Source of the DNA: a virus
Reading direction: 5' to 3' (one strand)
Virus record (IMG/VR): IMGVR_UViG_3300034374_010855
Location: 1-64,000 of that record
Length of the DNA: 64,000 nt
Positions 1-64,000 of this stretch are shown here, one piece after another; position 1 is the first letter of the stretch; every line of letters starts with the position of its first letter. The notes beneath the pieces are model-generated. The model was not told where the DNA came from. It saw only the letters and a program-made list of their open reading frames with translations, and did no database searches. The position numbers were made by a program, and so were the translations under genes.

Positions 1-1
1 T

Positions 2-1192
2 AAATGGTGTACCGCATCCCAAAATACATCAACACACTTTGATAATTATAATGTCGATGGAAAATTATTTTATTTCATAGATAAAAAGGCTAAATCAAAT
101 GACATACATTATAAAGTCGCATTGTTACAGAAGTATGATGGTGATAAGTCGTATTGGGATGTTAAAGACAAAAATTTTAATAGTGGTTGGATTTTGGGAA
201 CACCTTTGTATGATGAAATACAAAATAAGATTGATGAATATCTGCAGAACACATATTCACGTGAAATAGAAATCTTTAAAGATGAACTAGCAGCAGAAAT
301 ACAACGGAGAAGAATTAGAATACAACAACAAGCTGAGAGAAATGCAAGAAGACTGGCAACTGCTGAACAAAGAAAAGAAAATGATGAATGGAATTTGGAT
401 GAATACGATGATGATATGGCTATAAAAGCTAACGCAGTATTTGAAGTTATTCGAGATGATTATGGTATTAGTGTAGATGAGGAGGAAGGTGAGTCAATAT
501 ATAATCTTATTCCTACGGAATATCCTCATTATGGTTTGTTAACATTTGAATGGTTAGGTGATGATGAAACGGGAACTGAGTGGGCAGTTGGAGATTGGGA
601 TGAGGTTTATGAAGCAGCAAAAGAATACCAACAAGGAATATGGGATGACATGGGTGTGGAAGGTTGGAATCGTGACTTTATTATGAACTATATTGATACA
701 GTTGAAATTGAACGTTATTTGGAAGATTTATTTGAATACGATGTTGAAAGTAATCCTGAAGTTTACTTTGATGATGATTTACCTCTCGCTGAATGGCAAG
801 AATCTGAGATTGAAAAACTGGAAGAAGAATATGAAACATTGGAAGAGATTTTCTTAGATGATGATTATGAACAAGATGACCGAGATGCTGCAGAAGAAAG
901 AATGGAAGAGATAGAGGAAGAAATCGAAAATATAAAGGATGACCCTCAAGGTGAACCAACTGTTGGTATGATAAGTGATATGGTTGAAAGTTTGGTAAGT
1001 GATAGAATGGATGATATTCCTCAGACTATTAATGAATACGGAATAGATATTAATGAGTATATTGATGTTGAACAAATGATTGAAGATAGTATTGATATTG
1101 ATGGTATTGGTAATTCGTTAGCGACATATGATGGTGCGGAAAATGAGGCACTAATAAACGGGAAGTGGTATTACGTATATAGAACAAATTAA
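2..1192 (+). CDS. WCT-motif protein, 5' partial (copy A)
   Basis: The frame is open from base 2, so the gene starts before the window; a TTG at 122 is not the true start. The first codons read KWCTASQN, and the FDNY...GKLFYFIDKK...YKVAL stretch matches the core of two other proteins here (1192-2595 and 40571-41545). The rest is very acidic, with a probable coiled coil around 785-950 (runs of E, L and K) and many Asp/Glu residues. The stop TAA overlaps the ATG of the next gene by one base, so the two are probably translated together. I do not recognise a characterised family. The Trp-Cys-Thr core is conserved in all three copies, but no reaction can be assigned. Confidence 0.8.
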   Translation, partial: KWCTASQNTSTHFDNYNVDGKLFYFIDKKAKSNDIHYKVALLQKYDGDKSYWDVKDKNFNSGWILGTPLYDEIQNKIDEYLQNTYSREIEIFKDELAAEIQRRRIRIQQQAERNARRLATAEQRKENDEWNLDEYDDDMAIKANAVFEVIRDDYGISVDEEEGESIYNLIPTEYPHYGLLTFEWLGDDETGTEWAVGDWDEVYEAAKEYQQGIWDDMGVEGWNRDFIMNYIDTVEIERYLEDLFEYDVESNPEVYFDDDLPLAEWQESEIEKLEEEYETLEEIFLDDDYEQDDRDAAEERMEEIEEEIENIKDDPQGEPTVGMISDMVESLVSDRMDDIPQTINEYGIDINEYIDVEQMIEDSIDIDGIGNSLATYDGAENEALINGKWYYVYRTN

Positions 1193-2595
1193 TGAGTTTA
1201 AGTTTTTTAATAGAAGGTAGAAGAGAAAATATTCTTGACCGTTTTTCTGAAAATCCAGAATTACTTGGTGTTGTTGAAGAGTTTTTGGATTATGAATTCA
1301 ATCTAATGACCAACTACAAATATGTGGATTGGGTAATGAGAAAAAACTTCGATGATACCGGCAATCTTATAATTCCTTTTAATGAAATAATATCTTATTT
1401 GGAAAGGTTTGATAACATCAGAAAAAATTTAGATAAGAAAGATATTAATCAATATAACAGTATTCAAGAATTTGTTGACACTATTGAAAAATATGGAAGT
1501 ACTAGTAGTGAGAAAAGAAGTGAATTAAAGTCTGGTACTGAAAAGATATATGAAGATGACAAAGTGTTGGTCGTTAAACCGTTAACTAAAGAAGCGTCGT
1601 GTTATTATGGTTCGGGGACAAGATGGTGCACAGCAGCAAAAGAATTTGACAACAGGTTTGACTCATACTTTAAAATGGGTCCGTTATATTATTTTATCAA
1701 TAAAACTCTAGATAAAAATAATGATTATTATAAAGTTGCTATTCACTATGATAGTAAAAGAGATAATATGATATTATATGATGCTAAAGATAATGTTAAC
1801 TATAATCTTTTAGGTTTAGTTAAAACATCACCAGCATTTGAAGCAATACAACAAGACATAGAAAAAAATCACTTATATGATATTTCACAAGAAGGTGTTG
1901 ATATTATTAAAAAGATATTTTCTGAAGACATATATTATATATATGATAATAGAAAAATAAGAAAAATACATAGAATGGTAAGTGGTAAACCTCTTCGTAT
2001 AAATCAATTAATACCAAATATCGAAGCAACGTGGGGAATAACTCCAATAACATTGGAGTTTGACGGCTCAAATTTTATATTCAATTCTGAAAAGTTAAAT
2101 GTTTTTGAACGAATACCAATTAAAGATTTGGTTGATTATTATGAGATGTTACGTGGAATTAAAATTGGGTTTTTTAATAAAAAAGATATTTTATTTTTAG
2201 ATTTCTTGTTTGCCATATTAACTTTGTTTGTGGGAGAAAATGAACACTTACTTATTAAAGATAATGATGATATTGTATATTGGTCACCAAAAAATACAAA
2301 GTCAGGTTATAGTTTTGAGAGTCTTAGTCCTGATAATGCCTATATTAAATTTTTAAACTACATAATAGAAAAAGAAAATGTGGGTGAACCCGCAACTAAA
2401 AGAGATTTTTTATTAAATGTTTTAAACAAAGACCCCCAAGAAGTAGACTTTTCTGGATACCTTTCAACTATGTTCGGTTCAATGAGAGATGCTGGTCTTA
2501 TAACTATTTATAAAAGTAATGAGAGACCTTATTTTAGATATAAGATTGGCCCCAATTATGAACTATGGAAGGAAGGTAAATTAAAAAGAATATGA
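1192..2595 (+). CDS. WCT-motif protein, full length (copy B)
   Basis: 467 residues, starting at an ATG that overlaps the upstream stop (TAATG). The centre carries VVKPLTKEASCYYGSG followed by TRWCTAAK, then GPLYYFINK and YKVAIHY, the same block as in the genes at 2 and 40571. The C-terminus (about residues 395-467: GEPATKRDFLLNVLN ... MRDAGLITIY) looks like a small winged-helix fold, but that is inference. The N-terminal FLIEG could be an (L/I)xE prohead-protease site, but the leader is not typical of the candidate virion proteins in this window. Function unknown. Being next to copy A suggests duplication. Confidence 0.85.
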   Translation: MSLSFLIEGRRENILDRFSENPELLGVVEEFLDYEFNLMTNYKYVDWVMRKNFDDTGNLIIPFNEIISYLERFDNIRKNLDKKDINQYNSIQEFVDTIEKYGSTSSEKRSELKSGTEKIYEDDKVLVVKPLTKEASCYYGSGTRWCTAAKEFDNRFDSYFKMGPLYYFINKTLDKNNDYYKVAIHYDSKRDNMILYDAKDNVNYNLLGLVKTSPAFEAIQQDIEKNHLYDISQEGVDIIKKIFSEDIYYIYDNRKIRKIHRMVSGKPLRINQLIPNIEATWGITPITLEFDGSNFIFNSEKLNVFERIPIKDLVDYYEMLRGIKIGFFNKKDILFLDFLFAILTLFVGENEHLLIKDNDDIVYWSPKNTKSGYSFESLSPDNAYIKFLNYIIEKENVGEPATKRDFLLNVLNKDPQEVDFSGYLSTMFGSMRDAGLITIYKSNERPYFRYKIGPNYELWKEGKLKRI

Positions 2596-2687
2596 AACTA
2601 CAAGTTATTGATTCAATAAAAATAAAAGGTGGTGAAATAAGTAACTATATTGTATAAACATAATTCCTATATAATAAAAATATAATT

Positions 2688-2978
2688 ATGAAAAAAGTAA
2701 TAAGATTAAGAGAGTCTGAATTGGTTAGTTTGGTAAAAAGAATAATAGAAGAAACTTATTCTGACAAAAAAGATTTTTCAACTGCTTTCAAGGACAGCCC
2801 TTGCTTAAAAGGTTTCAAAAAAACTTCACCTATAAATGGTATTCCAGCAAGGACCGATAAGTTTATTACAGTTTTAGCGGATGGAACAACTAAAGATGGT
2901 AGCTGCTGGGGTTGTAATAATAGTAGTTTAATTATTACTGATTGTGACCAAATTGAGAAACATATAAAACCTTTTTAA
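2688..2978 (+). CDS. Small candidate virion cargo protein with capsid-targeting-like leader
   Basis: 96 residues. The N-terminus MKKVIRLRESELVSLVKRII is almost the same as in the gene at 43105 and matches the shared leader described in the findings; likely processing is after IIE or IEE at residues 18-20. The remainder has four cysteines (SPCLKG, SCWGC, TDC) and could be a small disulphide-bonded or metal-binding domain. ATG is preceded by an A-rich leader with no clear Shine-Dalgarno, as usual in Bacteroidota. No family recognised for the mature part. Confidence 0.75.
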   Translation: MKKVIRLRESELVSLVKRIIEETYSDKKDFSTAFKDSPCLKGFKKTSPINGIPARTDKFITVLADGTTKDGSCWGCNNSSLIITDCDQIEKHIKPF

Positions 2979-3027
2979 TCTAGGGGTAACGACCCAAAAA
3001 TTGTTCAACTTATCTATTCCCTTTGGT

Positions 3028-3294
3028 TTAACCTAATAAAATAAAGTACATTGATATTAATGCCCCGCTAGAGTAACCCATGCTGCTGGATAATGCTAAA
3101 CCCAATCTACCTTTCCAAGTTTTTTCATCCGCAACGAATCCTGCGAACGGTAATGCTATGATTGGTCCCAAAAAAGCCCAAAATATTGCGGATGTCATTT
3201 CTTTATCTGAAACCGAACTAATATACATCGTACTACCAACTTCCAAGACCAACGCTGAAAAAAATATTAATATGTATCTATTGTAGTTATTCAT
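3028..3294 (-). CDS. Small integral membrane protein
   Basis: 88 residues with three hydrophobic segments (about 7-25, 35-54 and 67-87) separated by short polar loops. No signal-peptidase site, so it probably sits in the inner membrane. It is convergent with the plus-strand gene ending at 2978. The antisense frame is also open but has no sensible composition, so the minus strand is preferred. Function unknown; a host-membrane modifier or holin-like role is possible, but nothing here shows it. Confidence 0.7.
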   Translation of the reverse strand: MNNYNRYILIFFSALVLEVGSTMYISSVSDKEMTSAIFWAFLGPIIALPFAGFVADEKTWKGRLGLALSSSMGYSSGALISMYFILLG

Positions 3295-3377
3295 CTTTAT
3301 TTAAATTTTGTTTCCTTAAAAACATTTTTAATATGGTCTTTAATGGTTGTTCTTACCTTACCGAAAATTGCAGGATT

Positions 3378-3674
3378 TCATTTTTGTGCTTGAACTATTG
3401 ATATTATCTTATTGATATCATCTCTAGATACCCACCCCATTACATCATCATGTTGTTTGGGTATCAAATTTCTAGTTACCCACTCACCATCGTTATTCCA
3501 CATCGCAATTTCAAATGATGAATAAGCATCTGCTGATGAATGGTCTTCTCTAGGTGTTGAATAATTCCCTGGTCCTGCTTGAACACTAATGGTAATACCA
3601 TTATCAAATTTGTAGTGTGCACCTATCCCACCATAATTTTTTCTTTTAAATTGTAAATCTTTAAATGTTGTCAT
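3378..3674 (-). CDS. Hypothetical protein
   Basis: 98 residues starting MTTFKDLQFKRKNYGG. I chose the ATG at 3674 because the longer version would start at a non-ATG codon inside the upstream gene (3688-3960). The sequence has GITISVQAGPGNYSTP and a Trp-rich segment (MWNNDGEWVTRN) and is probably a small beta-rich soluble protein. Not recognised. Same strand and close spacing with 3688-3960 suggest one transcript. Confidence 0.7.
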   Translation of the reverse strand: MTTFKDLQFKRKNYGGIGAHYKFDNGITISVQAGPGNYSTPREDHSSADAYSSFEIAMWNNDGEWVTRNLIPKQHDDVMGWVSRDDINKIISIVQAQK

Positions 3675-3687
3675 AACCTTTATTTTT

Positions 3688-3960
3688 TTATTTGTAACTA
3701 TTAATTGTAATGTAAATATCACCAATTCGTCCACCTAATTCGGTATCTTTAATTTTGGTAAGTTCTGTCTGAAACTCATCGGTGAAAAAGTAATTATAAC
3801 CATCAAACAAACCATACAAACTATTTTCCAATGTAAATGAATCTTCAATTTCAATTTGAACATCAACTATCAAATCTAAAATCGTTTTACGAGTTTCACC
3901 ATCCATATTTGAATGTCTATCAAATCTAATCACTTCACTATTTTTTACTAATTCTGTCAT
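3688..3960 (-). CDS. Hypothetical protein
   Basis: 90 residues, acidic, ATG start at 3960. N-terminal MTELVKNSEVIRFDRHSNMD and a later FDGYNYFFTDEFQTEL. No membrane segment or known motif. It lies 14 bases upstream of the next minus-strand gene, so the two are probably co-transcribed. Function unknown. Confidence 0.7.
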   Translation of the reverse strand: MTELVKNSEVIRFDRHSNMDGETRKTILDLIVDVQIEIEDSFTLENSLYGLFDGYNYFFTDEFQTELTKIKDTELGGRIGDIYITINSYK

Positions 3961-4039
3961 ATCTTTTAATTTTTCAGTACTCTAAGATAAAACAAACATC
4001 TGAATTATTCAAACATTTACCCTATTATTTTTAATTGTG

Positions 4040-4204
4040 TTAATCAAATAATTGTTCCCAATCCTTACCAATAAGATAATAATTATATGCCAATTTAGCG
4101 AGTTTATTTATCTGATATTCACTAACGTATTCATCGGGTGCTGCTCCACATTGGAAACTTGATATTGCCATAGATACAAAATCTGAATAAGTTAAATTTT
4201 TCAT
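4040..4204 (-). CDS. Small hypothetical protein
   Basis: 54 residues, starting MKNLTYSDFVSMAISSFQCG and ending KDWEQLFD. An ATG start, good codon composition and position in a run of minus-strand genes support coding. Predicted mostly helical. Function unknown. Confidence 0.6.
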   Translation of the reverse strand: MKNLTYSDFVSMAISSFQCGAAPDEYVSEYQINKLAKLAYNYYLIGKDWEQLFD

Positions 4205-4255
4205 AATATTAATAAGTTTTATTTATGTGAAAATAATATTTTTTCCGAATAATAC

Positions 4256-4290
4256 AAAAAAATACCCCCACTTTTAAGTGAGGGTTTTCT
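4256..4290 (-). terminator. Rho-independent terminator for 4295-4711
   Basis: On the minus strand CCCTCACTT and AAGTGGGGG form a 9-bp stem with one mismatch, followed by a run of T (A at 4256-4262 on the plus strand). It lies immediately after the stop of the minus-strand gene at 4295. Confidence 0.65.
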
Positions 4291-4294
4291 GTTA

Positions 4295-4711
4295 TTAAGC
4301 CATCATATCTTCATATGATTCATTAATTTCATTCATTAAATCTTCATACATATAAGTGTTACTGTGTAGACACGTTGCGATAGTTAAACGATAACGGTGA
4401 ATAACATTCTTTTTCATCTCATCATCCAAATTGTCGAATGATTCAATCCACCATCTTCCTAATTCAGAAGAAATATAATCATCAATATCATCAAAAAAAT
4501 CCTTTTCTTCTTCATTCATGTTCTCATACTCTTCGATAATATCAGAATAAGATGGTAGGTTTTCTTTGGCCCAATCGCTCATTAATTCTTCTATGGTGTT
4601 AACCATATCTTCGTGTAGATAAGCAAAGTCCAACATTTCCATTAAATTTTGGTCCATTTTTTCCAATGTTCCGTTCAAATCTGTTTCATTTAGGTAAAAT
4701 CTCTGTGGCAT
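4295..4711 (-). CDS. Acidic helical hypothetical protein
   Basis: 138 residues, strongly acidic (DIIEEYENMNEEEKDFFDD) and probably all-helical, with ATG at 4711. No hydrophobic segment. Followed by a clear hairpin terminator. Acidic soluble phage proteins often act as inhibitors or DNA mimics, but no evidence here picks a target. Function unknown. Confidence 0.7.
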   Translation of the reverse strand: MPQRFYLNETDLNGTLEKMDQNLMEMLDFAYLHEDMVNTIEELMSDWAKENLPSYSDIIEEYENMNEEEKDFFDDIDDYISSELGRWWIESFDNLDDEMKKNVIHRYRLTIATCLHSNTYMYEDLMNEINESYEDMMA

Positions 4712-4800
4712 ATTATTAATTTTTTATTAATGATAGTAATAAAAATCAATAAAGGAAAATAATTTGGTGAGTAATCTTTAATTTTTTATTAATATACGAA

Positions 4801-4808
4801 TATTTATA
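4801..4808 (+). promoter_or_regulatory. TATTTATA motif, candidate late promoter
   Basis: Exact TATTTATA 23 bases before the ATG at 4832. One of 13 exact copies found just upstream of plus-strand genes in this window (see findings). Confidence 0.5.
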
Positions 4809-4831
4809 AATAACCAATAAATTTAATTGAT

Positions 4832-5269
4832 ATGAAAACAATGATAAGAGAATCACAACTAAAAAACTTAATAAAATTAAAGATAAGAGAACAAGAAGAA
4901 AGCTCAACTTCACCTATGGTAGAGTTGGCGTCAATATTGGTTCATTCTCAAACTCAAACACATATTTTCCATTTACAAACAGATTCTTATGCTGAACATA
5001 AAGCATTGCAAACCTATTATGAAAGTATTGACGCTTTAATGGATTCTCTAATTGAATCTTATCAAGGTGAAAATGATATTGTTAGAAATTATAAATCTTT
5101 ACCAATGGATAACTATGGTAGTAAAGAACAAGTTATCGAATATTTTGAAGAATTATTAAATTTAGTTAGAAACTTATCTCAAGATTTCCCATCTTACCTT
5201 AAAAATATAGTTGACGAAATTGAAGTATTAATTAATTCAACACTTTATAAACTTAAAAGGTTAAATTAA
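4832..5269 (+). CDS. Candidate virion cargo protein with capsid-targeting-like leader
   Basis: 145 residues. The leader MKTMIRESQLKNLIKLKIRE ends in I18-R19-E20 followed by Q21, fitting the (L/I)xE|Q pattern shared by other proteins here. The mature part (about 125 residues) is probably helical, starting EESSTSPMVELASILVHSQ, with no known motif. Preceded by an exact TATTTATA. Not organised as an operon with its neighbours. Virion location is inferred from the leader. Confidence 0.75.
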   Translation: MKTMIRESQLKNLIKLKIREQEESSTSPMVELASILVHSQTQTHIFHLQTDSYAEHKALQTYYESIDALMDSLIESYQGENDIVRNYKSLPMDNYGSKEQVIEYFEELLNLVRNLSQDFPSYLKNIVDEIEVLINSTLYKLKRLN

Positions 5270-5271
5270 AT

Positions 5272-5288
5272 CCCTTTTCAAGTAAGGG
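5272..5288 (+). terminator. Weak hairpin after 4832-5269
   Basis: CCCTT (5272-5276) pairs with AAGGG (5284-5288) two bases after the stop. No T-run follows directly, so it is only a weak terminator candidate. Confidence 0.35.
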
Positions 5289-5405
5289 ACCCATTTATTA
5301 AGTTTATTCCCATCAAATTTTCTATTTTTTTATTCAAAAAATCCCTATAATTAAATAAGATTATTTAAATTTGTTTTTATAATTAACACACAAAATTTAA
5401 GTATT

Positions 5406-5642
5406 ATGGAACCACTATTTAGAGTAATTGGAATTGATGAATACGGATATTCGGAAGTAGAATCAGATGGATATGAGACATTTGAGGAAGCACAAACAGA
5501 AGCAGATGCAATGTCAAATACATTTGAGGATGTAGATTTCTATGTTGAACAGTACGAATATGAAGAACCAAAAGAACGTGTGTATGCTTATCCTAATTCA
5601 GTAGATGGATGGGAAGATATCTACCCATTAGAAGACTATTAA
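5406..5642 (+). CDS. Small acidic hypothetical protein
   Basis: 78 residues, very acidic and Tyr-rich (DEYGYSEVESDGYETFEEAQ). ATG start. It is convergent with, and 9 bases from, the end of the IMPDH-family gene. The pattern FRVIGIDEYGYSE...ETFEEA resembles small phage proteins of unknown role. No motif recognised. Confidence 0.7.
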   Translation: MEPLFRVIGIDEYGYSEVESDGYETFEEAQTEADAMSNTFEDVDFYVEQYEYEEPKERVYAYPNSVDGWEDIYPLEDY

Positions 5643-5651
5643 TATAAATTA

Positions 5652-6743
5652 TTACAACAAATGTGGTTTTGCTTCGTTCTGCCCTGCGTTAGTCACTATC
5701 ACATATTCGGGTAGATATTCCTTTAGGTTATTTGCCCCAGCATAACTTAGTGCTGATTTAACACCATCTAATAATCCATTGATGATGAACTTAACACCAC
5801 CTTTGTATGGGATTGTTGTGGATTCACCTTCAACATTTCTCGCTTGTTGATTATGAGTTACTTTGGTTTCTAATGATGCTGAACCCCTATATAGTTTATA
5901 CAACCCATTTGGTGTTTCTAAAATCTTACCAGGAGATTCATCAGTTCCAGCTAATAGTGAACCCAACATAACATTATCTGCTCCGATTGCCAATGCCTTT
6001 GCAATATCACCACTACTTCGGATTCCACCATCTGCCATTACAGGTACACCACTTACTTTTAAAACATCTTCTAATGAAGTTACATTAGGAACTCCAAACC
6101 CAGTTTTGATTCTTGTTGTGCAAAGTGAACCACCACCAATTCCTACTCTTAATCCATCAGCACCAGCATCTATTAATCTTTCTGCTGCTTGAGCAGTTGC
6201 AATATTACCTGCAATAATATCTACTTTATCATTTAAGTTTTCTTTACACCAATGAATCATATCGATTACATTTTGGTGGTCTCCATGTGCTACATCAATT
6301 AGAATAACATTTGCTCCACATTCGGTTAATGATTTTGCTCTTTTCTTATCGTCTTCACTAACACCGATTGCTGCCATAATTGGGACTAAACTAATTTCTG
6401 AATGCCAATCATCATACATTACACCCCATTCTTCAGCAATAGTTACACTAAAACCATCACCATAAATTCTTTCATACAATCTTTCTACAATATCACATTG
6501 GTCTTCAATTGACATAAATCTATGAATACATCCAACCCCACCTAATTCTGCCATTTTTAATGCCATATCATAACCACATACGGTATCCATTGGTGATGCC
6601 ACTATTGGGTTTAGTAATCCGTATCTCCTACTCAGTAGAGTTTTGAGATTGATATCCTGACGAGATTTGATTGTTGAGAATGATGGTATTAACTGAATAT
6701 CATCATAGGTTAGTGCGTAACCATTATTTGTTGAATTATACAT
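5652..6743 (-). CDS. IMP dehydrogenase / GMP reductase family enzyme without CBS domains
   Basis: 363 residues, a TIM-barrel enzyme of purine nucleotide metabolism. Visible family marks: N-terminal LTYDDIQLIPSFSTIKSR, SPMDTV (50-55), the catalytic loop GIGGGSLCTTRIKTG with Cys208, MADGGIRSSGDI (D238-G-G), and the C-terminal YAGA and NAGQNEAKPH. It is about 120 residues shorter than bacterial IMPDH because the CBS pair between the barrel halves is absent. The N-terminus and the short flap (ARNVEGESTT, no RYF) look more like GMP reductase, while the NAG...E..PH tail looks like IMPDH, so direction and substrate are open: IMP to XMP, or GMP to IMP. Located in the cytosol and transcribed divergently from glyA. 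Confidence 0.9.
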   Translation of the reverse strand: MYNSTNNGYALTYDDIQLIPSFSTIKSRQDINLKTLLSRRYGLLNPIVASPMDTVCGYDMALKMAELGGVGCIHRFMSIEDQCDIVERLYERIYGDGFSVTIAEEWGVMYDDWHSEISLVPIMAAIGVSEDDKKRAKSLTECGANVILIDVAHGDHQNVIDMIHWCKENLNDKVDIIAGNIATAQAAERLIDAGADGLRVGIGGGSLCTTRIKTGFGVPNVTSLEDVLKVSGVPVMADGGIRSSGDIAKALAIGADNVMLGSLLAGTDESPGKILETPNGLYKLYRGSASLETKVTHNQQARNVEGESTTIPYKGGVKFIINGLLDGVKSALSYAGANNLKEYLPEYVIVTNAGQNEAKPHLL

Positions 6744-6937
6744 AATTATTGTTATCTTTTAAAAAGGTATATTAAATATGTGATTAAAAATTAAACAAGT
6801 AAAGTTATGTGTAAACTTTTTATCTAAATAGAATAAGTTCGGACATAAAAGAAAATTTTTGTATAATGACATTCTTTATATATTATATTTAATGGGTATT
6901 ATTAAAATAATAATTCTATAAAAAAATTAAAAGTAAT
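6744..6937. promoter_or_regulatory. Divergent promoter region between IMPDH-family gene and glyA
   Basis: 194 bases between two divergent starts, extremely AT-rich, which must hold promoters for both. On the plus strand TTTTTGTATAATGACAT is near 6855-6872. No clean TAnnTTTG with correctly spaced TTG was found on either strand, so the promoter positions are not resolved. Confidence 0.4.
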
Positions 6938-8086
6938 ATGTTAAACACAAAAATCGAACAATTATTGTTTAATGAAAATGAAAGACAAAAAAATGAACAT
7001 AATTTTATTGCATCAGAAAACTTTGCATCTGATGAAGTAATGAGATTATGTGGTTCAGAATTTACAAATAAATATGCTGAAGGATATCCAGGTAAAAGGT
7101 ATTACAATGGTTGTAACAACTATGATGAACTTGAAAACTTGGGTATAAAAATACTTACTGAACTTTATGGTTGTAACTTCGCAAATATTCAACCACACTG
7201 TGGTGCGAATGCAAATCTTGCAATATTCAAAGCGTTTTTAAAACCTGGTGATGTAATATTGGGTATGGACCTTTCAGCTGGTGGTCACCTTTCTCACGGT
7301 TCACCTGCAAATATTAGTGGCAAATGGTTTGATAATAATTTTTATGGTGTTGATGAAAATGGTTGGTTGGACTACGATAAAATTGAACAATTGGCAAATG
7401 AACTTAGACCAAAGTTGATTATTGCTGGTGCCTCAGCTTATCCTCGTCAAATAAACTTCAAAAGATTTAGAGAAATTTCTGATTCTGTTGGTTCATTATT
7501 GCTTGTGGATATGGCACATTATAGTGGTCTAATTGCTGGTGGAGTTTATGATTCACCATTACCTTATGCTGATTTTGTTACTTCAACAACACATAAAACA
7601 TTACGAGGGGCAAGAGGTGGTATGATTTTATGGAATGATGAAAAATATACTAAAAAAATTAATGGTGGTGTATTCCCTGGAACTCAAGGAGGTCCACTTA
7701 TGAATCAAGTTGCAGGAAAAGTCCAATCATTTTATGAAGTATCTCAACCTGAATTTAAAGAGTATGTGAAAAATGTTGTTGAAATGTCACAATATATGTG
7801 TGAAGTTTTTATAAATAATAATATAAAAATAACTACTGACGGAACTGACTCTCACATTATATTAATACATACAGATAAAAGGTCAGGTGCTGATGTGGCG
7901 AATGACTTAGAGGAAAAATATAATATAGTTGTAAATAAAAATAGTATACCTAATGACCCAAGAGGTGTTTGGGAAACTTCAGGTATTAGAATTGGTACTG
8001 CGGCTATGGTAACAAAGAAAGGTAAGGACCGTAAATATTTCCACGACATTGCATTAAACATTGTAAATACAATTAAAAATAAATAA
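6938..8086 (+). CDS. glyA: Serine hydroxymethyltransferase
   Basis: 382 residues; PLP enzyme converting serine and tetrahydrofolate to glycine and 5,10-methylene-tetrahydrofolate in the cytosol. Clear family marks: NFIASENFAS (22-31), NKYAEGYPGKRYYNGC (44-59), LLVDMAHYSGLIAGG with D191, the PLP lysine K220 in TSTTHKTLRGARGG, and FPGTQGGP. The usual length is about 415; the shortening is in the C-terminal domain. In this phage the methylene-THF product would feed the ThyA encoded at 20037. SHMT genes are uncommon in phages. All key residues seem intact, so it is probably active. Confidence 0.95.
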   Translation: MLNTKIEQLLFNENERQKNEHNFIASENFASDEVMRLCGSEFTNKYAEGYPGKRYYNGCNNYDELENLGIKILTELYGCNFANIQPHCGANANLAIFKAFLKPGDVILGMDLSAGGHLSHGSPANISGKWFDNNFYGVDENGWLDYDKIEQLANELRPKLIIAGASAYPRQINFKRFREISDSVGSLLLVDMAHYSGLIAGGVYDSPLPYADFVTSTTHKTLRGARGGMILWNDEKYTKKINGGVFPGTQGGPLMNQVAGKVQSFYEVSQPEFKEYVKNVVEMSQYMCEVFINNNIKITTDGTDSHIILIHTDKRSGADVANDLEEKYNIVVNKNSIPNDPRGVWETSGIRIGTAAMVTKKGKDRKYFHDIALNIVNTIKNK

Positions 8087-8175
8087 TATAACCCACAATC
8101 AAAAATGGTGAAACCTTTTTATTTAAATAGGGTATTTATTGTGTGAATAATTAAATTTAAAAAAAATATAAAAAA

Positions 8176-8730
8176 ATGACATTAACAGAAAAAGAAAAAA
8201 TTAAAGGTTTAGAAAAAACAACTTCAGTTATAAAAGAAAATTATAGGTTAACTGAAGGAACAATATTGGCGACATTGAACATTGTATCCGATAAAATTTA
8301 TGACAAATTACCTAAAGATTTTAAAAACACAATTAAAAAAGTAAGAGAAGAAGCTGAAGCGGGAAAACATAACAAAAGTTATGGTGAAAAGGCTGTGGAA
8401 GGTGTAACTGATTTTATTAAAGTAAATAAGGTTTTGGTTCCTATTGAACAAACAGAAATAAGAAAGAATATGAAAGATTTTGCTAAAAAAACAATTTCAT
8501 TTTTACTTAATGATAATAAGTCAGAGAAAATAGACCAACCAATAAATTTAACTGATAGTGCTATAAAAATTATTGATAATGCTCACAGTAAAATGACTAT
8601 AGATTTAATTGATTTGTTCCAAAAGAATGGTGTTGATGTTGAAAAAATGGAATTTGTAACTGAGTTGAATAACAAAGTCAAAAAAGGTAAAGATAAACTA
8701 ATTAACTACATATACGAGACTGTTAGTTAA
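8176..8730 (+). CDS. Hypothetical helical protein
   Basis: 184 residues, Lys-rich and predicted all-helical (MTLTEKEKIKGLEKTTSVIK at the start). No hydrophobic or catalytic motif seen. A near-match of the candidate late motif (TATTTATT at 8133-8140) lies 35 bases upstream. Convergent with 8742-9194. Function unknown. Confidence 0.75.
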   Translation: MTLTEKEKIKGLEKTTSVIKENYRLTEGTILATLNIVSDKIYDKLPKDFKNTIKKVREEAEAGKHNKSYGEKAVEGVTDFIKVNKVLVPIEQTEIRKNMKDFAKKTISFLLNDNKSEKIDQPINLTDSAIKIIDNAHSKMTIDLIDLFQKNGVDVEKMEFVTELNNKVKKGKDKLINYIYETVS

Positions 8731-8741
8731 GGTCTTAATTA

Positions 8742-9194
8742 CTATTCTGTAATTGTTATAATAGTGTCAGGCATAAACAACGGTCTAATCTCTAAGTGGG
8801 GTTGTTCGTTTCTAACTGGTTTTTGTGTATAACAAAATATAGGATTACCATCTATATCATAATAGAAATACTCATTGGTGTTATCATCTAAAAATGCACG
8901 ATAGATTCCGTTGTTTTCGTCAACATATATTATCTGACCAGTTTCGGTATCACTTCTTAATCCAATTGAGAATGTCTTTTTCTTATTTAACCTATCTTCT
9001 TCGTATTGTTTAAGATGAGTATCCAATCTTTCTAATGTTAGATTGATAGATTCATATTGATTAACCAATTTGTTTAGATTGGACACATAATTAATTATTG
9101 GTTTGATGTAACCTATCAGAGTTATGGTAGCACCAATTAAGGTTACCAAGAATACGATATTTCCAAACTTAGTTTTTAATTTTTCAACAGGCAT
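8742..9194 (-). CDS. Membrane-anchored protein with coiled coil
   Basis: 150 residues. A single hydrophobic segment (about 11-35: IVFLVTLIGATITLIGYI) is followed by a coiled-coil stretch (LNKLVNQYESINLTLERLDT) and a soluble beta-rich C-terminus. The topology (N-terminal anchor plus coiled coil) resembles inner-membrane spanins and other phage envelope proteins, but there is no partner o-spanin next to it. An upstream TATTTATA on the minus strand (9256-9263) is 62 bases away. Function unknown. Confidence 0.7.
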   Translation of the reverse strand: MPVEKLKTKFGNIVFLVTLIGATITLIGYIKPIINYVSNLNKLVNQYESINLTLERLDTHLKQYEEDRLNKKKTFSIGLRSDTETGQIIYVDENNGIYRAFLDDNTNEYFYYDIDGNPIFCYTQKPVRNEQPHLEIRPLFMPDTIITITE

Positions 9195-9341
9195 TTTTAA
9201 CTATTTGTATTTTAGGTGATTCGGATGATAGTTCTACCGTTATTTTACCTTTATATATAAATATTTGAAATCATATAAAACCTTATTTCACTTATACTTC
9301 ATTTTATTTATCGTTTGTTTTTATGAAAATTCTGAGCAGCT

Positions 9342-9366
9342 TCCAAAATCTTAATTTTATTTTGGA
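9342..9366. repeat. Intergenic inverted repeat
   Basis: TCCAAAAT (9342-9349) and ATTTTGGA (9359-9366) form an 8-bp stem with a 9-base loop in the 236-base divergent gap between 9194 and 9431. No T-run follows; role unknown. Confidence 0.4.
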
Positions 9367-9406
9367 TGGTCTTCGGAATTTAATTAATATTTTACAGAGT
9401 ATGTGA

Positions 9407-9414
9407 TATTTATA
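9407..9414 (+). promoter_or_regulatory. TATTTATA motif, candidate late promoter
   Basis: Exact octamer 16 bases before the ATG at 9431. Confidence 0.5.
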
Positions 9415-9430
9415 ATTAAAACATTATAAT

Positions 9431-10507
9431 ATGAAAAATCATTTTCTAATATCTGAATCAGAAAAAAAGAGAATATTAAACTTACATAACTCTTATAAAC
9501 ATAATCACGGAACATCATTAATTAGTGAACAAGTTGTAACTGATTATGATTCTGTTTATGATTATAAAAAGGAAGGTGATAATTATTTTACTAAAAAGAA
9601 GACTTCAGATTCATGGATAAAACTTTCGGGTAACGCATTAAATACTGTTAAATCTAAAGTTTTTGGTGATAGTAGTACACAAAGTACTAAAAATACTAAA
9701 GTAAATATTCCTTTTACTAATAGAGAAGAAGGTAATAAATTTAGAGAATGGGTAAATGATAAATATCCTGATTACGCTAAAAGTGAAGACTTTTCCAGAA
9801 GTGGTCCACATGATAATTCTTACATTATAAATGCATTTAAGATATATGGAGATGAATATATGAAATCTATAAATAATGAAGATGAAGTTAAAGACCATTT
9901 TGTCTTTTATTTTTCATTTCCAAGTTATGAACCAACATTTGACGGTTCGTTAGGTGGGTTTGAAGACGCTTTAGATTGGGCAAGAAAAACACTCCCTCAA
10001 GGATTATCAAGTGGTTTATTAGGTTCAAAAGGTACTTATGGTCCAATGGGACATGCGGGAGTAGCTCTTATTAATCCTGCGGGCACAATTGATATTTATG
10101 AGTTTGGTAGATACCAAGGAGCGACAAAAGGTATGGGAATTACAATACATAAAACAGTTAGAGGTGCTGAAATTGTGGATGGTAGAATTCAAAATTTGGA
10201 AAGTGTATGTTCAATTGTTAAGAATAATGCTGCGGGTAAAGCTAAACAATATGATATGAAAGGTGTAGCGATTCCGATAACTAAAGAAGGTTATAATAAG
10301 GGTAAACAATATGCAGATTCTATTAAATCAAAAAAATACCAAATTTTAGATTTTACTACGGGTGACAAAGATGCTAACTGTGCTACTTTCGGTCTTGAGG
10401 TAGTTAGAGCAGCAACTGGAAGTGGTGTCGAAAAATGTTTACCAAATCCAGGTGCCGCTATATTAATTGCTAAAACTTACAGAGGGTCTGAGTCGACTAA
10501 TTGTTAA
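9431..10507 (+). CDS. Candidate virion cargo: permuted papain-fold (NlpC/P60- or LRAT-like) enzyme
   Basis: 358 residues. The leader MKNHFLISESEKKRILNLHN continues to L30-I31-S32-E33|Q34, a good (L/I)xE|Q prohead-protease site. The C-terminal half has the order expected for circularly permuted papain-fold proteins: a His box GPMGHAGVALI (His near 208) followed later by DANCATFGLEVV (Cys near 316). That family includes amidases, peptidases and acyltransferases; the substrate cannot be told. If packaged, it could act on the envelope or be injected. It converges with the YiiX-like lipoprotein gene, sharing the four bases TTAA at the stops. The fold assignment is inference from two motifs. Confidence 0.75.
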   Translation: MKNHFLISESEKKRILNLHNSYKHNHGTSLISEQVVTDYDSVYDYKKEGDNYFTKKKTSDSWIKLSGNALNTVKSKVFGDSSTQSTKNTKVNIPFTNREEGNKFREWVNDKYPDYAKSEDFSRSGPHDNSYIINAFKIYGDEYMKSINNEDEVKDHFVFYFSFPSYEPTFDGSLGGFEDALDWARKTLPQGLSSGLLGSKGTYGPMGHAGVALINPAGTIDIYEFGRYQGATKGMGITIHKTVRGAEIVDGRIQNLESVCSIVKNNAAGKAKQYDMKGVAIPITKEGYNKGKQYADSIKSKKYQILDFTTGDKDANCATFGLEVVRAATGSGVEKCLPNPGAAILIAKTYRGSESTNC

Positions 10508-11109
10508 TAGTTATCAAAGATTACATACGTTGAAAGACTATTGTATAAATCTACAGGAGTTACAACACTCTCATTAGGATTAATTTCTGTATTATAACGA
10601 ACTTTAATCGCGTTTTGTACGTCTTCTGATGAAAGATTGTAGTCTTTAAAATAATGTATATCACACAGTTGAATGCCAGCATTATAGTAGATTTTAAATA
10701 CTAATTCAGAACAGTACATTGTGTTTTCACTCCACTGGAATTTTAAGTCATAATTTTTTCCAAGTTGTGAATATGCGTAGTCATACATTCTTTTCACCTC
10801 ATCTTTAGTAAACTTTCCTTTGTATCGAACAACTGTGTATTTACCATCAACACCTCTATTAATAAACTCATCAATAGGTGTCAACTTAACTGGTTGAACA
10901 GCTTCCATAACATATGTTTGACCATCTTTAATATAGATAATACCTACGTGACTATATTTAGACTTGGTTACGTCTTGAATCATTTTACTTTGAGTGGAAG
11001 TTGAAGTATGAAGGATAATGTCTCCATTTTTAAAATCTTCATTATTGTTACAACTTAACAATGAAACTAAAAGGATTACTGCAAGGATGTTTGTGATTAA
11101 TTTTCTCAT
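10504..11109 (-). CDS. YiiX/YebB-like permuted NlpC/P60 lipoprotein
   Basis: 201 residues. N-terminal lipoprotein signal ending in LLVSLLSC with Cys20 as the lipidation site. The mature part has the YiiX order: GDIILHTS, SKYSHVGIIY with His54, YVMEA with Glu69, then GKNYD and MYCSELVFKIY with nucleophile Cys133. Such proteins are predicted thiol hydrolases acting on peptidoglycan or lipid amide/ester bonds. It would sit in the periplasm or outer membrane of the infected cell. A canonical Bacteroidetes promoter lies upstream (11144-11174), which suggests transcription by unmodified host polymerase early in infection. Next to a second permuted papain-fold gene (9431). Confidence 0.85.
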   Translation of the reverse strand: MRKLITNILAVILLVSLLSCNNNEDFKNGDIILHTSTSTQSKMIQDVTKSKYSHVGIIYIKDGQTYVMEAVQPVKLTPIDEFINRGVDGKYTVVRYKGKFTKDEVKRMYDYAYSQLGKNYDLKFQWSENTMYCSELVFKIYYNAGIQLCDIHYFKDYNLSSEDVQNAIKVRYNTEINPNESVVTPVDLYNSLSTYVIFDNY

Positions 11110-11143
11110 AATTTATTTATTTTTAAATGGTTACTTGATAGTA

Positions 11144-11174
11144 CAAATATAGTTAATTTTTTTTATTTCCACAA
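11144..11174 (-). promoter_or_regulatory. Bacteroidetes-type promoter for the YiiX-like gene
   Basis: On the minus strand TTG (11174-11172), 20 bases, then TATATTTG (11151-11144). This fits the Bacteroidetes -33/-7 consensus; the transcript would start about 30 bases before the ATG at 11109. Confidence 0.7.
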
Positions 11175-11226
11175 CTATTTTCAATATTAATATTAAAAAA
11201 AAAATATTAATAGTCATTTATGATAT

Positions 11227-11433
11227 TTAATCATTTTTATTCAATAGTAATTTTACTTTAATAGTTTTTTTAAGAAACATTTTAAGAAATGCATATAATA
11301 ATTTAAACTCTTTACTATCATCATCCCACTTATTTTTAAATAACTCAACAATTCGTTCAAGTGACTGAAAATGTTTAACGTTATTTTCTTTATGTGATAA
11401 TACTTTACACACCCATTCAAAATCTTCTTTCAT
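11227..11433 (-). CDS. Small hypothetical protein
   Basis: 68 residues, ATG at 11433, helical and basic at the C-terminus (FLKKTIKVKLLLNKND). Its start overlaps the end of the next upstream gene (11417-11584) by 17 bases, suggesting translational coupling. Function unknown. Confidence 0.6.
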   Translation of the reverse strand: MKEDFEWVCKVLSHKENNVKHFQSLERIVELFKNKWDDDSKEFKLLYAFLKMFLKKTIKVKLLLNKND

Positions 11434-11584
11434 CTTTGTTTTTTTTTTGCCACATTAAACCTATTCCCCATTCTAACCAAACTAAATCAATACTATAATA
11501 TCCATCTAATTTTCTTGAATATGTTATTTTAATTACTGGAATAACATATAATTGGTCACTAACTCCATATGATTCTATTTTCAT
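11417..11584 (-). CDS. Small protein, paralogue of 18100-18237
   Basis: 55 residues, MKIESYGVSDQLYVIPVIKI, then GYYSIDLVWLEWGIGLMW. It is clearly the same family as the 45-residue protein at 18100-18237 (identical SDQLY and GYYSIDLVWL). Two conserved copies 6.5 kb apart support real coding despite the small size. Aromatic-rich; function unknown. Confidence 0.65.
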   Translation of the reverse strand: MKIESYGVSDQLYVIPVIKITYSRKLDGYYSIDLVWLEWGIGLMWQKKNKDERRF

Positions 11585-11624
11585 AATTTAATTATTAAAA
11601 GTGAGTTCTTTAACGTTTTATGGA

Positions 11625-11969
11625 TTACCCGTTAATAACGGATTTTCCTTCATTTTCAAGTTTATCTAACTGACGGTAAATGTCAGAAATCTGATGGGAT
11701 ACCCCATCATTGGTTTTGTCTACACGACTATCGATGTGACGATACAGTCTTTCTATCTCATCACTAAGATTTTGGTCCAAACCATTACCAAAACTATATA
11801 GTTGTTGTTCTGTGTCTTTCAAAGCTCTATAAAGATTTTCATCTTCTTTTTGAAGACCGTTTATTTCCTTTTTCAAGGACATTGTTGTCATATAATTCAC
11901 TAACGTACCCACGACCATCATAATAACAATGACCGCACATACACCTAAAATAAATGATGTTATTTCCAT
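11625..11969 (-). CDS. Membrane-anchored coiled-coil protein
   Basis: 114 residues: N-terminal membrane segment (about 5-27) followed by a long heptad-rich helix (LKKEINGLQKEDENLYRALK). No signal-peptidase site, so it is probably anchored in the inner membrane with the coiled coil on one side. Same general build as the gene at 8742. Function unknown; spanin-like or tether roles are possible. Confidence 0.7.
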   Translation of the reverse strand: MEITSFILGVCAVIVIMMVVGTLVNYMTTMSLKKEINGLQKEDENLYRALKDTEQQLYSFGNGLDQNLSDEIERLYRHIDSRVDKTNDGVSHQISDIYRQLDKLENEGKSVING

Positions 11970-12009
11970 AATTTGTTAAAGTTTAAATATGTCAAAGAAC
12001 TCACTTAGC

Positions 12010-12080
12010 TGATATAAGAGGATTTGAACCTCTTTACCTGAACTCCAATTATGGTTTCCGTGCCCTCTACACTAATATCA
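12010..12080 (-). tRNA. tRNA-like gene, probably degenerate
   Basis: Minus strand, 71 bases. The acceptor ends TGATATT and TATATCA pair at 6 of 7 positions. The T-arm AGAGG-TTCAAAT-CCTCT is perfect, and a 3-bp D-stem GTG/CAC with a GGG-containing loop is present. The anticodon arm is not canonical: the 5' side GAAACC and the 3' side GGAGTTC pair only with a mismatch or bulge, and no T33 fits. Identity cannot be assigned. It may be a decayed tRNA or a tRNA mimic. No CCA encoded. Confidence 0.45.
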
Positions 12081-12126
12081 ATCGACAATTTATAATCTGT
12101 CAGTTAAAATTTATAATAACATAATA

Positions 12127-12750
12127 TTATCCTATTGTTTCACCTCTACTGGTGTATATTTCTAATGTTGCTGCTTTTCCATAATTATCCAAATAATCCT
12201 CAGGCTCCAATTCTATGTCTTTGAAGAATACTCGTGAAATAAAATCCCAATCACCTTCAGGTGTTTCAACGATTCCACCCATCAATGAAAAATCAGATGT
12301 TTTAGGTAATTCTTCTGATTCAAAACTACATTCAAACAAACCACCTTTGTTTTCGTCTACAACTAACAATACGTTATCGGTCCCATCCAAAAACTCAGGT
12401 AATGCAATATAATTCTCGTAAGGATATAACTCTTCGATTTTATCATCATCACCGATATAATCATACATATCACCCAAATCTTTGTAATCAATTTCCAATA
12501 CGACATTACCATCCTCATCAAATACTTTACCCCAAAAGGTATCATTATAAAAAGGTTTTGATACGTGAAACAGGTCCCCTTCATCCCATATGTCAATACC
12601 GATGTCTTCCATTTCACTACGGATTTCCCATAGTTCATCATATCCGTTATCTTCCATAAGTTCACGGACCTGTTCTACTTGTTCATCACTGAGAGAATAT
12701 CCTTGAGCTTCCATCTCCCAACCATAAAATTCTACTTTATATTTTGCCAT
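12127..12750 (-). CDS. Acidic hypothetical protein
   Basis: 207 residues, strongly acidic, starting MAKYKVEFYGWEMEAQGYSL. It has an N-terminal helical segment (SDEQVEQVRELMEDNGYDEL) and then beta-rich acidic sequence. No known motif. First gene after the tRNA-like element. Function unknown. Confidence 0.75.
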   Translation of the reverse strand: MAKYKVEFYGWEMEAQGYSLSDEQVEQVRELMEDNGYDELWEIRSEMEDIGIDIWDEGDLFHVSKPFYNDTFWGKVFDEDGNVVLEIDYKDLGDMYDYIGDDDKIEELYPYENYIALPEFLDGTDNVLLVVDENKGGLFECSFESEELPKTSDFSLMGGIVETPEGDWDFISRVFFKDIELEPEDYLDNYGKAATLEIYTSRGETIG

Positions 12751-12759
12751 TTTTTTATA

Positions 12760-13272
12760 TTAATCCCACCAAGTTTGAATATCTTTTTCTATCATAGACC
12801 ACAATATTCTATGTGCTCTTTTTTGTTTTTCTTTTGACATATGAACTAGTTCGTCATGAATTTGAGATATTTCTTCAGCGTTATCCCAGTTTTCATACTC
12901 ATATTTCATAGTGTATAGTTTTTCAGTACTATTAGTAAAATCATTAAAAGTAGTACTATCTGTTTCAATAAAAGAAATATTTAAAACATCTTTACCATAC
13001 ATTTCTTTTAATATTTCGACATAATCAATAGAATATTCATCATTATAAACTTTATCCATTAATTTAATGACTGTACGAATACGTTTTGCTCTATCTTTAG
13101 CACATAGAGTCATCGCCTTTTCTGATTCTAAAAACTCAGCCTGTTTTTGTAATTGAAATTTGAAAACTTCAACTGAATAACTATAATCAAAGTCATATTG
13201 CTTCCATATGATTGGTAACCATCTAAGGACGTTTTTAATTTGCCAAATTTTTCTTTTAATAAAATATTTCAT
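12760..13272 (-). CDS. Conserved-looking phage protein of unknown function
   Basis: 170 residues, basic N-terminus MKYFIKRKIWQIKNVLRWLP then a long helical region with AKDRAKRIRTVIKLMDKVYN. I recall similar proteins in other large marine phages, but none with a known role. The aromatic/basic N-terminus could associate with membrane or nucleic acid. Nine bases separate it from the next gene. Confidence 0.75.
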   Translation of the reverse strand: MKYFIKRKIWQIKNVLRWLPIIWKQYDFDYSYSVEVFKFQLQKQAEFLESEKAMTLCAKDRAKRIRTVIKLMDKVYNDEYSIDYVEILKEMYGKDVLNISFIETDSTTFNDFTNSTEKLYTMKYEYENWDNAEEISQIHDELVHMSKEKQKRAHRILWSMIEKDIQTWWD

Positions 13273-13292
13273 TTTAAATATTTTTAAATTTA

Positions 13293-14081
13293 TTAAATAA
13301 TACTAAAATAATCAACATTAAATTCACCATCAATCTCAATAAGATATTCACCCGATGGTAATGTATCGATATAATAATATCTACCACCTGTTGAATAACC
13401 TTTAATGTCAATATGGTCTTGTTGTGTATGACCAACTATTTGAACATACATCTTTTTAATGTCTTCGTTTTTGTTTGCTCTTTGTAAAGACTTTGGTCGA
13501 ATCCAAATAGGTGTTTGTTCTTCATTATCACCATAACCATCACCATAACCCATATATCGGTATGAATATGAACTAAATGTAAATTCATTTGGTTTGTGTT
13601 TAAACAACTCATTCAAAAAATCTGCAATATGGGATTCATCTACATAGTTATGTTTCCAATATCCAACATCTTTTAAAAACTTTGCACTTACACCTGCGTG
13701 AGAACATAATCTACGATTATCATCATTACCCAAAGAAACTGCCATCTGAAACATATCTTCATTTTCTCTGAAGAACTGTTCAAATTGAAACATCATTCTA
13801 TGTTGAAACCCTGAAGTCGTTCCTCTATCTTTAACACCTGGCCAATAATGAATGTCGTGATTACCGATGAGTAGGTATACTTTTTTGTTTGGGTCTAACT
13901 CTTGTGATTTTTTGAACTCAACAATATCTTTAACGTTATGGAGTTGTTCTAAACCCCCAATATCAAATGAATCGAAGTAATCACCAATAAAAACAAAGAC
14001 ATCAGCATCAGAGTGTTTTTTAACAATCTCTTTCCATACATCTCTTCCGTGAATATCACCTATGTAAATTACTTTACTCAT
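13293..14081 (-). CDS. Calcineurin-like metallophosphoesterase
   Basis: 262 residues with the full motif set of the superfamily: YIGDIHG (D9, H11), FIGDYFDS (D34), LLIGNHDIHYWPG, CSHAGVS and VGHTQ. These residues bind two metal ions. Members include phosphatases, nucleases and cyclic-nucleotide phosphodiesterases; the SHAGVS and VGHTQ motifs resemble PPP-type serine/threonine or diadenosine-polyphosphate phosphatases. Cytosolic. A phage role in reversing host phosphorylation or degrading signalling nucleotides is inference. Confidence 0.9.
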   Translation of the reverse strand: MSKVIYIGDIHGRDVWKEIVKKHSDADVFVFIGDYFDSFDIGGLEQLHNVKDIVEFKKSQELDPNKKVYLLIGNHDIHYWPGVKDRGTTSGFQHRMMFQFEQFFRENEDMFQMAVSLGNDDNRRLCSHAGVSAKFLKDVGYWKHNYVDESHIADFLNELFKHKPNEFTFSSYSYRYMGYGDGYGDNEEQTPIWIRPKSLQRANKNEDIKKMYVQIVGHTQQDHIDIKGYSTGGRYYYIDTLPSGEYLIEIDGEFNVDYFSII

Positions 14082-14137
14082 CCTTAAAAATATACAGATT
14101 AATTTTTTAATTATCTTATATTTGTAAAGATTTTTTT

Positions 14138-16057
14138 TTAATTAATTAAAGTTAAAGTTCCGTTTAATCTTTCCATTGTATCTGATGACGTAAATGAATA
14201 ACTCAAGTTGTAAATGTATACACCCACGTTGGATTGATTAAATTGATGAATACTTCCATCCCAACCTTCTGTTGGGTTATTTGATGCGAAAACTAAGTTA
14301 CCCCATCTGTCATATATTGTTAAGTGATAGTAAGATAAGTCTTCTTCACATTTAATGATTGTTCGGAATATATCATTAACACCATCAAAGTTAGGACTAA
14401 ATCCTGAAGGAAGAACAACTACACATTCCTCTATATTATATTCATCTTCTATATCGTATTCATCTTCTACAACATACTCTTCATCTACATCTTCTATATC
14501 GTATTCATCTTCATCTTCTTCAGAATTTATTTCTTCTTTAATGTCTTCAATATGCACTTCATCTTTGATATTATCAACATCCACTTCATACTCAGTATTT
14601 ACATCGTGTTCAACAACCACACCATCTACTTCATCTACTACAACCGTATCACTGTCTTCGTTACAATCTACAATTTCAATTTCCATTGTATCTGAAACCA
14701 AACAACTTGTGTTGATATCTTCATAAGTAACAATATAAGTACCTGTATTAGTAGGGTATAAATATTGTCCTTGTGTTCCATCACTCCAAGTAATTTCTTC
14801 ACCTACTAATTCAAAAAATAATTCATTTTCATTTTCAACACATAAAGTTGTATCAGTTAAAACATTTTGAACGATATTATCTGCATTACTTTTTACATTC
14901 ACAATATATGTGTATGTAGATGTTCCAACTATAGGACAAGCATCATCAACCACATTAACAGAGAAGTAATTTAAACCTAAATCCGTGGATTGAGGTGTCC
15001 AACAGAAAGTTGCTTCAGGTGTCGTGGTATTATTGTTTACCACTTGAAAAGACCCTGTTGGTATTTCTTGATTCCAAGTAACTGTTAAATTATCACTGTT
15101 AGAATCTGAAAATGATAAGTCAAAACAAACTTGTCCATTTTCACAAACATCTATTACGAAATTAGTAGAATTGGTAGATGATGTTTTATCGATACCTGAA
15201 GCTATCGGAGAATCATTTGATGCTGAAATTACATTAAACTGAATATCTCTAATTACTTCACCAATTTTAATACCTGACCTAAATTCTTCTACTTTAACAC
15301 ACATTACACCTATTTGTTGAACAGTAGGTGTAAAAGATATCGCTCCAGTTCTATGGTCGATATAAACCCCATTAGAGGTAGTTAACGGATTAGTACCACT
15401 GAAACCTGGAAAGTATTCAACAGGGTCGTTATATCCTTCATAACAATCAGAAAGAGAAAAATATAAAGAATCACCATCTGTATCAAATACACCGTGATTA
15501 TACACAACAGGTTTATTTACACTTACAATCGGTGCAGGGTTATTATTAAAAACAGGCGAATTGTTTATAAGGTTTGAAACATTTTCATGTTTAGCTGATA
15601 AAAATATGTATTCATTGGTTGGGAAAATCAAGGTAGTTATTACTTGATTTCGACAACATAAACTATAGTCAAAACGTAAATCAGAACAACCCGATGGTAC
15701 GGTTATTATAGTGGTATAAATATGTTCTTCAATTCCTGTAATACCAGAACCTCCTTGACAGGAAGTTTCCATAGTAGGACAAATTGGTGTTATATCTGTT
15801 AAGTTATTACGAAAAGCGAAATCACTACCTGAACCACAACTACCATCCCAAAATATCTCAGCATAACTAGACATTGCAATACCATTACAATCTCGGTATA
15901 ATCTTAGAGTTACCTCAAATTCTGTTGGACTTAGTTGCTCATACATTAAGTCACCACCAAGTGCGTGAGTTGCTTTGGCTTGAGTAAAGGATACGATAAA
16001 TATTAGTGAAAGAAAAAAAGTTTTAAAAGTTTGGATATATGTCATCATGTTCATCAT
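14138..16057 (-). CDS. Secreted surface protein with gliding-motility-type (T9SS) C-terminal domain
   Basis: 639 residues. It has an N-terminal signal peptide (cleavage near TQAKA-THALGG) and a start GGDLMYEQLSPTEFEVTLRL of the sort seen in flavobacterial cell-surface proteins. Cysteine-containing beta domains follow (FCWTPQSTDLGLNYFSV is Ig/cadherin-like), then a Thr/Asp/Glu/Val-rich spacer (about residues 470-545). It ends with a complete gliding-motility-associated C-terminal domain (LPSGFSPNFDGVNDIF ... YDRWGNLVF ... NVGVYIYNLSY). That domain directs cargo to the type IX secretion system, so the protein would be exported to the surface of the infected cell. Highly unusual in a phage; probably acquired from a host. 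Confidence 0.9.
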   Translation of the reverse strand: MMNMMTYIQTFKTFFLSLIFIVSFTQAKATHALGGDLMYEQLSPTEFEVTLRLYRDCNGIAMSSYAEIFWDGSCGSGSDFAFRNNLTDITPICPTMETSCQGGSGITGIEEHIYTTIITVPSGCSDLRFDYSLCCRNQVITTLIFPTNEYIFLSAKHENVSNLINNSPVFNNNPAPIVSVNKPVVYNHGVFDTDGDSLYFSLSDCYEGYNDPVEYFPGFSGTNPLTTSNGVYIDHRTGAISFTPTVQQIGVMCVKVEEFRSGIKIGEVIRDIQFNVISASNDSPIASGIDKTSSTNSTNFVIDVCENGQVCFDLSFSDSNSDNLTVTWNQEIPTGSFQVVNNNTTTPEATFCWTPQSTDLGLNYFSVNVVDDACPIVGTSTYTYIVNVKSNADNIVQNVLTDTTLCVENENELFFELVGEEITWSDGTQGQYLYPTNTGTYIVTYEDINTSCLVSDTMEIEIVDCNEDSDTVVVDEVDGVVVEHDVNTEYEVDVDNIKDEVHIEDIKEEINSEEDEDEYDIEDVDEEYVVEDEYDIEDEYNIEECVVVLPSGFSPNFDGVNDIFRTIIKCEEDLSYYHLTIYDRWGNLVFASNNPTEGWDGSIHQFNQSNVGVYIYNLSYSFTSSDTMERLNGTLTLIN

Positions 16058-16091
16058 TTTAAGTTGATTTACATGAGATACGAATATAGTC

Positions 16092-16099
16092 CAAATATA
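16092..16099 (-). promoter_or_regulatory. TATATTTG element upstream of the surface-protein gene
   Basis: A minus-strand TATATTTG (-7-like) lies 35 bases before the start at 16057. I saw no well-placed TTG -33 partner, so it is only a candidate. Confidence 0.4.
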
Positions 16100-16147
16100 G
16101 TTACATAATGAGAAATATTGTTAAGTGATTTTTATAGAAATACCGAC

Positions 16148-16315
16148 TTAATCTGATTTTAATTTTTTATTTGGTTTTGGTTTATTATCATTAGATTCAA
16201 TAATTTCTTTTATATCCTCATCAGATAAATCATCGACCATTGAATTCAATACCATATCGTGAGCGTGGTCTCCATCCCAAAATTCCTCATTTCCAATTAT
16301 AATATTTTTTGTCAC
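16148..16315 (-). CDS. Small acidic hypothetical protein
   Basis: 55 residues from a GTG at 16315, nine bases after the stop of 16325-17404; the ATG further in would leave only about 38 residues. It reads NIIIGNEEFWDGDHAHDMVL and ends in a Lys-rich tail. Position in a tight minus-strand series supports coding. Function unknown. Confidence 0.45.
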   Translation of the reverse strand: MTKNIIIGNEEFWDGDHAHDMVLNSMVDDLSDEDIKEIIESNDNKPKPNKKLKSD

Positions 16316-16324
16316 AACTGTTTT

Positions 16325-17404
16325 TTACTTAATTATCATTTTCTTAACTATACGATTATCATAAATTTCTATAATCATATTACCATTCACATCTTCTTGT
16401 CCTAATATATTAACCCGTTTTACACTTATTGGTTTTTGTAAATTAATATCGGTTAATGTTAATGGTTCAATATTAAAGTATTCATACTGACCATCATAAT
16501 CGATTTGTTTCAATTGATAGTAGTAAGTTATTCCTTTTTCGATTGAATAATCTTCATAGGTGTATTCTGTGATTGTTGTTTGGTTTCCATTACCATTAAC
16601 CCATCCAATAACTTTAAAGTTTTCACCATCAGTACTTCTCAATACTTCAAATCCATCATTGTTAATTTCAGATGCGGTTACCCATTCTAATCTAGCGTAT
16701 TGGTTGTTGATTGGTGTAACATCAAATGAAAGTAATTCAACAGGTAATAATGTAGTAACTTCAAATAGTTCAAAGTTATCCATCCACCAATCTTCACCAG
16801 GTCTGTTAGCTCTTGTTTGAATATCAATAGCAATTGTTGTTGGACCTGCAGGTATGATTAACTCAATATTTGAATAACCATCACCTGTTGAAGTTCTATC
16901 TCCACCACTATTTGGTCTAAATTGTGTAAGACTACCATCAGCAACTTTTGAAGCAACTGCAGTTGATGAATAATCCCAAATAGCATTTGAAAACCCTGCA
17001 ACTCTTAATTCACTAACATAACTTCCACCATCTTGACTTAATTGTACTGTAATATAATCTCCACCATCTAAACCTTTGGTAGATGCACCAGGTGATGATA
17101 TAACTTGAGCAGCCAATTTCATTCTGAATATGTGGTCTTTTGTTGGGTCTACAGTTACTGCTGGTAGAACATAAAAGTCTTGTTCATTTGTAGTATTACC
17201 ATCACCATATAAAACCGCACTAAGAGTTGGAGTTACAGATATATTTGAATAATACCCAGTTGTAGGATTATTATACCACCAAGCACCCATCCAATCATAT
17301 GATTCAATATAATCATAATAAATTAAGGTTTCTGTAGTTTGTGATTTTAAAACATTACTTATTAGTAATATAAAAACGATTGTAATTGTGTGTAACTTAT
17401 CCAT
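16325..17404 (-). CDS. Secreted protein with T9SS type A-like sorting end
   Basis: 359 residues. Signal peptide MDKLHTITIVFILLISNVLK followed by QTTE, a jelly-roll-like beta domain, then LPVELLSFDVTPINNQ...EVLRSTDGENFKVIGW...YYYQLKQIDYDGQYEY, a segment typical of flavobacterial secreted proteins just before their sorting domain. The C-terminus VKRVNILGQEDVNGNMIIEI ... VKKMIIK matches a (slightly shortened) T9SS type A domain. Predicted to be exported by the host T9SS and anchored or released at the surface. Second such gene in a row. Function could be surface masking, superinfection exclusion or adhesion. Confidence 0.85.
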   Translation of the reverse strand: MDKLHTITIVFILLISNVLKSQTTETLIYYDYIESYDWMGAWWYNNPTTGYYSNISVTPTLSAVLYGDGNTTNEQDFYVLPAVTVDPTKDHIFRMKLAAQVISSPGASTKGLDGGDYITVQLSQDGGSYVSELRVAGFSNAIWDYSSTAVASKVADGSLTQFRPNSGGDRTSTGDGYSNIELIIPAGPTTIAIDIQTRANRPGEDWWMDNFELFEVTTLLPVELLSFDVTPINNQYARLEWVTASEINNDGFEVLRSTDGENFKVIGWVNGNGNQTTITEYTYEDYSIEKGITYYYQLKQIDYDGQYEYFNIEPLTLTDINLQKPISVKRVNILGQEDVNGNMIIEIYDNRIVKKMIIK

Positions 17405-17453
17405 ACTAATAAATATCTGTATGGTTTAAAAAATAATTAGTAGTGAATCATAA

Positions 17454-18089
17454 TTATGTATCTTTATTAATATTATAAAAGAAATTATCATCATCTGATG
17501 TAGCCCATTTATCATGACTTTCACAATGATATTTTTTCATATTTAATTTATAATCTGGAATATGTTGAAATGGTTCTGATACCATACTAGGTTCAGCCCA
17601 TAGTATTCTATTGTTAGGGTAAGCACAAAAGTATCCGTCATTTAACTCTATAACGTGAGCTGATTTATGTTGAGATGGTTCTTCTGCATAAGAAGTGGAA
17701 ACACCTTTAGACATATCAGCATCCCAATCTATTGTAAATCTATATATACCTTCCCGCTTTGTACCATCTTTTAATAGTACCATACATCTCTTACCTTTTA
17801 AAAACATAAACTGGGTTACGTGTGGAGAGTATGAAAAGCAATCCCATAACTGTAATATATGAAAGTCTATATGTGGAGCATCTTCCTTTTCAAATGGAAC
17901 TAATGCTGAAATAGGAATCTTGTCATAAACAGCCCCTATATCTGTCATTACTAAAAATAATAATGCAGTACCTTGAAGACTTTTAACTGCAAACGCAGTC
18001 CCTTCTACAAGCTCTCCATGACCTTTCTCTAAGTTATAAAGATATTCTTTTCTAATGTAACATTCTATTGGAGGTATATTGATATTCAT
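17454..18089 (-). CDS. Hypothetical protein
   Basis: 211 residues, cytosolic, MNINIPPIECYIRKEYLYNL at the start. It has several Trp, His and Cys residues (LQLWDCFSYSPHVTQFMFLK) but no motif I can place. I recall similar proteins in other phages without known role. It starts eleven bases before (downstream of) the end of 18100-18237. Confidence 0.75.
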   Translation of the reverse strand: MNINIPPIECYIRKEYLYNLEKGHGELVEGTAFAVKSLQGTALLFLVMTDIGAVYDKIPISALVPFEKEDAPHIDFHILQLWDCFSYSPHVTQFMFLKGKRCMVLLKDGTKREGIYRFTIDWDADMSKGVSTSYAEEPSQHKSAHVIELNDGYFCAYPNNRILWAEPSMVSEPFQHIPDYKLNMKKYHCESHDKWATSDDDNFFYNINKDT

Positions 18090-18099
18090 TTTTGTTTTT

Positions 18100-18237
18100 T
18101 TACCACATTAAACTTACTCCCCAACCTAACCAAACTAAATCTATACTATAGTATCCGTTTAATATTTTAGTATATGTTAGTTTAATTGTTGGGGTAAGAT
18201 ATAATTGGTCACTTACTTCATACGCTTCTATCTTCAT
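18100..18237 (-). CDS. Small protein, paralogue of 11417-11584
   Basis: 45 residues, MKIEAYEVSDQLYLTPTIKL, then GYYSIDLVWLGWGVSLMW. Aligns end to end with the 55-residue protein at 11417-11584 except for that copy's basic tail. Function unknown. Confidence 0.65.
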   Translation of the reverse strand: MKIEAYEVSDQLYLTPTIKLTYTKILNGYYSIDLVWLGWGVSLMW

Positions 18238-18242
18238 ATTTT

Positions 18243-18356
18243 TTATTTAAAAAAGTTTCCTTCAATTAATCTATTAATTTCATATGTTAAGTAAAGTATT
18301 ATAACGTACAATGATAATAACCACCTATCTATACGTTTAATATTTCCTTTTTTCAT
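18243..18356 (-). CDS. Very small single-span membrane protein
   Basis: 37 residues, MKKGNIKRIDRWLLSLYVII and on, with one hydrophobic helix of about 18 residues. ATG start; tight spacing with neighbours on both sides. Function unknown. Confidence 0.45.
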   Translation of the reverse strand: MKKGNIKRIDRWLLSLYVIILYLTYEINRLIEGNFFK

Positions 18357-18367
18357 AAAATCTAGTT

Positions 18368-18730
18368 TCAAAATCTTTTATGCCATTCTTCTAAATCAAT
18401 TAGGTAATCATCATTAACCTTTATCTCCCATCTATTAGTAGTTACATAAACCCTATAATCGGCAATGTATGAATATTCAGTTATTAGAACATTTAATTTA
18501 TTATAAACAGGATATTGTGTGTTATACATTGTATCATCCCAATACCATAATCCAGGTTTGTTTGCATCCCACCTGTTATTTACTTTTTTTATTATTATAT
18601 CGGATTCCCATCTATATTCAACAAATTTAATTACAATATCTGCTTGATGTGGGTATTTAACAAAGTTTATAACTTGTCCCTTAACATTAAGAGTAAATAA
18701 TACACCTAATAATATTAATAATTTTTTCAT
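18368..18730 (-). CDS. Secreted DUF6150-like protein
   Basis: 120 residues from the ATG at 18730 (a longer frame opens at a non-ATG codon). Signal peptide MKKLLILLGVLFTLNVKGQ. The mature part has repeated short beta motifs: VKYPHQADIVIKFVEYRW, SDIIIKKVNNRWDANKPGLW, then YIADYRVYVT. The pattern (Y/W..QAD..VkfV) resembles the DUF6150 family of small secreted Bacteroidota proteins. Probably periplasmic. Function unknown. Confidence 0.75.
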   Translation of the reverse strand: MKKLLILLGVLFTLNVKGQVINFVKYPHQADIVIKFVEYRWESDIIIKKVNNRWDANKPGLWYWDDTMYNTQYPVYNKLNVLITEYSYIADYRVYVTTNRWEIKVNDDYLIDLEEWHKRF

Positions 18731-18865
18731 ATTTACTTTATTCTTTTTTCTTAGTATTTGAACCCCACCCAACCTACTAAGGTACTAAAGCAAGCTTAGT
18801 CGTTCAGTTGGTGCAGGGCCCTTATTCAGATTAAAAATGTTGAGATTTTCTAACTATACTCATAA

Positions 18866-19060
18866 TTATTTATTTTTTATAATTTTAAAACTAACAAATA
18901 AATTTCCAATACCCAAAATTAAAGCTGAGTAGGTAAAAAACATTTCACTAAACACACTATTGAACCCAATAATATTTTGAGTTAAACCCAATATTGTGAA
19001 TATACTCAAACCTAAACTAACTATAGCTCCTATCAAATACTTTAAATTAACTTTTATCAT
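18866..19060 (-). CDS. Small two-span membrane protein
   Basis: 64 residues with two hydrophobic helices (about 7-26 and 38-58) and basic ends (MIKVNLK ... KIIKNK), ATG at 19060. Inner-membrane protein of unknown function. Confidence 0.6.
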   Translation of the reverse strand: MIKVNLKYLIGAIVSLGLSIFTILGLTQNIIGFNSVFSEMFFTYSALILGIGNLFVSFKIIKNK

Positions 19061-19152
19061 AACTTTTATTTTTAATTACTCATCTTAATAAATCTAAGAT
19101 ACTGACAATATCTTAAATAATCAAATTTAATTAAATAAAAGTAATTTAAATA

Positions 19153-19305
19153 TCAATCAATAAGAAACCATATTATTAAATATAATATGGAACTACCAGG
19201 TGTTATTATAAAGAAGAGTCTCCATAACCAAGTTGGTATATTTTTATTCTTACCTAAATAGGTACACACACCACCTATTAATCTATTATCATTTATTGCT
19301 TTCAT
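19153..19305 (-). CDS. PspC-domain small membrane protein
   Basis: 50 residues. RLIGGVCTYLGKNKNIPTWL followed by WRLFFIITPGSSILYLIIWF is a minimal PspC (phage shock protein C) domain: the GVC..yLG turn and one hydrophobic helix ending LIIWFL. A second plus-strand PspC protein is at 28493. PspC proteins relate to inner-membrane stress. In a phage it might act on the host envelope-stress response; that is inference. Confidence 0.75.
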   Translation of the reverse strand: MKAINDNRLIGGVCTYLGKNKNIPTWLWRLFFIITPGSSILYLIIWFLID

Positions 19306-19322
19306 ATCTTTTTGTTTTAATT

Positions 19323-19484
19323 TTAAATACAATGGTCAACTAATGGGTAATCATTCTCATTCATATAATCAAGTGCAAGTGTAATATTATCTTTAGTAGT
19401 AAGCATTGTGCCATCTTTGTAAGTGATAGTTGTTACCCCATCTTTGACTTCAATCATTTGAACATTATCTAATGGTTTTATCAT
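19323..19484 (-). CDS. Small hypothetical protein
   Basis: 53 residues, MIKPLDNVQMIEVKDGVTTI then TYKDGTMLTTKDNITLAL. Beta-hairpin-like N-terminal half and a helical end. ATG start, in series with neighbouring minus-strand genes. Function unknown. Confidence 0.55.
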   Translation of the reverse strand: MIKPLDNVQMIEVKDGVTTITYKDGTMLTTKDNITLALDYMNENDYPLVDHCI

Positions 19485-19516
19485 TATCTCTTCTTTGTTT
19501 TATTTTTACTCTTATT

Positions 19517-19756
19517 TTACTTAGTATTAATATTTATTGTTATATCAGATTTACCTGTAGATAAGTCATATGTGTTGTTTCTATTATCATTAATGAAACC
19601 ATAATCTTTAAAATTGAAAATAATTACATCTTCATTATTTAACCATCCGTGTATAGAGTTAGTAGCATAATCAATGGAAAGATGTTTTATAAGTCCCATC
19701 TTCCAAGATTCACGATACTCCTCAACCAATTCATTAGGTGTTATATTTATTGTCAT
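19517..19756 (-). CDS. Small hypothetical protein
   Basis: 79 residues, ATG at 19756, MTINITPNELVEEYRESWKM at the start, soluble. No motif recognised. Separated from 19778-19996 by 21 bases. Confidence 0.65.
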   Translation of the reverse strand: MTINITPNELVEEYRESWKMGLIKHLSIDYATNSIHGWLNNEDVIIFNFKDYGFINDNRNNTYDLSTGKSDITININTK

Positions 19757-19777
19757 TTCTAGTTACTTAAAGGTGCT

Positions 19778-19996
19778 TTAATTGTTGGATGTGATTGATA
19801 ATTTATATTTCAAAGTCCTATCATTCATATCCATAATACCAAACACTACCGAGTTGTCTTCGGGGTTAACCATAGTTGGTGTTATCATATAACCATCAAT
19901 TTTATCTAAAACCTGTTTAATCTCAGTTACTAAATTAATTGGTATTTTAGTTTCGATTTCTGTTTTCTCAAATGTTTCTGGGTTGTAGTAATCCAT
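19778..19996 (-). CDS. Small hypothetical protein
   Basis: 72 residues, MDYYNPETFEKTEIETKIPI at the start; one amphipathic helix and a beta-rich end. Lies 40 bases downstream of thyA on the same strand and is probably co-transcribed. Function unknown. Confidence 0.65.
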   Translation of the reverse strand: MDYYNPETFEKTEIETKIPINLVTEIKQVLDKIDGYMITPTMVNPEDNSVVFGIMDMNDRTLKYKLSITSNN

Positions 19997-20036
19997 AATT
20001 TGTTTATTTTTAATTTGATAAAGGTAACCCTAAAAG

Positions 20037-21125
20037 TTAATTAGAGAGTGGCATTTTTATGGTAGGATGACTTTGATACCCCTCAATTTTAAAATCAGAT
20101 ATTGAACAACTATTTAAAAATTCATCTATTGTACCCGTAAAGTTTACATCTTCTGAAATAACTAATTTAGGTAATGGATATGGTTCTCTGATTAACTGTT
20201 CTTTAATACCTTCAATTTGATTAAGATATATGTGACAATCACCCATATTAGTAATCAATTCATCAGGAATCATATTTACTTCTTTTGCAATAATTTCTAA
20301 TAAAAGAGCATATGATGCGATATTGAACGGCGTCCCCAATGGAACGTCTTGACTTCTGGCATTATACATTAATGAGATTGCCCTAGTTGGGATGTTGTGT
20401 TTATCCATATATTCCTTTGCCTTTGTCTTTGGTTCCTTGTAATGGATAGTTAACCACTCATTCGAATCACCATTTTTCATTATTTGGTATCTTTCTTCAA
20501 ATGACAACTCTCTTGTATAAACTTGAAATCCATAATGACAAGGTGGAAGAACCATATCAGGAATATCGTTAACATTCCATGCATTAACCATTAATCGTCT
20601 TGAGTCTGGGTTTGTTTTAAGGTCGTTGATTAGGTTTTGGATTTGGTCTATTGCTTGATACTTAAAATATGTTTCACCATCAATATACTCGCTATCGGTA
20701 GTCCAACTTCTCCATTGTGCTCCATAGATAGGACCTAACTCGCCCCACTTCTTACCAAACCCATCATTAGTCTTAATCTTCTCAATAAATTCACTCATAC
20801 TCAATGAATGGTCGTGTGGGGGATTACATTCAATACTTGCGTAATTCTTATACGCATCGCCATTCCAAATGTTACATCCGTTATCTACTAAGTATTTAAT
20901 GTTGGTGTCACCTCGTAAGAACCATAGTAATTCAGTCACCATCGTTTTCCAAGCCATTTTCTTAGTAGTCAATAGTGGAAATCCATCACTCATCTTATGT
21001 CGAATCTGTCTACCAAATACACTTAGTGTACCTGTTCCAGTTCTATCTTTTTTTTCTACTCCATTATCTAAAATGTCTTGAAGTAGTTTTAGGTATTGAT
21101 GTTCTATGTTTTTATCCTTGTCCAT
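20037..21125 (-). CDS. thyA: Thymidylate synthase (ThyA type) with an internal insertion
   Basis: 362 residues; methylates dUMP to dTMP using methylene-THF. Family marks: DRTGTGTLSVFGRQIRHKM (27-45), ELLWFLRGDTN, WGELGPIYGAQWR, DSRRLMVNAWN, catalytic Cys196 in LPPCHYGFQVY, GTPFNIASYALL and NMGDCHIYLN. E. coli ThyA has 264 residues. The extra length here is partly a roughly 40-residue insertion right after CHYGFQVYT (RELSFEERYQIMKNGDSNEW and on) before SLMYNARSQDVPLGTPFN. All catalytic residues seem present. Forms a thymidine-supply set with glyA, thymidine kinase and dCMP deaminase in this window. Confidence 0.95.
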   Translation of the reverse strand: MDKDKNIEHQYLKLLQDILDNGVEKKDRTGTGTLSVFGRQIRHKMSDGFPLLTTKKMAWKTMVTELLWFLRGDTNIKYLVDNGCNIWNGDAYKNYASIECNPPHDHSLSMSEFIEKIKTNDGFGKKWGELGPIYGAQWRSWTTDSEYIDGETYFKYQAIDQIQNLINDLKTNPDSRRLMVNAWNVNDIPDMVLPPCHYGFQVYTRELSFEERYQIMKNGDSNEWLTIHYKEPKTKAKEYMDKHNIPTRAISLMYNARSQDVPLGTPFNIASYALLLEIIAKEVNMIPDELITNMGDCHIYLNQIEGIKEQLIREPYPLPKLVISEDVNFTGTIDEFLNSCSISDFKIEGYQSHPTIKMPLSN

Positions 21126-21126
21126 C

Positions 21127-21351
21127 TTAATCTAATTTTAAATCATTGTTATCCAATATCTCAAAAAACTCCCCTCGCATTGCTTCCCATTGTTCTAACT
21201 GCTCATCATTCAACCCAGTTGGATTGTACTTCAATGTGCTTCTAAACAACTGTTTTATATCCCACAAAGCCATATACATCTTGCTGGCATTGTTTGCCAT
21301 TTCGTATTCCTCTTTATCTTCGGGTAGTTTAAATTCTATTATCGCTTTCAT
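21127..21351 (-). CDS. Small conserved-looking protein
   Basis: 74 residues, MKAIIEFKLPEDKEEYEMAN then KMYMALWDIKQLFRSTLKY. Helical, soluble. I recall near-identical short proteins in other phages of Bacteroidota and elsewhere, always without function. It ends one base from the start of thyA, so it is probably in the same transcript. Confidence 0.75.
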   Translation of the reverse strand: MKAIIEFKLPEDKEEYEMANNASKMYMALWDIKQLFRSTLKYNPTGLNDEQLEQWEAMRGEFFEILDNNDLKLD

Positions 21352-21410
21352 TTTCTTTTATTTTATGTCTATAATTTTAGACGTAGATGATATTAGCACG
21401 TTATGTGCAA

Positions 21411-21572
21411 TTAACCGCACAACCATTTCCCATCATAAGAATATTTTACACAAGCACCACCGAAGTAATCAACCACAACAGTCTTGCTTAAATAATCCCT
21501 ACGCACACTTACACCACTTTTACCAGTTGCTTTTAAGTGTCCTAATATCTTTGATTTTAGCCAGTAAGTCAT
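21411..21572 (-). CDS. Small hypothetical protein
   Basis: 53 residues from the ATG at 21572, MTYWLKSKILGHLKATGKSG and ending YFGGACVKYSYDGKWLCG. The longer frame begins at a TTG inside the promoter, so the ATG start is preferred. GVSVRRDYLSKTVVVDYFGG looks like a small alpha/beta fold. Function unknown. First gene downstream of a clear promoter. Confidence 0.65.
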   Translation of the reverse strand: MTYWLKSKILGHLKATGKSGVSVRRDYLSKTVVVDYFGGACVKYSYDGKWLCG

Positions 21573-21611
21573 ATCTTTCTCATAACCTTTATTAGTTAAT
21601 TTCTTATACCA

Positions 21612-21643
21612 CAAAGATAAGAAACTTATTTGGATATACCAAA
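21612..21643 (-). promoter_or_regulatory. Bacteroidetes-type promoter
   Basis: Minus strand TTTG (21643-21640), 20 bases, TATCTTTG (21619-21612). A clean -33/-7 pair; probably drives 21411-21572 and perhaps the following 21127-21351, thyA and downstream genes. Confidence 0.7.
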
Positions 21644-21662
21644 TTATAATGTTGAGAAATTG

Positions 21663-21845
21663 TTAAATTCCACTACCTATTTGTTTCAGTATTTCTACTA
21701 CTTTAAATATTTTTTTAAAATCTTCAAGTGGAAGTTTTTTGATTTGACTGGCTAATACATATGCTTCTTCAATATTAGAGGCATCAAATATATATATTGC
21801 ATCTTCATCCTTATCTGTTAAATTATAGAATTTGTATTTTTTCAT
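21663..21845 (-). CDS. Small hypothetical protein
   Basis: 60 residues, MKKYKFYNLTDKDEDAIYIF then ASNIEEAYVLASQIKKLPLE. Its ATG overlaps the stop of the GH16 gene (ATGA), so it is translationally coupled to it. Function unknown. Confidence 0.65.
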   Translation of the reverse strand: MKKYKFYNLTDKDEDAIYIFDASNIEEAYVLASQIKKLPLEDFKKIFKVVEILKQIGSGI

Positions 21846-22585
21846 AACTTATTTTTTGAATAATATTCTTCTAAGGTAGAATACTTAAAGTAGTTAATTA
21901 TAAACTCAGAATTTTCTTCTTTAGATATTCTTTTACCATCTCTCATACTCGTATTGATTATTACATTCATGTCAATATTATTGAATTGTGATAGTATCTG
22001 TTCATCAGTAAATTCTCTTATCTTCCTTCCATCATAAAATATAGTTATCTTATTCTCCTCCCAAAGACAAGCATACTTTATAAAATTCTTTTGTGGGTTT
22101 TTAAAACCTAAAAACTTTTTAACAGACCCTGTATTTTTAGGATTATCTGGAGTGTTGTAATAAAAGTTTGTTTCTATCTTCCAAAAATTAAAAATCTTAG
22201 GAAAGTTAATAGATAGGTATGTTTTGAATATAGGTGAACTGTAAGCTTCAAATACATCAATTTCAGGAGGCCATGAATCAAATCCCCACATCCAAAATGC
22301 GGGCCAGAGGTTTTTACCTGTTGGTAACTTTGCTTCTATTTCAAAGTAACCATACTTAAATCTCGTAGTATTTGATACCAACCCTATACCAATAGGACTG
22401 ACAAACTCTTCCCCATCTATAGTAAATGTTTTAGGGTTGTATTGTGTTTTTAAAACTAACTTACCATCTCTGATTTCTATAGCCGATGAATCATACCAGT
22501 TAAATCTTTTTTTAGGATGTATCTCACCAAATCTTTCTTGGGTTAACCATTCATAACCTGACCAATGTATTGTTTCTTTACTCAT
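21842..22585 (-). CDS. Glycoside hydrolase family 16 enzyme
   Basis: 247 residues. GH16 marks: GYFEIEAKLPTGKNLWPAFW (79-98) and the beta-bulge active site E108-I-D-V-F-E113 in WPPEIDVFEAY, giving nucleophile Glu108 and acid/base Glu113. The family cleaves beta-1,3/1,4-glucans, agar, carrageenan and related polymers, which are abundant for marine flavobacteria. No signal peptide, so it acts in the cytosol, after lysis, or as a virion part. Overlaps both neighbours by ATGA, making a three-gene translational unit with 22582-22920 and 21663-21845. Substrate unknown. Confidence 0.85.
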   Translation of the reverse strand: MSKETIHWSGYEWLTQERFGEIHPKKRFNWYDSSAIEIRDGKLVLKTQYNPKTFTIDGEEFVSPIGIGLVSNTTRFKYGYFEIEAKLPTGKNLWPAFWMWGFDSWPPEIDVFEAYSSPIFKTYLSINFPKIFNFWKIETNFYYNTPDNPKNTGSVKKFLGFKNPQKNFIKYACLWEENKITIFYDGRKIREFTDEQILSQFNNIDMNVIINTSMRDGKRISKEENSEFIINYFKYSTLEEYYSKNKL

Positions 22586-22920
22586 AACAATTCCGTTTCA
22601 GTTAATGTAAAATAAATGTTTTGTAATTGGTGAATGTATTTTACTTTAGGAAAGTTATTAACACTATTCTCCCAATCATAATTATCAGAGCTATCTAACT
22701 TAAATTGAACCTTATTATTATTCCGAGTAGGATAGCTTGTTTTATTCCGTAATCGTTTCTGAAACCCAATCTCTTCCAACCATTCTGATGTTATTGGTAT
22801 TGGCTCAAAGTTTTTGATATCCCCAATATTTGATTCAGTAATAGTAATATTAGATTGTGACTTATTATCGTACACTAAATTACCTACTCTCAAACCTATT
22901 AAAATATTTTCTACTACCAT
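22582..22920 (-). CDS. Bacteroidota phage conserved protein
   Basis: 112 residues from the ATG at 22920 (a GTG start further upstream would overlap the previous gene). The pattern IGLRVGNLVYDN ... PIPITSEWLEEIGFQKR ... VKYIHQLQNIYFTLTETEL is one I recognise from many Bacteroidota prophages and phages, of unknown function. Translationally coupled to the GH16 gene by ATGA. Confidence 0.8.
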   Translation of the reverse strand: MVVENILIGLRVGNLVYDNKSQSNITITESNIGDIKNFEPIPITSEWLEEIGFQKRLRNKTSYPTRNNNKVQFKLDSSDNYDWENSVNNFPKVKYIHQLQNIYFTLTETELL

Positions 22921-22930
22921 AATATTATTT

Positions 22931-23170
22931 TTAAAAGTTGTCCCAACACCATATTGGGGTCTTGTCTCCCATCCATGCACCACTCACATTGTATGTGAAG
23001 TATTCCATCGCATCTAACTCTGACATATCCCTTTCAAGAATTTTTAAACATTTGGAAACGGAGTATATTAACCTCATTTCTTTTTCTTCAACACCAATAA
23101 CTGCATCATCAAATCCGTCTGCTTTTAAAAATTCGTATTCGTAATAATTTTCTATTATATCTTCTAACAT
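22931..23170 (-). CDS. Conserved-looking small protein
   Basis: 79 residues from the ATG at 23170; the longer frame starts at a TTG overlapping the upstream gene. YEFLKADGFDDAVIGVEEKE then MRLIYSVSKCLKILERDMSE and YFTYNVSGAWMGDKTPIWC resembles a widely distributed small phage protein of unknown role. Soluble. Confidence 0.8.
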   Translation of the reverse strand: MLEDIIENYYEYEFLKADGFDDAVIGVEEKEMRLIYSVSKCLKILERDMSELDAMEYFTYNVSGAWMGDKTPIWCWDNF

Positions 23171-23175
23171 ATATT

Positions 23176-23388
23176 TTATCTTTTTAACCAATCACCAACT
23201 TTAATCCTAACTACTGTTAGTAAAGTTATAATTAGAATTGATACAAACAAATTAATCTTAGGTAGGAATGGTATCACATATACTAATCCAACATTCCATA
23301 GTATCATCAATGCTACTGATAGTATCACTCCAACCAACGGAAATATTAATATAAAACTTCCGTAAAAAAATAATTCTCTTAATGTCAT
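23176..23388 (-). CDS. Small two-span membrane protein
   Basis: 70 residues with two long hydrophobic helices (about 8-32 and 36-60) and a short basic tail. ATG at 23388. Inner membrane; function unknown. The next gene starts six bases after its end. Confidence 0.65.
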   Translation of the reverse strand: MTLRELFFYGSFILIFPLVGVILSVALMILWNVGLVYVIPFLPKINLFVSILIITLLTVVRIKVGDWLKR

Positions 23389-23391
23389 TGT

Positions 23392-23865
23392 TTAATTTTT
23401 AGTTCTGTAAATAATTCCACCTATAATTTCACCATCAGCTAAATGGTCATACTTACCATAAGTACCGATTCTATATCCCGTTTCAATAGGAGTAATAGTA
23501 CTTACACAAAGGTTTTTAAATTCTTCACCTAACCAATCGAGTTGTTGATGAAGTTTAATACAAGGTCCACCTGATGGGTCTACCATATCAATAGTTTTGG
23601 TGTCTGAATACACTAAATGACGATATTTTAATCCTATTTCTGATAAACCAAGCCATTCTCCATTCTCGTATACCTGTTCATGTACTTTTTCTATGAAAGT
23701 ATCAATATGCATATAACCACCATCTTTACGGTATTGTTGATATGCTTCTTTGTACGCATTAGGATAACCTATACGACAATATTTAAAATCACCTTCCCAT
23801 AAAATACTTCCATCATCTTGTAGTGTGAAAGTATAAATGCCTCCATCTCTATTTTCCCATTCCAT
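23392..23865 (-). CDS. Hypothetical protein
   Basis: 157 residues, MEWENRDGGIYTFTLQDDGS at the start, then DFKYCRIGYPNAYKEAYQQY. Beta-rich start and a helical middle; soluble. No assigned function. Its start overlaps the end of 23849-24040 by 17 bases. Confidence 0.75.
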   Translation of the reverse strand: MEWENRDGGIYTFTLQDDGSILWEGDFKYCRIGYPNAYKEAYQQYRKDGGYMHIDTFIEKVHEQVYENGEWLGLSEIGLKYRHLVYSDTKTIDMVDPSGGPCIKLHQQLDWLGEEFKNLCVSTITPIETGYRIGTYGKYDHLADGEIIGGIIYRTKN

Positions 23866-24040
23866 TTGATATATTTTTATTTTGTTTAGTAAATATAGAA
23901 TCTATAGTTGTAACCATTTCATCTACACCATCACGATATCCTATTTTATATGCTGAATTATAGACTTGATTGTAAGCCCAAAGTTCAAATAATAAAATAA
24001 ATGATATAATGCTTATTATAATTAACTGGTATTTTCTCAT
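23849..24040 (-). CDS. Single-span membrane protein, paralogue of 24328-24507
   Basis: 63 residues: hydrophobic helix (about 6-25), then YNSAYKIGYRDGVDEMVTTI and DSIF. It shares DEMVTTIDSIF exactly with the 59-residue protein at 24328-24507 and has the same layout, so the two are a local duplication separated by a coiled-coil gene and tRNA-Arg. Function unknown. Confidence 0.7.
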   Translation of the reverse strand: MRKYQLIIISIISFILLFELWAYNQVYNSAYKIGYRDGVDEMVTTIDSIFTKQNKNISNGMGK

Positions 24041-24044
24041 ATTT

Positions 24045-24218
24045 TTATTCGTTTCTATCTTTGTTAAATAATTCTTTCTCTATCTCTTCTATTGAAATTT
24101 CTCTGAGTTGTTTTTCAAACTCTTCAATTTCAGATAGGTATAATTGTATATTTGATTCTGCTTTCTTAATCCAATTCTTTCGTGATTGGATTTTCTGTTC
24201 TAATAATTCTCTTTCCAT
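24045..24218 (-). CDS. Small coiled-coil protein
   Basis: 57 residues, MERELLEQKIQSRKNWIKKA and onward, nearly all heptad-like charged helix. ATG at 24218. Its stop is four bases before the start of 23849-24040. Function unknown. Confidence 0.6.
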   Translation of the reverse strand: MERELLEQKIQSRKNWIKKAESNIQLYLSEIEEFEKQLREISIEEIEKELFNKDRNE

Positions 24219-24247
24219 CAATATGATTGTTTATGTTTTATGTTTAG

Positions 24248-24321
24248 TGAACCAGGAAGGATTCGAACCTTCGACCTACTGCTTAGAAGGCAGTTGCTCT
24301 ATCCAGCTGAGCTACTGGTCC
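24248..24321 (-). tRNA. tRNA-Arg (UCU)
   Basis: Minus strand, 74 bases with the discriminator. Acceptor GGACCAG pairs with CTGGTTC (one G-U). The D-arm contains AGCTGGAT, the anticodon arm is ACTGC-CTTCTAA-GCAGT with anticodon TCT, and the T-arm is GAAGG-TTCGAAT-CCTTC. CCA is not encoded. AGA is a frequent Arg codon in these AT-rich genes, so the tRNA probably supports late translation. Confidence 0.95.
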
Positions 24322-24327
24322 AATCCT

Positions 24328-24507
24328 TTACTCTACTTCTTTGAGTTTCTTTTGGTTTACGAATATGGAATCAATAGTTGTAACCATTTCATCAATCCCA
24401 TCTTTACGACCTTGTCTATAAGCATAGTTGTATGTTACACTAATAGACCAATACTCAACGAGTAAGATACTCAAAAAGAAAATTATAATTACTAGTTTTT
24501 TATTCAT
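24328..24507 (-). CDS. Single-span membrane protein, paralogue of 23849-24040
   Basis: 59 residues: hydrophobic helix (about 4-22), then YNYAYRQGRKDGIDEMVTTI and DSIFVNQ. Paralogue of 23849-24040 (identical DEMVTTIDSIF). Ends six bases before the tRNA. Function unknown. Confidence 0.7.
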   Translation of the reverse strand: MNKKLVIIIFFLSILLVEYWSISVTYNYAYRQGRKDGIDEMVTTIDSIFVNQKKLKEVE

Positions 24508-24513
24508 AATATT

Positions 24514-24930
24514 TTAATTTAGTTCTTTGTTATAAAAATGAACAATGATTAATGGTTCTTCATAGATTAAGTTTAAACCATATCTTCTATCATTGTAAAG
24601 TTGGAAGTATACAATATCAGATGATACTGCTTCAATAGTTTTAATTAACTGATAACTATCTCCATAATCATCTTCACCTTCCATCGTACTACCCACATAG
24701 ATATATCTTTCAGCATCACCTTTGTGTGGGTAATACATAATTGAGTTACCATCCACATTAAACGTAAAAACATTTGCTCCTTCATAATGAGTAACAGAAT
24801 CACCATAACTCAACATCACATTTAAGTATGCACGACTAAACTCAGGTAGGATTTCTTCGGTTGTGTTTTGTGAGTATGATACCATACCAATCCCAAATAA
24901 GGTAATCACACTAAATAATAGTTTTTTCAT
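24514..24930 (-). CDS. Secreted/periplasmic protein
   Basis: 138 residues. Clear signal peptide MKKLLFSVITLFGIGMVSYS with cleavage before QNTTEE, as in many Bacteroidota exports. The mature part is acidic, with GNSIMYYPHKGDAERYIYVG and GEDDYGDSYQL. No family recognised. Three bases separate it from thymidine kinase. One of several exported proteins in this block. Confidence 0.75.
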   Translation of the reverse strand: MKKLLFSVITLFGIGMVSYSQNTTEEILPEFSRAYLNVMLSYGDSVTHYEGANVFTFNVDGNSIMYYPHKGDAERYIYVGSTMEGEDDYGDSYQLIKTIEAVSSDIVYFQLYNDRRYGLNLIYEEPLIIVHFYNKELN

Positions 24931-24933
24931 AAT

Positions 24934-25530
24934 TTATTTAATTTTATTTTCATTTAATAATTTTTTATAATGTTTTCTAGAAATTGGTTTATACGACTCA
25001 TTTCCCCCAATTTGTACTTGCTCACCTTTAAATATTGGCTTACCGTCATTAATTCTCATATTAATTGACGTTTTACCCCCAAACTCACAAATTGTTTTCA
25101 GTTCTTCTATTGTGTCGGCTAAAGTCATTAAATAAATTGAGCCTTCAAAAGGTTCTCCTAAATAATCGGAACGTAAACCATAACAAATAACTGGTATATT
25201 TAGATAATCTACTACGTCAGTAAGTTGCCAAACTTGTTCTTTGGTTAAAAATTGAGCTTCATCTACTAAAACACAAGATACTTTATTTATTTGATTAAAA
25301 CCTAATTTTTCATAAACCATTTTATATAAATTACTTTTTTTATTAAAAGTATTAGCATCACGACTAATACCAATCCTAGAAGTGATTTTCTTTTTACCAA
25401 ATCTATCATCTAAATCAGAAGTTAAAACAAATACTTTTTTGTTTTTTTCTTCATAGTTATATGCTGTTTTCAATAAATCAAGAGATTTACCAGCACCCAT
25501 GGTCGAATATCTAAAATACAGTTTTTCCAT
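24934..25530 (-). CDS. tdk: Thymidine kinase
   Basis: 198 residues; phosphorylates thymidine to dTMP. Type II TK marks: N-terminal P-loop STMGAGKSLDLLKTAYNYEE (10-29) and VLVDEAQFLTKEQV (catalytic Glu in DEAQF), then YGLRSDYLGEPFEGS. The usual four-cysteine zinc ribbon seems lost: only ICEFGGKTSINMR with one Cys is visible, which is known in some phage enzymes but reduces certainty about stability. Overlaps 25511-25771 by 20 bases. Confidence 0.9.
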   Translation of the reverse strand: MEKLYFRYSTMGAGKSLDLLKTAYNYEEKNKKVFVLTSDLDDRFGKKKITSRIGISRDANTFNKKSNLYKMVYEKLGFNQINKVSCVLVDEAQFLTKEQVWQLTDVVDYLNIPVICYGLRSDYLGEPFEGSIYLMTLADTIEELKTICEFGGKTSINMRINDGKPIFKGEQVQIGGNESYKPISRKHYKKLLNENKIK

Positions 25531-25771
25531 TTTTATTTGTTATAAATTCTATTTCATTTTTAGTTTCTATCCAAACTCTAGCACCACAAGATAATGGTTT
25601 ATCTGGTGAATATATAATGGTAGCTACCTCATCACCATCTTTATCTTTAATAATCACTTTATCAGCATAATCATTAGTTTTATATGTCTTACAAGTAATA
25701 ACTGGATTTCTTTCACCAGTTTTTGTATTTCTTCTAATTACATGTTGATTAATATGAATTATTTTCTTCAT
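25511..25771 (-). CDS. Small hypothetical protein
   Basis: 86 residues, MKKIIHINQHVIRRNTKTGE then NPVITCKTYKTNDYADKVII. Beta-rich, basic. It overlaps both the thymidine kinase start and the end of the thioesterase gene, so it is part of one operon. Resembles small phage proteins of unknown function. Confidence 0.75.
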   Translation of the reverse strand: MKKIIHINQHVIRRNTKTGERNPVITCKTYKTNDYADKVIIKDKDGDEVATIIYSPDKPLSCGARVWIETKNEIEFITNKNGKTVF

Positions 25772-26162
25772 AATTTTCTAAATCATATTTTAATTTAACT
25801 CTTTCAGATATACTTATTGGGTCACCTTGTTCATCAATCCTAACAAAAGTCATATTTGTTGTAAGAATAATCTTTTGTTTGCCACTATAAACATTGTGAC
25901 TCCTAGCTTCTAATTTTAATGTAAGACTAGTATTACCAATTTTAAGAACTTTACCATATATTTTCAACAATTGACCTTCTCTAGCTGGTTTATTAAAAAT
26001 ACACTTATCTATAGATTTAGTTACCATCCGTGGTGTGTCACAAACTTCAGAAGCGAATCCAGCTGCTGCTGCATCCATCCAAGCGAGAAGTTTTCCCCCG
26101 AATAGATTCCCATGAAAACCTAAATCAGATTTTTTTATAGGGTGTGTAGTTATGTGTGTCAT
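25749..26162 (-). CDS. Hotdog-fold acyl-CoA thioesterase
   Basis: 137 residues from the ATG at 26162; a TTG at 26189 would add nine residues and overlap the previous gene. It has the YciA/BFIT-type signature SDLGFHGNLFGGKLLAWMDA followed by AAAGFASEVC, and a later TNMTFVRIDEQG. The family hydrolyses acyl-CoA to free fatty acid and CoA. Rare in phages. It could alter host lipid pools or membrane composition, but the substrate is not readable from sequence. Same operon as thymidine kinase. Confidence 0.85.
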   Translation of the reverse strand: MTHITTHPIKKSDLGFHGNLFGGKLLAWMDAAAAGFASEVCDTPRMVTKSIDKCIFNKPAREGQLLKIYGKVLKIGNTSLTLKLEARSHNVYSGKQKIILTTNMTFVRIDEQGDPISISERVKLKYDLENYEENNSY

Positions 26163-26178
26163 AACCAATATTTCTTCT

Positions 26179-26538
26179 TTATTTTCCAAGTTTTTTAATT
26201 TTATCTCTTATTTCGGCTGCTTTTTCATAATCTTCATTAAGTAAACTCATTTTTAACTCATGTTTTAATATTAATAACTCATCATATGTCTCACTTTTAT
26301 TAATTCCATAAAAATTATCATCAAAATCATCTAAATCTGTAAAAAAATTAGGATATTTTGGTACAATACTTATTTTAGGTAAGTTGTTTATGAAATCTTC
26401 CATTATTTTTTCCCTAAACTTTTGTTCATGATATTTTCTAAGAGCATAACCACAAAAAAAGCTGATTAGTGAAAGTAAAATTATTACTATTATGACTAAA
26501 AATGTTACCATATTTACAATATACACAACATTTGACAT
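26179..26538 (-). CDS. Membrane-anchored protein with a C-terminal UVR motif
   Basis: 119 residues: N-terminal transmembrane helix (about 8-33), a linker, then a C-terminal helical pair LILKHELKMSLLNEDYEKAA followed by EIRDKIKKLGK. The end fits the UVR motif (E-x-A-A-x-x-R-D-x-I) that mediates protein contacts in UvrB/UvrC, McsA and ClpC. The phage ClpC-like protein (52271-53557) carries a similar YEKAAELRDEEKN. A membrane-tethered adaptor for a Clp or Uvr system is possible but is inference. Confidence 0.75.
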   Translation of the reverse strand: MSNVVYIVNMVTFLVIIVIILLSLISFFCGYALRKYHEQKFREKIMEDFINNLPKISIVPKYPNFFTDLDDFDDNFYGINKSETYDELLILKHELKMSLLNEDYEKAAEIRDKIKKLGK

Positions 26539-26568
26539 AAAATCAAAAACTATTTACAAAAAATACAA

Positions 26569-26576
26569 TATTTATA
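26569..26576 (+). promoter_or_regulatory. TATTTATA motif, candidate late promoter
   Basis: Exact octamer 13 bases before the ATG at 26590, in the divergent gap with the UVR-motif gene. Confidence 0.5.
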
Positions 26577-26589
26577 TATAAAAAAACAC

Positions 26590-27009
26590 ATGGAAAAATT
26601 ATATACTAAAGAAAGTGAAAAAAATCGTATAAGAAAACTTCATTTACAAGAACAAACATCATCTTCATCGTCAGGTTCTTATGAAACAACTAAAGCTTGG
26701 CAAAGAGGTGGTGATTTAACTAATAATTTTAGAGGTGATAATATAGTTGGTGTTGAATTAACAGTAGATTTACCAAATGAAGTAGATATTACTGGTGGTA
26801 AAATAGGTGGTTTTGGTGATTTTAACTTAGAAGATGATATTGTATTATATGATATGATGGATGAACCTTATGAAGAAGTTGATTTTATGGACTACGAAGA
26901 GAAAAGTGATGTTTTACCAGATTCTTTAGTTAACTTATTTGGTAATTTAGATATGGAATTAGATGAAACTCCAAAAAAAATGAGAGGGTCAAGAAAATGG
27001 AGAAAATAA
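26590..27009 (+). CDS. Candidate virion cargo protein with capsid-targeting-like leader
   Basis: 139 residues. Leader MEKLYTKESEKNRIRKLHLQ ends L19-Q20-E21|Q22, then a Ser-rich stretch (TSSSSSGS). The mature part is acidic with a basic tip (KKMRGSRKWRK). No catalytic motif. Preceded by TATTTATA. First gene of the plus-strand virion-rich region. Confidence 0.75.
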   Translation: MEKLYTKESEKNRIRKLHLQEQTSSSSSGSYETTKAWQRGGDLTNNFRGDNIVGVELTVDLPNEVDITGGKIGGFGDFNLEDDIVLYDMMDEPYEEVDFMDYEEKSDVLPDSLVNLFGNLDMELDETPKKMRGSRKWRK

Positions 27010-27020
27010 TATAATTAATT

Positions 27021-27230
27021 TTATATTAATTTAGAAAGTTTTTCTTTTTCTTTAATCAATCCATCTAAAGTCCAACCATCGTAGTATTCCCCATGGGTTA
27101 TTTCTACGTTTAATTGTTTAACTCTATTTCTTATTTTATTTTTATCTATTTCAGTTAGATTAGTGAACCAATTTAATAAGTCATTATCGTTAACTGAATC
27201 ATATTCATGCCAAAATTTATCTTTATTCAT
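27021..27230 (-). CDS. Small hypothetical protein
   Basis: 69 residues, MNKDKFWHEYDSVNDNDLLN, soluble and helical. Its start overlaps the end of the dCMP deaminase gene by eight bases, so the two form an operon. Function unknown. An AT-only inverted repeat (27007-27014 with 27021-27028) lies at its convergent end. Confidence 0.7.
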   Translation of the reverse strand: MNKDKFWHEYDSVNDNDLLNWFTNLTEIDKNKIRNRVKQLNVEITHGEYYDGWTLDGLIKEKEKLSKLI

Positions 27231-27684
27231 TTTCTATATATTTAACGTTCACACCACATTCTTTAAACATTTCTTGTGATATTTTCCAAGATTCACCCCA
27301 CCTATGGTGTGTAAAGTTAGGTTTTGGTGAACACACTTCTTTTATACCAGACTGAATTATTGCTCTAGCACAATCCACACATGGGAAATATGTTACATAT
27401 ATTTTACATCCTTCTAATTGGACACCATTTTTCCCAGCTTTATAAATAGCGTTTCTTTCAGCGTGTTCTACCCACATATATTTTTGTGGTTTTTCATATC
27501 TATCAAGTTTATTTATATCAGCATTGTTAGGTAAACCGTTATAACCTATAGATTTTTCTGTATTGTCATCACCCACAATCACAGCACCAATTTTTCTATT
27601 AGGGTCTCTAGACCATTTAGATATGTGTGAAGCTAAATTCATAAATCTATCATCCCAATCAGTTGAAATATTATCTTTTTTCAT
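27223..27684 (-). CDS. Deoxycytidylate (dCMP) deaminase
   Basis: 153 residues; converts dCMP to dUMP, the substrate of ThyA. Zinc site: H74-A-E76 in WVEHAERNAIY and C102-V-D-C105 in TYFPCVDCARAII, with Glu76 as proton shuttle. The IGYNGLPNN stretch (46-54) is as in phage T4-type enzymes. Length matches the short bacterial/phage form. Supports dTTP supply together with the ThyA and TK in this window. Confidence 0.93.
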   Translation of the reverse strand: MKKDNISTDWDDRFMNLASHISKWSRDPNRKIGAVIVGDDNTEKSIGYNGLPNNADINKLDRYEKPQKYMWVEHAERNAIYKAGKNGVQLEGCKIYVTYFPCVDCARAIIQSGIKEVCSPKPNFTHHRWGESWKISQEMFKECGVNVKYIENE

Positions 27685-27713
27685 TTTTAAATATAATTTA
27701 AATAAGATAATAA

Positions 27714-27721
27714 TATAAATA
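27714..27721 (-). promoter_or_regulatory. TATTTATA motif (minus strand) upstream of dCMP deaminase
   Basis: Minus-strand TATTTATA 29 bases before the start at 27684. One of only two opposite-strand copies noticed near a minus-strand gene (the other is at 9256-9263). Confidence 0.35.
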
Positions 27722-27817
27722 TTTTAAAAATTAAACATTTTCACCATCATTTAGTTTGTTATCACACAACTCAATTAGATGTCTATGAAGATGGTAAAAA
27801 AAAGTGTTTATTGGAAA

Positions 27818-28063
27818 TTAAGGTCTAAACCCTTTAATCTTTTTTCGAGTAGCTGCACTTATTATTGTTTCTAGGAAATTTATTCTTTCCTGTATTTTAC
27901 TACTGACTATTTGTAATAAATCTAAATCATATTCTGAGTTTACCCAATTAATAAAATCATCACTACTAAAAGGAGCTTCATAGTTATCTAAATCTACTTC
28001 TTCTTCTTGTAGTTTATTAAATAACTCATTTACTTGTTTCTCTGTCAGTATAATTTTAGACAT
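27818..28063 (-). CDS. Candidate virion protein with capsid-targeting-like leader (minus strand)
   Basis: 81 residues, MSKIILTEKQVNELFNKLQE at the start. L18-Q19-E20|E21 fits the processing pattern and the leader resembles that of the gene at 30222 (ILITERQLKRL). The mature part is acidic, then basic (ATRKKIKGFRP). It is the only leader-bearing gene found on the minus strand. Confidence 0.65.
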   Translation of the reverse strand: MSKIILTEKQVNELFNKLQEEEVDLDNYEAPFSSDDFINWVNSEYDLDLLQIVSSKIQERINFLETIISAATRKKIKGFRP

Positions 28064-28136
28064 CTTTTTTATATAATAAATATAGAGTAATTGTACTTTA
28101 TATTAATTTTTATATATCCTTATAAAAAAAAATATT

Positions 28137-28325
28137 ATGGGAAAAATGAAAAATTTATTTATGATAGAAAGAGAAAACCAATCACTTAATGATGACTACT
28201 TAGATGATTCATTTCATTATGACTGTTGGTTAAAATCAGAAATGTTAAGGTCCACAGATGGTCGAAATTTTAATTCTCTATCTGAACGTAAGGACAAAGA
28301 TTTAGATGACTCAAAAAAATATTGA
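28137..28325 (+). CDS. Possible small protein (competes with the minus-strand frame)
   Basis: 62 residues, MGKMKNLFMIERENQSLNDD, acidic in the middle. It overlaps 28217-28396 on the other strand over about 110 bases and only one is likely real. It has an A-rich leader but no promoter motif. Third-position composition does not separate the two. Confidence 0.35.
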   Translation: MGKMKNLFMIERENQSLNDDYLDDSFHYDCWLKSEMLRSTDGRNFNSLSERKDKDLDDSKKY

Positions 28326-28396
28326 TTTTTTTTACCTAAAAAATTTCTTTTTTTGTACCTAGGATTAGGTATAACTAGTTTAAATTGTATTATCAT
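28217..28396 (-). CDS. Possible small basic protein with upstream promoter element
   Basis: 59 residues from the ATG at 28396, MIIQFKLVIPNPRYKKRNFL then SKSLSLRSDRELKFRPSVDL. A minus-strand TATATTTG (28425-28418) lies 21 bases upstream, favouring this strand over the plus-strand frame at 28137. Function unknown. Confidence 0.5.
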   Translation of the reverse strand: MIIQFKLVIPNPRYKKRNFLGKKNQYFFESSKSLSLRSDRELKFRPSVDLNISDFNQQS

Positions 28397-28492
28397 ATTT
28401 ATTTTTATTTTGTAGTACAAATATAAAAAAATATATCAAAACAACTATATATTTGATTATTTATTTTTATATTTACACTAAAATCTAATACA

Positions 28493-28663
28493 ATGAAATT
28501 AAGTACAAAAGACAAAAAAATATTAGGTGTATGTGGTGGTATCGCTGAATACCTAAATGCTGATGTTACACTGACAAGATTTATTTTTATATTGTTATTT
28601 ATATTCCCAGCTACACCAGCTATTTTAATATACATAATTCTATGGTTATTAATGGAAAAATAA
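28493..28663 (+). CDS. PspC-domain small membrane protein
   Basis: 56 residues. MKLSTKDKKILGVCGGIAEY then LNADVTLTRFIFILLFIF and a second hydrophobic stretch ending IYIILWLL is a complete minimal PspC domain (GVCgGiAeYl...D.tl.R). Followed by a strong terminator. The antisense frame is a shadow. Paralogue of 19153-19305. Possible inner-membrane stress modulator. Confidence 0.85.
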   Translation: MKLSTKDKKILGVCGGIAEYLNADVTLTRFIFILLFIFPATPAILIYIILWLLMEK

Positions 28664-28732
28664 TTTATATCCTTTTTTGATTTTCTAAAAAATCACTATA
28701 TATATTATAGCAGCATGCGTTAAAGCAAAAAG

Positions 28733-28767
28733 AAAAAAAGCAAGCTATTTAAATAGCTTGCTTTTTT
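28733..28767. terminator. Strong bidirectional terminator
   Basis: Perfect palindrome GCAAGCTATTT/AAATAGCTTGC flanked by an A-run and a T-run. It ends transcription after the PspC gene (28663) and isolates the virion genes starting at 28831. Confidence 0.85.
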
Positions 28768-28818
28768 AATGCTTGGAAAATCCAAAACTAATTTTAGAAT
28801 TTATATGTCTATTAAGAA

Positions 28819-28826
28819 TATTTATA
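28819..28826 (+). promoter_or_regulatory. TATTTATA motif, candidate late promoter
   Basis: Exact octamer four bases before the ATG at 28831. Confidence 0.5.
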
Positions 28827-28830
28827 AGAT

Positions 28831-29640
28831 ATGAAAAACGATATCCGTAAAGTTTTAAGAGAATATTGGGATAACCAACAAGACAAATGGGAGTTGTTAG
28901 AAATGGATGTTCGTGCTCTCACAGATAAAATTATTGAACGTCACAAAGATAATTGGGGTGGAGACCAATACGCTGTTATTAATGCAATACAACAAGTATT
29001 TGAAGATATGTTCGAAAAAGTACCAATTAATGAAGTCATAGATAATATTAGAAGTGGGGAAGATAAATTAAAAGACTCCACTACTACTCTTATTGGGTCA
29101 CAACATTATAAAGGTTGGGGCGATAATCAGGGTTATTATAATGAGACTATAAATAAAGACATGTTTTTTAAATTAATAAAAACAATAGTCGAATACACCC
29201 CTTGGGAAAAAATAGAAAAAATCAACGATGATGAACATTACCGTTGGGCGGAAATTATAGACCCCATAGTTAAATTATTTGGTGTTAAAGATATAAACTA
29301 TTCATCAGACGGTCTGGGCACAAGAATGTGGTTTACACTTAAAAACCCTAAAAATTATGATGGTATAAAAGATGGTACCATCACTAATGTTAACCAATTA
29401 GAAATACCCGAAATAAAAACTTTTGAAGTTTATATGGAACAAAGTGACCTTGAAAGGGTAGCTTATAAATATACTGTAACTGTTGTGGGTTATGATAAAG
29501 ACTATGTTTATAATACAGTAAAATACGATGAAGATAATTTATATAATTGGTACGACCATGATGATAGTAAGGGGTTTGATAGGGAAGTGTACCACTCGGA
29601 GCCAATAGAACAAGAAATTTTATCAATAAAAGAAGTATAA
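28831..29640 (+). CDS. Candidate virion protein, short leader
   Basis: 269 residues. MKNDIRKVLREYWDNQQDKW: L9-R10-E11|Y12 fits the processing pattern, with a leader shorter than usual and similar to NKNIRKVLRQ of the next gene. The rest is acidic and Trp-rich with no catalytic motif (WTEI... not seen; LGTRMWFTLKNPKNYDG near residue 170). Preceded by TATTTATA four bases from the ATG. Function unknown. Confidence 0.7.
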   Translation: MKNDIRKVLREYWDNQQDKWELLEMDVRALTDKIIERHKDNWGGDQYAVINAIQQVFEDMFEKVPINEVIDNIRSGEDKLKDSTTTLIGSQHYKGWGDNQGYYNETINKDMFFKLIKTIVEYTPWEKIEKINDDEHYRWAEIIDPIVKLFGVKDINYSSDGLGTRMWFTLKNPKNYDGIKDGTITNVNQLEIPEIKTFEVYMEQSDLERVAYKYTVTVVGYDKDYVYNTVKYDEDNLYNWYDHDDSKGFDREVYHSEPIEQEILSIKEV

Positions 29641-29652
29641 AGATTTTAAAAG

Positions 29653-29660
29653 TATTTATA
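29653..29660 (+). promoter_or_regulatory. TATTTATA motif, candidate late promoter
   Basis: Exact octamer four bases before the ATG at 29665. Confidence 0.5.
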
Positions 29661-29664
29661 TATT

Positions 29665-30201
29665 ATGAAAAGAAAAGTATCAAACAAAAACATTAGAAAA
29701 GTTTTAAGACAAATTATTAGTGAAGGTCACGATTCTTCTTATATGGCAAAATCACAATTATACAATATAGCAAGAAAAGCTCAAAGTATGTTTAATAAAC
29801 TTGAAAAAGGTCAACCATTAGATGATTGGATGGAATCACATATAGCTAAAATGGACAGTATGATGGATAGTGTAAATGATTCTTTCACATATGACCACCA
29901 TGAAGGTAAAGGATGTCCTAAAGGGATGTACTGGTGTGAAAAAGACCAAATTTGTAAACCAGATTCACAAAATATGAATTTAATTATCTCAACACAGGAC
30001 ATGATGGAACAAGACTTTACTGTAGAACCTCAAATACCAACTCAACCAAGAGAAAAAGATATTAGAGGAGTATTTGGTGATAAATACGGTCCTTATATCC
30101 CTATGGATGTTTTAAGGTATATGAGAAAAAATCCAGAAGCTATAATTAAAAGATTGTATGGACTTTATGGTGATAAAATTTATGATTATATGCCAAAATA
30201 A
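29665..30201 (+). CDS. Candidate virion cargo protein with Cys motif
   Basis: 178 residues. Leader MKRKVSNKNIRKVLRQIISE ends I18-S19-E20|G21. The mature part has a compact KGCPKGMYWCEKDQICKPDS motif (about residues 89-108) with three cysteines, a pattern I recall in other phage virion proteins. A basic C-terminal region (MRKNPEAIIKRLYGLYGDK) follows. Preceded by TATTTATA. Function unknown. Confidence 0.75.
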   Translation: MKRKVSNKNIRKVLRQIISEGHDSSYMAKSQLYNIARKAQSMFNKLEKGQPLDDWMESHIAKMDSMMDSVNDSFTYDHHEGKGCPKGMYWCEKDQICKPDSQNMNLIISTQDMMEQDFTVEPQIPTQPREKDIRGVFGDKYGPYIPMDVLRYMRKNPEAIIKRLYGLYGDKIYDYMPK

Positions 30202-30221
30202 TTTTAGTAAAAAAAATAAAA

Positions 30222-30341
30222 ATGGCTAAAATATTAATTACAGAAAGACAATTAAAACGACTAAGTAAATTAGTTTTAAAAGAACAGAATAGTAGACGTA
30301 AAGTTGTTCCAAGACATAAAGTACTATCACAAAAAAAATAA
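30222..30341 (+). CDS. Minimal leader plus 18-residue basic peptide
   Basis: 39 residues. MAKILITERQLKRLSKLVLK is a full capsid-targeting-like leader ending L19-K20-E21|Q22. Cleavage would leave only QNSRRKVVPRHKVLSQKK, an 18-residue peptide with 7 Arg/Lys and 1 His. Such a peptide could neutralise packaged DNA, like small basic internal peptides of T4-type heads. It follows 29665-30201 by 20 bases. Too short for routine gene calling, but the leader match is strong. Confidence 0.65.
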   Translation: MAKILITERQLKRLSKLVLKEQNSRRKVVPRHKVLSQKK

Positions 30342-30412
30342 TTACTTACTAAAATTTTCAGTTGCTGGTAACTGAACAGTTATTATTAAATTTAATTTTT
30401 TATTGTAAGTAA
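30342..30412. repeat. Nested inverted repeats
   Basis: Outer arms TTACTTAC (30342-30349) and GTAAGTAA (30405-30412) enclose a perfect hairpin TCAGTT-GCTGGT-AACTGA (30358-30375). It lies right after the stop of the mini-peptide gene. Could be a structured 3' end, a processing site or a regulatory RNA. No T-run, so not a standard terminator. Confidence 0.4.
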
Positions 30413-30457
30413 TGTAATCTCCATATTAATACTTAAATGTTTTTACTTTGTGAGGTA

Positions 30458-30465
30458 TATTTATA
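30458..30465 (+). promoter_or_regulatory. TATTTATA motif, candidate late promoter
   Basis: Exact octamer 33 bases before the ATG at 30499. Confidence 0.5.
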
Positions 30466-30498
30466 GTAAAATAAAATTGTCAAATAAAGATATTTAAA

Positions 30499-31944
30499 AT
30501 GAAAAAAAATTTAATTAACGAAGACATCAGAAAAATGATGGGACTTATTGATTACGATAGAGGTAAAACTTTAACAGAAAATAAGACTAGACAATATTTG
30601 TCTGAACAAAATGAGGATGATGTTTTTATTTCTCTCAAAAATGAATTAAGTAGAGCCTCACAAGGACCGGGAACAAATGAGGATAAATTTCTAAATGCGT
30701 TTAACCTTATCCCTGACGATAGATTCGATGAAATGATAGAAAAATTAATGACCACTAAAATGGTTGGTGAAGATGGTCTAAATGAGTTAATTAAAAGTGA
30801 ATTTGATAGGACAATACCTACTGATGTTGAGGTAATCCGAAAGATAAAGATTATTTTAGATAAAAAAAGTAATAAATATACTATTGATTTAACACCAGCA
30901 CCAAATAAAAAATATCCGAGCAGTTTAAATATAATATCTAAAGGTGAAATGTCAAAAACAGAAGAACCTAGAGGTGAAATGTCAAAAACAGAAGAACCTA
31001 GAGGTGAAGGTAAAGCTTCAGTAAGAAGAATATTTATAAAATATCCTTGTGTTCAAGACACAATAGACATTGCATCAGAAATTATTTACCCATATAAAGA
31101 AAAGGATAACCAAGTTCTTATAACATTAGAAAATGGGGACAAGATGTTAGTTAGTACAGCTGGAAAATATGTAGCTATAATTGGTGGTAATAAAAGTTCC
31201 GGTACTATAGAATGTGAAGGTGACCTTACTCTTGATGATGAAGAATTAACTTTGTCTGAATCAAGATATATTTTTGAACAAACTTTCGGTTCAATTAAAT
31301 TAATTCCAAAATCTGAAGTTGCTGGTAAAGAGGTTACAAAAGGAACAAGTGGTCCTTCGGGAACAAGTGGACTTAGTGGTTCATTTACTAGAACAGATGT
31401 GACATATGCAGATATAGCTGCTGGTAAAGGTGAATTCAAAAAAGGTGATAAAGGTGAAGAAGTTAAAAAAGCACAAGAAGAATTAAATAAATCAAACAAA
31501 GTAAATCCTAAATTAAAAGTAGATGGTATGTTTGGCCCTAAAACTGAAACCGCTGTAGGCCAAGTTGGTGGTGAAAAAGTATTTAACAAAGCTGTAATTG
31601 ATATGTTAAGTGGTCAATCAAAAGCTACTGGTGAAGCTGCTGGTGAAGAAGTCACACAACAAGAAGAAAAGAAATTAGACATGGTTACTGTTGAGAAAGA
31701 AAAATCTGATGCAGAAACTTTAAAAAACCAAGTAAAAGATTTAGAACAGGCAATTAGTCAACAACCAACTAAAGAACAATGTATGGATTTAATTGCTACA
31801 GCCGCTGCTGGTATTAAAAAAGGTGTTAGAGTAAGTGACACATCTACATTAGAACAATGTTATAATAGTTACAATTTTGGAAAAATTGGTGATGGTTCCA
31901 AAAAAGTTAAAAAAGCTTATGGCCTAAAAGGAAAAGGAAATTAA
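30499..31944 (+). CDS. Candidate virion peptidoglycan-binding protein
   Basis: 481 residues. The leader runs MKKNLINEDIRKMMGLIDYD to L34-S35-E36|Q37. A direct duplication GEMSKTEEPR twice (about 150-170) is followed by beta-rich sequence. A peptidoglycan-binding type 1 domain (KKGDKGEEVKKAQEELN ... VDGMFGPKTETAV) is at about 313-355. After a coiled coil comes a C-terminal module, EQCMDLIATAAAGIKKG ... LEQCYNSYNFGKIGDG ... KKAYGLKGKGN, that matches the end of the 703-residue protein at 44447. Suggests a virion component acting at the cell wall during entry or release. No lytic catalytic domain identified. Confidence 0.8.
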   Translation: MKKNLINEDIRKMMGLIDYDRGKTLTENKTRQYLSEQNEDDVFISLKNELSRASQGPGTNEDKFLNAFNLIPDDRFDEMIEKLMTTKMVGEDGLNELIKSEFDRTIPTDVEVIRKIKIILDKKSNKYTIDLTPAPNKKYPSSLNIISKGEMSKTEEPRGEMSKTEEPRGEGKASVRRIFIKYPCVQDTIDIASEIIYPYKEKDNQVLITLENGDKMLVSTAGKYVAIIGGNKSSGTIECEGDLTLDDEELTLSESRYIFEQTFGSIKLIPKSEVAGKEVTKGTSGPSGTSGLSGSFTRTDVTYADIAAGKGEFKKGDKGEEVKKAQEELNKSNKVNPKLKVDGMFGPKTETAVGQVGGEKVFNKAVIDMLSGQSKATGEAAGEEVTQQEEKKLDMVTVEKEKSDAETLKNQVKDLEQAISQQPTKEQCMDLIATAAAGIKKGVRVSDTSTLEQCYNSYNFGKIGDGSKKVKKAYGLKGKGN

Positions 31945-31953
31945 TAAAAAATT

Positions 31954-32142
31954 ATGGATAAATTAAAACAATTATTTTCAAAAGTAAAAAAGTGGGTTAA
32001 CACCAAAGGTTTTTCTGCTTTAGTATCTCTAGGTGTTGGTGTAGGTTTATGGGTTTTTGGGTATAAAATTTATGCTGGTATAGCTTTCGGTGTATTTTTA
32101 ACCAAAAATTGGGACATTATTAGAGGTTGGTTAAAAAAATAA
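31954..32142 (+). CDS. Small membrane/amphipathic protein
   Basis: 62 residues: basic amphipathic N-terminus MDKLKQLFSKVKKWVNTKGF, then a hydrophobic segment (about 20-48: VSLGVGVGLWVFGYKIYAGI), and a basic end. It follows the peptidoglycan-binding gene by nine bases and is closed by a strong terminator, so the two form one transcript. The layout is compatible with a holin or pore-forming helper. Function inferred only. Confidence 0.7.
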   Translation: MDKLKQLFSKVKKWVNTKGFSALVSLGVGVGLWVFGYKIYAGIAFGVFLTKNWDIIRGWLKK

Positions 32143-32148
32143 AGAAAA

Positions 32149-32169
32149 GGGACTTAAGTCCCTTTTTTT
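32149..32169 (+). terminator. Rho-independent terminator
   Basis: GGGACTTAAGTCCC palindrome followed by seven T, seven bases after the stop at 32142. Confidence 0.85.
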
Positions 32170-32185
32170 ATGCACAATTATAACA

Positions 32186-32193
32186 TATTTATA
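32186..32193 (+). promoter_or_regulatory. TATTTATA motif, candidate late promoter
   Basis: Exact octamer three bases before the ATG at 32197. It supports that start over the ATG at 32170, which lies directly behind the terminator T-run. Confidence 0.5.
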
Positions 32194-32196
32194 AGT

Positions 32197-33126
32197 ATGT
32201 TGTACATCAATGAATCAAAAAAAAGAACTAATGTAATATCTAACAATCTACCTTTAGATTTAGATAATAGACTTTATACTCTACTTTATTTATTTGGTGG
32301 GTTTAATGTGGAGGATGTTTTACGATTTACAGAAAAAGCAACCAATAAAAAAATATCTGAATTACAACATAAAGTATCAAACTTCCCATCAACACAAAGT
32401 GAAGTTATGCCATTTTTAGGTGGGTTAGAATATTTAAAAAATTCAAAAGAATATTTAGAAATTTTAGACTTATTAAAAAACAATCAAAAAAATTTAAATG
32501 AAAATTTAGAAATAGGACCTGACGGATATCCTACAATTGATACTCATCCATATTTTTTAGAGTATATAACTCCAAAATTAAAAAAAAGTCTATTTAAATT
32601 GTGGGATAAAAAAGGTAAACAAGATATAAATGATTTAAAATTATTTGGTGTTGATATTACAGGTTATGATGCAAACTATTTTGATAATGTATATGGTATA
32701 GTATTTCCTTTACTAGTTTTAGAATGGAAAGGTGGGATACAAAATACTGATTTCGCTAAACTTAAAGGATTTACTGAAATAACACAACTTGAAGAAAAAC
32801 CAATAAATTTTAAAATTGAGCCAATATCATACGATTACCAATTTGATGAATCAATAAGTTTTGGAGATGCAGGTTGGTCTTGTTGGAATATAAGAATTTT
32901 AATTGATAAGGATGCTATAGTAGATAATTATACTGTTTATTTGGGACAAAATTCATCTATTAAAATTACTGATTTATTTCCACAAAAATATTTAAATAAA
33001 GAAATTAGATATAAAAATTTTAATAAAACACAATTAGAGTTATTGTACAAAATGTGGGAACAATATGAAGAAGTAGCGTGTGAATATTTCTGTAATTTCT
33101 GTGAAGCTGAGATAGTATTAGTTTAA
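32197..33126 (+). CDS. Hypothetical protein
   Basis: 309 residues from the ATG at 32197 (MLYINESKKRTNVISNNLPL); an in-frame ATG at 32170 would add nine residues but sits against the terminator. Acidic, no membrane segment. The C-terminus is Cys-rich (YEEVACEYFCNFCEAEIVLV), possibly metal-binding. The IGPDGYPTIDTHPYFLEYI segment (around 115) is distinctive but unplaced. Convergent with 33123-33290, sharing TTAA. Confidence 0.7.
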   Translation: MLYINESKKRTNVISNNLPLDLDNRLYTLLYLFGGFNVEDVLRFTEKATNKKISELQHKVSNFPSTQSEVMPFLGGLEYLKNSKEYLEILDLLKNNQKNLNENLEIGPDGYPTIDTHPYFLEYITPKLKKSLFKLWDKKGKQDINDLKLFGVDITGYDANYFDNVYGIVFPLLVLEWKGGIQNTDFAKLKGFTEITQLEEKPINFKIEPISYDYQFDESISFGDAGWSCWNIRILIDKDAIVDNYTVYLGQNSSIKITDLFPQKYLNKEIRYKNFNKTQLELLYKMWEQYEEVACEYFCNFCEAEIVLV

Positions 33127-33290
33127 AGACCTTTTTCTTTTTCAATATATTCATTATTACTAATTAAACAATTTAAAAAATCTCTAACTTTAGTTCCTAA
33201 AGTGAAGTCATTAGGGTTATTTTTTTTAAGTTTTTGTAATTCATTAATTACTTCTATGTAATATTCTTTATTTTTAATTTTTTCTTTCAT
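33123..33290 (-). CDS. Small hypothetical protein
   Basis: 55 residues, MKEKIKNKEYYIEVINELQK then KVRDFLNCLISNNEYIEKEK. Helical. Ends in a four-base stop-codon overlap with the plus-strand gene; starts two bases after the stop of 33293-33472, so the two are one operon. Function unknown. Confidence 0.6.
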   Translation of the reverse strand: MKEKIKNKEYYIEVINELQKLKKNNPNDFTLGTKVRDFLNCLISNNEYIEKEKGL

Positions 33291-33292
33291 GT

Positions 33293-33472
33293 TTAATTTA
33301 TTTTAGTTGTTCCACTTAAATTTAATGACAGTTGATTTGGGTCGTTAGTTTTATTTCTTCTAATATATATAATTTTTTCTTTTCCTTTTTTAATAGTTCT
33401 AGTATGAGCTTTTACAAATGTCCCATCTTTTCTTCTATATTCCTTTATCTGTACTTCAATATACGCATCCAT
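33293..33472 (-). CDS. Small basic protein
   Basis: 59 residues from the ATG at 33472 (a longer frame uses a non-ATG start). MDAYIEVQIKEYRRKDGTFV then KAHTRTIKKGKEKIIYIRR: two basic beta strands, a pattern common in small phage and mobile-element proteins. Possibly nucleic-acid binding. Function unknown. Confidence 0.7.
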   Translation of the reverse strand: MDAYIEVQIKEYRRKDGTFVKAHTRTIKKGKEKIIYIRRNKTNDPNQLSLNLSGTTKIN

Positions 33473-33530
33473 TATAACAAAATTAAATAATTTTTTAGAC
33501 TTTGTCACTATTTATTATAAAAAAAGAATC

Positions 33531-34166
33531 ATGAATTTAAATCATCCACGTTGGGAAGGTCATCAGTTTAATATGAGAAGAGCCAATCCAGTACATTATA
33601 ATAATTCTGCTGCTGAAACTTCAAGAATTAGAAAATTACATTCTTCACTTAATGAATCTAATAAAAAACAATTAAATGAATGGGGAAGTTCAGACCAATA
33701 TTATTTCAACCAATCAATACACCGAGATTTAGGAGAACCTGATACAATGCCAAGTCCATTTTCTCCTGAGTTCCAATCTGCAGTTGAATCGGCAGTTGAT
33801 TTCTATTGGGACGATTGGGACGAGTATCGAACTGATTATGAAGGTTTAGTAGACCATGCAAAAAGAATATATCTTAGAACTTATTTCCCTGAAAAATTTT
33901 CAGCGTTGGTTAGAATGTTTGAACCTGGTAACGATGATGATGTAGATGATAATGATTTATTAAATGAATGGGCTACTTTAAGTTCTGATAAAGGACAATT
34001 AAATATGGAACCAGAAAACCACGCATTATCAGATGATAGACATGGTTTAGTGGTTAACCATTTGAACGAAGTAAATAGATACATCAACCAAGAGTCTTTA
34101 CACCAATTCGTAGAAGAAGTAAATAAGGTTGAAGAAAGGTTGGGGTATGTTAAGAAAAATCGTTAA
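33531..34166 (+). CDS. Candidate virion protein
   Basis: 211 residues. The N-terminus has RIRKLHSSLNESNKKQLNEW, where L-N-E|S or L-N-E|W (about 44-52) fit the processing pattern and SRIRKLH matches the leader of the gene at 26590. The rest is acidic and Trp/Tyr-rich (DFYWDDWDEYRTDYEG). A near-match TATTTATT lies 13 bases upstream. Convergent with 34163-34627, sharing TTAA. Function unknown. Confidence 0.7.
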   Translation: MNLNHPRWEGHQFNMRRANPVHYNNSAAETSRIRKLHSSLNESNKKQLNEWGSSDQYYFNQSIHRDLGEPDTMPSPFSPEFQSAVESAVDFYWDDWDEYRTDYEGLVDHAKRIYLRTYFPEKFSALVRMFEPGNDDDVDDNDLLNEWATLSSDKGQLNMEPENHALSDDRHGLVVNHLNEVNRYINQESLHQFVEEVNKVEERLGYVKKNR

Positions 34167-34627
34167 ACGTTACCCCAAGAAATATTTTTTATTTTAATTT
34201 TTCTTTCATTGTTCCACGTTATACGTGTAGATATTCCGAACAACTTTAAATAGTTAGCGATTTCGTTTTTAATATTATTACGTATATGGTCTCTAATTTT
34301 TTTGTTATGTTCACGACCCCACACAATATTATAAAGATTAATAGTGTTTCTTTTAACAACAGCAACCTCTTCTATAGGTGAAAGAATTATAGGATTACCC
34401 CAACCATTTTTATGAGTAATTTTACCAGAAACCACAAGATTAACATATAATTCATTAAAACTAGAACGATTTATTGGATTTTCATCAAGCCATTTTTCAC
34501 ACGAAACACCAATTCTTTGAATTCTAATTTTAACATCCACACCTTCATTTCTACCTTCAGTTATGGTGTTAAGTGTGAATACTTTTTTTTTGATTATTTT
34601 TGTAATTTCTTTAGGTAGTGATTTCAA
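34163..34627 (-). CDS. Hypothetical protein
   Basis: 154 residues, from a TTG at 34627 because no ATG is available in frame. Basic, with beta-rich middle (VDVKIRIQRIGVSCEKWLDE) and helical end. A minus-strand TATCTTTG (34666-34659) is about 30 bases upstream, supporting transcription of this strand. Function unknown. Confidence 0.65.
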   Translation of the reverse strand: MKSLPKEITKIIKKKVFTLNTITEGRNEGVDVKIRIQRIGVSCEKWLDENPINRSSFNELYVNLVVSGKITHKNGWGNPIILSPIEEVAVVKRNTINLYNIVWGREHNKKIRDHIRNNIKNEIANYLKLFGISTRITWNNERKIKIKNISWGNV

Positions 34628-34658
34628 TTTATTCGTATTATTTTATTAATTGATAACA

Positions 34659-34666
34659 CAAAGATA
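34659..34666 (-). promoter_or_regulatory. TATCTTTG -7 element
   Basis: Minus-strand Bacteroidetes -7 element upstream of 34163-34627; a TTTG (34686-34683) 16 bases further is a short-spaced -33 candidate. Confidence 0.45.
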
Positions 34667-34735
34667 ATTAAAAATATCATAACAAAAAATAAAAGAGTAA
34701 TTAATTTATATTTATTATTATAGAAAACAATTAGC

Positions 34736-36151
34736 ATGAAAATTAAATTATCAGAAGAACAATATAAAGCATTAATTAATGAAATTGGTGGTTATGATGA
34801 CCCTATTATTGGTATGCAAGATGAATCGTCTATAATTAAACAAATTTTGGAGGCTCATACACATTTAAAACAAGGTATGGATATACTTACAAGATTAATA
34901 CCTGGTATTATAGTTCAAGATAGGTTAAGGTCTGAATTAAGTTATGTTAGAAACCAATTAGTTGACCCAATGAATGAATTTAATGGTCTTTTGAGAAGGA
35001 TTATGGGTAATCAAGGTCAAGGACATGAAATAGATAGAGAGTTAGACGAATCAAAAAAAAAAAGTAAGAAGAAAAAAGACGCGTGTTATTACAAAGTAAA
35101 AAGTAGATATAAAGTCTGGCCTTCTGCTTATGCATCGGGTGCTTTAGTTAAGTGTAGAAAAGTAGGTGCTAAGAACTGGGGTAATTCAACCAACGAATCA
35201 GAAGAAATCCAAGAAAAATGGTCCAAATCAGAAAGAGAAAAAAGGGCAAAAAATTGTGATAACCCGAAAGGATTTACCATGCAACAATTTTGCAAGAATC
35301 AGAAAACTAGGTCAAAAGAAGGTGAAAAATTAAATGAAAGAAAACTAACTTCAAAACCTAGTTCTGAAACAAGTTTAAGAGATTGGTTCAAAAGAAAGGG
35401 CGCTAAAGGTAGTACTGGAGGTTGGGTAGATTGTAATTCACCTGACGGAAAAGGTGGTTACAAATCTTGTGGAAGACAAGAAGGTGAAAAAAGAAGTAAA
35501 TATCCAGCTTGTAGACCTACTCCAAGTGCTTGTAAAAAATATAAAAAAACTAAAGGAAAGTCTTGGGGTAAAAAAGCTTCTAAAAATGAATCTATATCTG
35601 AAGGTTTACAATATCATATAAATAATAATATTCCGTTAGTTGAAAACATTTATAGATGGGGGTCAGAGGGGTTTTTTAATTTAATCAATGAAACTAGAGA
35701 GTTATATTATAATGGTGATATTGAATTAAATTCTATAGATAAAGAATTAATTGAAACAAATATAGGTGAAAAAGCTATATTTGAAAATAAGAAAGTTTGG
35801 TTAGATATTCCAATGGAAGACATTGAGTATTTAACAGAAGAAGATAAATTTAAAGGTAAAAAATCTGGTTCACCACAAAGAGACTCTTCAGGTGGCAAAG
35901 CCTATAAAGTTTATGTTGCTGGTTGTGCTAAGAAAACAGATACAAATCCAAGAGGTATTAAATTAATTAGATTTGGTTCGGGTGGTTTAAAAGCTAAATT
36001 AAATAACCCTGAAGCTAAAAAATCTTTTAACGCTAGACATGGATGTTCAGAAGGACGACATAATGATAAATGTAAGGCAGGTTATTGGTCATGTCGCCTC
36101 CCACGTTACGCTAAAGCGTTAGGACTTAGTGGAGGAGGCACATGGTGGTGA
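34736..36151 (+). CDS. Candidate virion protein with Cys-rich DUF5872-like modules
   Basis: 471 residues. Leader MKIKLSEEQYKALINE|IGG with I14-N15-E16. After a helical region come three Cys-containing modules: KKDACYYKVKSRYKVWPSAY...ALVKCRKVGAKNWGN (about 117-150); SLRDWFKRKGAKGSTGGWVD...KSCGRQEGEKRSKYPACRPT (about 214-265), DUF5872-like as I recall; and a C-terminal RGIKLIRFGSGGLKAKLN...ARHGCSEG...YWSCRLPRYAKALG domain. The RFG...(F)RARH.C..YWSC pattern occurs in head proteins of other phages. Mature protein is basic and may contact DNA. Functions are inferred. Confidence 0.75.
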   Translation: MKIKLSEEQYKALINEIGGYDDPIIGMQDESSIIKQILEAHTHLKQGMDILTRLIPGIIVQDRLRSELSYVRNQLVDPMNEFNGLLRRIMGNQGQGHEIDRELDESKKKSKKKKDACYYKVKSRYKVWPSAYASGALVKCRKVGAKNWGNSTNESEEIQEKWSKSEREKRAKNCDNPKGFTMQQFCKNQKTRSKEGEKLNERKLTSKPSSETSLRDWFKRKGAKGSTGGWVDCNSPDGKGGYKSCGRQEGEKRSKYPACRPTPSACKKYKKTKGKSWGKKASKNESISEGLQYHINNNIPLVENIYRWGSEGFFNLINETRELYYNGDIELNSIDKELIETNIGEKAIFENKKVWLDIPMEDIEYLTEEDKFKGKKSGSPQRDSSGGKAYKVYVAGCAKKTDTNPRGIKLIRFGSGGLKAKLNNPEAKKSFNARHGCSEGRHNDKCKAGYWSCRLPRYAKALGLSGGGTWW

Positions 36152-36152
36152 T

Positions 36153-36413
36153 ATGAGTTTCCCTTTTAAAGAACATATAAAAAACGGTTATCATATTAGA
36201 ATATTCTCTGAGGATATAAAAGAAGATGAATTAGTTTGGCATAGAGATAAAGAAGACCGAATAGTTGAATCAGTAGGTGATACAAATTGGGAGATACAAT
36301 TAGATAATGAATTACCTAAATCACTTACAGAAACTATTTATATACCAAAAGAGACATACCATAGAGTAATAAAAGGTAGTGGTGAGTTAATAGTTAAAGT
36401 TAAAAAATTATGA
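36153..36413 (+). CDS. Cupin-like protein
   Basis: 86 residues from the ATG at 36153, one base after the previous stop; a GGAGGAGG stretch about 15 bases upstream could serve as ribosome binding site. MSFPFKEHIKNGYHIRIFSE then LVWHRDKEDRIVES and IPKETYHRVIKGSGELIVKV fit a small cupin fold with His-x-Asp and a second Tyr-His as potential metal ligands. Such phage cupins are uncharacterised. Overlaps the SOD start by four bases (ATGA). Confidence 0.7.
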   Translation: MSFPFKEHIKNGYHIRIFSEDIKEDELVWHRDKEDRIVESVGDTNWEIQLDNELPKSLTETIYIPKETYHRVIKGSGELIVKVKKL

Positions 36414-37057
36414 ATATTGTAATAAGTGAATCACAATATAAATTATTGTTAGAAGAAAATAATGAACTATTCAAAAGAGTTAAGTTACCATATGATTATA
36501 GTGACTTAAAAGAATTTGTTGGTCCAGAAACTATGTGGGAACATTACAATAGACACTATAAAGGTTATACTGATAAATTAAATGAATCTTTTTCACATAG
36601 AAAAAATCCTCCAACTGACATTTTAGCTATAATAAAAAATATAGATAAATACAATACTTTTGTTAGAGACAACGCTGGTGGATATTACAATCACAGTTTA
36701 TTTTGGGATTACATTACACCAAAATCAACTAAACCATCTTTAGAACTTAGTAAAAAAATAGACAAAGATTTTGGTAGTTTATCTAAATTAAAAAAGGTTT
36801 TTAGTGAACAAGCTATTAAAGTCTTTGGTTCTGGATGGTGTTGGTTGGTATATAAAGATGGTAAACTAAAAGTTGTAACTACACCTAATCAAGATAATCC
36901 ATTGATGAGTGATTTGGGTAAACCCTTATTGGGTTTAGATGTTTGGGAACACGCTTACTATCTTAATTACATGTCTAATCGTAAAAAATATATTAAGAAT
37001 TTTTGGAAAGTTGTCAATTGGGATACTGTCTCTAAAGAGTTTAATTTGGTAGTTTAA
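36410..37057 (+). CDS. Fe/Mn superoxide dismutase with capsid-targeting-like leader
   Basis: 215 residues. Converts superoxide to H2O2 and O2. The SOD body starts at about 24 (LPYDYSDLKEFVGPETMWEH) and keeps all four metal ligands: His45 (EHYNRHY), His95 (NHSLFWD), Asp177 and His181 (LDVWEHAYYLNY), plus GSGWCWLVYKDGKL. SODs normally begin almost at this point. Here an extra N-terminus MNIVISESQYKLLLEEN matches the leaders of the candidate virion proteins, with L13-L14-E15|E16. This suggests the enzyme is loaded into the head and delivered with DNA. No signal peptide. Fe versus Mn cannot be set by eye. Translationally coupled to the cupin gene. Confidence 0.93.
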   Translation: MNIVISESQYKLLLEENNELFKRVKLPYDYSDLKEFVGPETMWEHYNRHYKGYTDKLNESFSHRKNPPTDILAIIKNIDKYNTFVRDNAGGYYNHSLFWDYITPKSTKPSLELSKKIDKDFGSLSKLKKVFSEQAIKVFGSGWCWLVYKDGKLKVVTTPNQDNPLMSDLGKPLLGLDVWEHAYYLNYMSNRKKYIKNFWKVVNWDTVSKEFNLVV

Positions 37058-37076
37058 TTTTTTTTACTTATCTTTG
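37045..37076 (+). promoter_or_regulatory. Bacteroidetes-type promoter for the SAP-domain gene
   Basis: TTTG (37045-37048), 20 bases, TATCTTTG (37069-37076); ATG follows at 37094. Near-ideal -33/-7 spacing. Confidence 0.7.
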
Positions 37077-37093
37077 TATTATAAAGAAAGTAT

Positions 37094-37375
37094 ATGACAT
37101 TAAAAGAATTAAAAGAAGAGTGTAGAAAAAATGGATTAAAGGTTTCGGGGACTAAAGATGAGTTAATAGAAAGACTTAAAAAACCAACCGAAAAAGATAT
37201 TTCAACGGATACAACAAAAAAATTTTTAACTATAGGGTTTAGACTAGGTGACCCTAAAAAAGAAAAATTAAAACGTTTATTAGTTAAAGGTCTCGCTAAG
37301 TTTAAATATTATTCTTGTGATATATATTACTATCGTGTAGATAAAAAATCTTGGGTGGAAGTATTAAAATCTTAA
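37094..37375 (+). CDS. SAP-domain DNA-binding protein
   Basis: 93 residues. The first 35 form a SAP motif (MTLKELKEECRKNGLKVSGT then KDELIERLKK), a helix-turn-helix that binds AT-rich DNA. The second half is basic and unplaced. With a host-type promoter it is probably expressed early. Possible roles: genome organisation, transcription or recombination. Confidence 0.8.
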   Translation: MTLKELKEECRKNGLKVSGTKDELIERLKKPTEKDISTDTTKKFLTIGFRLGDPKKEKLKRLLVKGLAKFKYYSCDIYYYRVDKKSWVEVLKS

Positions 37376-37418
37376 AAAATATTATAAAATATTGACTTAT
37401 CGTAATTTTTAATATATT

Positions 37419-37498
37419 TATCTTTGTCTTACCTAATAGGGTAAAACTTTATACTTTCCTCATTATAGAAAAAAAGGGACTATTCGTCCCTTTTTTTT
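37419..37498 (+). ncRNA. Candidate small RNA between a promoter element and a terminator
   Basis: TATCTTTG (37419-37426) with an upstream TTG at 37392 (spacing 24, longer than ideal) is followed by about 65 bases without an ORF and then the terminator at 37476-37498. That makes a compact transcription unit of roughly 65 nt. Alternatively, the terminator simply closes the SAP gene. Speculative. Confidence 0.3.
37476..37498. terminator. Strong terminator
   Basis: GGGAC-TATTC-GTCCC hairpin preceded by A and followed by eight T. It works in both directions: after the SAP gene (plus) and after the membrane protein 37582-37926 (minus). Confidence 0.8.
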
Positions 37499-37581
37499 AG
37501 ATACTTTCTCTCCTTTTTTTTAGTTTAATTTATTTAACTAGTTACATCTATAAATATCACTTAAAAAGTATAAAATTTAAT

Positions 37582-37926
37582 TTATTTCCAAAAAATTTGA
37601 ATCAAAACAAGTGTAAATGCTAACACTAATGATAAAAATGTTTTGTTACTGATACTCTCACCCAAAAAAAACCAAGTACAAAAGGCGAATACAACTATAC
37701 CTAAACTAAACGCTAAAAATCTCTGTGGCCACAAAAGTCCATTAAAACCACGATAACCTAACCTAGTAGCCTCAATAAAAAAGTAGCTGATTGGGATTCC
37801 TAACAATGACAATAACAAAGTATTTTTTTCAAACCACTTCCAAATAAATTGCCCATTTAATTGAAACCACACACTTATTTGTCCAATAGATATAAATAAA
37901 ATAAAAAGTAAGATATCTTTATTCAT
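37582..37926 (-). CDS. Four-span membrane protein
   Basis: 114 residues, four hydrophobic helices (about 4-20, 36-54, 67-90 and 95-112) joined by short loops with FIWKWFEKN and ATRLGYRGFNGLLWPQRF. No signal peptide; inner membrane. The compact arrangement resembles small transporter-like proteins, but no family can be named. Lone minus-strand gene between plus-strand units. Confidence 0.7.
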   Translation of the reverse strand: MNKDILLFILFISIGQISVWFQLNGQFIWKWFEKNTLLLSLLGIPISYFFIEATRLGYRGFNGLLWPQRFLAFSLGIVVFAFCTWFFLGESISNKTFLSLVLAFTLVLIQIFWK

Positions 37927-37978
37927 ATTAATAATGGTAGTATTTTTATTTAAATAAGTACATGATATTTATTAATGT

Positions 37979-40588
37979 ATGCAAGAATATAAACCTAAAA
38001 TACAAAAAGAGTTATTAGAACTTTATATTGAAAAATTTTGGCCGAGATGGAGAAGAGAATTGTGGAATAAAGCTTATCGGACATTTCATCCAACTACATA
38101 TAGGTTGGGTTTTTCTACTCCCGAGGACAATTTTTCGGATACGTTGGAATTTTTGAGTGACGAAGTAGTATCTGAAGGTACAAAATTAGGTTTACTTAAT
38201 CCTGACACACTTAACAGTTTTCCTAAATTAAAAGGTAAATTGATTTTAAGTTTAGGAACTAATTTAGATTGGGTAAGTAGTATGTTACTTTATTCAGTAA
38301 TATACGATTTAGTTATGGATTTTAGATGTTATAAAGGTGAGGAAGGTATTGACCCTAATTGTGAAGGAAGATTTATGGATGATTTCAACTGTTTACAAGA
38401 TATTTATGAAACATTGTATGATTTTATGTTGGAATTAGAGAATTTTGGGGTACCTGTTGGTGATTTAATTGGTAGTGAAAAATTAAAAAAAATACCATTA
38501 GTAAATAAAACAAAGTGTAAACATAAACATAGATATTTGAGGATTAGTCCACTTTATGTGAAGTGTCACACTTGTGGTGATGAAATATACGAACCTTTAG
38601 AACTTGGAAAAACTTGGAGAGGTCTTAGTGTTGATGGTGAAGGAAATGTTGTAGATGATGAAGGAAATATAGTAGATTATGAAAACACTAATGAATTATT
38701 ACAAGAGGCATTAGAAGATGACCAACAGGTTAAATTTCTTTTAGATAATATAGATTTGGTTAAAATAATGAAAGGACCAGATTCTATACTTTTATCTGAT
38801 TTTGTTGAGGGTTTACGTCAATGGTCTAAGTATAATCCAATAACAACTAATTTATCACCATTTTTAACTGACCCAGAAACAATGTTTAAAGGTGAGTACG
38901 CGTCTGAGATAATGCAGTGGGCAACCGAAAATAATTCTTGGCCACCAAACTATAACGAATATTTTAAAAAACAAGAAGACCCATTACCTTATCTTTGGTC
39001 TGTGAGACAAGAAGTTAGAGAAGCTATGACGAGAATGACTTTAAATTTCATGCAAGAAAATAATTTAGATATGGGTCTTGATAATGTTAACAAAATATTT
39101 AAAGAATTAGCAAGAAGATTATATCGTTTTATTTTATTTGGTCCTTATCTTAAAAAAGCTCAATCACGTTCACGTACACAATTAGATGAAAATAATAAAA
39201 TTAATCCAAAAGTATCTGTTGGTGACATAATACAACTATTGCACATGGAAGACTCTTACAATCCAGTTCCTATCGCTACAAAAGGTATAGTTGTTGGTTT
39301 TGATAAAGACCCATGGGAAGATAGAATTTTAGTGAAATGGATTATAGATGATGATAAAAAAATATATAAAAACATACCATTATATCCATCTATAGACGCT
39401 TATAGAATTGTTGGTAGTGATGAAATATTGAGTGAATCCACATTATTAAATGAAGGTGATGTACAAGAAATAAATTATACTAGTTTTAGTGAACCTAAAT
39501 TTTATGGTGGTAAAGGGTACATTTACTTTAAAACTAAAGATTTTAAATTACCAGAATCTGAAAAAATAATATTAATAGGTCCAAATGATAAAGATTATCC
39601 ACAAATAAACATAGATGCTAGTGAAGTTACAAAAGGTAAATATGGTGGGTTACAAATTAATTACAATAGTAATACAAAACAAGAAATAGATTTACTTTTT
39701 AGAGATAATTTAACGTCTAAGTCTGGTGAAAATAAGTGTGATTTTAGTTGGGTTCTAAACCCAAAGTATTGGTCTAATACTTCATGGAAAAAAAGATTAT
39801 TTAAGGTTATTTTAGATAGTTTAAAAGAGGTTTATAGTGAATATATTGCCCCAACAGGATTACCTACAACTAAACACATTAAAAATGGATTTATTAATTT
39901 ACCTGGAACTGATGCTTATGGAACAAATCATGGTTGGTCAATAATAAATTTCTTTTCAACTAACCCATTAGTTAGAAAAATATTATTAAAAGAATTTGAA
40001 AACTTTGTAAATTCAGACACTAAACAACCTAAATCTGATAATTGTAGATTTAATATAGACGAATTTATAAAATGGGTGGATGATGAAAAATATAATATTT
40101 TTGGTTTTGACACACCAACCTTTAAAGAAATGGTAAAAGTAAATCAATCTTCTTGGAAACGTGGAAATGAAAATGAACAAAAAGCTGCTAAATTTTTAAT
40201 CGATTTATATGATGGTTGGGATATTATTTATGGTGGTGAACCTGGAATTTATAAAGACGCATTAGAAGGGTCAGATATAATGATGATTGATAAAAAAAGT
40301 GGTGAAAAAATGAATGTTCAAGTTAAACCTTTATCTAATTCTAATGATGTAAATGAAAAAGATGGTAAATGGTGGGTTAAATCCGCTTGGTTAAAAAAAT
40401 ACCCTTTAAGTGTTACTCACTTATTATTTGGTCCATCTAAAGATGATAATAATACGGTATTTATATTTAAGAACGAAGGTCAAGAACCGACACATATGGA
40501 TAAGAATGAATATATGGTATTTAATTCACCACCAATCAATTCAAAACAGATTAAAGAATCTACATATAGTTTATTCTGGAATATTTAA
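37979..40588 (+). CDS. Large protein with a Cys/His cluster and PD-(D/E)XK-like C-terminus
   Basis: 869 residues. The middle has a possible zinc site KCKHKHRYLRISPLYVKCHT then CGDE (around 178-200). The C-terminus has the order of a PD-(D/E)XK nuclease: Glu near 730 (RGNENEQKAAKFLIDLYDGW), Asp near 765 (ALEGSDIMMIDKKSGEKM) and VQVK near 781, i.e. a QxK variant of ExK. Could be a DNA-processing enzyme or virion-delivered nuclease. LDENNKINPKVSVGDIIQLL near 401 marks a small beta domain. A near-match TATTTATT lies upstream. Convergent with 40571-41545 (18-base overlap). The nuclease call is inference. Confidence 0.7.
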   Translation: MQEYKPKIQKELLELYIEKFWPRWRRELWNKAYRTFHPTTYRLGFSTPEDNFSDTLEFLSDEVVSEGTKLGLLNPDTLNSFPKLKGKLILSLGTNLDWVSSMLLYSVIYDLVMDFRCYKGEEGIDPNCEGRFMDDFNCLQDIYETLYDFMLELENFGVPVGDLIGSEKLKKIPLVNKTKCKHKHRYLRISPLYVKCHTCGDEIYEPLELGKTWRGLSVDGEGNVVDDEGNIVDYENTNELLQEALEDDQQVKFLLDNIDLVKIMKGPDSILLSDFVEGLRQWSKYNPITTNLSPFLTDPETMFKGEYASEIMQWATENNSWPPNYNEYFKKQEDPLPYLWSVRQEVREAMTRMTLNFMQENNLDMGLDNVNKIFKELARRLYRFILFGPYLKKAQSRSRTQLDENNKINPKVSVGDIIQLLHMEDSYNPVPIATKGIVVGFDKDPWEDRILVKWIIDDDKKIYKNIPLYPSIDAYRIVGSDEILSESTLLNEGDVQEINYTSFSEPKFYGGKGYIYFKTKDFKLPESEKIILIGPNDKDYPQINIDASEVTKGKYGGLQINYNSNTKQEIDLLFRDNLTSKSGENKCDFSWVLNPKYWSNTSWKKRLFKVILDSLKEVYSEYIAPTGLPTTKHIKNGFINLPGTDAYGTNHGWSIINFFSTNPLVRKILLKEFENFVNSDTKQPKSDNCRFNIDEFIKWVDDEKYNIFGFDTPTFKEMVKVNQSSWKRGNENEQKAAKFLIDLYDGWDIIYGGEPGIYKDALEGSDIMMIDKKSGEKMNVQVKPLSNSNDVNEKDGKWWVKSAWLKKYPLSVTHLLFGPSKDDNNTVFIFKNEGQEPTHMDKNEYMVFNSPPINSKQIKESTYSLFWNI

Positions 40589-41545
40589 ATCTTCTAAACT
40601 TTTTTTCATAGCTTGTAAAGAATACGTATATTCTAAAGTTTTGTTTACCAAAGAATCGACATCATAAGTTGTGGTAGTATTATTATCACCATTATAAATA
40701 GTCCAAATAGGTTGTTCATAAATTCTATTAGACCTATAAATATTGTCACCAATTATACTATCATCAATAACCGTATCCTCTATAGTAGGAGTATAAGGAG
40801 TAGGATATTCTCCACCATCATTGTTTACTATTCTTTCACAATTTTCTTTATCAATACCTTTAAAATAATAAGAATTAGGTTTTTTATGTTCTAAAAAATG
40901 GTCTAAAACTATTTGAGTTATCTTAGATGGTAATTTTAAAGTCATAGAATCTACTTTTCTATCCTCTGAATCCCACCAACTCATTTCGACACCTTTTTCT
41001 TTTTCTAAGTACCAATGAACACCAAATTTTTCATTTGTACCTAATTTTATCACATACAACAATATACCATCGTTTGAATATCTATAAAATGGAGTATTTT
41101 CATTTCTACTACTTGTACACCATTTTGTACCTGCACCATATATTTTAGATGATTCATAACTTAATGGTTTTAATATTAACCATTCATCATCTTTGTAAAT
41201 TATTTTTATTTCTTTTTTTAAATCATTTTTCTTTAATTTAATTTCAGCAAATACTAATTGTTCGTGTAAATCAGCAAAATCATTTAAAAGTGAAATATCT
41301 TTAATTTTAGTTCGATTATTTTCTAAATGTGTGTTAAAATCTTTTAAAGCTTTTAAATTTTCTGAACCGATAACGTATTTTAATTCCTCTTTAATATGAC
41401 TTTTAAAACTAGTTATTTCTTCTTTAAATTTTTTAATTAATAAAATTAAAAATTTATTTGTTTTTGAAGGGTCTAGTTCAGACAATAAGTCAATTATGTC
41501 TATCTGTAAATCTTTATGTTGTAACTTTAAATCTTTTTTTCCCAT
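40571..41545 (-). CDS. WCT-motif protein (copy C)
   Basis: 324 residues. After a helical, Lys-rich half comes EWLILKPLSYESSKIYGAGT followed by KWCTSSRN and GILLYVIKLGTNEKFGVHWY, the same core as in the genes at 2 and 1192. Here the block sits in the middle of the protein and the C-terminus is different from the other copies. No catalytic role can be assigned; the conserved Cys in the W-C-T core is the best active-site candidate. Convergent with the 869-residue gene. Confidence 0.8.
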   Translation of the reverse strand: MGKKDLKLQHKDLQIDIIDLLSELDPSKTNKFLILLIKKFKEEITSFKSHIKEELKYVIGSENLKALKDFNTHLENNRTKIKDISLLNDFADLHEQLVFAEIKLKKNDLKKEIKIIYKDDEWLILKPLSYESSKIYGAGTKWCTSSRNENTPFYRYSNDGILLYVIKLGTNEKFGVHWYLEKEKGVEMSWWDSEDRKVDSMTLKLPSKITQIVLDHFLEHKKPNSYYFKGIDKENCERIVNNDGGEYPTPYTPTIEDTVIDDSIIGDNIYRSNRIYEQPIWTIYNGDNNTTTTYDVDSLVNKTLEYTYSLQAMKKSLEDLNIPE

Positions 41546-41627
41546 AACATAAAAATATTAATTTTTTTAATAGAGTAAACGTCTTTTTGATATATTATAA
41601 ATACTTATCGTCAAAATAAAAAATATC

Positions 41628-41774
41628 ATGGATATATATGAAATAATTGAATTGTTGGATGAAGCAATCAACGATAAAGATTGGGATACTGTACAACTAT
41701 GTAAGGATAAGTTGGAAGATATTTATAATTTGAATGATGGTACACTAGACGGATATTATCATTCAGAAGATTAA
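41628..41774 (+). CDS. Small acidic hypothetical protein
   Basis: 48 residues, MDIYEIIELLDEAINDKDWD then TVQLCKDKLEDIYNLNDGTL, one or two acidic helices. TATAAATACT (41595-41604), which matches the T4-type late promoter orientation, lies about 25 bases upstream. Shares TTAA with the convergent lipoprotein gene. Function unknown. Confidence 0.6.
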   Translation: MDIYEIIELLDEAINDKDWDTVQLCKDKLEDIYNLNDGTLDGYYHSED

Positions 41775-42685
41775 TTTATCTTTTCCATCCATAAATTAAT
41801 TGAATTGTTTGTCCCAAAAATACCATTCATCACAATATTATTTAATTCACCATCAATTATAGAACTTAAAGATACTTGACCAGAATAATTACCACCAATA
41901 GTAATACATTCGTAAAGTGTTAAGTTATATAGGTTATTACCGACATTGTTAGATAATGAATAAGTGTTAGTATTTAAACCATTTATTGAATATGCTACAC
42001 CACTTATGAAATTAATGGTATCGTTTGGATAATAAGGTGTTGTACCGTTATCATAACGAGTTATCACCCAAGTAGTACCACTTAATTGTAAATGACCTGG
42101 AATATCTTCAATATTTATAGTGATGGTACCACCAAAAGTATAATCTAATCTACTTTCAAAATCACAATCATTACAACTATAACCATCTCTAACAAATGTT
42201 AATACTGTATAATAATGGTAATTATCACCATCATAAGATTCATTAGATTCATATATTTTAACTTGTAAAATGTTTTCATCTAGATAAATTACACCTAAGT
42301 GTCTAACAGACCCATATGGTGGTATACCTAATAATGTATAATTTTTTGCAACACCACTACCACTACTATTATATTCGTAAGTGTTCCCATTATTTAAAAC
42401 AAATATACCATCATTAAAATACCAAGTAGTCACACCTAATTCAATGTTATCAATGTCTATTTGTGAACCACCAAATATATCTAAATTAGAAATATCTTGT
42501 GAATTATCAAAATGGTTATAATATACCATTTCACCATTTGTCAAATTTTCTACATATACATTACCACTATTTAAAACCCACAAAGTATTCTCAATTGTTG
42601 GGTAACCCTCAGTCAATTCATATTTCTCACAACTACTAAAAATTAGTGTTATTAATAACAGATAAGTAATAATTTTATTATACAT
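41771..42685 (-). CDS. Lipoprotein
   Basis: 304 residues. Lipoprotein signal MYNKIITYLLLITLIFSSC with lipid Cys19 followed by EKYELTEG; acidic residues just after the Cys are compatible with surface export in Bacteroidota. The mature part is beta-rich and Asn/Tyr-rich, with two lipocalin-like 'W-x-(L/I)' repeats (TLWVLNSGN and GTTWVITRYDNG). Likely outer-membrane or surface protein of the infected cell. Function unknown; surface masking is possible. Confidence 0.75.
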   Translation of the reverse strand: MYNKIITYLLLITLIFSSCEKYELTEGYPTIENTLWVLNSGNVYVENLTNGEMVYYNHFDNSQDISNLDIFGGSQIDIDNIELGVTTWYFNDGIFVLNNGNTYEYNSSGSGVAKNYTLLGIPPYGSVRHLGVIYLDENILQVKIYESNESYDGDNYHYYTVLTFVRDGYSCNDCDFESRLDYTFGGTITINIEDIPGHLQLSGTTWVITRYDNGTTPYYPNDTINFISGVAYSINGLNTNTYSLSNNVGNNLYNLTLYECITIGGNYSGQVSLSSIIDGELNNIVMNGIFGTNNSINLWMEKIN

Positions 42686-42763
42686 ATTTAATTTTTTAAA
42701 TTTTAATGGTGTTTATATTGCTTTAGTTTGTCAAATATAATCAATTATTCTGTAATATACAAA

Positions 42764-42771
42764 TATTTATA
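42764..42771 (+). promoter_or_regulatory. TATTTATA motif, candidate late promoter
   Basis: Exact octamer 13 bases before the ATG at 42785. Confidence 0.5.
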
Positions 42772-42784
42772 TGAAAACTCTAAA

Positions 42785-43108
42785 ATGGGTAATTCGTTTA
42801 AATTAAGTTTATATCTAGAACATATCGTAAATGATATAGTTAATAAACGAAAACTGCATTATACAGAAGAAGGGCTTAAAAAAAATATATTTACCTTTCT
42901 TGATACTATTTATGATAATAGGGGTGGTTTTAATTTAACAGAAGCAAATAATTTAATTAAAGGAGGTTTTAAAGAACAATTAATTGAAGAAGCTATTTGT
43001 CAAATGTCGGATGATGAAGATTATTTAACTTCAACAATCAATAAAAAAATTAACACTATCTCAAAACAATATATAAAAGAATGGATAAACAAAAAAATAA
43101 GTAGATGA
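42785..43108 (+). CDS. Hypothetical protein heading a virion operon
   Basis: 107 residues from the ATG at 42785; a longer frame from 42728 starts at a TTG before the promoter motif. MGNSFKLSLYLEHIVNDIVN then KRKLHYTEEGLKKNIFTFLD. Helical, soluble, no leader. Overlaps the next gene by ATGA, so it is co-translated with the candidate virion proteins that follow. Confidence 0.7.
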   Translation: MGNSFKLSLYLEHIVNDIVNKRKLHYTEEGLKKNIFTFLDTIYDNRGGFNLTEANNLIKGGFKEQLIEEAICQMSDDEDYLTSTINKKINTISKQYIKEWINKKISR

Positions 43109-43437
43109 AAAAAGTAATAAGACTTACGGAATCAGAATTAGTTTCAATAATAGAAAATTTAACATTAGGTTATGAATTGGAAGAAAAAAAAGGAACTTCT
43201 TCGATGAAAAATAAAACTAAACCTAAATCCACAGATGCTAATGCTAATCCAATAGCGAAAAAAACCTTTAATGATATTGTTGGTCATTTAGAAGCTACTA
43301 AAGGTGCTTTTAGTTTAAGAAATAAAAGTACTACAGAAAATTTAGAAGATGATAAACTAAAAAAGACTTGGAAGTGGAAAACTAACGATGGTAAAGTTAA
43401 TGTTGTGGTTAGTGTAGACGTTAAAATGAATAGTTAA
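43105..43437 (+). CDS. Candidate virion cargo protein with capsid-targeting-like leader
   Basis: 110 residues. MKKVIRLTESELVSIIENLT is nearly identical to the leader at 2688; candidate cuts are I15-I16-E17 or L25-E26-E27. The mature part is basic (KKTWKWKTNDGKVNVVVSVD near the end). No catalytic motif. Part of the operon 42785-44396. Confidence 0.75.
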   Translation: MKKVIRLTESELVSIIENLTLGYELEEKKGTSSMKNKTKPKSTDANANPIAKKTFNDIVGHLEATKGAFSLRNKSTTENLEDDKLKKTWKWKTNDGKVNVVVSVDVKMNS

Positions 43438-43439
43438 TA

Positions 43440-44396
43440 ATGAAAAAAGTAAAAGTAACAGAAACTGAATTAATTACAATCATTAAAACAATGATTAACG
43501 AACAAGAAGAAGGTAGTGAAGGTGGTGGTACTACTGGTGCTAAGACTTGGGAAAGTGGTTTAACTAGAGGACCCGCTAATCCAGCAGGTAGTATTGGTAA
43601 ATGGGCTGACACTTATTCTATCAGTAGAGGTAAAGCTAATCCATTATGGGAAGATGAAGATTATGAAGAATATGATGATGATGAAGTTGATATAGATTTA
43701 TTAAATGAAAGTAAATGGTACAACACATTTCTTGATTTTGTTGGTGTTGTAGACCCAACTGGTGTTGCTGATGCCATTAATGCTGTTTCATATTTTAGAC
43801 AAGGTGATATTTTATATGGTATATTAAGTTTGATATCCTTAGTTCCTTATGTTGGAGATGCTATAGCTAAACCATTTATTGTCATAATGAAAAGTGGTAA
43901 AATCAACACAAAAATAATTAATGCTGGATTAAAAAGTGGTAATGCATCCAAGATAACTGCTGAAATGGGAAAAACAAAAGCTGGTAAAGCGGTGTTAGAA
44001 ACTATGAAAAATCCAACAACACAAAATTTCTTAGGGAATATATTAGGTAAAATAAGTAAAATACCAGGATTCAAAAATTTCTCAAAAGATGCTAAAACTT
44101 ATCTTAATCTATTTACACAAGCAGCGAAACAAACTGGTAAAATCAAAGTGTTTAGACAAAGTGGTGGTTTGTTGACTAGAATGCAAAGAAAAGGACTACT
44201 AAATAGAACAAAATTATATAGTAAATTTATAAATTATCTTATGGGTACTGGTGTTGGTGCTGCAGCAATAGAAGGTATGGGTGAAAATAAATTAAATAGT
44301 AAATTTGAAGAATTTTTAAATTCACAAGATGGGATGGATTTCTTTAATAGTATGAATAAACAAGACCAAGGTGATTTTGTTGATGCTTTAAAATAA
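43440..44396 (+). CDS. Candidate virion protein with pretoxin-like hydrophobic hairpin
   Basis: 318 residues. Leader MKKVKVTETELITIIKTMIN ends I19-N20-E21|Q22, followed by a Gly/Ser-rich linker. Around residues 99-145, VGVVDPTGVADAINAVSYFR then QGDILYGILSLISLVPYVGD, matches the DP.G.aDaiNa..Y...GD...a.LS....P..GD pattern of pretoxin domains in polymorphic toxins. Those lie next to toxin tips and are membrane-active. The C-terminal half is basic and helical. A virion-delivered membrane or toxin-like role is inference. Confidence 0.75.
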   Translation: MKKVKVTETELITIIKTMINEQEEGSEGGGTTGAKTWESGLTRGPANPAGSIGKWADTYSISRGKANPLWEDEDYEEYDDDEVDIDLLNESKWYNTFLDFVGVVDPTGVADAINAVSYFRQGDILYGILSLISLVPYVGDAIAKPFIVIMKSGKINTKIINAGLKSGNASKITAEMGKTKAGKAVLETMKNPTTQNFLGNILGKISKIPGFKNFSKDAKTYLNLFTQAAKQTGKIKVFRQSGGLLTRMQRKGLLNRTKLYSKFINYLMGTGVGAAAIEGMGENKLNSKFEEFLNSQDGMDFFNSMNKQDQGDFVDALK

Positions 44397-44424
44397 TGAA
44401 CTAAAATTTTATTAAATAAATTAA

Positions 44425-44432
44425 TATTTATA
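44425..44432 (+). promoter_or_regulatory. TATTTATA motif, candidate late promoter
   Basis: Exact octamer 14 bases before the ATG at 44447. Confidence 0.5.
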
Positions 44433-44446
44433 ATAAAAAAAGAACT

Positions 44447-46558
44447 ATGAATAAAAATAAAAAATCACTTAATGAAGAATTAAGGATATTTGACCATTTG
44501 AATAATTATGATAAAGATTTTACCTTAGAAGAATCAAGATTATATTCTAAAGAAATTAAAAATCGTAAATATGATTTAAAAATAATTACAGAATCGGATA
44601 TTAAAAGTAAAAAACCACATTTACTAAACGAATGGGCTCCTTTAGTTGGTGCACTCGCAAGAATAGCTCCTTGGGCTGTAAGAGGATTAGCTTCTATTGG
44701 TAGAGGTAGTGCCGCTCTTGGAAGTAGAGGTCTACTATCAAAACTACCTTCTTGGGGTAAGAGTTTATTAGGTTTAGGAAGGGTATCAACCAAAGGTCTA
44801 CAAACCGCAAGTGGTAAAGCTTTAAAGTCTGGTTTGGCTTCTAAAATTGCATCTGGTAGTAAATTGGGTGCTGTAGGTAAAAATATACCAGGTTTGGTAA
44901 ATGCACAAGCAGCTAAAGGTTTAGGTGCTTTACTTACTTGGGGGACGGGAGCTTCCTTAATTGGTAAATTTGGTAGTGGTGGTGGTAGTTCACCACTTCC
45001 AGGTGATGTTGTCGCAGGTCAAGAAGCTTGGGCAAGTGGACAACAACCATCAGAAGATGATTTCTTATCTATGGCATTTTCACCAGAATATTACGATAGT
45101 TTGAACGAACTAGATAAGTCAGATAGTGATATAACAGTAACTTTCCAATCAGAAAATGAAATAATACAAATCGCTGATGCACTTTATAACGCTATGGAAG
45201 GTGGTGAAAAATATTTTGGTAAGGGTATTATAGATACCTTAACTTTTGGAGCTACTGAAGGTGCTGGTACTGAGGAGGAAGATGTATACAAATCTTTCCA
45301 AGCTGTTAGAACAATAGGTGATTGTTCATATCTATCTAAAATATATCAATTAAAATATAATGTACCATTATTAGAAAATCTATTAGAGGAATTAAATGAA
45401 TCAGATTTTCAACCAATAGTAAACATATTGAGAGATAAACCAATAACAATAATTAACGATAAAAAAATATATGATTCTAAAGATTTAGAAGGAATTATTA
45501 AAAGTGAAACTGAAAAAATAATTCAAAGACCAGAAGGAATGCCAGCATACAGAGTAAAATTCAAAAGTTTGTTTGATGGTAATACTGTAGATTTATTTGT
45601 TGGTATGAATGCTGGAAACGCTACTATGGCAATAGTTTTCTACGCTGGTAAGGAAGAATATTTAGGTCAATTTCAATATATTGAGAATTCTGATGATAAA
45701 TACTATTTTGAAACTCCAGATGGTAACGTATATACAATTTCAGATGAAGAAGACAAAGCTCAATTAGCTAAAGTATTCGGTAAGGCTAAAGATGAAGAAG
45801 AAGCTTCTGAAGATATCATGGTGTTAACTAAAGATATTGATGTTAATGGTGCTATATATGAAACTGGAGAAAATCTAATGGACATTGAAGGTCCAGAGGG
45901 GACAGCTGATGAATATCTTGATGAATTACTTCAAGATAACCCAACAATAGCTAGTAGAAAACCTACAGCTTTACAAGGAGCTGCAATAGCATTAGCTATG
46001 GGAGTTAAAGATTTTGAAATTTTAACAGAATCTGTTAGTGGTTTGGCTGAAGTCTTGGGAGAAAGTAGATTAGTCGTAGAACAAAAATACACTGTTAATT
46101 ATAGTAAAGAAGATAATAAATATAAAATCAGCAAAGTAAGAACAACTACAGAAACAGAACCTACAACATCAACACCTACTAAACCTCAACAAACACCTAC
46201 AAGACCAACAAGACCAACAAGACCTCAACAAACACCTACTCCAGTAGTACCTGAACCAGATGTTGCAGCTGAAGAAGAAATACAAGATTTTGCTGGTAGA
46301 TATAGTAGTAAAAAACAGGCTGAAGAAAGTTTAGAAAATCTAGAAAGAATAAACGATACAAAAGCAACTAAAAATGAGTGTATCGCTGTTATAGGTGCAG
46401 CATCTAAAGCGTTACCTACGGTTGGTGGACCTAACACATACAAAGTACTACAATATTGTTATGACGCTTATAATTTTAGTGGTAAAGAAAGTAGACGTGT
46501 TAAAAGCGGTTATGGTATAACAGGAAAAGGTGACTTAAAAAATAAAAAAAGAAAATAA
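44447..46558 (+). CDS. Large candidate virion protein with Ala/Gly-rich membrane-active region
   Basis: 703 residues. A long leader region ends L60-N61-E62|W63 (KKPHLLNEWAPLVG). Next comes an Ala/Gly/Leu-rich basic stretch (about 66-185, e.g. LARIAPWAVRGLASIGRGSA) that could insert in membranes. Acidic soluble domains follow, then a TPTRPTRPTRPQQTPTP hinge. The C-terminal module NECIAVIGAASKALPTVGGP ... LQYCYDAYNFSGKES ... KSGYGITGKGD is shared with the peptidoglycan-binding protein at 30499. Possibly an ejection/entry protein. No enzyme domain seen. Confidence 0.75.
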   Translation: MNKNKKSLNEELRIFDHLNNYDKDFTLEESRLYSKEIKNRKYDLKIITESDIKSKKPHLLNEWAPLVGALARIAPWAVRGLASIGRGSAALGSRGLLSKLPSWGKSLLGLGRVSTKGLQTASGKALKSGLASKIASGSKLGAVGKNIPGLVNAQAAKGLGALLTWGTGASLIGKFGSGGGSSPLPGDVVAGQEAWASGQQPSEDDFLSMAFSPEYYDSLNELDKSDSDITVTFQSENEIIQIADALYNAMEGGEKYFGKGIIDTLTFGATEGAGTEEEDVYKSFQAVRTIGDCSYLSKIYQLKYNVPLLENLLEELNESDFQPIVNILRDKPITIINDKKIYDSKDLEGIIKSETEKIIQRPEGMPAYRVKFKSLFDGNTVDLFVGMNAGNATMAIVFYAGKEEYLGQFQYIENSDDKYYFETPDGNVYTISDEEDKAQLAKVFGKAKDEEEASEDIMVLTKDIDVNGAIYETGENLMDIEGPEGTADEYLDELLQDNPTIASRKPTALQGAAIALAMGVKDFEILTESVSGLAEVLGESRLVVEQKYTVNYSKEDNKYKISKVRTTTETEPTTSTPTKPQQTPTRPTRPTRPQQTPTPVVPEPDVAAEEEIQDFAGRYSSKKQAEESLENLERINDTKATKNECIAVIGAASKALPTVGGPNTYKVLQYCYDAYNFSGKESRRVKSGYGITGKGDLKNKKRK

Positions 46559-46570
46559 AAATAATAGATA

Positions 46571-47395
46571 ATGTCTAAATTACAATTTAAAGAATCTGAA
46601 TTAGTTTCATTTATTGAAGACCTAGTAAATGAAGAGAGAACTACCCTTTCTGAATCAAAAGAAAGAAAAATAAATATATGGGTAGATAGGTTTGAAAGAA
46701 AAAATAAGAATAATTCTCCAGAACTTGTTTTTGAAAATTTCTCTAGAGAGATAAACAAACTTTCTAGAAATGGTATAAGCACTGATGATTTATCACTTTA
46801 TTTAACAAAAAACAAAAAAATAATAAATGAACAAGCAGCTTTTACAATGTCTCAAAACCAAGGAATTTTTGGGACAATATGGGAAACTATTCGTGAAGGA
46901 TTATATAGATGGCTTTTAGGTTTTATGGGAATAAAAGATGGTGAATTAAAAGAAGTTTTGGCTAACACTTTGGGTAACGTACCATTCACAGATTTACCTA
47001 AATTAATGAATTGTAATTTTTTAGCACCAATCCTAACTAAAGGTATTTTGGAATATGGTATAAGAAGAATTAATAGGTCAATTACTGGTATGTCTGGAGG
47101 TTTCGAACAAATTTTTGGTAATTCGATTACTAATTTAGGTGACAACACAGAATTCTATCAAGACTTAGAATCTCAAGTTAGAGACTTTTTATGTGGTGCT
47201 TTAGGTAAGAAAAAAACTCAGGTACAAAATACTTTAGATGATGTGGAAGAACAAAACAAAGAAATGTGGGGTTCTGGTAGAAAAGAAAAAGGTGGTGAAG
47301 TGCCACCAGAAAGTTCTGGTCAATCAGTATCGTCTGGTTTGAATGATATTGCTAAAAAGTATTTTACTCAATTTATGCAAAATTTAGGAAGATAA
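46571..47395 (+). CDS. Candidate virion protein with capsid-targeting-like leader
   Basis: 274 residues. MSKLQFKESELVSFIEDLVN opens with the shared leader; possible cuts are V19-N20-E21 and, more typical, I85-N86-E87|Q88 (KKIINEQAAF). The middle is hydrophobic and amphipathic (WETIREGLYRWLLGFMGIKD), and the C-terminus is flexible with GGEVPPESSGQSVSSG. Ends in a strong terminator. Last gene of the 43-47 kb virion block. Confidence 0.75.
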   Translation: MSKLQFKESELVSFIEDLVNEERTTLSESKERKINIWVDRFERKNKNNSPELVFENFSREINKLSRNGISTDDLSLYLTKNKKIINEQAAFTMSQNQGIFGTIWETIREGLYRWLLGFMGIKDGELKEVLANTLGNVPFTDLPKLMNCNFLAPILTKGILEYGIRRINRSITGMSGGFEQIFGNSITNLGDNTEFYQDLESQVRDFLCGALGKKKTQVQNTLDDVEEQNKEMWGSGRKEKGGEVPPESSGQSVSSGLNDIAKKYFTQFMQNLGR

Positions 47396-47417
47396 CCTAA
47401 AAAACATAGAAAACAAT

Positions 47418-47443
47418 AAAAGGTTCCATTAGGAACCTTTTTT
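47418..47443. terminator. Bidirectional terminator
   Basis: AAAGGTTCC-ATTA-GGAACCTTT hairpin followed by T. Ends the virion operon (plus) and the tmRNA (minus). Confidence 0.8.
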
Positions 47444-47449
47444 ATTTTG

Positions 47450-47838
47450 TGGAGGTGTCGGGTTTCGAACCCGAGTCTTGCTCGCAATATCCATAAAGGA
47501 CTACACGCTTAGGTCAATACTGATTCTCAATATTCCGAAATAGTCAGTTTGTTCTTCACCATCGTAAACTTGACAACCAATGGACGACTCGATTTTGGGT
47601 TCAGTCGTTTTTTCACCACAACAACGGACTTCTGTTCAAAGGTATATGTCCTGACCGACCCGTTTCACTGTCACGTCTTACGCTACAGCTACTTCTTCAG
47701 TTCGTAGAAGACCTACAGCCTGAAGTTTTGCGAATGTTTCGCCATTTAAAAAATTGTATCCATAGATTAAAGTGATAGGAAACCTCTCACTGCGTGCCCC
47801 GTATGACTATCTACGCCAATCAATTCCAGTTCACCCCC
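47450..47838 (-). ncRNA. ssrA: Transfer-messenger RNA (tmRNA)
   Basis: Minus strand, about 389 nt. The 5' GGGGGTG pairs over seven positions with 3' CACCTCC (one G-U). It begins GGGGGTGAACTGGAATTGAT, and the T-arm CGGGTTCGAAACCCG sits near the 3' end. CCA is not encoded. tmRNA frees stalled ribosomes and adds a degradation tag. The tag frame opens at GGC (47743) and stops at TAA (47680-47678). It starts GETFAK, as in Bacteroidetes tags (GET/GEN...), but runs to 21 residues and ends EEVAVA instead of the usual ALAA. The antisense strand has no gene. Upstream TATATTTG (47914-47907) may be its promoter. Frame assignment is by eye. Confidence 0.92.
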
Positions 47839-47906
47839 ATATTTCAAAGAACTAAGATTATAAGTATAATCTGTTTAACTTAAATATCTAATTTTTGATT
47901 AGAGTA

Positions 47907-47914
47907 CAAATATA
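47907..47914 (-). promoter_or_regulatory. TATATTTG -7 element for tmRNA
   Basis: Minus-strand TATATTTG about 70 bases before the mature 5' end. No well-spaced -33 TTG found (a TTG is 12 bases further upstream). Confidence 0.4.
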
Positions 47915-47981
47915 AAAAATAATTTTCAATAAAAAAATAATTTAATTTTTTTTTTTAAAATATTATTATTATCTTTAGTTT

Positions 47982-48803
47982 ATGGATAAAGAAAGATTAA
48001 ATAAATTAAAAAAGTTATTATCTGTACCAACATATACATGGTCTGAAGATAAGTTAATTAAACACGTAATTGAGTATATTAGTTCAATTGATGGTGTTAG
48101 TCATTTTCAAGATGATTTAGGGAGTATTTATATCACTAAAGGTGAATCAAACACTTACCCTTGTTTAGTTGCACATTTAGACAGTGTACATCAACTAACT
48201 GATATGAAAGTTGTAGAAGAAGAATTACCAAATGCACAAGGTGAACTTAAATTAGCTTTAAAAGCTTATGATTCAGAGTTTGGTTTACCTACTGGTATTG
48301 GTGGTGATGATAAAGCTGGTGTTTTCATTTGTTTACAATTATTGGAAATGGTGGATGTGTGTAAAATATTTTTACCTGTAGCTGAAGAAACTGGATGTAA
48401 CGGTTCTAGAGAGGCTGACCCAAAATTTTTTGAAAATGTTGGGTATGCAATTCAATTTGATTCTACAGAAAATAACACTATGAGTAAAACTTTGATGGGA
48501 GTTAAATTATATGAAGAAGAAAGTAAATTTTTCAATTCTGTTAAAGATATAATTTTAGAACATGGTTTTACTAAATGGTTAAATCATCCATACACTGATA
48601 CTATGATGTTAAAGAAGAAATTTAATTTCCCTTGTTTAAATTTTGCGGCAGGGTATTACAATTATCACACCAAAAACGAGTATGTAATTGTGGAAGATGT
48701 TGAAAACGCAATAAATTTGGGTTTAAAAGTGATAAATCAACTAGGCAATAAAAAATATGAATTTGTTCATATTCCAAATAGTTATCCTAATATTCTTTTT
48801 TAG
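47982..48803 (+). CDS. M20/M28/M42-like zinc peptidase
   Basis: 273 residues. Di-zinc peptidase signature: H65 and D67 in CLVAHLDSVH, GIGGDDKAGVFICLQ (D109/D110), catalytic and metal Glu in AEETGCNGS (E135/E136), Asp160, and the final metal His in YNYHTKNEYV. Shorter than usual M20 enzymes because the lid/dimerisation domain is missing. Cytosolic aminopeptidase-type enzyme. Possible roles are recycling peptides or trimming host or phage proteins. A weak TATCTTTA element lies just upstream (47970-47977). Confidence 0.85.
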   Translation: MDKERLNKLKKLLSVPTYTWSEDKLIKHVIEYISSIDGVSHFQDDLGSIYITKGESNTYPCLVAHLDSVHQLTDMKVVEEELPNAQGELKLALKAYDSEFGLPTGIGGDDKAGVFICLQLLEMVDVCKIFLPVAEETGCNGSREADPKFFENVGYAIQFDSTENNTMSKTLMGVKLYEEESKFFNSVKDIILEHGFTKWLNHPYTDTMMLKKKFNFPCLNFAAGYYNYHTKNEYVIVEDVENAINLGLKVINQLGNKKYEFVHIPNSYPNILF

Positions 48804-48823
48804 TATTATTTTATTTTTAGAGG

Positions 48824-48831
48824 TATTTATA
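48824..48831 (+). promoter_or_regulatory. TATTTATA motif, candidate late promoter
   Basis: Exact octamer 14 bases before the ATG at 48846. Confidence 0.5.
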
Positions 48832-48845
48832 ATAAAAAATAGTTT

Positions 48846-51515
48846 ATGCCTTTACCAATACCATTTTATTTAAGGACTTCACAAAACACACCATTAACAC
48901 ATGTTCAATTAGATGGTAATCTCAGTATTTTAAATACTAAAATTGATAATACAACATGTTTAAATGTGGGTAATGGTATAGGTATGTTTAGAGATAAGGA
49001 TGTTAATCCTAATAGTGGTACTATTAATTTATATTCATTATCTGGTACAAATGGAGTTAACATTTCATTATCTAATAATAGTTTAATTATTGATGGTTCT
49101 GCAACTTCTTTTACTGGAAACACTTCTGGTAATTGTATAACAGATTTATATATAACCAATTTATATGGTTGCTCACCAATAACAGTACATGATAATATAC
49201 AACATGTTGGTTCTACAGCGAGTGGTTTATTATCTACAGCTATGGGTTATCAAACAACTGCTAGTGGCTATTATTCACATGCAGAAGGTGCTTTTACAAT
49301 TGCTAGTGGATTTACATCACACGCAGAAGGTAGTGGAACAACTGCTAGTGGTATTGTTTCACATGCAGAAGGTGGTTTTACAATTGCTAGTGGTCTTGGT
49401 TCACATGCAGAAGGTGGTGAAACAATAGCTAGTGGTCTTGCTTCACACGCAGAAGGTGGTGGAACAATTGCTAGTGGTGATGTTTCACATGCAGAAGGTG
49501 CTGTAACAACTGCTAGTGGTATTGGTTCACACGCAGAAGGTAGTGAAACAGTAGCTAGTGGTCTTGTTTCACATGCAGAAGGTAGTTTAACAATTGCTAG
49601 TGGTGATGGTTCACACGCAGAAGGTAGTGAATCAGTAGCTAGTGGTATTGCTTCACATGCAGAAGGTAGTCTAACAATAGCTAGTGGTGTTTTATCACAT
49701 GCAGAAGGTGATAGTACTATAGCTAGTGGTCTCACTTCACACGCTGAAGGTATTTTAACTCTATCTAGTGGCGAAGCTTCACATTCAGAAGGTGAAAATA
49801 CTATAGCTAGTGGTAATGCTTCACATGCAGAAGGTAATGGAACAATAGCTAGTGGTACTAATTCACATTCAGAAGGTAGTTCAACAACAGCTAGTGGTGA
49901 TTACTCACACGCAGAAGGTGAAAGTACTATAGCTAGTGGTGAATCTTCACATGCTGAAGGTGGTAATACAACTGCTAGTGGTGATTTATCACATGCAGAA
50001 GGTGAAGATACTATAGCTAGTAGTGCTGCTTCACATGCAGAAGGTGCTGGAACAACTGCTAGTGGTCCTAATTCACATGCTGAGGGTGGTAATACTCTAG
50101 CTAGTGGTAATAGTTCACACGCAGAAGGTTTTAATACAATAGCTAGTGGTGCTAATTCACATGCTGAAGGTGGTGATACAATAGCTAGTGGTAAACAGTC
50201 ACATGCAGAAGGTGCTAGTACGGTAGCTAGTGGAAATACATCACATGCTGAAGGAAATTTTACAGTAGCTGGTGGTAATTATTCACATGCAGAAGGCAGG
50301 TATTCAATTGCTAGTGGTCTTGTTTCACATGCAGAAGGTTTTGAAACAATTGCTAGTGGTGATTATTCACATACTGAAGGTAGTGGAACAACAGCTAGTG
50401 GAATTTATTCACACGCAGAAGGTGTTAATACTGTAGCTAGTGGTGTTACATCACATGCTGAAGGTAGAAGTACAATTGCTGGTGGTACTTATTCACATGC
50501 AGAAGGTAGTGGGACAATTGCTAGTGGTGCTTATTCACACGCAGAAGGTGCTGGAACAACTGCTAGTGGTACTTATTCACACGCAGAAGGTGGTGAAACA
50601 ACAGCTAGTGGTGATTATTCACACGCAGAAGGTTATAATACTCTAGCTAGTAGTGATGCTTCACATGCTGAAGGTAGAAGTACAATAGCTAGTGGTGAAT
50701 ATTCACATGCAGAAGGTAATGGAACAATAGCTAGTGGTGAATCTTCACATGCAGAAGGTAATGGAACAATAGCTAGTGGTGATTACTCACATGCTGGTGG
50801 TAGTAGTACAGTTGCTAGTGGGGTTACTTCATTTACTCATTTCACAAATAATACAGGTGGGAGATTAGGAGCGTATGGTGATTATTCAGCAATTCTTGGA
50901 GGTATTAATTCAAATGTAGCTGATACAGGTCATTATTCTGTGATACTTGGTGGTAGTGGTAATACTATTAGTGGTTTGTATAGTGCAGTTATAGGTAGTA
51001 GTGGTATAACAGCAACTGCTGATAATACAGTATATGTACCAAATTTAATTATAGATGGTCTTACAAATGTTAGTGATTTACAAACTAATGGTGATGGTTT
51101 AATAATTGATGGAGCTTCAGATATATCCCTTAAAAATAATGTGGAAACTTTGTCTAACGCTTTAGAAAAAATCATTTTATTAAATCCAGTTTCATTTGAG
51201 TGGAAAGAAGAAATGAAATTAAGAGAAGGTAAAGTATTTGGTTTAATAGCACAAGAAGTAGAAAAAGTAATACCACAAATAGTAAGAGAAAGAGTTAATG
51301 GTAGTGGTACTTTAACTGTAGAATATAAAGAATTAATTCCTTGGTTAATTTCAGCGATACAAGAATTAATCAAAGAAAATAATATCGTCCCAGAGTACAC
51401 CCCAACCTCAACAGACGATTCATTTGGTAGGGTAGGTACTATGGTTAGGGACGATAATTATTTTTATATTAAAGGGAGTGACGGTTGGCGTAGAACTTCC
51501 CTTGAAAAATTTTAA
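48846..51515 (+). CDS. Tail fibre/spike with YadA-like repeats and S74 self-cleaving chaperone
   Basis: 889 residues. N-terminal part (1-130) is probably the virion attachment domain (MPLPIPFYLRTSQNTPLTHV). Then come about 37 repeats of 14 residues with consensus SHAEG-x-x-T-x-A-S-G-x-x, the trimeric beta-roll of YadA-type adhesin heads. A short transition (TNNTGGRLGAYGDYSAILGG) follows. The C-terminal intramolecular chaperone of peptidase family S74 starts SDISLKNNVETL with catalytic Ser758, then PVSFEWKEE, GLIAQEVEKVIPQIV and LTVEYKELIPWLISAIQEL. The S74 part trimerises the fibre and cuts itself off. Predicted host-range determinant. The antisense frame is a repeat shadow. Confidence 0.93.
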   Translation: MPLPIPFYLRTSQNTPLTHVQLDGNLSILNTKIDNTTCLNVGNGIGMFRDKDVNPNSGTINLYSLSGTNGVNISLSNNSLIIDGSATSFTGNTSGNCITDLYITNLYGCSPITVHDNIQHVGSTASGLLSTAMGYQTTASGYYSHAEGAFTIASGFTSHAEGSGTTASGIVSHAEGGFTIASGLGSHAEGGETIASGLASHAEGGGTIASGDVSHAEGAVTTASGIGSHAEGSETVASGLVSHAEGSLTIASGDGSHAEGSESVASGIASHAEGSLTIASGVLSHAEGDSTIASGLTSHAEGILTLSSGEASHSEGENTIASGNASHAEGNGTIASGTNSHSEGSSTTASGDYSHAEGESTIASGESSHAEGGNTTASGDLSHAEGEDTIASSAASHAEGAGTTASGPNSHAEGGNTLASGNSSHAEGFNTIASGANSHAEGGDTIASGKQSHAEGASTVASGNTSHAEGNFTVAGGNYSHAEGRYSIASGLVSHAEGFETIASGDYSHTEGSGTTASGIYSHAEGVNTVASGVTSHAEGRSTIAGGTYSHAEGSGTIASGAYSHAEGAGTTASGTYSHAEGGETTASGDYSHAEGYNTLASSDASHAEGRSTIASGEYSHAEGNGTIASGESSHAEGNGTIASGDYSHAGGSSTVASGVTSFTHFTNNTGGRLGAYGDYSAILGGINSNVADTGHYSVILGGSGNTISGLYSAVIGSSGITATADNTVYVPNLIIDGLTNVSDLQTNGDGLIIDGASDISLKNNVETLSNALEKIILLNPVSFEWKEEMKLREGKVFGLIAQEVEKVIPQIVRERVNGSGTLTVEYKELIPWLISAIQELIKENNIVPEYTPTSTDDSFGRVGTMVRDDNYFYIKGSDGWRRTSLEKF
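49252..50830 (+). repeat. Tandem 42-bp coding repeats (about 37 units)
   Basis: Units around GCTAGTGGT...TCACATGCAGAAGGT encode the SHAEG 14-mers. The units differ mainly at x positions; the TCACA(T/C)GCAGAAGG and GCTAGTGG cores are strongly conserved. The array can gain or lose units by recombination and may assemble wrongly from short reads. Confidence 0.9.
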
Positions 51516-52226
51516 TTAAATTGTATTAATTACAATTTCATTATCTTTAGTAACACTAATTTTATATTTCATATTTTCTAAAATATCACCTTTTAGTATA
51601 TTTTCAGAGATAAAATCTTCTATTTTATTTTGAATAGCTCTTTTAATTGGTCTAGCTCCAAATTTTTCATCATAACCTTCATTAAGAATAAATTTAGTTA
51701 TTGAATCGTCAAATGAAATATCATAATTTTGTTCAACTAATCTATCTTGCAGTGATTTTATTTCTAATTTGATAATTTTAGAGACTGTAGATTTTTCTAA
51801 AGGTTTAAATACAACTGTTTGGTCTATTCTATTTAAAAATTCAGGTCTAAAGGTATTTTTAAGTGCTTTTTTAATTATAGCTTCTCTTTTTTCCTCAAGT
51901 CTTGATTCACTTTCTTTTGTTGAGAACCCTAAAGGACTATTAAATTCGGAAACTTGTTTTGCTCCAACATTAGATGTCATAATTAATAAAGTGTTTTTAA
52001 AATTAATTTTTCTACCCAAACTATCAGTTATATGACCATCATCAAATATTTGTAACAATAAGTCATATATGTCAGAGTGTGCTTTTTCTATTTCATCTAA
52101 AAGAATTACAGAATAAGGTTTTTTTCTAACCGCTTCGGTTAATTGACCACCTTCATTATAACCTACGTAACCTGGAGGAGACCCAATTAATCTAGTAGAA
52201 TTAAATTTTTCTTTATATTCTGACAT
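51516..52226 (-). CDS. clpC: ClpC-like unfoldase, C-terminal half (after a frameshift)
   Basis: 236 residues, the D2 module from the segment MSEYKEKFNSTRLIGSPPGY onward, with YSVILLDEIEKAHSDIYDLL (Walker B), NRIDQTVVFKPL and the sensor-2 region GYDEKFGARPIKRAIQ. The tripeptide LGF in SPLGFSTKESESR is the loop that ClpA/ClpC/ClpX-type partners use to dock ClpP; ClpB lacks it. The frame is open upstream to 52277, where it should join the D1 frame. Separated from 52271-53557 by a -1 shift. The ATG at 52226 lies mid-domain and is not a natural start. Confidence 0.85.
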   Translation of the reverse strand: MSEYKEKFNSTRLIGSPPGYVGYNEGGQLTEAVRKKPYSVILLDEIEKAHSDIYDLLLQIFDDGHITDSLGRKINFKNTLLIMTSNVGAKQVSEFNSPLGFSTKESESRLEEKREAIIKKALKNTFRPEFLNRIDQTVVFKPLEKSTVSKIIKLEIKSLQDRLVEQNYDISFDDSITKFILNEGYDEKFGARPIKRAIQNKIEDFISENILKGDILENMKYKISVTKDNEIVINTI

Positions 52227-52270
52227 GTCTAATCTTATTAAAGCATCTTCACTACCAAAAACTTCTTTAG

Positions 52271-53557
52271 CTATCGCTTAGCTAAATGAGTCTTACCTAC
52301 ACCAGTAGAACCTAAAAACATAAATGAACCAATAGGTTTTTTAACTTCACGAATACCAACTCTATTTCTGCGAATAGCTCTAGCTATTTTTTGTATAGCT
52401 TCATCTTGCCCAATTACTAATTTTTTAAGTGATTTTTCTAATGTGAGCAGACTTTTTGTTTCATCAGCATCTAATTTAGATAAAGGAATTTTTGTTATTT
52501 GGGACACTACATCATATATGTCTTTTTCTGTAATATCTATTCTACTACTTTCCATTTCTATTTCCCATTCTAACTTTCTATCTTCCAATTCTCTAACTAC
52601 ATTTTTCTCCTCATCTCTAAGTTCAGCAGCTTTTTCATATTTTTGTGATTTAACAACTTCAACTTTTTCTAATTTTAAATCACTTAACTTAGACCTTAAA
52701 TCTTCAATTTCTTTAGGATATTCAATATCAACTTGAACTTTAGCTCCCACTTCATCCATAATATCAATAGCTTTATCTGGAAATTCTCTATTTGTTATGT
52801 AACGTTCAGCTAACATAACACAAGTAGATAATGACTCTTCAGTAAATTTTACTTTATGGTGGTCTTCGTATTTTTCTTTAATGTTCTTTAAAATTTGTAA
52901 TGTTTCTTCCATTGTTGTTGGTTCCACTACAACTTTTTGAAATCTTCTTTCAAGAGCACCATCTTTTTCAATATTTTCTCGGTATTCATTTATGGTGGTA
53001 GCTCCGATACATTGAACTTCTCCCCTCGCCAAAGCTGGTTTGAATATATTTGCAGCATCTAAAGAACCAGAAGCGTTACCAGTTCCAACAACTGTATGAA
53101 TTTCATCTATGAATATTATAATATTTGGATTGTCCTTCAATTCATCAATAATAGCTTTCATTCTTTCTTCAAATTGACCTCTGTATTTTGTTCCAGCTAC
53201 TATTGAAGTTAAGTCTAAAGCTATTATTCTTTTGTCTAAAAGATTTCTAGGACATCTACCTTCATTTATTTTAATAGCTAAACCTTCTACTAAAGCGGTT
53301 TTACCACAACCTGGTTCACCTATTAATACAGGGTTATTCTTTTTTCTTCTAGAAAGTATTTGAGCTATTCTATTTATTTCATCTCCTCTACCAACAACTG
53401 GGTCTAACTTTCCTTCTTCCGCATATTTTATCAAATCTCTAGAAAAATTATCAAGAACTGGTGTTCTACTTTTAATAGACGTTTTTTCTTTTCTTGTTTT
53501 ACTTTTGTTTTCGTCAGATTCAAAATCAGCGAAACTTCCTTCTAATTTCATAGGCAT
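52271..53557 (-). CDS. clpC: ClpC-like unfoldase, N-terminal half (D1 and start of D2), frameshifted
   Basis: 428 residues. No Clp N-domain: it starts directly at the linker, then D1 with Walker A GEPGCGKT (80-87), Walker B FIDEIHTVVG, and Arg finger ERRFQKVVVEPT. A short middle domain has a UVR motif YEKAAELRDEEKN (ClpC type), and then D2 Walker A GSTGVGKTHLAK. It stops after KR. Reading shifts by one base at about 52277: one G is missing relative to the expected GCTAAG-GCGATAGCT. Either a true mutation, an assembly indel or, less likely, a programmed -1 shift; no canonical slippery heptamer is seen. Restored length is about 680. ATP-driven protein unfolding, possibly with host ClpP. Confidence 0.88.
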   Translation of the reverse strand: MPMKLEGSFADFESDENKSKTRKEKTSIKSRTPVLDNFSRDLIKYAEEGKLDPVVGRGDEINRIAQILSRRKKNNPVLIGEPGCGKTALVEGLAIKINEGRCPRNLLDKRIIALDLTSIVAGTKYRGQFEERMKAIIDELKDNPNIIIFIDEIHTVVGTGNASGSLDAANIFKPALARGEVQCIGATTINEYRENIEKDGALERRFQKVVVEPTTMEETLQILKNIKEKYEDHHKVKFTEESLSTCVMLAERYITNREFPDKAIDIMDEVGAKVQVDIEYPKEIEDLRSKLSDLKLEKVEVVKSQKYEKAAELRDEEKNVVRELEDRKLEWEIEMESSRIDITEKDIYDVVSQITKIPLSKLDADETKSLLTLEKSLKKLVIGQDEAIQKIARAIRRNRVGIREVKKPIGSFMFLGSTGVGKTHLAKR

Positions 53558-53636
53558 ATTTAAATATTTTTAGTTAATTAAAATCATATCAATAATAATC
53601 CCAATAATCAACCCTTGTCTTTTTGACAATACGATA

Positions 53637-53649
53637 TGACATAATGTCA
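53637..53649. promoter_or_regulatory. Palindromic element between clpC and dnaK
   Basis: Perfect palindrome TGACAT-A-ATGTCA, flanked by TTGACAATAC (upstream) and GTATTTTTGTCA (downstream), which form a looser outer inverted repeat. It lies between the divergent chaperone genes and could be a shared operator. It is not CIRCE (TTAGCACTC-N9-GAGTGCTAA). Confidence 0.5.
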
Positions 53650-53749
53650 GTATTTTTGTCATGGTATATTATTTGAATACTTGATTTACGAGAAAAATAT
53701 TAATATATTTCTCATAAATAAACAAATAAATATAAATAAAATTAAACAA

Positions 53750-55615
53750 ATGGGAAAAGTAATCGGAATAGATTTAGGAACCACAAATTCATGTGTTGCT
53801 GTAGTAGAAGGCAACGAACCTAAAGTTATCGTTAATGGTGAAGGTCAAAGAACAACACCATCTATTGTAGCTTTTAAAAATAAAGGAGAAAGATTAGTTG
53901 GTGACCCAGCTAAAAGGCAAGCTGTAACTAATCCAGAAAAAACAATATACTCTGTAAAAAGATTTATGGGTAGTAAGTACTCAGAAATTAAAAAAGAAGC
54001 TACTAAAATGCCTTATAAAGTATCAAAAATAGACAATGATGGTATTGGTATAGAAATAGAAGATACTAAGTATGTTCCACAAGAAATTTCTGCTGTTGTA
54101 TTACAAAATCTAAAGAAAACAGCTGAAGAGTATTTAGGTGAAACAGTTACAGATGCAGTAATTACAGTACCAGCTTACTTTAATGATTCACAAAGAAATG
54201 CTACTAAGGAAGCTGGAGAAATTGCAGGATTAAATGTCTTAAGAATTATTAATGAACCAACCGCAGCTTCATTAGCTTATGGTTTAGAAGATGATAAGGA
54301 TAAAAAAGTTGTTGTTTATGACTTGGGTGGTGGAACTTTTGATGTGTCAGTTCTGGAAATTGGAGATGGTGTATTTGAAGTTTTGTCCACAAACGGTGAT
54401 ACTCACTTAGGTGGTGATAATTTTGATGAAACCATAATGGACTGGGTTATGGATGAATTTAAATCACAAAATGGTATTGATATTAGTAAAGATACTATGG
54501 CATTACAAAGAATTAAAGAGGCTTCTGAAAAAGCAAAAGTAGAATTGTCCTCATCCCCAAGTACTGAGATTAATCTACCTTACTTAACTGCTGATTCTAC
54601 AGGACCTAAACATTTGGTTCTTACCTTATCACGTTCTAAATTTGAATCTATGGTTAAAGATTTGGTTGATAGAAGTATTAAACCATGTGAAAAAGCACTT
54701 AAAGATGCTAAATTAACAATAAACGATATTGATGATGTTATTTTGGTTGGAGGGTCAACTAGAATACCAATCATTCAAGAATCTGTAGAAAAATTCTTTA
54801 ATAAAAAACCATCTAAAGGTGTTAATCCAGATGAGGTAGTTGCTATGGGAGCTGCAATTCAAGGAGGAGTTTTATCTGGTGATATAAATGATGTTGTCTT
54901 ATTAGATGTTACACCATTATCTTTAGGTATCGAAACTATGGGTGGTGTTATGACTAAATTAATTGATGCTAATACTACAATACCAGCGTCTAAGTCACAA
55001 GTATTTTCCACAGCTTCGGATAATCAACCATCAGTAGATATTCACGTATTACAAGGAGAACGTGCAATGGCTGTAGATAACAGAACATTAGGAAGATTCC
55101 AATTAACAGACATTCCACCAGCCCCTAGAGGTATTCCACAAATTGAAGTAACTTTCGACATTGATGCTAATGGTATTATAAATGTAAGTGCAAATGATAA
55201 AGGAACAGGAAAATCACAGAAAATTAAGATTGAGTCTGGAAGTAGTTTATCTGATGAAGAAATAGAAAGAATGAAAATGGAAGCAAAAGAAAATTCAGCT
55301 AAAGATGAAGAAAAGAAAAACAAAATTCAAAAGTTGAATGAAGTTGATACTATGATTTTCCAAACTGAAAAACAGATGAAAGAGTTTGGTGATAAATTAA
55401 ATGAAGATGACACAACTAAACTAAATAAGTGTTTGGATGAACTTAAAGAAGCTCACAAAAATGAAGACATGGATAATATGTCAATGTTGTTGGAAAATTT
55501 AAATAAGGAATGGCAGACAATCTCAACTAAATTATATCAACAAACAGAAGGAACTCAAAATACTGAGAATAATCAAGAAGAAACTACGGATGTAGAATTT
55601 GAGGAGGTGAAATAA
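53750..55615 (+). CDS. dnaK: Hsp70 chaperone DnaK
   Basis: 622 residues from the ATG at 53750 ([20 protein letters not shown]); an upstream in-frame start would add 23 unrelated residues. Full-length bacterial DnaK: phosphate-1 motif [55 protein letters not shown], linker [17 protein letters not shown], substrate domain, lid helices, and C-terminal DVEFEEVK close to the classical D-x-EFEEV-K end. TATAAATA lies 12 bases upstream (53731-53738). Folds or remodels proteins with DnaJ/GrpE, which would have to come from the host. DnaK in a phage is rare; probably acquired from a Bacteroidota host. Confidence 0.96.
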
Positions 55616-55616
55616 T

Positions 55617-55862
55617 ATGGGAGTATTATCAGAAGTATACAGCGGTGATAGAATTATCAATCAATATAAATCATCAAATATAAAAGGTTCGATTTATAAT
55701 AAAAAAACCAAATTACTCATAATTGAGTTTAATGGTGGCAGAAAATACGAGTACGAAGATGTTCCCGATGATGTAGCTGCTGGATTAAGAATAGCTAAAA
55801 GCCAAGGTGTTTATTTCAATAAAGAGATAACAAAAAAGTACAAATATAAATTACTTGATTAA
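55617..55862 (+). CDS. KTSC-domain protein
   Basis: 81 residues, ATG one base after the dnaK stop. SSNIKGSIYNKKTKLLIIEF then NGGRKYEYEDVPDDVAAGLR, SQGVYFNKEI and KYKYK is a complete KTSC domain (named after lysyl-tRNA synthetase C-terminus), common in phages. Role unknown, possibly RNA or protein binding. Likely in the dnaK transcript. Confidence 0.85.
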   Translation: MGVLSEVYSGDRIINQYKSSNIKGSIYNKKTKLLIIEFNGGRKYEYEDVPDDVAAGLRIAKSQGVYFNKEITKKYKYKLLD

Positions 55863-55879
55863 CTTACGTTAAAGTGAAG

Positions 55880-55887
55880 TATTTATA
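55880..55887 (+). promoter_or_regulatory. TATTTATA motif, candidate late promoter
   Basis: Exact octamer three bases before the ATG at 55891. Confidence 0.5.
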
Positions 55888-55890
55888 GGT

Positions 55891-56655
55891 ATGAATCTAG
55901 CGGATAGAATTTTAAAAAGTTTTAATCAGAAAAAAAGTTTAAATCCCGAAATTTGGACCTTAGACAAAAATAAAAATTATGTTCTAAGAAAAGAAGTTCG
56001 GGATAAACTTTTGCTTATAGCTAATGATTTCTTGGATTTCATAGATATTGATAATTTAGATTGTGACGTTGACACTAAACAATGTGATATTGCTGATATT
56101 ACAATAACTGGAAGTATTTGTAATTATAATTGGTCTAAATTTTCAGATATAGATTTACATTTATTAATTGATTATGAATCAATTGATGAAAATGTGGATT
56201 TAGTTAAAAATATATTAAATACTAAAAAAAATCTTTGGAACGCTTCACATGATATCGAAGTTAAGGGTTATGAGGTTGAGGTATATGCTCAAGATATAGA
56301 TGAAGTACACCATTCTACTGGTGTTTATTCTGTATTATACAATGAATGGATTGTAGAACCTAGTAAAACTAAAATAGAAGTAGATGTTGATAAAATATTA
56401 GAAAAATCACAAGGGTGGATGGAAATAATTGATTCCATTCATCATGAAGCATATCAAAAATCACCAAATGAAATATTAGAATTAATAGAAAAAATTAAAA
56501 CAAAACTTAAAAAATTTAGAAGTAGTGGGTTAGAAGAAGGGGGTGAGTATTCTGACGAGAATCTAACCTTTAAATTTTTAAGAAGAAGTGGTTATATTAA
56601 AAAACTATTTGATTTAAAAAATAAAGTACTTGATTTGACTCTAAGTTTGGATTAG
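55891..56655 (+). CDS. Minimal nucleotidyltransferase (DNA polymerase beta superfamily)
   Basis: 254 residues. The signature G74-S75 in ITGSICNYNWSKFSDIDLHL with S85-D-I-D88 is the nucleotide- and metal-binding motif of MNT-type nucleotidyltransferases; a third acid is likely in YEVEVYAQD. These enzymes transfer NMP to proteins, small molecules or RNA. Similar genes are common in T4-like phages of marine hosts. Precise substrate unknown. Head of the virion cassette, with TATTTATA three bases from the start. Confidence 0.85.
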   Translation: MNLADRILKSFNQKKSLNPEIWTLDKNKNYVLRKEVRDKLLLIANDFLDFIDIDNLDCDVDTKQCDIADITITGSICNYNWSKFSDIDLHLLIDYESIDENVDLVKNILNTKKNLWNASHDIEVKGYEVEVYAQDIDEVHHSTGVYSVLYNEWIVEPSKTKIEVDVDKILEKSQGWMEIIDSIHHEAYQKSPNEILELIEKIKTKLKKFRSSGLEEGGEYSDENLTFKFLRRSGYIKKLFDLKNKVLDLTLSLD

Positions 56656-56681
56656 AATAGTTTTTTTTCTATTGGAGTTAA

Positions 56682-56689
56682 TATTTATA
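56682..56689 (+). promoter_or_regulatory. TATTTATA motif, candidate late promoter
   Basis: Exact octamer 18 bases before the ATG at 56708. Confidence 0.5.
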
Positions 56690-56707
56690 TAAAAAAATAA
56701 ATTTATT

Positions 56708-57064
56708 ATGGCAAATTACGCTGGATTATCTTTTGGAGAAGAATTGTATTGTGGAACGGGAATACAACCGTTTTTAAATGGTGGTGGTGATTTAACAGGT
56801 AAAACTTGTACTTCTGTTGTTGCTACTGGTGGTAATGTAAGTGGTTTAACTATAAACGGAGCTACAGTTAACATTACTGATGGTAATTCTTTAGATATAG
56901 TAATAAAGAATATCGGTGGTACATTAACAAACGCTTGTTTTACTTGTGATTGTAGAACTTGTTTAGACCCAGACGGTAACGCACAAAGAGCAACATACAG
57001 TGGAAACACAATAAACCCATCTAGCCCTTATACATTAATCGGTATGGGTTATTTACAAAGTTAA
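56708..57064 (+). CDS. Probable structural protein with Cys cluster
   Basis: 118 residues, beta-rich and Gly/Thr-rich, MANYAGLSFGEELYCGTGIQ at the start. It has LTNACFTCDCRTCLDPDGNA (about 75-94), a four-Cys cluster that may bind metal. The composition suits a small head or tail decoration protein. No leader. Located between the nucleotidyltransferase and head genes. Function inferred from location. Confidence 0.7.
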   Translation: MANYAGLSFGEELYCGTGIQPFLNGGGDLTGKTCTSVVATGGNVSGLTINGATVNITDGNSLDIVIKNIGGTLTNACFTCDCRTCLDPDGNAQRATYSGNTINPSSPYTLIGMGYLQS

Positions 57065-57092
57065 AATAAAAAAAGAATTAAAATAACAAAAA

Positions 57093-58571
57093 ATGGCAGA
57101 TTTAAAACCAATAGGGAGTGAAAAACTTCCATTAGATAAAAAACTCCAAAGAATAATGGAAATAGCTAATTATGGTATTACAAAAAAAACCAAAGACCAT
57201 AAAACAGCTTCATTAGAGTATAGTATAAAAGCAGCTGACGGAAACAGGTATGGAATTATCAGAGAAAATTCACAATACCTAATCTTAAAGGAAGGAAGTA
57301 AAGGATTTACATATCTTAATGGTATGAGAAACAATTCAAGATATACATTCAATTCTTATGCAGAAGCTTTAAAGAAACTTAATTTATTAATGAAACCTAT
57401 TAATGAAAGTTATAATAATGGTAGACAATTAAATTTAATTGGGGAACAAGAGGAAGATAAAAAATTTGTACTTAAACAACCAAAATCAGAAGAAGATGAT
57501 ACGGATTTAAGTATTTCAGATACTATGGATTTAGGAACTGGTGATGAAGAATTAGATGTTGATACCGATTTTGACATGGGTGGTGATACTGAAATTGAAA
57601 TGGACACTGAAGTAGAAGGTGAAATGTCTGAAGATGATGATGATGCAACAAAAGCTATACAAAAATTAACTGGAAAGTTAGGTCAAAAGTTAAGAGAATT
57701 ATCAGAACCAGAAATGACAGCTGACATTATTAAATACGTACTTAATTCAGTTATATCTGCTGTAGATTTAGAAAAGTTAACTACAGATGATAGAGATGAA
57801 ATTGTAAGTAAATTTGAAGATGAAGATGTTGATTATACTGAAGAAGGAGAATTTGATGTTGATTTATCTGGTGAAGAAGAATTAGATATGGGTGATGAAG
57901 AATTAGATTTAGAAACAGAATTGGCTGAAGAAATGATGGGTGATGATTATGAAGAAGAAACTAATGAAAATTTAGGAGCACTAGCTAGAATGGCGGCAAT
58001 TGGATTTGGACAAAGAGCTGCGGATAGAGTATTCAACGAAGAAAAAGAAATGGACGAAAATGCTTTTGTATTAGCTGCAGATGAAGCTAGAGACAAAGGT
58101 AAAAAAGTATTTGAATTTCCTAAAGGAAGTGGTAAAATGCATCCAGTAACTATTAAAACAGATATAGATGTTAATGAAGAAGATACATTAAATTTTAGTG
58201 GAGAAGTTGAGGATGTTGACGCTATTGATGCTGTAGCTGACATTTTCAATGAAAGTTTCGTTGGTAAAACACTTAAAAAATACTTTGAACTTACACCTAG
58301 AGAAAAGAAACAAAAAAGATTACAAGAACAAAAAAGAAAACAAAGAATTAACTCATTTAAAGATAATTTTTTAAAAGAAAGTGTTAATCAAATAAAAAGA
58401 AATAGATTATTGGAATCTTCTTTTAGTTCTTATGAACAAGAAATTACAACTAAAAATTTCTTAAAAGAAAATAGAGAATTTAATTTTATAGGTAAAAATA
58501 AAAGAGGTGGTTTAGTTTTTAAAAGAAATAATAATTTGGTAGAAATATCAACAACTGGTAGAATTATATAA
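57093..58571 (+). CDS. Candidate prohead/virion protein with internal cleavage site
   Basis: 492 residues. A folded N-terminal domain (1-105) is followed by L115-I116-G117-E118|Q119, the same cleavage pattern as in the leaders. Next comes a very acidic segment (about 125-190), a helical domain (KAIQKLTGKLGQKLRELSEP and on), a second acidic run, and a basic C-terminus (REKKQKRLQEQKRKQRINSF). The acidic/basic, helix-rich layout is like a prohead scaffold (core) protein or its fusion. Function inferred. Confidence 0.75.
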   Translation: MADLKPIGSEKLPLDKKLQRIMEIANYGITKKTKDHKTASLEYSIKAADGNRYGIIRENSQYLILKEGSKGFTYLNGMRNNSRYTFNSYAEALKKLNLLMKPINESYNNGRQLNLIGEQEEDKKFVLKQPKSEEDDTDLSISDTMDLGTGDEELDVDTDFDMGGDTEIEMDTEVEGEMSEDDDDATKAIQKLTGKLGQKLRELSEPEMTADIIKYVLNSVISAVDLEKLTTDDRDEIVSKFEDEDVDYTEEGEFDVDLSGEEELDMGDEELDLETELAEEMMGDDYEEETNENLGALARMAAIGFGQRAADRVFNEEKEMDENAFVLAADEARDKGKKVFEFPKGSGKMHPVTIKTDIDVNEEDTLNFSGEVEDVDAIDAVADIFNESFVGKTLKKYFELTPREKKQKRLQEQKRKQRINSFKDNFLKESVNQIKRNRLLESSFSSYEQEITTKNFLKENREFNFIGKNKRGGLVFKRNNNLVEISTTGRII

Positions 58572-58572
58572 T

Positions 58573-58977
58573 ATGAAATTAGTATACATTAATGGTTTAG
58601 GTTCTAACTTTAGAGGTAACTACGTATACGAATTTATATTTTCTTCAAACTTAACAGATATTTGGGGACCAGATTGGGATTCTGTCCCAGCACTTGGAAA
58701 ACCACTACCACCTGATATTGAGTACATTGAAAAAGTCGGTGTACTTTCAAAAGAAGGTTTAGAATTTGAATTAGTTCAAAATTCTGATTATTTTTCATTT
58801 ACTGACGCTATTGATGATGTCATTGCTTTAGGTTGGGAAAAATATGATGAAGAAAATATGGATAGTTCTAGATTAGTTTTTAGATTTGGTGAAACTATAG
58901 AATCTGTTACTGACAAATTATATTCTAGAGATTTAATTTTAACTACAAATGAAACAGAAAAACATGAAAAAATTTAA
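58573..58977 (+). CDS. Hypothetical protein of the head cassette
   Basis: 134 residues, one base after the previous stop. MKLVYINGLGSNFRGNYVYE then FIFSSNLTDIWGPDWDSVPA, acidic and beta-rich. The NGLGSNFRGNYVYEFIFS opening is distinctive; I recall related small proteins in T4-like phages of this kind. No function known. Overlaps the next gene by 14 bases. Confidence 0.75.
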   Translation: MKLVYINGLGSNFRGNYVYEFIFSSNLTDIWGPDWDSVPALGKPLPPDIEYIEKVGVLSKEGLEFELVQNSDYFSFTDAIDDVIALGWEKYDEENMDSSRLVFRFGETIESVTDKLYSRDLILTTNETEKHEKI

Positions 58978-60379
58978 TAAAATAGACACACTATCTAAAT
59001 TAGTTAAAGAAGGGTTCAATATTGAAACCCTTTTAAAGTTTGATGACAGACAGTTACAAGCTTTGAGTAGTAAAGTTTTGGGTGAACAAACAACAACTCA
59101 GTCAACCACTACAACTTATGATTTAAAAAATCCTGGAGAAAAAGAATCTTTTATAGAAAAAGTTACATCTGATGTAGATAATGCTGGAAATGTAGAAATT
59201 GATACAACAGGAGATACTGCAAAAGTAACTGAAATGAGTGAAGAAAAAGAATTAACTAAATTTAATGAACCCATACAAACTTATATGAAAGGTGGTAAAG
59301 AAGTTCAAGTATTGGAAGATGGTGAATTAGATGAAGAAATTATGGATATGGGTGCTGGTGATTTTGATGACACATCATTTTACAACCCATACGCTGGAGG
59401 TTTTGATGATTCACAAGGTCCTATGGACTCTTATTATTCTACAGATAATAAAGGAAGATTTGTTCGTAGTGGAATGAAAGGTGACGCTGGAAGGTATAGT
59501 AGAAACGCTGATTACTTAGATACACCATCATTTAATAATCCAGACGCTAGAGGTTTTGACTCTTATGGACCAACAGATTCTTACGGTGGTAATGGTTGGG
59601 ATGAAGGTGGATTTGCTGGTGAAATGAATGAATATGGAGCAAGAGAAGTTGACCCAAGACCAGCTTATCATTTTAAATCAGGAGGACCAAGAGGTCATAG
59701 TAGTGGTTTACACGAAGACGATGAATTAGTTCGTACACAAAAAGATGATGATGGTATGGATACAGACCAAGATGCACCACAAGTAGGACCAGATAATAAT
59801 TCAAAAGCTAATGATGGGATGGGAATGTTTGAACGTTATTTAACCAAAAAACAATTACTTGAAGTAGCTGTTTCTAAAAAACAATATAATTTTTATCAGT
59901 TAGTTAGAGATTGTAAAAAAAGTAAATATAAAAAATGTGGTGATGGAAGAAATGATAATGCTGTTCGTAAAGCAGCAAAAGAAATGACTATGAAACAAAT
60001 TGAAGATTTTACAAGCACACCTAATCCAGAAAATTTACCTTTAGAAAAAAATGAACAAAGAATTACAGAACAGTGGTTATTGAATTTAGTAGAAAAATAT
60101 GAAAGACCTTATATGACTAAATCACAATTTTTGAAAACTTTAAATGAAATCGCTGTAAAAACAAAAGATGTTGAAATGGTAGATAATGACGTTGAAGTGA
60201 TTGATAATGATGTTGAAGATGCTAAATATGAATTACCTTCATGGTTGGACTTTGATAGTTTATTTGTAAATACTACAACAAAACCAGCACCAACTAAGAC
60301 ACCTACACCGACTAAAAAACCAGGTAGAAAGTCACCATATAAACCAAAACATAGACCAAAACCTAAAGCTCGTAAATAA
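58964..60379 (+). CDS. Candidate virion protein with capsid-targeting-like leader
   Basis: 471 residues from the ATG at 58964; a non-ATG start five codons upstream is not needed. MKKFNKIDTLSKLVKEGFNI leads to L39-G40-E41|Q42. A Gly/Tyr/Asp-rich middle (FYNPYAGGFDDSQGPMDSYY) and a helical domain with YQLVRDCKKSKYKKCGDGRN follow. The C-terminus is a basic Pro/Lys/Thr tail (TKTPTPTKKPGRKSPYKPKH), probably DNA-binding. Structural role inferred. Confidence 0.75.
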   Translation: MKKFNKIDTLSKLVKEGFNIETLLKFDDRQLQALSSKVLGEQTTTQSTTTTYDLKNPGEKESFIEKVTSDVDNAGNVEIDTTGDTAKVTEMSEEKELTKFNEPIQTYMKGGKEVQVLEDGELDEEIMDMGAGDFDDTSFYNPYAGGFDDSQGPMDSYYSTDNKGRFVRSGMKGDAGRYSRNADYLDTPSFNNPDARGFDSYGPTDSYGGNGWDEGGFAGEMNEYGAREVDPRPAYHFKSGGPRGHSSGLHEDDELVRTQKDDDGMDTDQDAPQVGPDNNSKANDGMGMFERYLTKKQLLEVAVSKKQYNFYQLVRDCKKSKYKKCGDGRNDNAVRKAAKEMTMKQIEDFTSTPNPENLPLEKNEQRITEQWLLNLVEKYERPYMTKSQFLKTLNEIAVKTKDVEMVDNDVEVIDNDVEDAKYELPSWLDFDSLFVNTTTKPAPTKTPTPTKKPGRKSPYKPKHRPKPKARK

Positions 60380-60389
60380 AATAACTAAG

Positions 60390-61766
60390 ATGAGTACAAC
60401 TAATATGTGGAATAAAAAAAGAATACAAAGATTTAAAAAAAATTTACGTGAAGCACCAATAGATTATGGTGATAGACCAGAAAGAATGGACCCTAGTATT
60501 CAGAGAAAAATTGAATCTGGTGAATTTCCAGGTGCTGGTTCAGAAGCGTTTCCATCTGTAGACCCAAGTGGGATTCCTAGTAAATTTGAGGAATTAGTAG
60601 CTTCTGAAAGGTTTAAGTCTGTTGTTGATAAAGTTAAAACTTATACTGGATTAAGAAATGTTACCCCACAATCATTCATGCAATTACAACAAATGATGAT
60701 GGCGGCAACACAAAGAATATTACAATTAGAATCACAACATAAAGAAGAATTAGAAGAATTAGCTGTTAAAATAGTTAGAGAGGAAATGGCAATTCCAGAA
60801 GACGCTTTACAATTTGACGCTAAAATTGTCGGCATGGGTCAGATAGATATGTCTGGAATGCAGGGCCAATCACAAGAACAACAAATGGACTCTGAAGAAG
60901 AGGCTATGGAAGAATTCGAAGATTTTGATTTGGAGAAACAAAAAAGACGGTTTTTAAACCAATTAATACAAGGAGCTTCTAAAAAAGGACATTACATGTT
61001 TCATTTAGTTGAGGATGAATTAAATAATATCGACCCAAATCTAATTAATTTATATGGGGTTATGATGTCAATAAATGATTTGGTTTATTGGATTATGCCA
61101 GACCAAACAACAATGATGATGGCACAGAGTGGAAGTAGTATGGCTGGTAAAGAAGAAGTTGACCCAGACACTGACCCACCAACTGTTATTGCTAGAGGTA
61201 TAACTTTCCCAGTATTAGTTCACGAGTTAGTTAAAGGTGTTATGGAGGTATTGGCAACTCAGGGATTACCAGACGACCCAAATAAAGCTCAAAGAGTTAT
61301 GGATTCTGAAGATACTTTAGTTGCTGAAGTTTGGGATTTAAGATTAGGTCCAGTTATTTGGGAAAAATTTAGAGAGTCATATCCACATGAATTATTACAA
61401 GACGATAAAAGAGAAATTCAAAATTATTTATTTAGTGAGTTTGCTAGTATGGATGCTAAAGACATGTTTAGATTAGCTAAAAAAATTCTAAGTGGTGGAG
61501 AAGAAGGGAAAGAAGAATTAGAAAGGATGGTTAATGATATCATAGCTCAACTAAATGAAGAATCTTATGAGGATGAATATTATGATGATGAAGGTGACAC
61601 TATGTATGATGATGGTGGTGACGTATTAGGTACTCTAGATTTACCAAAAAATGATGGTGGTAAAGAATATAATATTGACGATATATTAGATAAAATTGGT
61701 AGAAGTGGTATGTCATCTTTATCAAAAGGTGAATTAGAATTCCTTAGAAACCAATCAAAATCTTAG
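60390..61766 (+). CDS. Candidate head protein next to terminase
   Basis: 458 residues. Leader MSTTNMWNKKRIQRFKKNLR gives L19-R20-E21|A22 in the sequence KKNLREAPIDYG. The rest is helical and acidic with Met-rich segments (SFMQLQQMMMAATQRILQLE) and two Asp/Glu-rich runs near the C-terminus. Sits directly upstream of terL with TATTTATA between. Could be a head completion, core or small-terminase-like protein; not resolved. Confidence 0.75.
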   Translation: MSTTNMWNKKRIQRFKKNLREAPIDYGDRPERMDPSIQRKIESGEFPGAGSEAFPSVDPSGIPSKFEELVASERFKSVVDKVKTYTGLRNVTPQSFMQLQQMMMAATQRILQLESQHKEELEELAVKIVREEMAIPEDALQFDAKIVGMGQIDMSGMQGQSQEQQMDSEEEAMEEFEDFDLEKQKRRFLNQLIQGASKKGHYMFHLVEDELNNIDPNLINLYGVMMSINDLVYWIMPDQTTMMMAQSGSSMAGKEEVDPDTDPPTVIARGITFPVLVHELVKGVMEVLATQGLPDDPNKAQRVMDSEDTLVAEVWDLRLGPVIWEKFRESYPHELLQDDKREIQNYLFSEFASMDAKDMFRLAKKILSGGEEGKEELERMVNDIIAQLNEESYEDEYYDDEGDTMYDDGGDVLGTLDLPKNDGGKEYNIDDILDKIGRSGMSSLSKGELEFLRNQSKS

Positions 61767-61782
61767 TAAAATACATTTTAAA

Positions 61783-61790
61783 TATTTATA
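61783..61790 (+). promoter_or_regulatory. TATTTATA motif, candidate late promoter
   Basis: Exact octamer three bases before the ATG of the large terminase at 61794. Confidence 0.5.
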
Positions 61791-61793
61791 AGT

Positions 61794-63518
61794 ATGGGAA
61801 TGACTAAACAAGAACTCATACAAGAATATGTTAAGTGCCATGGTAACACACCATACGCACTTAAAACATATTTGCAAACATACGACAATACTCAACAAAA
61901 ACATGTTCCTTTTGTGTTATTTCCAGAACAAAAGGAAATGATTGAGGACTTTGAAAATTACTCTGATAATATAGTTTTAAAATACAGACAAGCTGGTGTA
62001 TCAACAGCAACAGCAGGATGGATATCAAAAAAACTACAATTTGCCTCAAAAGAATCTCCAGAAAAGATTTTGATTCTAGCAAATAAGTTAGATACAGCTA
62101 CAGAAATGGCAAATAAAATTAAAGGTTTTTTAAGACAATGGCCTGATTGGATTAATGTTGGTTTTGATAAAGATAAAAATTCACAAAAACATTATAAATT
62201 AAATAATGGTTCTGAAGTTAAAGCAGTCGCTACTTCAGTAGATGCTCTTAGGGGTTACACTCCCACTATATTAGTTTTTGATGAAGCTGCATATATAGAA
62301 TCTGGTGGTGATTTATGGGCTGCTTGTATGGCATCTTTAGCTACAGGTGGTAAAGTAATAGTAATATCTACACCAAATGGGTTTGACCAAATTTATTATG
62401 AAGTATTTGACCAATCAATTAGAGGATTAAATAATTTTAAAATAAGTTATCTTAGTTGGTATTATGACCCTAGATTTACAAAAGATTTGGGTTGGGTTAA
62501 AACTAAAGATATTGTACATTTCTTATTAAATAGAGATGAGTATAAAGAAGAAGATATAACATATAATTTAAAACAAGATGAATATCAAACTTATTTAGAC
62601 ATGGGTTATAAACCTTTTTCTAGTTGGTTTGAGTCTATGTGTAAAAAATTAAAGTTTGATAGACGAAAGATATCACAAGAGTTAGAGTGTGCGTTCTTAG
62701 GTTCGGGTGACAACGTTATCAATAGTACAACTATGGAACAAATACAAGAACATATTTGTGAACCAATAGAAAAGTGGGTTGGTAATGGTTTATGGGTTTG
62801 GAAAGAACCAGTACCTGGTCACAAATATATTATGGGTATAGATGTTTCTAGGGGTGATAGTGAAGATTCTAGTGGTTTTATCATTATAGATTTTGATGAA
62901 AGAGAACAAGTTGTAGAATATTTGGGTAAGATACCACCAGATATTGTTGCGGATTTAGCTAATAAATGGGCTAAAAAGTATAGTTGTTTTGTGGTTATTG
63001 ATATTACTGGTGGTATGGGAGTAGCTACATCTAGAAAAATGTTAGAATTAGGTTATAAAGATTTTTATTATGATGGTGTTAAAGCTGAAGAAATGTGGAA
63101 ATTCAATCCAGATACTAAAACACCAGGTATAAACTTTAATAGTAAAAGAGCTCAAATAGTACAAGCTTTAGAAGAACAATTAAGAACTGGATTTAAAATT
63201 AGGTCACAAAGATTGGTTAATGAATTAAAAACTTTTGTTTATATAAATGGTAGACCAGACCATATGAAAGGACATCATGATGATTTAATTATGTCTTTAG
63301 GTATGGCACTTTATGTAGCACAAAATTCATTTACACAATTAAAAAAGAATGTGGAACAAGCTAAAGCGATGTTAGATGCGTGGATAAGTGATGAAAGAAA
63401 ATTTAGACCGAATCAAGGTCAACCTGTTTTTAAACCAAGTAGAGCATCTAGTAATCCACTTCCACCATCTTCTAATGACCCTAAAGACTATTTATGGATG
63501 TATACAGGATTAAAATAA
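61794..63518 (+). CDS. terL: Large terminase subunit (T4 gp17-like)
   Basis: 574 residues; ATP-driven DNA-packaging motor plus nuclease that cuts the concatemer. ATPase: PFVLFPEQKEMIEDFE, variant Walker A YRQAGVST (about 63-70; no Lys before the Ser/Thr, where T4 gp17 has SRQLGKT), Walker B TILVFDEAAYIE (about 160), and coupling motif VIVISTPNGFDQIYY. RNase H-fold nuclease: MGIDVSRGDSEDSSG (Asp near 349), CFVVIDITGGMG and GHHDDLIMSLGMAL (Asp near 494). The order and length fit the T4 family. Followed by a small gene and a probable portal. Confidence 0.95.
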   Translation: MGMTKQELIQEYVKCHGNTPYALKTYLQTYDNTQQKHVPFVLFPEQKEMIEDFENYSDNIVLKYRQAGVSTATAGWISKKLQFASKESPEKILILANKLDTATEMANKIKGFLRQWPDWINVGFDKDKNSQKHYKLNNGSEVKAVATSVDALRGYTPTILVFDEAAYIESGGDLWAACMASLATGGKVIVISTPNGFDQIYYEVFDQSIRGLNNFKISYLSWYYDPRFTKDLGWVKTKDIVHFLLNRDEYKEEDITYNLKQDEYQTYLDMGYKPFSSWFESMCKKLKFDRRKISQELECAFLGSGDNVINSTTMEQIQEHICEPIEKWVGNGLWVWKEPVPGHKYIMGIDVSRGDSEDSSGFIIIDFDEREQVVEYLGKIPPDIVADLANKWAKKYSCFVVIDITGGMGVATSRKMLELGYKDFYYDGVKAEEMWKFNPDTKTPGINFNSKRAQIVQALEEQLRTGFKIRSQRLVNELKTFVYINGRPDHMKGHHDDLIMSLGMALYVAQNSFTQLKKNVEQAKAMLDAWISDERKFRPNQGQPVFKPSRASSNPLPPSSNDPKDYLWMYTGLK

Positions 63519-63527
63519 TTTAGTAAA

Positions 63528-63818
63528 ATGGCAATAATAAAAAAAAGTGGATTTGGTTTTAGTGGTAGATACAGAAGTGGTAGACTACTAAGACAAGTTT
63601 TAGGTACTACAGTATATTCGTGGAAACCTACACCTACTGAATTTATGACCAAAAACAGTAATCTAGCACCTAAAGAACCAGAAGATGTTATTTGCTGTCA
63701 AACTTGTGATGGTGTTACTGTAGACAATTGTGTTACTTATGTTTATGGTGGTGTGTGTAAAGAAAATAAAGGGGTACCTACAGAGGCAGCATATGTTGAT
63801 TGTGATTATGTTGTTTAA
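63528..63818 (+). CDS. Small Cys-rich structural-type protein
   Basis: 96 residues, nine bases after terL. Basic Gly/Arg start (MAIIKKSGFGFSGRYRSGRL), then a Cys-rich end (VICCQTCDGVTVDNCVTYVY). Could be a neck, head-tail connector or decoration protein; position between terminase and portal favours head. No family recognised. Confidence 0.7.
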   Translation: MAIIKKSGFGFSGRYRSGRLLRQVLGTTVYSWKPTPTEFMTKNSNLAPKEPEDVICCQTCDGVTVDNCVTYVYGGVCKENKGVPTEAAYVDCDYVV

Positions 63819-63858
63819 AGGTTTACTAGAAAAAAAAATGTTGTAAAATTATATAGTT

Positions 63859-64000
63859 ATGGCAGAACAAAATAGAATGACGATATTTCAAAGATTAAAC
63901 AATCTTTTTGGTGCTGAGGGGCCTCAGTCACCTAAAAGGTCATATAACTTTGATAAAAAAGATATATTAAAAACAACTTCTAAGGTTGATTACGAAAGAA
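63859..64000 (+). CDS. Probable portal protein, 3' partial
   Basis: Open from ATG 63859 to the window edge (47 codons): MAEQNRMTIFQRLNNLFGAE then RSYNFDKKDILKTTSKVDYE. The short helical start followed by a flexible segment, and the place just after the large terminase, fit a T4 gp20-like portal. The call rests on location and a weak N-terminal resemblance only. Confidence 0.5.
   Translation, partial: MAEQNRMTIFQRLNNLFGAEGPQSPKRSYNFDKKDILKTTSKVDYER

Follow-up and report, generated by a model that had tools for sequence, protein, structure and literature searches.

A putative capsid-targeting leader on the superoxide dismutase of a phage with T4-type head genes

The superoxide dismutase gene and its enzyme domain

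The window (the whole 64,000-nucleotide stretch of viral DNA analysed here) carries an open reading frame at 36410-37057 (plus strand, 215 aa) that encodes an intact Fe/Mn superoxide dismutase (SOD; Table 1). It follows a small gene with homologues in Flavobacterium, Methylophilales and Tenacibaculum phages, and the ATGA overlap between the two suggests that they are probably translationally coupled. The enzyme domain matches Sod_Fe_C (E = 5e-41) and Sod_Fe_N (E = 5e-13, from residue 24), and its closest PDB relative is the Sphingobacterium MnSOD 6gsc (E = 9e-57, alignment from residue 21), which it resembles in fold, metal ligands and second-shell residues at approximately 45% identity. The four metal ligands that the initial annotation had placed at H45, H95, D177 and H181 were confirmed at these positions and are invariant in a 66-row alignment of phage and bacterial SODs; the second-shell residues H49, Q161, E180 and W143 are likewise invariant, and Y53 is nearly so. 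An AF2 model built with this alignment reached a pLDDT of 91.8 (nine sequences alone had yielded 38, and the larger alignment was used instead), and its best Foldseek match was again 6gsc (TM 0.88). The first 20 residues are predicted to lie outside the fold (pLDDT ~53), with a short helix at residues 7-14 and a stretch of low values at 14-17, where the cut proposed below would fall. In a SOD tree whose bacterial members had been selected for closeness to the query, and in which two of the phage sequences sit on very long branches, the phage SODs fell on one side of a branch. Several SOD matches in 'phage' records look like bacterial contamination and were left out; the INPHARED entries OR844989.1, OR846594.1, OR846937.1 and OR850395.1 encode ordinary bacterial-type SODs and may be such contamination.

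Elsewhere, the window contains a phage tmRNA (47447-47838, minus strand; Rfam 74.7 bits) with an unusual predicted tag (AKLQAVGLLRTEEVAVA), and a ClpB-like ATPase (51516-53557, minus strand) that is divided into two ORFs and corresponds to a single 678-aa ORF in the relative G001, the split being either a frameshift or a sequencing error.

Table 1. Features of the window and of the adjoining part of its record (G000); the arrow marks the proposed cut.
Feature	Position	Strand	Basis or remark
Leader-bearing protein MKKVIRLRESELVSLVKRIIEE	2688-2978	+	leader family/HMM
Leader-bearing protein MKTMIRESQLKNLIKLKIREQ	4832-5269	+	leader family/HMM
Leader-bearing protein MSKIILTEKQVNELFNKLQEE	27818-28063	-	leader family/HMM
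Probable leader-bearing protein MKRKVSNKNIRKVLRQIISE↓G	29665-30201	+	leader family/HMM
Leader-bearing protein MKIKLSEEQYKALINE↓I, SOD neighbour	34736-36151	+	leader family/HMM
Small gene directly upstream of SOD	36153-36413	+	stop overlaps SOD start (ATGA)
SOD leader, residues 1-15 (MNIVISESQYKLLLE), putative capsid-targeting propeptide	36410-36454	+	leader HMM, relatives, L/I-x-E position
SOD linker, residues 16-20	36455-36469	+	all 5 codons change amino acid relative to 80%-identical L003
SOD domain, residues 21-215	36470-37054	+	Pfam, PDB relative, AF2, Foldseek
Metal ligand H45	36542-36544	+	invariant in 66 rows
Metal ligand H95	36692-36694	+	invariant in 66 rows
Metal ligand D177	36938-36940	+	invariant in 66 rows
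Metal ligand H181	36950-36952	+	invariant in 66 rows
Leader-bearing protein MKKVIRLTESELVSIIEN	43105-43437	+	leader family/HMM
Leader-bearing protein MKKVKVTETELITIIKTMINE↓Q	43440-44396	+	leader family/HMM
Leader-bearing protein MSKLQFKESELVSFIEDLVNEE	46571-47395	+	leader family
T4-type terminase large subunit, start of head-gene block	61794-63518	+	
gp21-type protease	G000 67259-67975		Peptidase_S77, E = 1.3e-26; just past window
Scaffold protein	G000 68078-69556		just past window
gp23-type capsid protein, site HLINE↓A	G000 from 69595		just past window

An N-terminal extension and the leader family

Approximately 20 residues precede the SOD domain (N-terminus MNIVISESQYKLLLEEN). The proposed cut lies after E15 (LLE↓E), with an alternative one residue further on (LEE↓N). 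Between the window SOD and that of L003, five amino-acid changes fall within residues 1-15 and five of five within residues 16-20, a pattern that, in this small sample, fits a boundary at E15 as expected. The leader could be upstream noise if the start had been mis-called and the true one were at the SOD domain, for which an in-frame TTG (residue 13 or 14 in some copies) might be adduced. This TTG falls inside the leader, however, and the leader resembles a family of other N-termini; moreover, the stretch from residue 1 to the domain offers no start codon in L003, L007 and L010, which means that translation has to include the extension. Given the absence of start codons in these relatives and the membership in an N-terminal family, we rejected a mis-called start, which we regard as extremely improbable.

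For bacterial SODs, the claim that the extension is foreign to these enzymes was borne out: the leader is absent from all 80 nearest ones, most of which begin around 4 residues before the domain, while the longer N-termini, judged by eye, suggest lipoproteins or signals for secretion. The initial annotation had named a shared extension in host SODs as what would speak against its reading, and none was found among these 80.

Within the window, the SOD N-terminus resembles those of other proteins (e.g., MKIKLSEEQYKALINEIGG at 34736), and such N-termini recur in the phage and its kin (e.g., MKKVIRLTESELVSIIEN and MKFKLTETELVKLIEKVVSE). A leader HMM trained solely on non-SOD proteins of the relative G005 scored at least 8 bits in 14 of 187 N-terminal sequence windows of G000 and G001, and in none of the 1,553 internal ones (highest 7.3 bits); hence, the family is strictly confined to N-termini in the phage and kin. 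As the SOD of G001 scored 12.2 bits and that of the window 7.9 bits, the latter is a weak member by score, although the earlier match between its N-terminus and the leader of other window proteins holds by these same HMM scores. An L/I-x-E motif was present at residues 8-24 in 22 of 24 non-SOD leader proteins (10.5 expected from shuffling, P = 2.6e-7, a value that is only a guide since the proteins were chosen by score and by eye), and no enrichment was seen in these proteins when Asp or Lys took the place of Glu.

Leader-like N-termini also surround SOD genes in the relatives. The SOD of G005 sits in a run of four genes of this kind, including a P-loop kinase-like neighbour (L033:15538-16227; AAA_33, weak Zeta_toxin) with the leader TESQIEKILMTE↓A, and in G022 the genes next to the SOD begin with MRAKEFLTE↓Q and MRATDFITE↓A, a type of start that also occurs in other places. 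As separate observations, three adjacent small genes of G009 (L202:8368-9041) have in common the leader MTRKDINL(L/I)(A/T)E↓A, further N-termini of that genome read MKKDLKLIAE↓A and MNRYDQHLIAE↓A, and its cytidylyltransferase-like protein (L205:3666-4268, weak Pfam match), which starts with the T4-like leader MKSFKQFILE↓Q, is possibly another head-carried enzyme.

Head maturation genes and the SOD leaders of other phages

The record from which the window was taken (G000, 70,279 bases) extends past it and holds gp21-type protease and gp23-type capsid genes. The capsid site HLINE↓A lies at residue 60 in two full-length relatives and in the partial copy of the window phage itself, near the 65-residue length of the T4 gp23 propeptide (PMC9026906). 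The T4 protease gp21 cleaves after L/I-X-E, and the initial 10 residues of IPIII are enough to target foreign proteins to the head (PMC9026906). The window leader ends in LLE (residues 13-15) and fits this consensus. A gp21-type protease was present in every searched record of at least 150 kb, and shorter fragments often had none. Segments of the scaffold proteins (KQEIEELVKESLNEQ and MKQEIEELVKESLNEQEE; G000 68078-69556, G005 238620-240101) were noticed by their likeness to the leader, which might mimic a scaffold helix.

Two kinds of SOD leader (ISESQY..LLE and M(R/K)xLIKKIL..LLTE↓A) occur in the nine close relatives, with E15 as the sole invariant leader residue and Leu or Ile, one Val excepted, at P3. 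A wider set, assembled from four further IMG/VR scans and INPHARED, comprised 11 SOD lineages at 60% identity; nine of them have an N-terminal extension, and L/I-x-E occurs in all nine. The P1 Glu is placed 4-8 residues before the SOD domain in 8 lineages (1.5 expected, P = 2e-6, again a guide only, because the range was picked after inspection and the lineages may share ancestry), and Asp and Lys controls showed no enrichment at this position. The distant leaders include MKTFNQQISHILE↓A, (GTG)MDFNERVSLLIE↓G, MSFLEEVNLILE↓K, MNYEYKIQRILE↓A, MRDIINLLE↓Q, MTDIRQTLDLLE↓A and, in phage PA5oct, MNDSIKKYISIAE↓A. The first of these is close to the start of T4 IPIII (MKTYQEFIAE↓A), and the leader of the L151/L165 SOD resembles, by eye, the T4 capsid-targeting sequence (CTS), whereas the window leader (ISESQY..LLE) is of another kind.

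Some observations speak against head targeting. Vibrio phage 2.275.O has the protease and a SOD without N-terminal leader, the L167/L168 SODs also have none, and P1' is Glu in the window and Ala in the T4 sites seen (IPI, IPIII). The C-terminal tail of the 2.275.O SOD (L016:4986-5555) has LDE↓S followed by a further stretch, so that a C-terminal propeptide is conceivable there.

Proposed role and comparison with known systems

We reason that the window SOD is probably a capsid-targeted, protease-matured and co-injected enzyme. It would be made as a precursor whose first ~15 residues act like a T4 CTS and dock it to the scaffold core while the prohead is growing; during head maturation the phage gp21-type protease would cut after Glu15, and the mature enzyme, trapped with the DNA, would enter the next host alongside it. 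There it may clear superoxide during the opening minutes of infection, ahead of phage gene expression. The idea in the initial annotation that the enzyme is addressed to the phage head is partly supported: the sequence supports targeting well (protease and capsid genes, L/I-x-E leader, analogous extensions in most other phage SOD lineages), whereas docking, cutting, packaging and ejection are what we infer. What the phage would gain is conjecture; since SOD makes peroxide, a role against host superoxide at entry is more plausible than protection of the packaged DNA.

The leader might instead send the SOD elsewhere (baseplate or tail, membrane, replication compartment, or a phage partner protein), with L/I-x-E only a reflection of a recurring amphipathic helix in which Leu, Ile and Glu abound. 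The leaders are indeed short helices with a high content of Leu, Ile, Lys and Glu, the shuffled expectation for the motif is already high (10.5 of 24), and the leader-bearing genes outnumber the few T4 internal proteins. Nevertheless, both the motif count in the non-SOD proteins and the fixed pre-domain position in the SODs exceed composition-matched shuffles, which the Asp and Lys controls do not, and the protease accompanies every long record searched; we consider another destination unlikely. Less probable still is an ordinary auxiliary enzyme that lowers superoxide inside the infected host and whose extension has no targeting role. The conventional domain, close to bacterial MnSODs, and the leaderless SOD of Vibrio phage 2.275.O would agree with it, but all nine close relatives retain the extension, most of the other phage SOD lineages have one too, and the other enzymes of the window mostly begin near their domains (at most ~10 residues away in IMP dehydrogenase, SHMT, thymidylate synthase, thymidine kinase, dCMP deaminase and DnaK; the thioesterase and the GH16 enzyme have longer N-termini).

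Beyond this phage, we lean slightly towards the view that T4-superfamily phages widely place a cleavable capsid-targeting leader on SOD, and that the head-carried enzyme is injected with the DNA as part of a larger leader-bearing cargo of these large phages. If so, phages would deliver a working redox enzyme together with their genome, which would point to superoxide as an early obstacle to infection and make this idea testable. The pairing of a short N-terminal leader ending in L/I-x-E with a gp21-type protease would furthermore provide a sequence rule by which head cargo could be listed for T4-type phages that have not been cultured; most leader-bearing proteins of such phages have no known function.

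The only experimental pointer to packaging, and no more than a hint, comes from a distant homologue: the PA5oct SOD (EST35_0261) bears the GenBank note ESI-MS/MS. Roughly one in three of the longer proteins of PA5oct bears this note too, among them ribonucleotide reductase and thymidylate synthase, and some of the proteins so marked are probably carry-over enzymes. The N-terminal motif alone did not separate detected from undetected PA5oct proteins (6/93 versus 4/173, p = 0.09), and the MIJ3 paper, in which mass spectrometry identified only four major proteins, leaves SOD unmentioned. The SOD of PA5oct, Callisto and MIJ3 (Wroclawvirus) has a 13-residue N-terminus ending SIAE↓A in phages with a gp21-type protease, yet it is only 28% identical to that of the window and has a shorter, more derived domain.

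Our literature searches, which covered part of the literature, returned no report of a packaged phage SOD, in line with the initial annotation, whose statement that no packaged SOD was known does not extend to viruses at large: the chlorovirus PBCV-1 is reported to package a Cu/Zn SOD in its virion (PMC7019647). That enzyme (A245R) is likewise virus-encoded, but it belongs to a eukaryotic algal virus and is unrelated to the window SOD in both protein and packaging route. In phiKZ and SPN3US, whose inner head proteins are ejected, a gp21-related protease removes propeptides from many cargo proteins per head. We know of no SOD among these. Unlike the short L/I-x-E leader of the window SOD, the SPN3US motif is A-x-E and the propeptides often exceed 100 residues (PMC5694885). 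The nearest parallel is offered by the T4 internal head proteins (IPI, IPIII and Alt), the CTS of which is cut by gp21: the window SOD similarly has a short leader ending in L/I-x-E, and the leader of one phage SOD is very like those of IPI and IPIII. In contrast to the T4 proteins, the cargo here would be a metabolic enzyme with close cellular relatives, and the window leader (ISESQY..LLE) is of another kind; we file the case as probable head targeting in the manner of T4, with cargo of a new kind.
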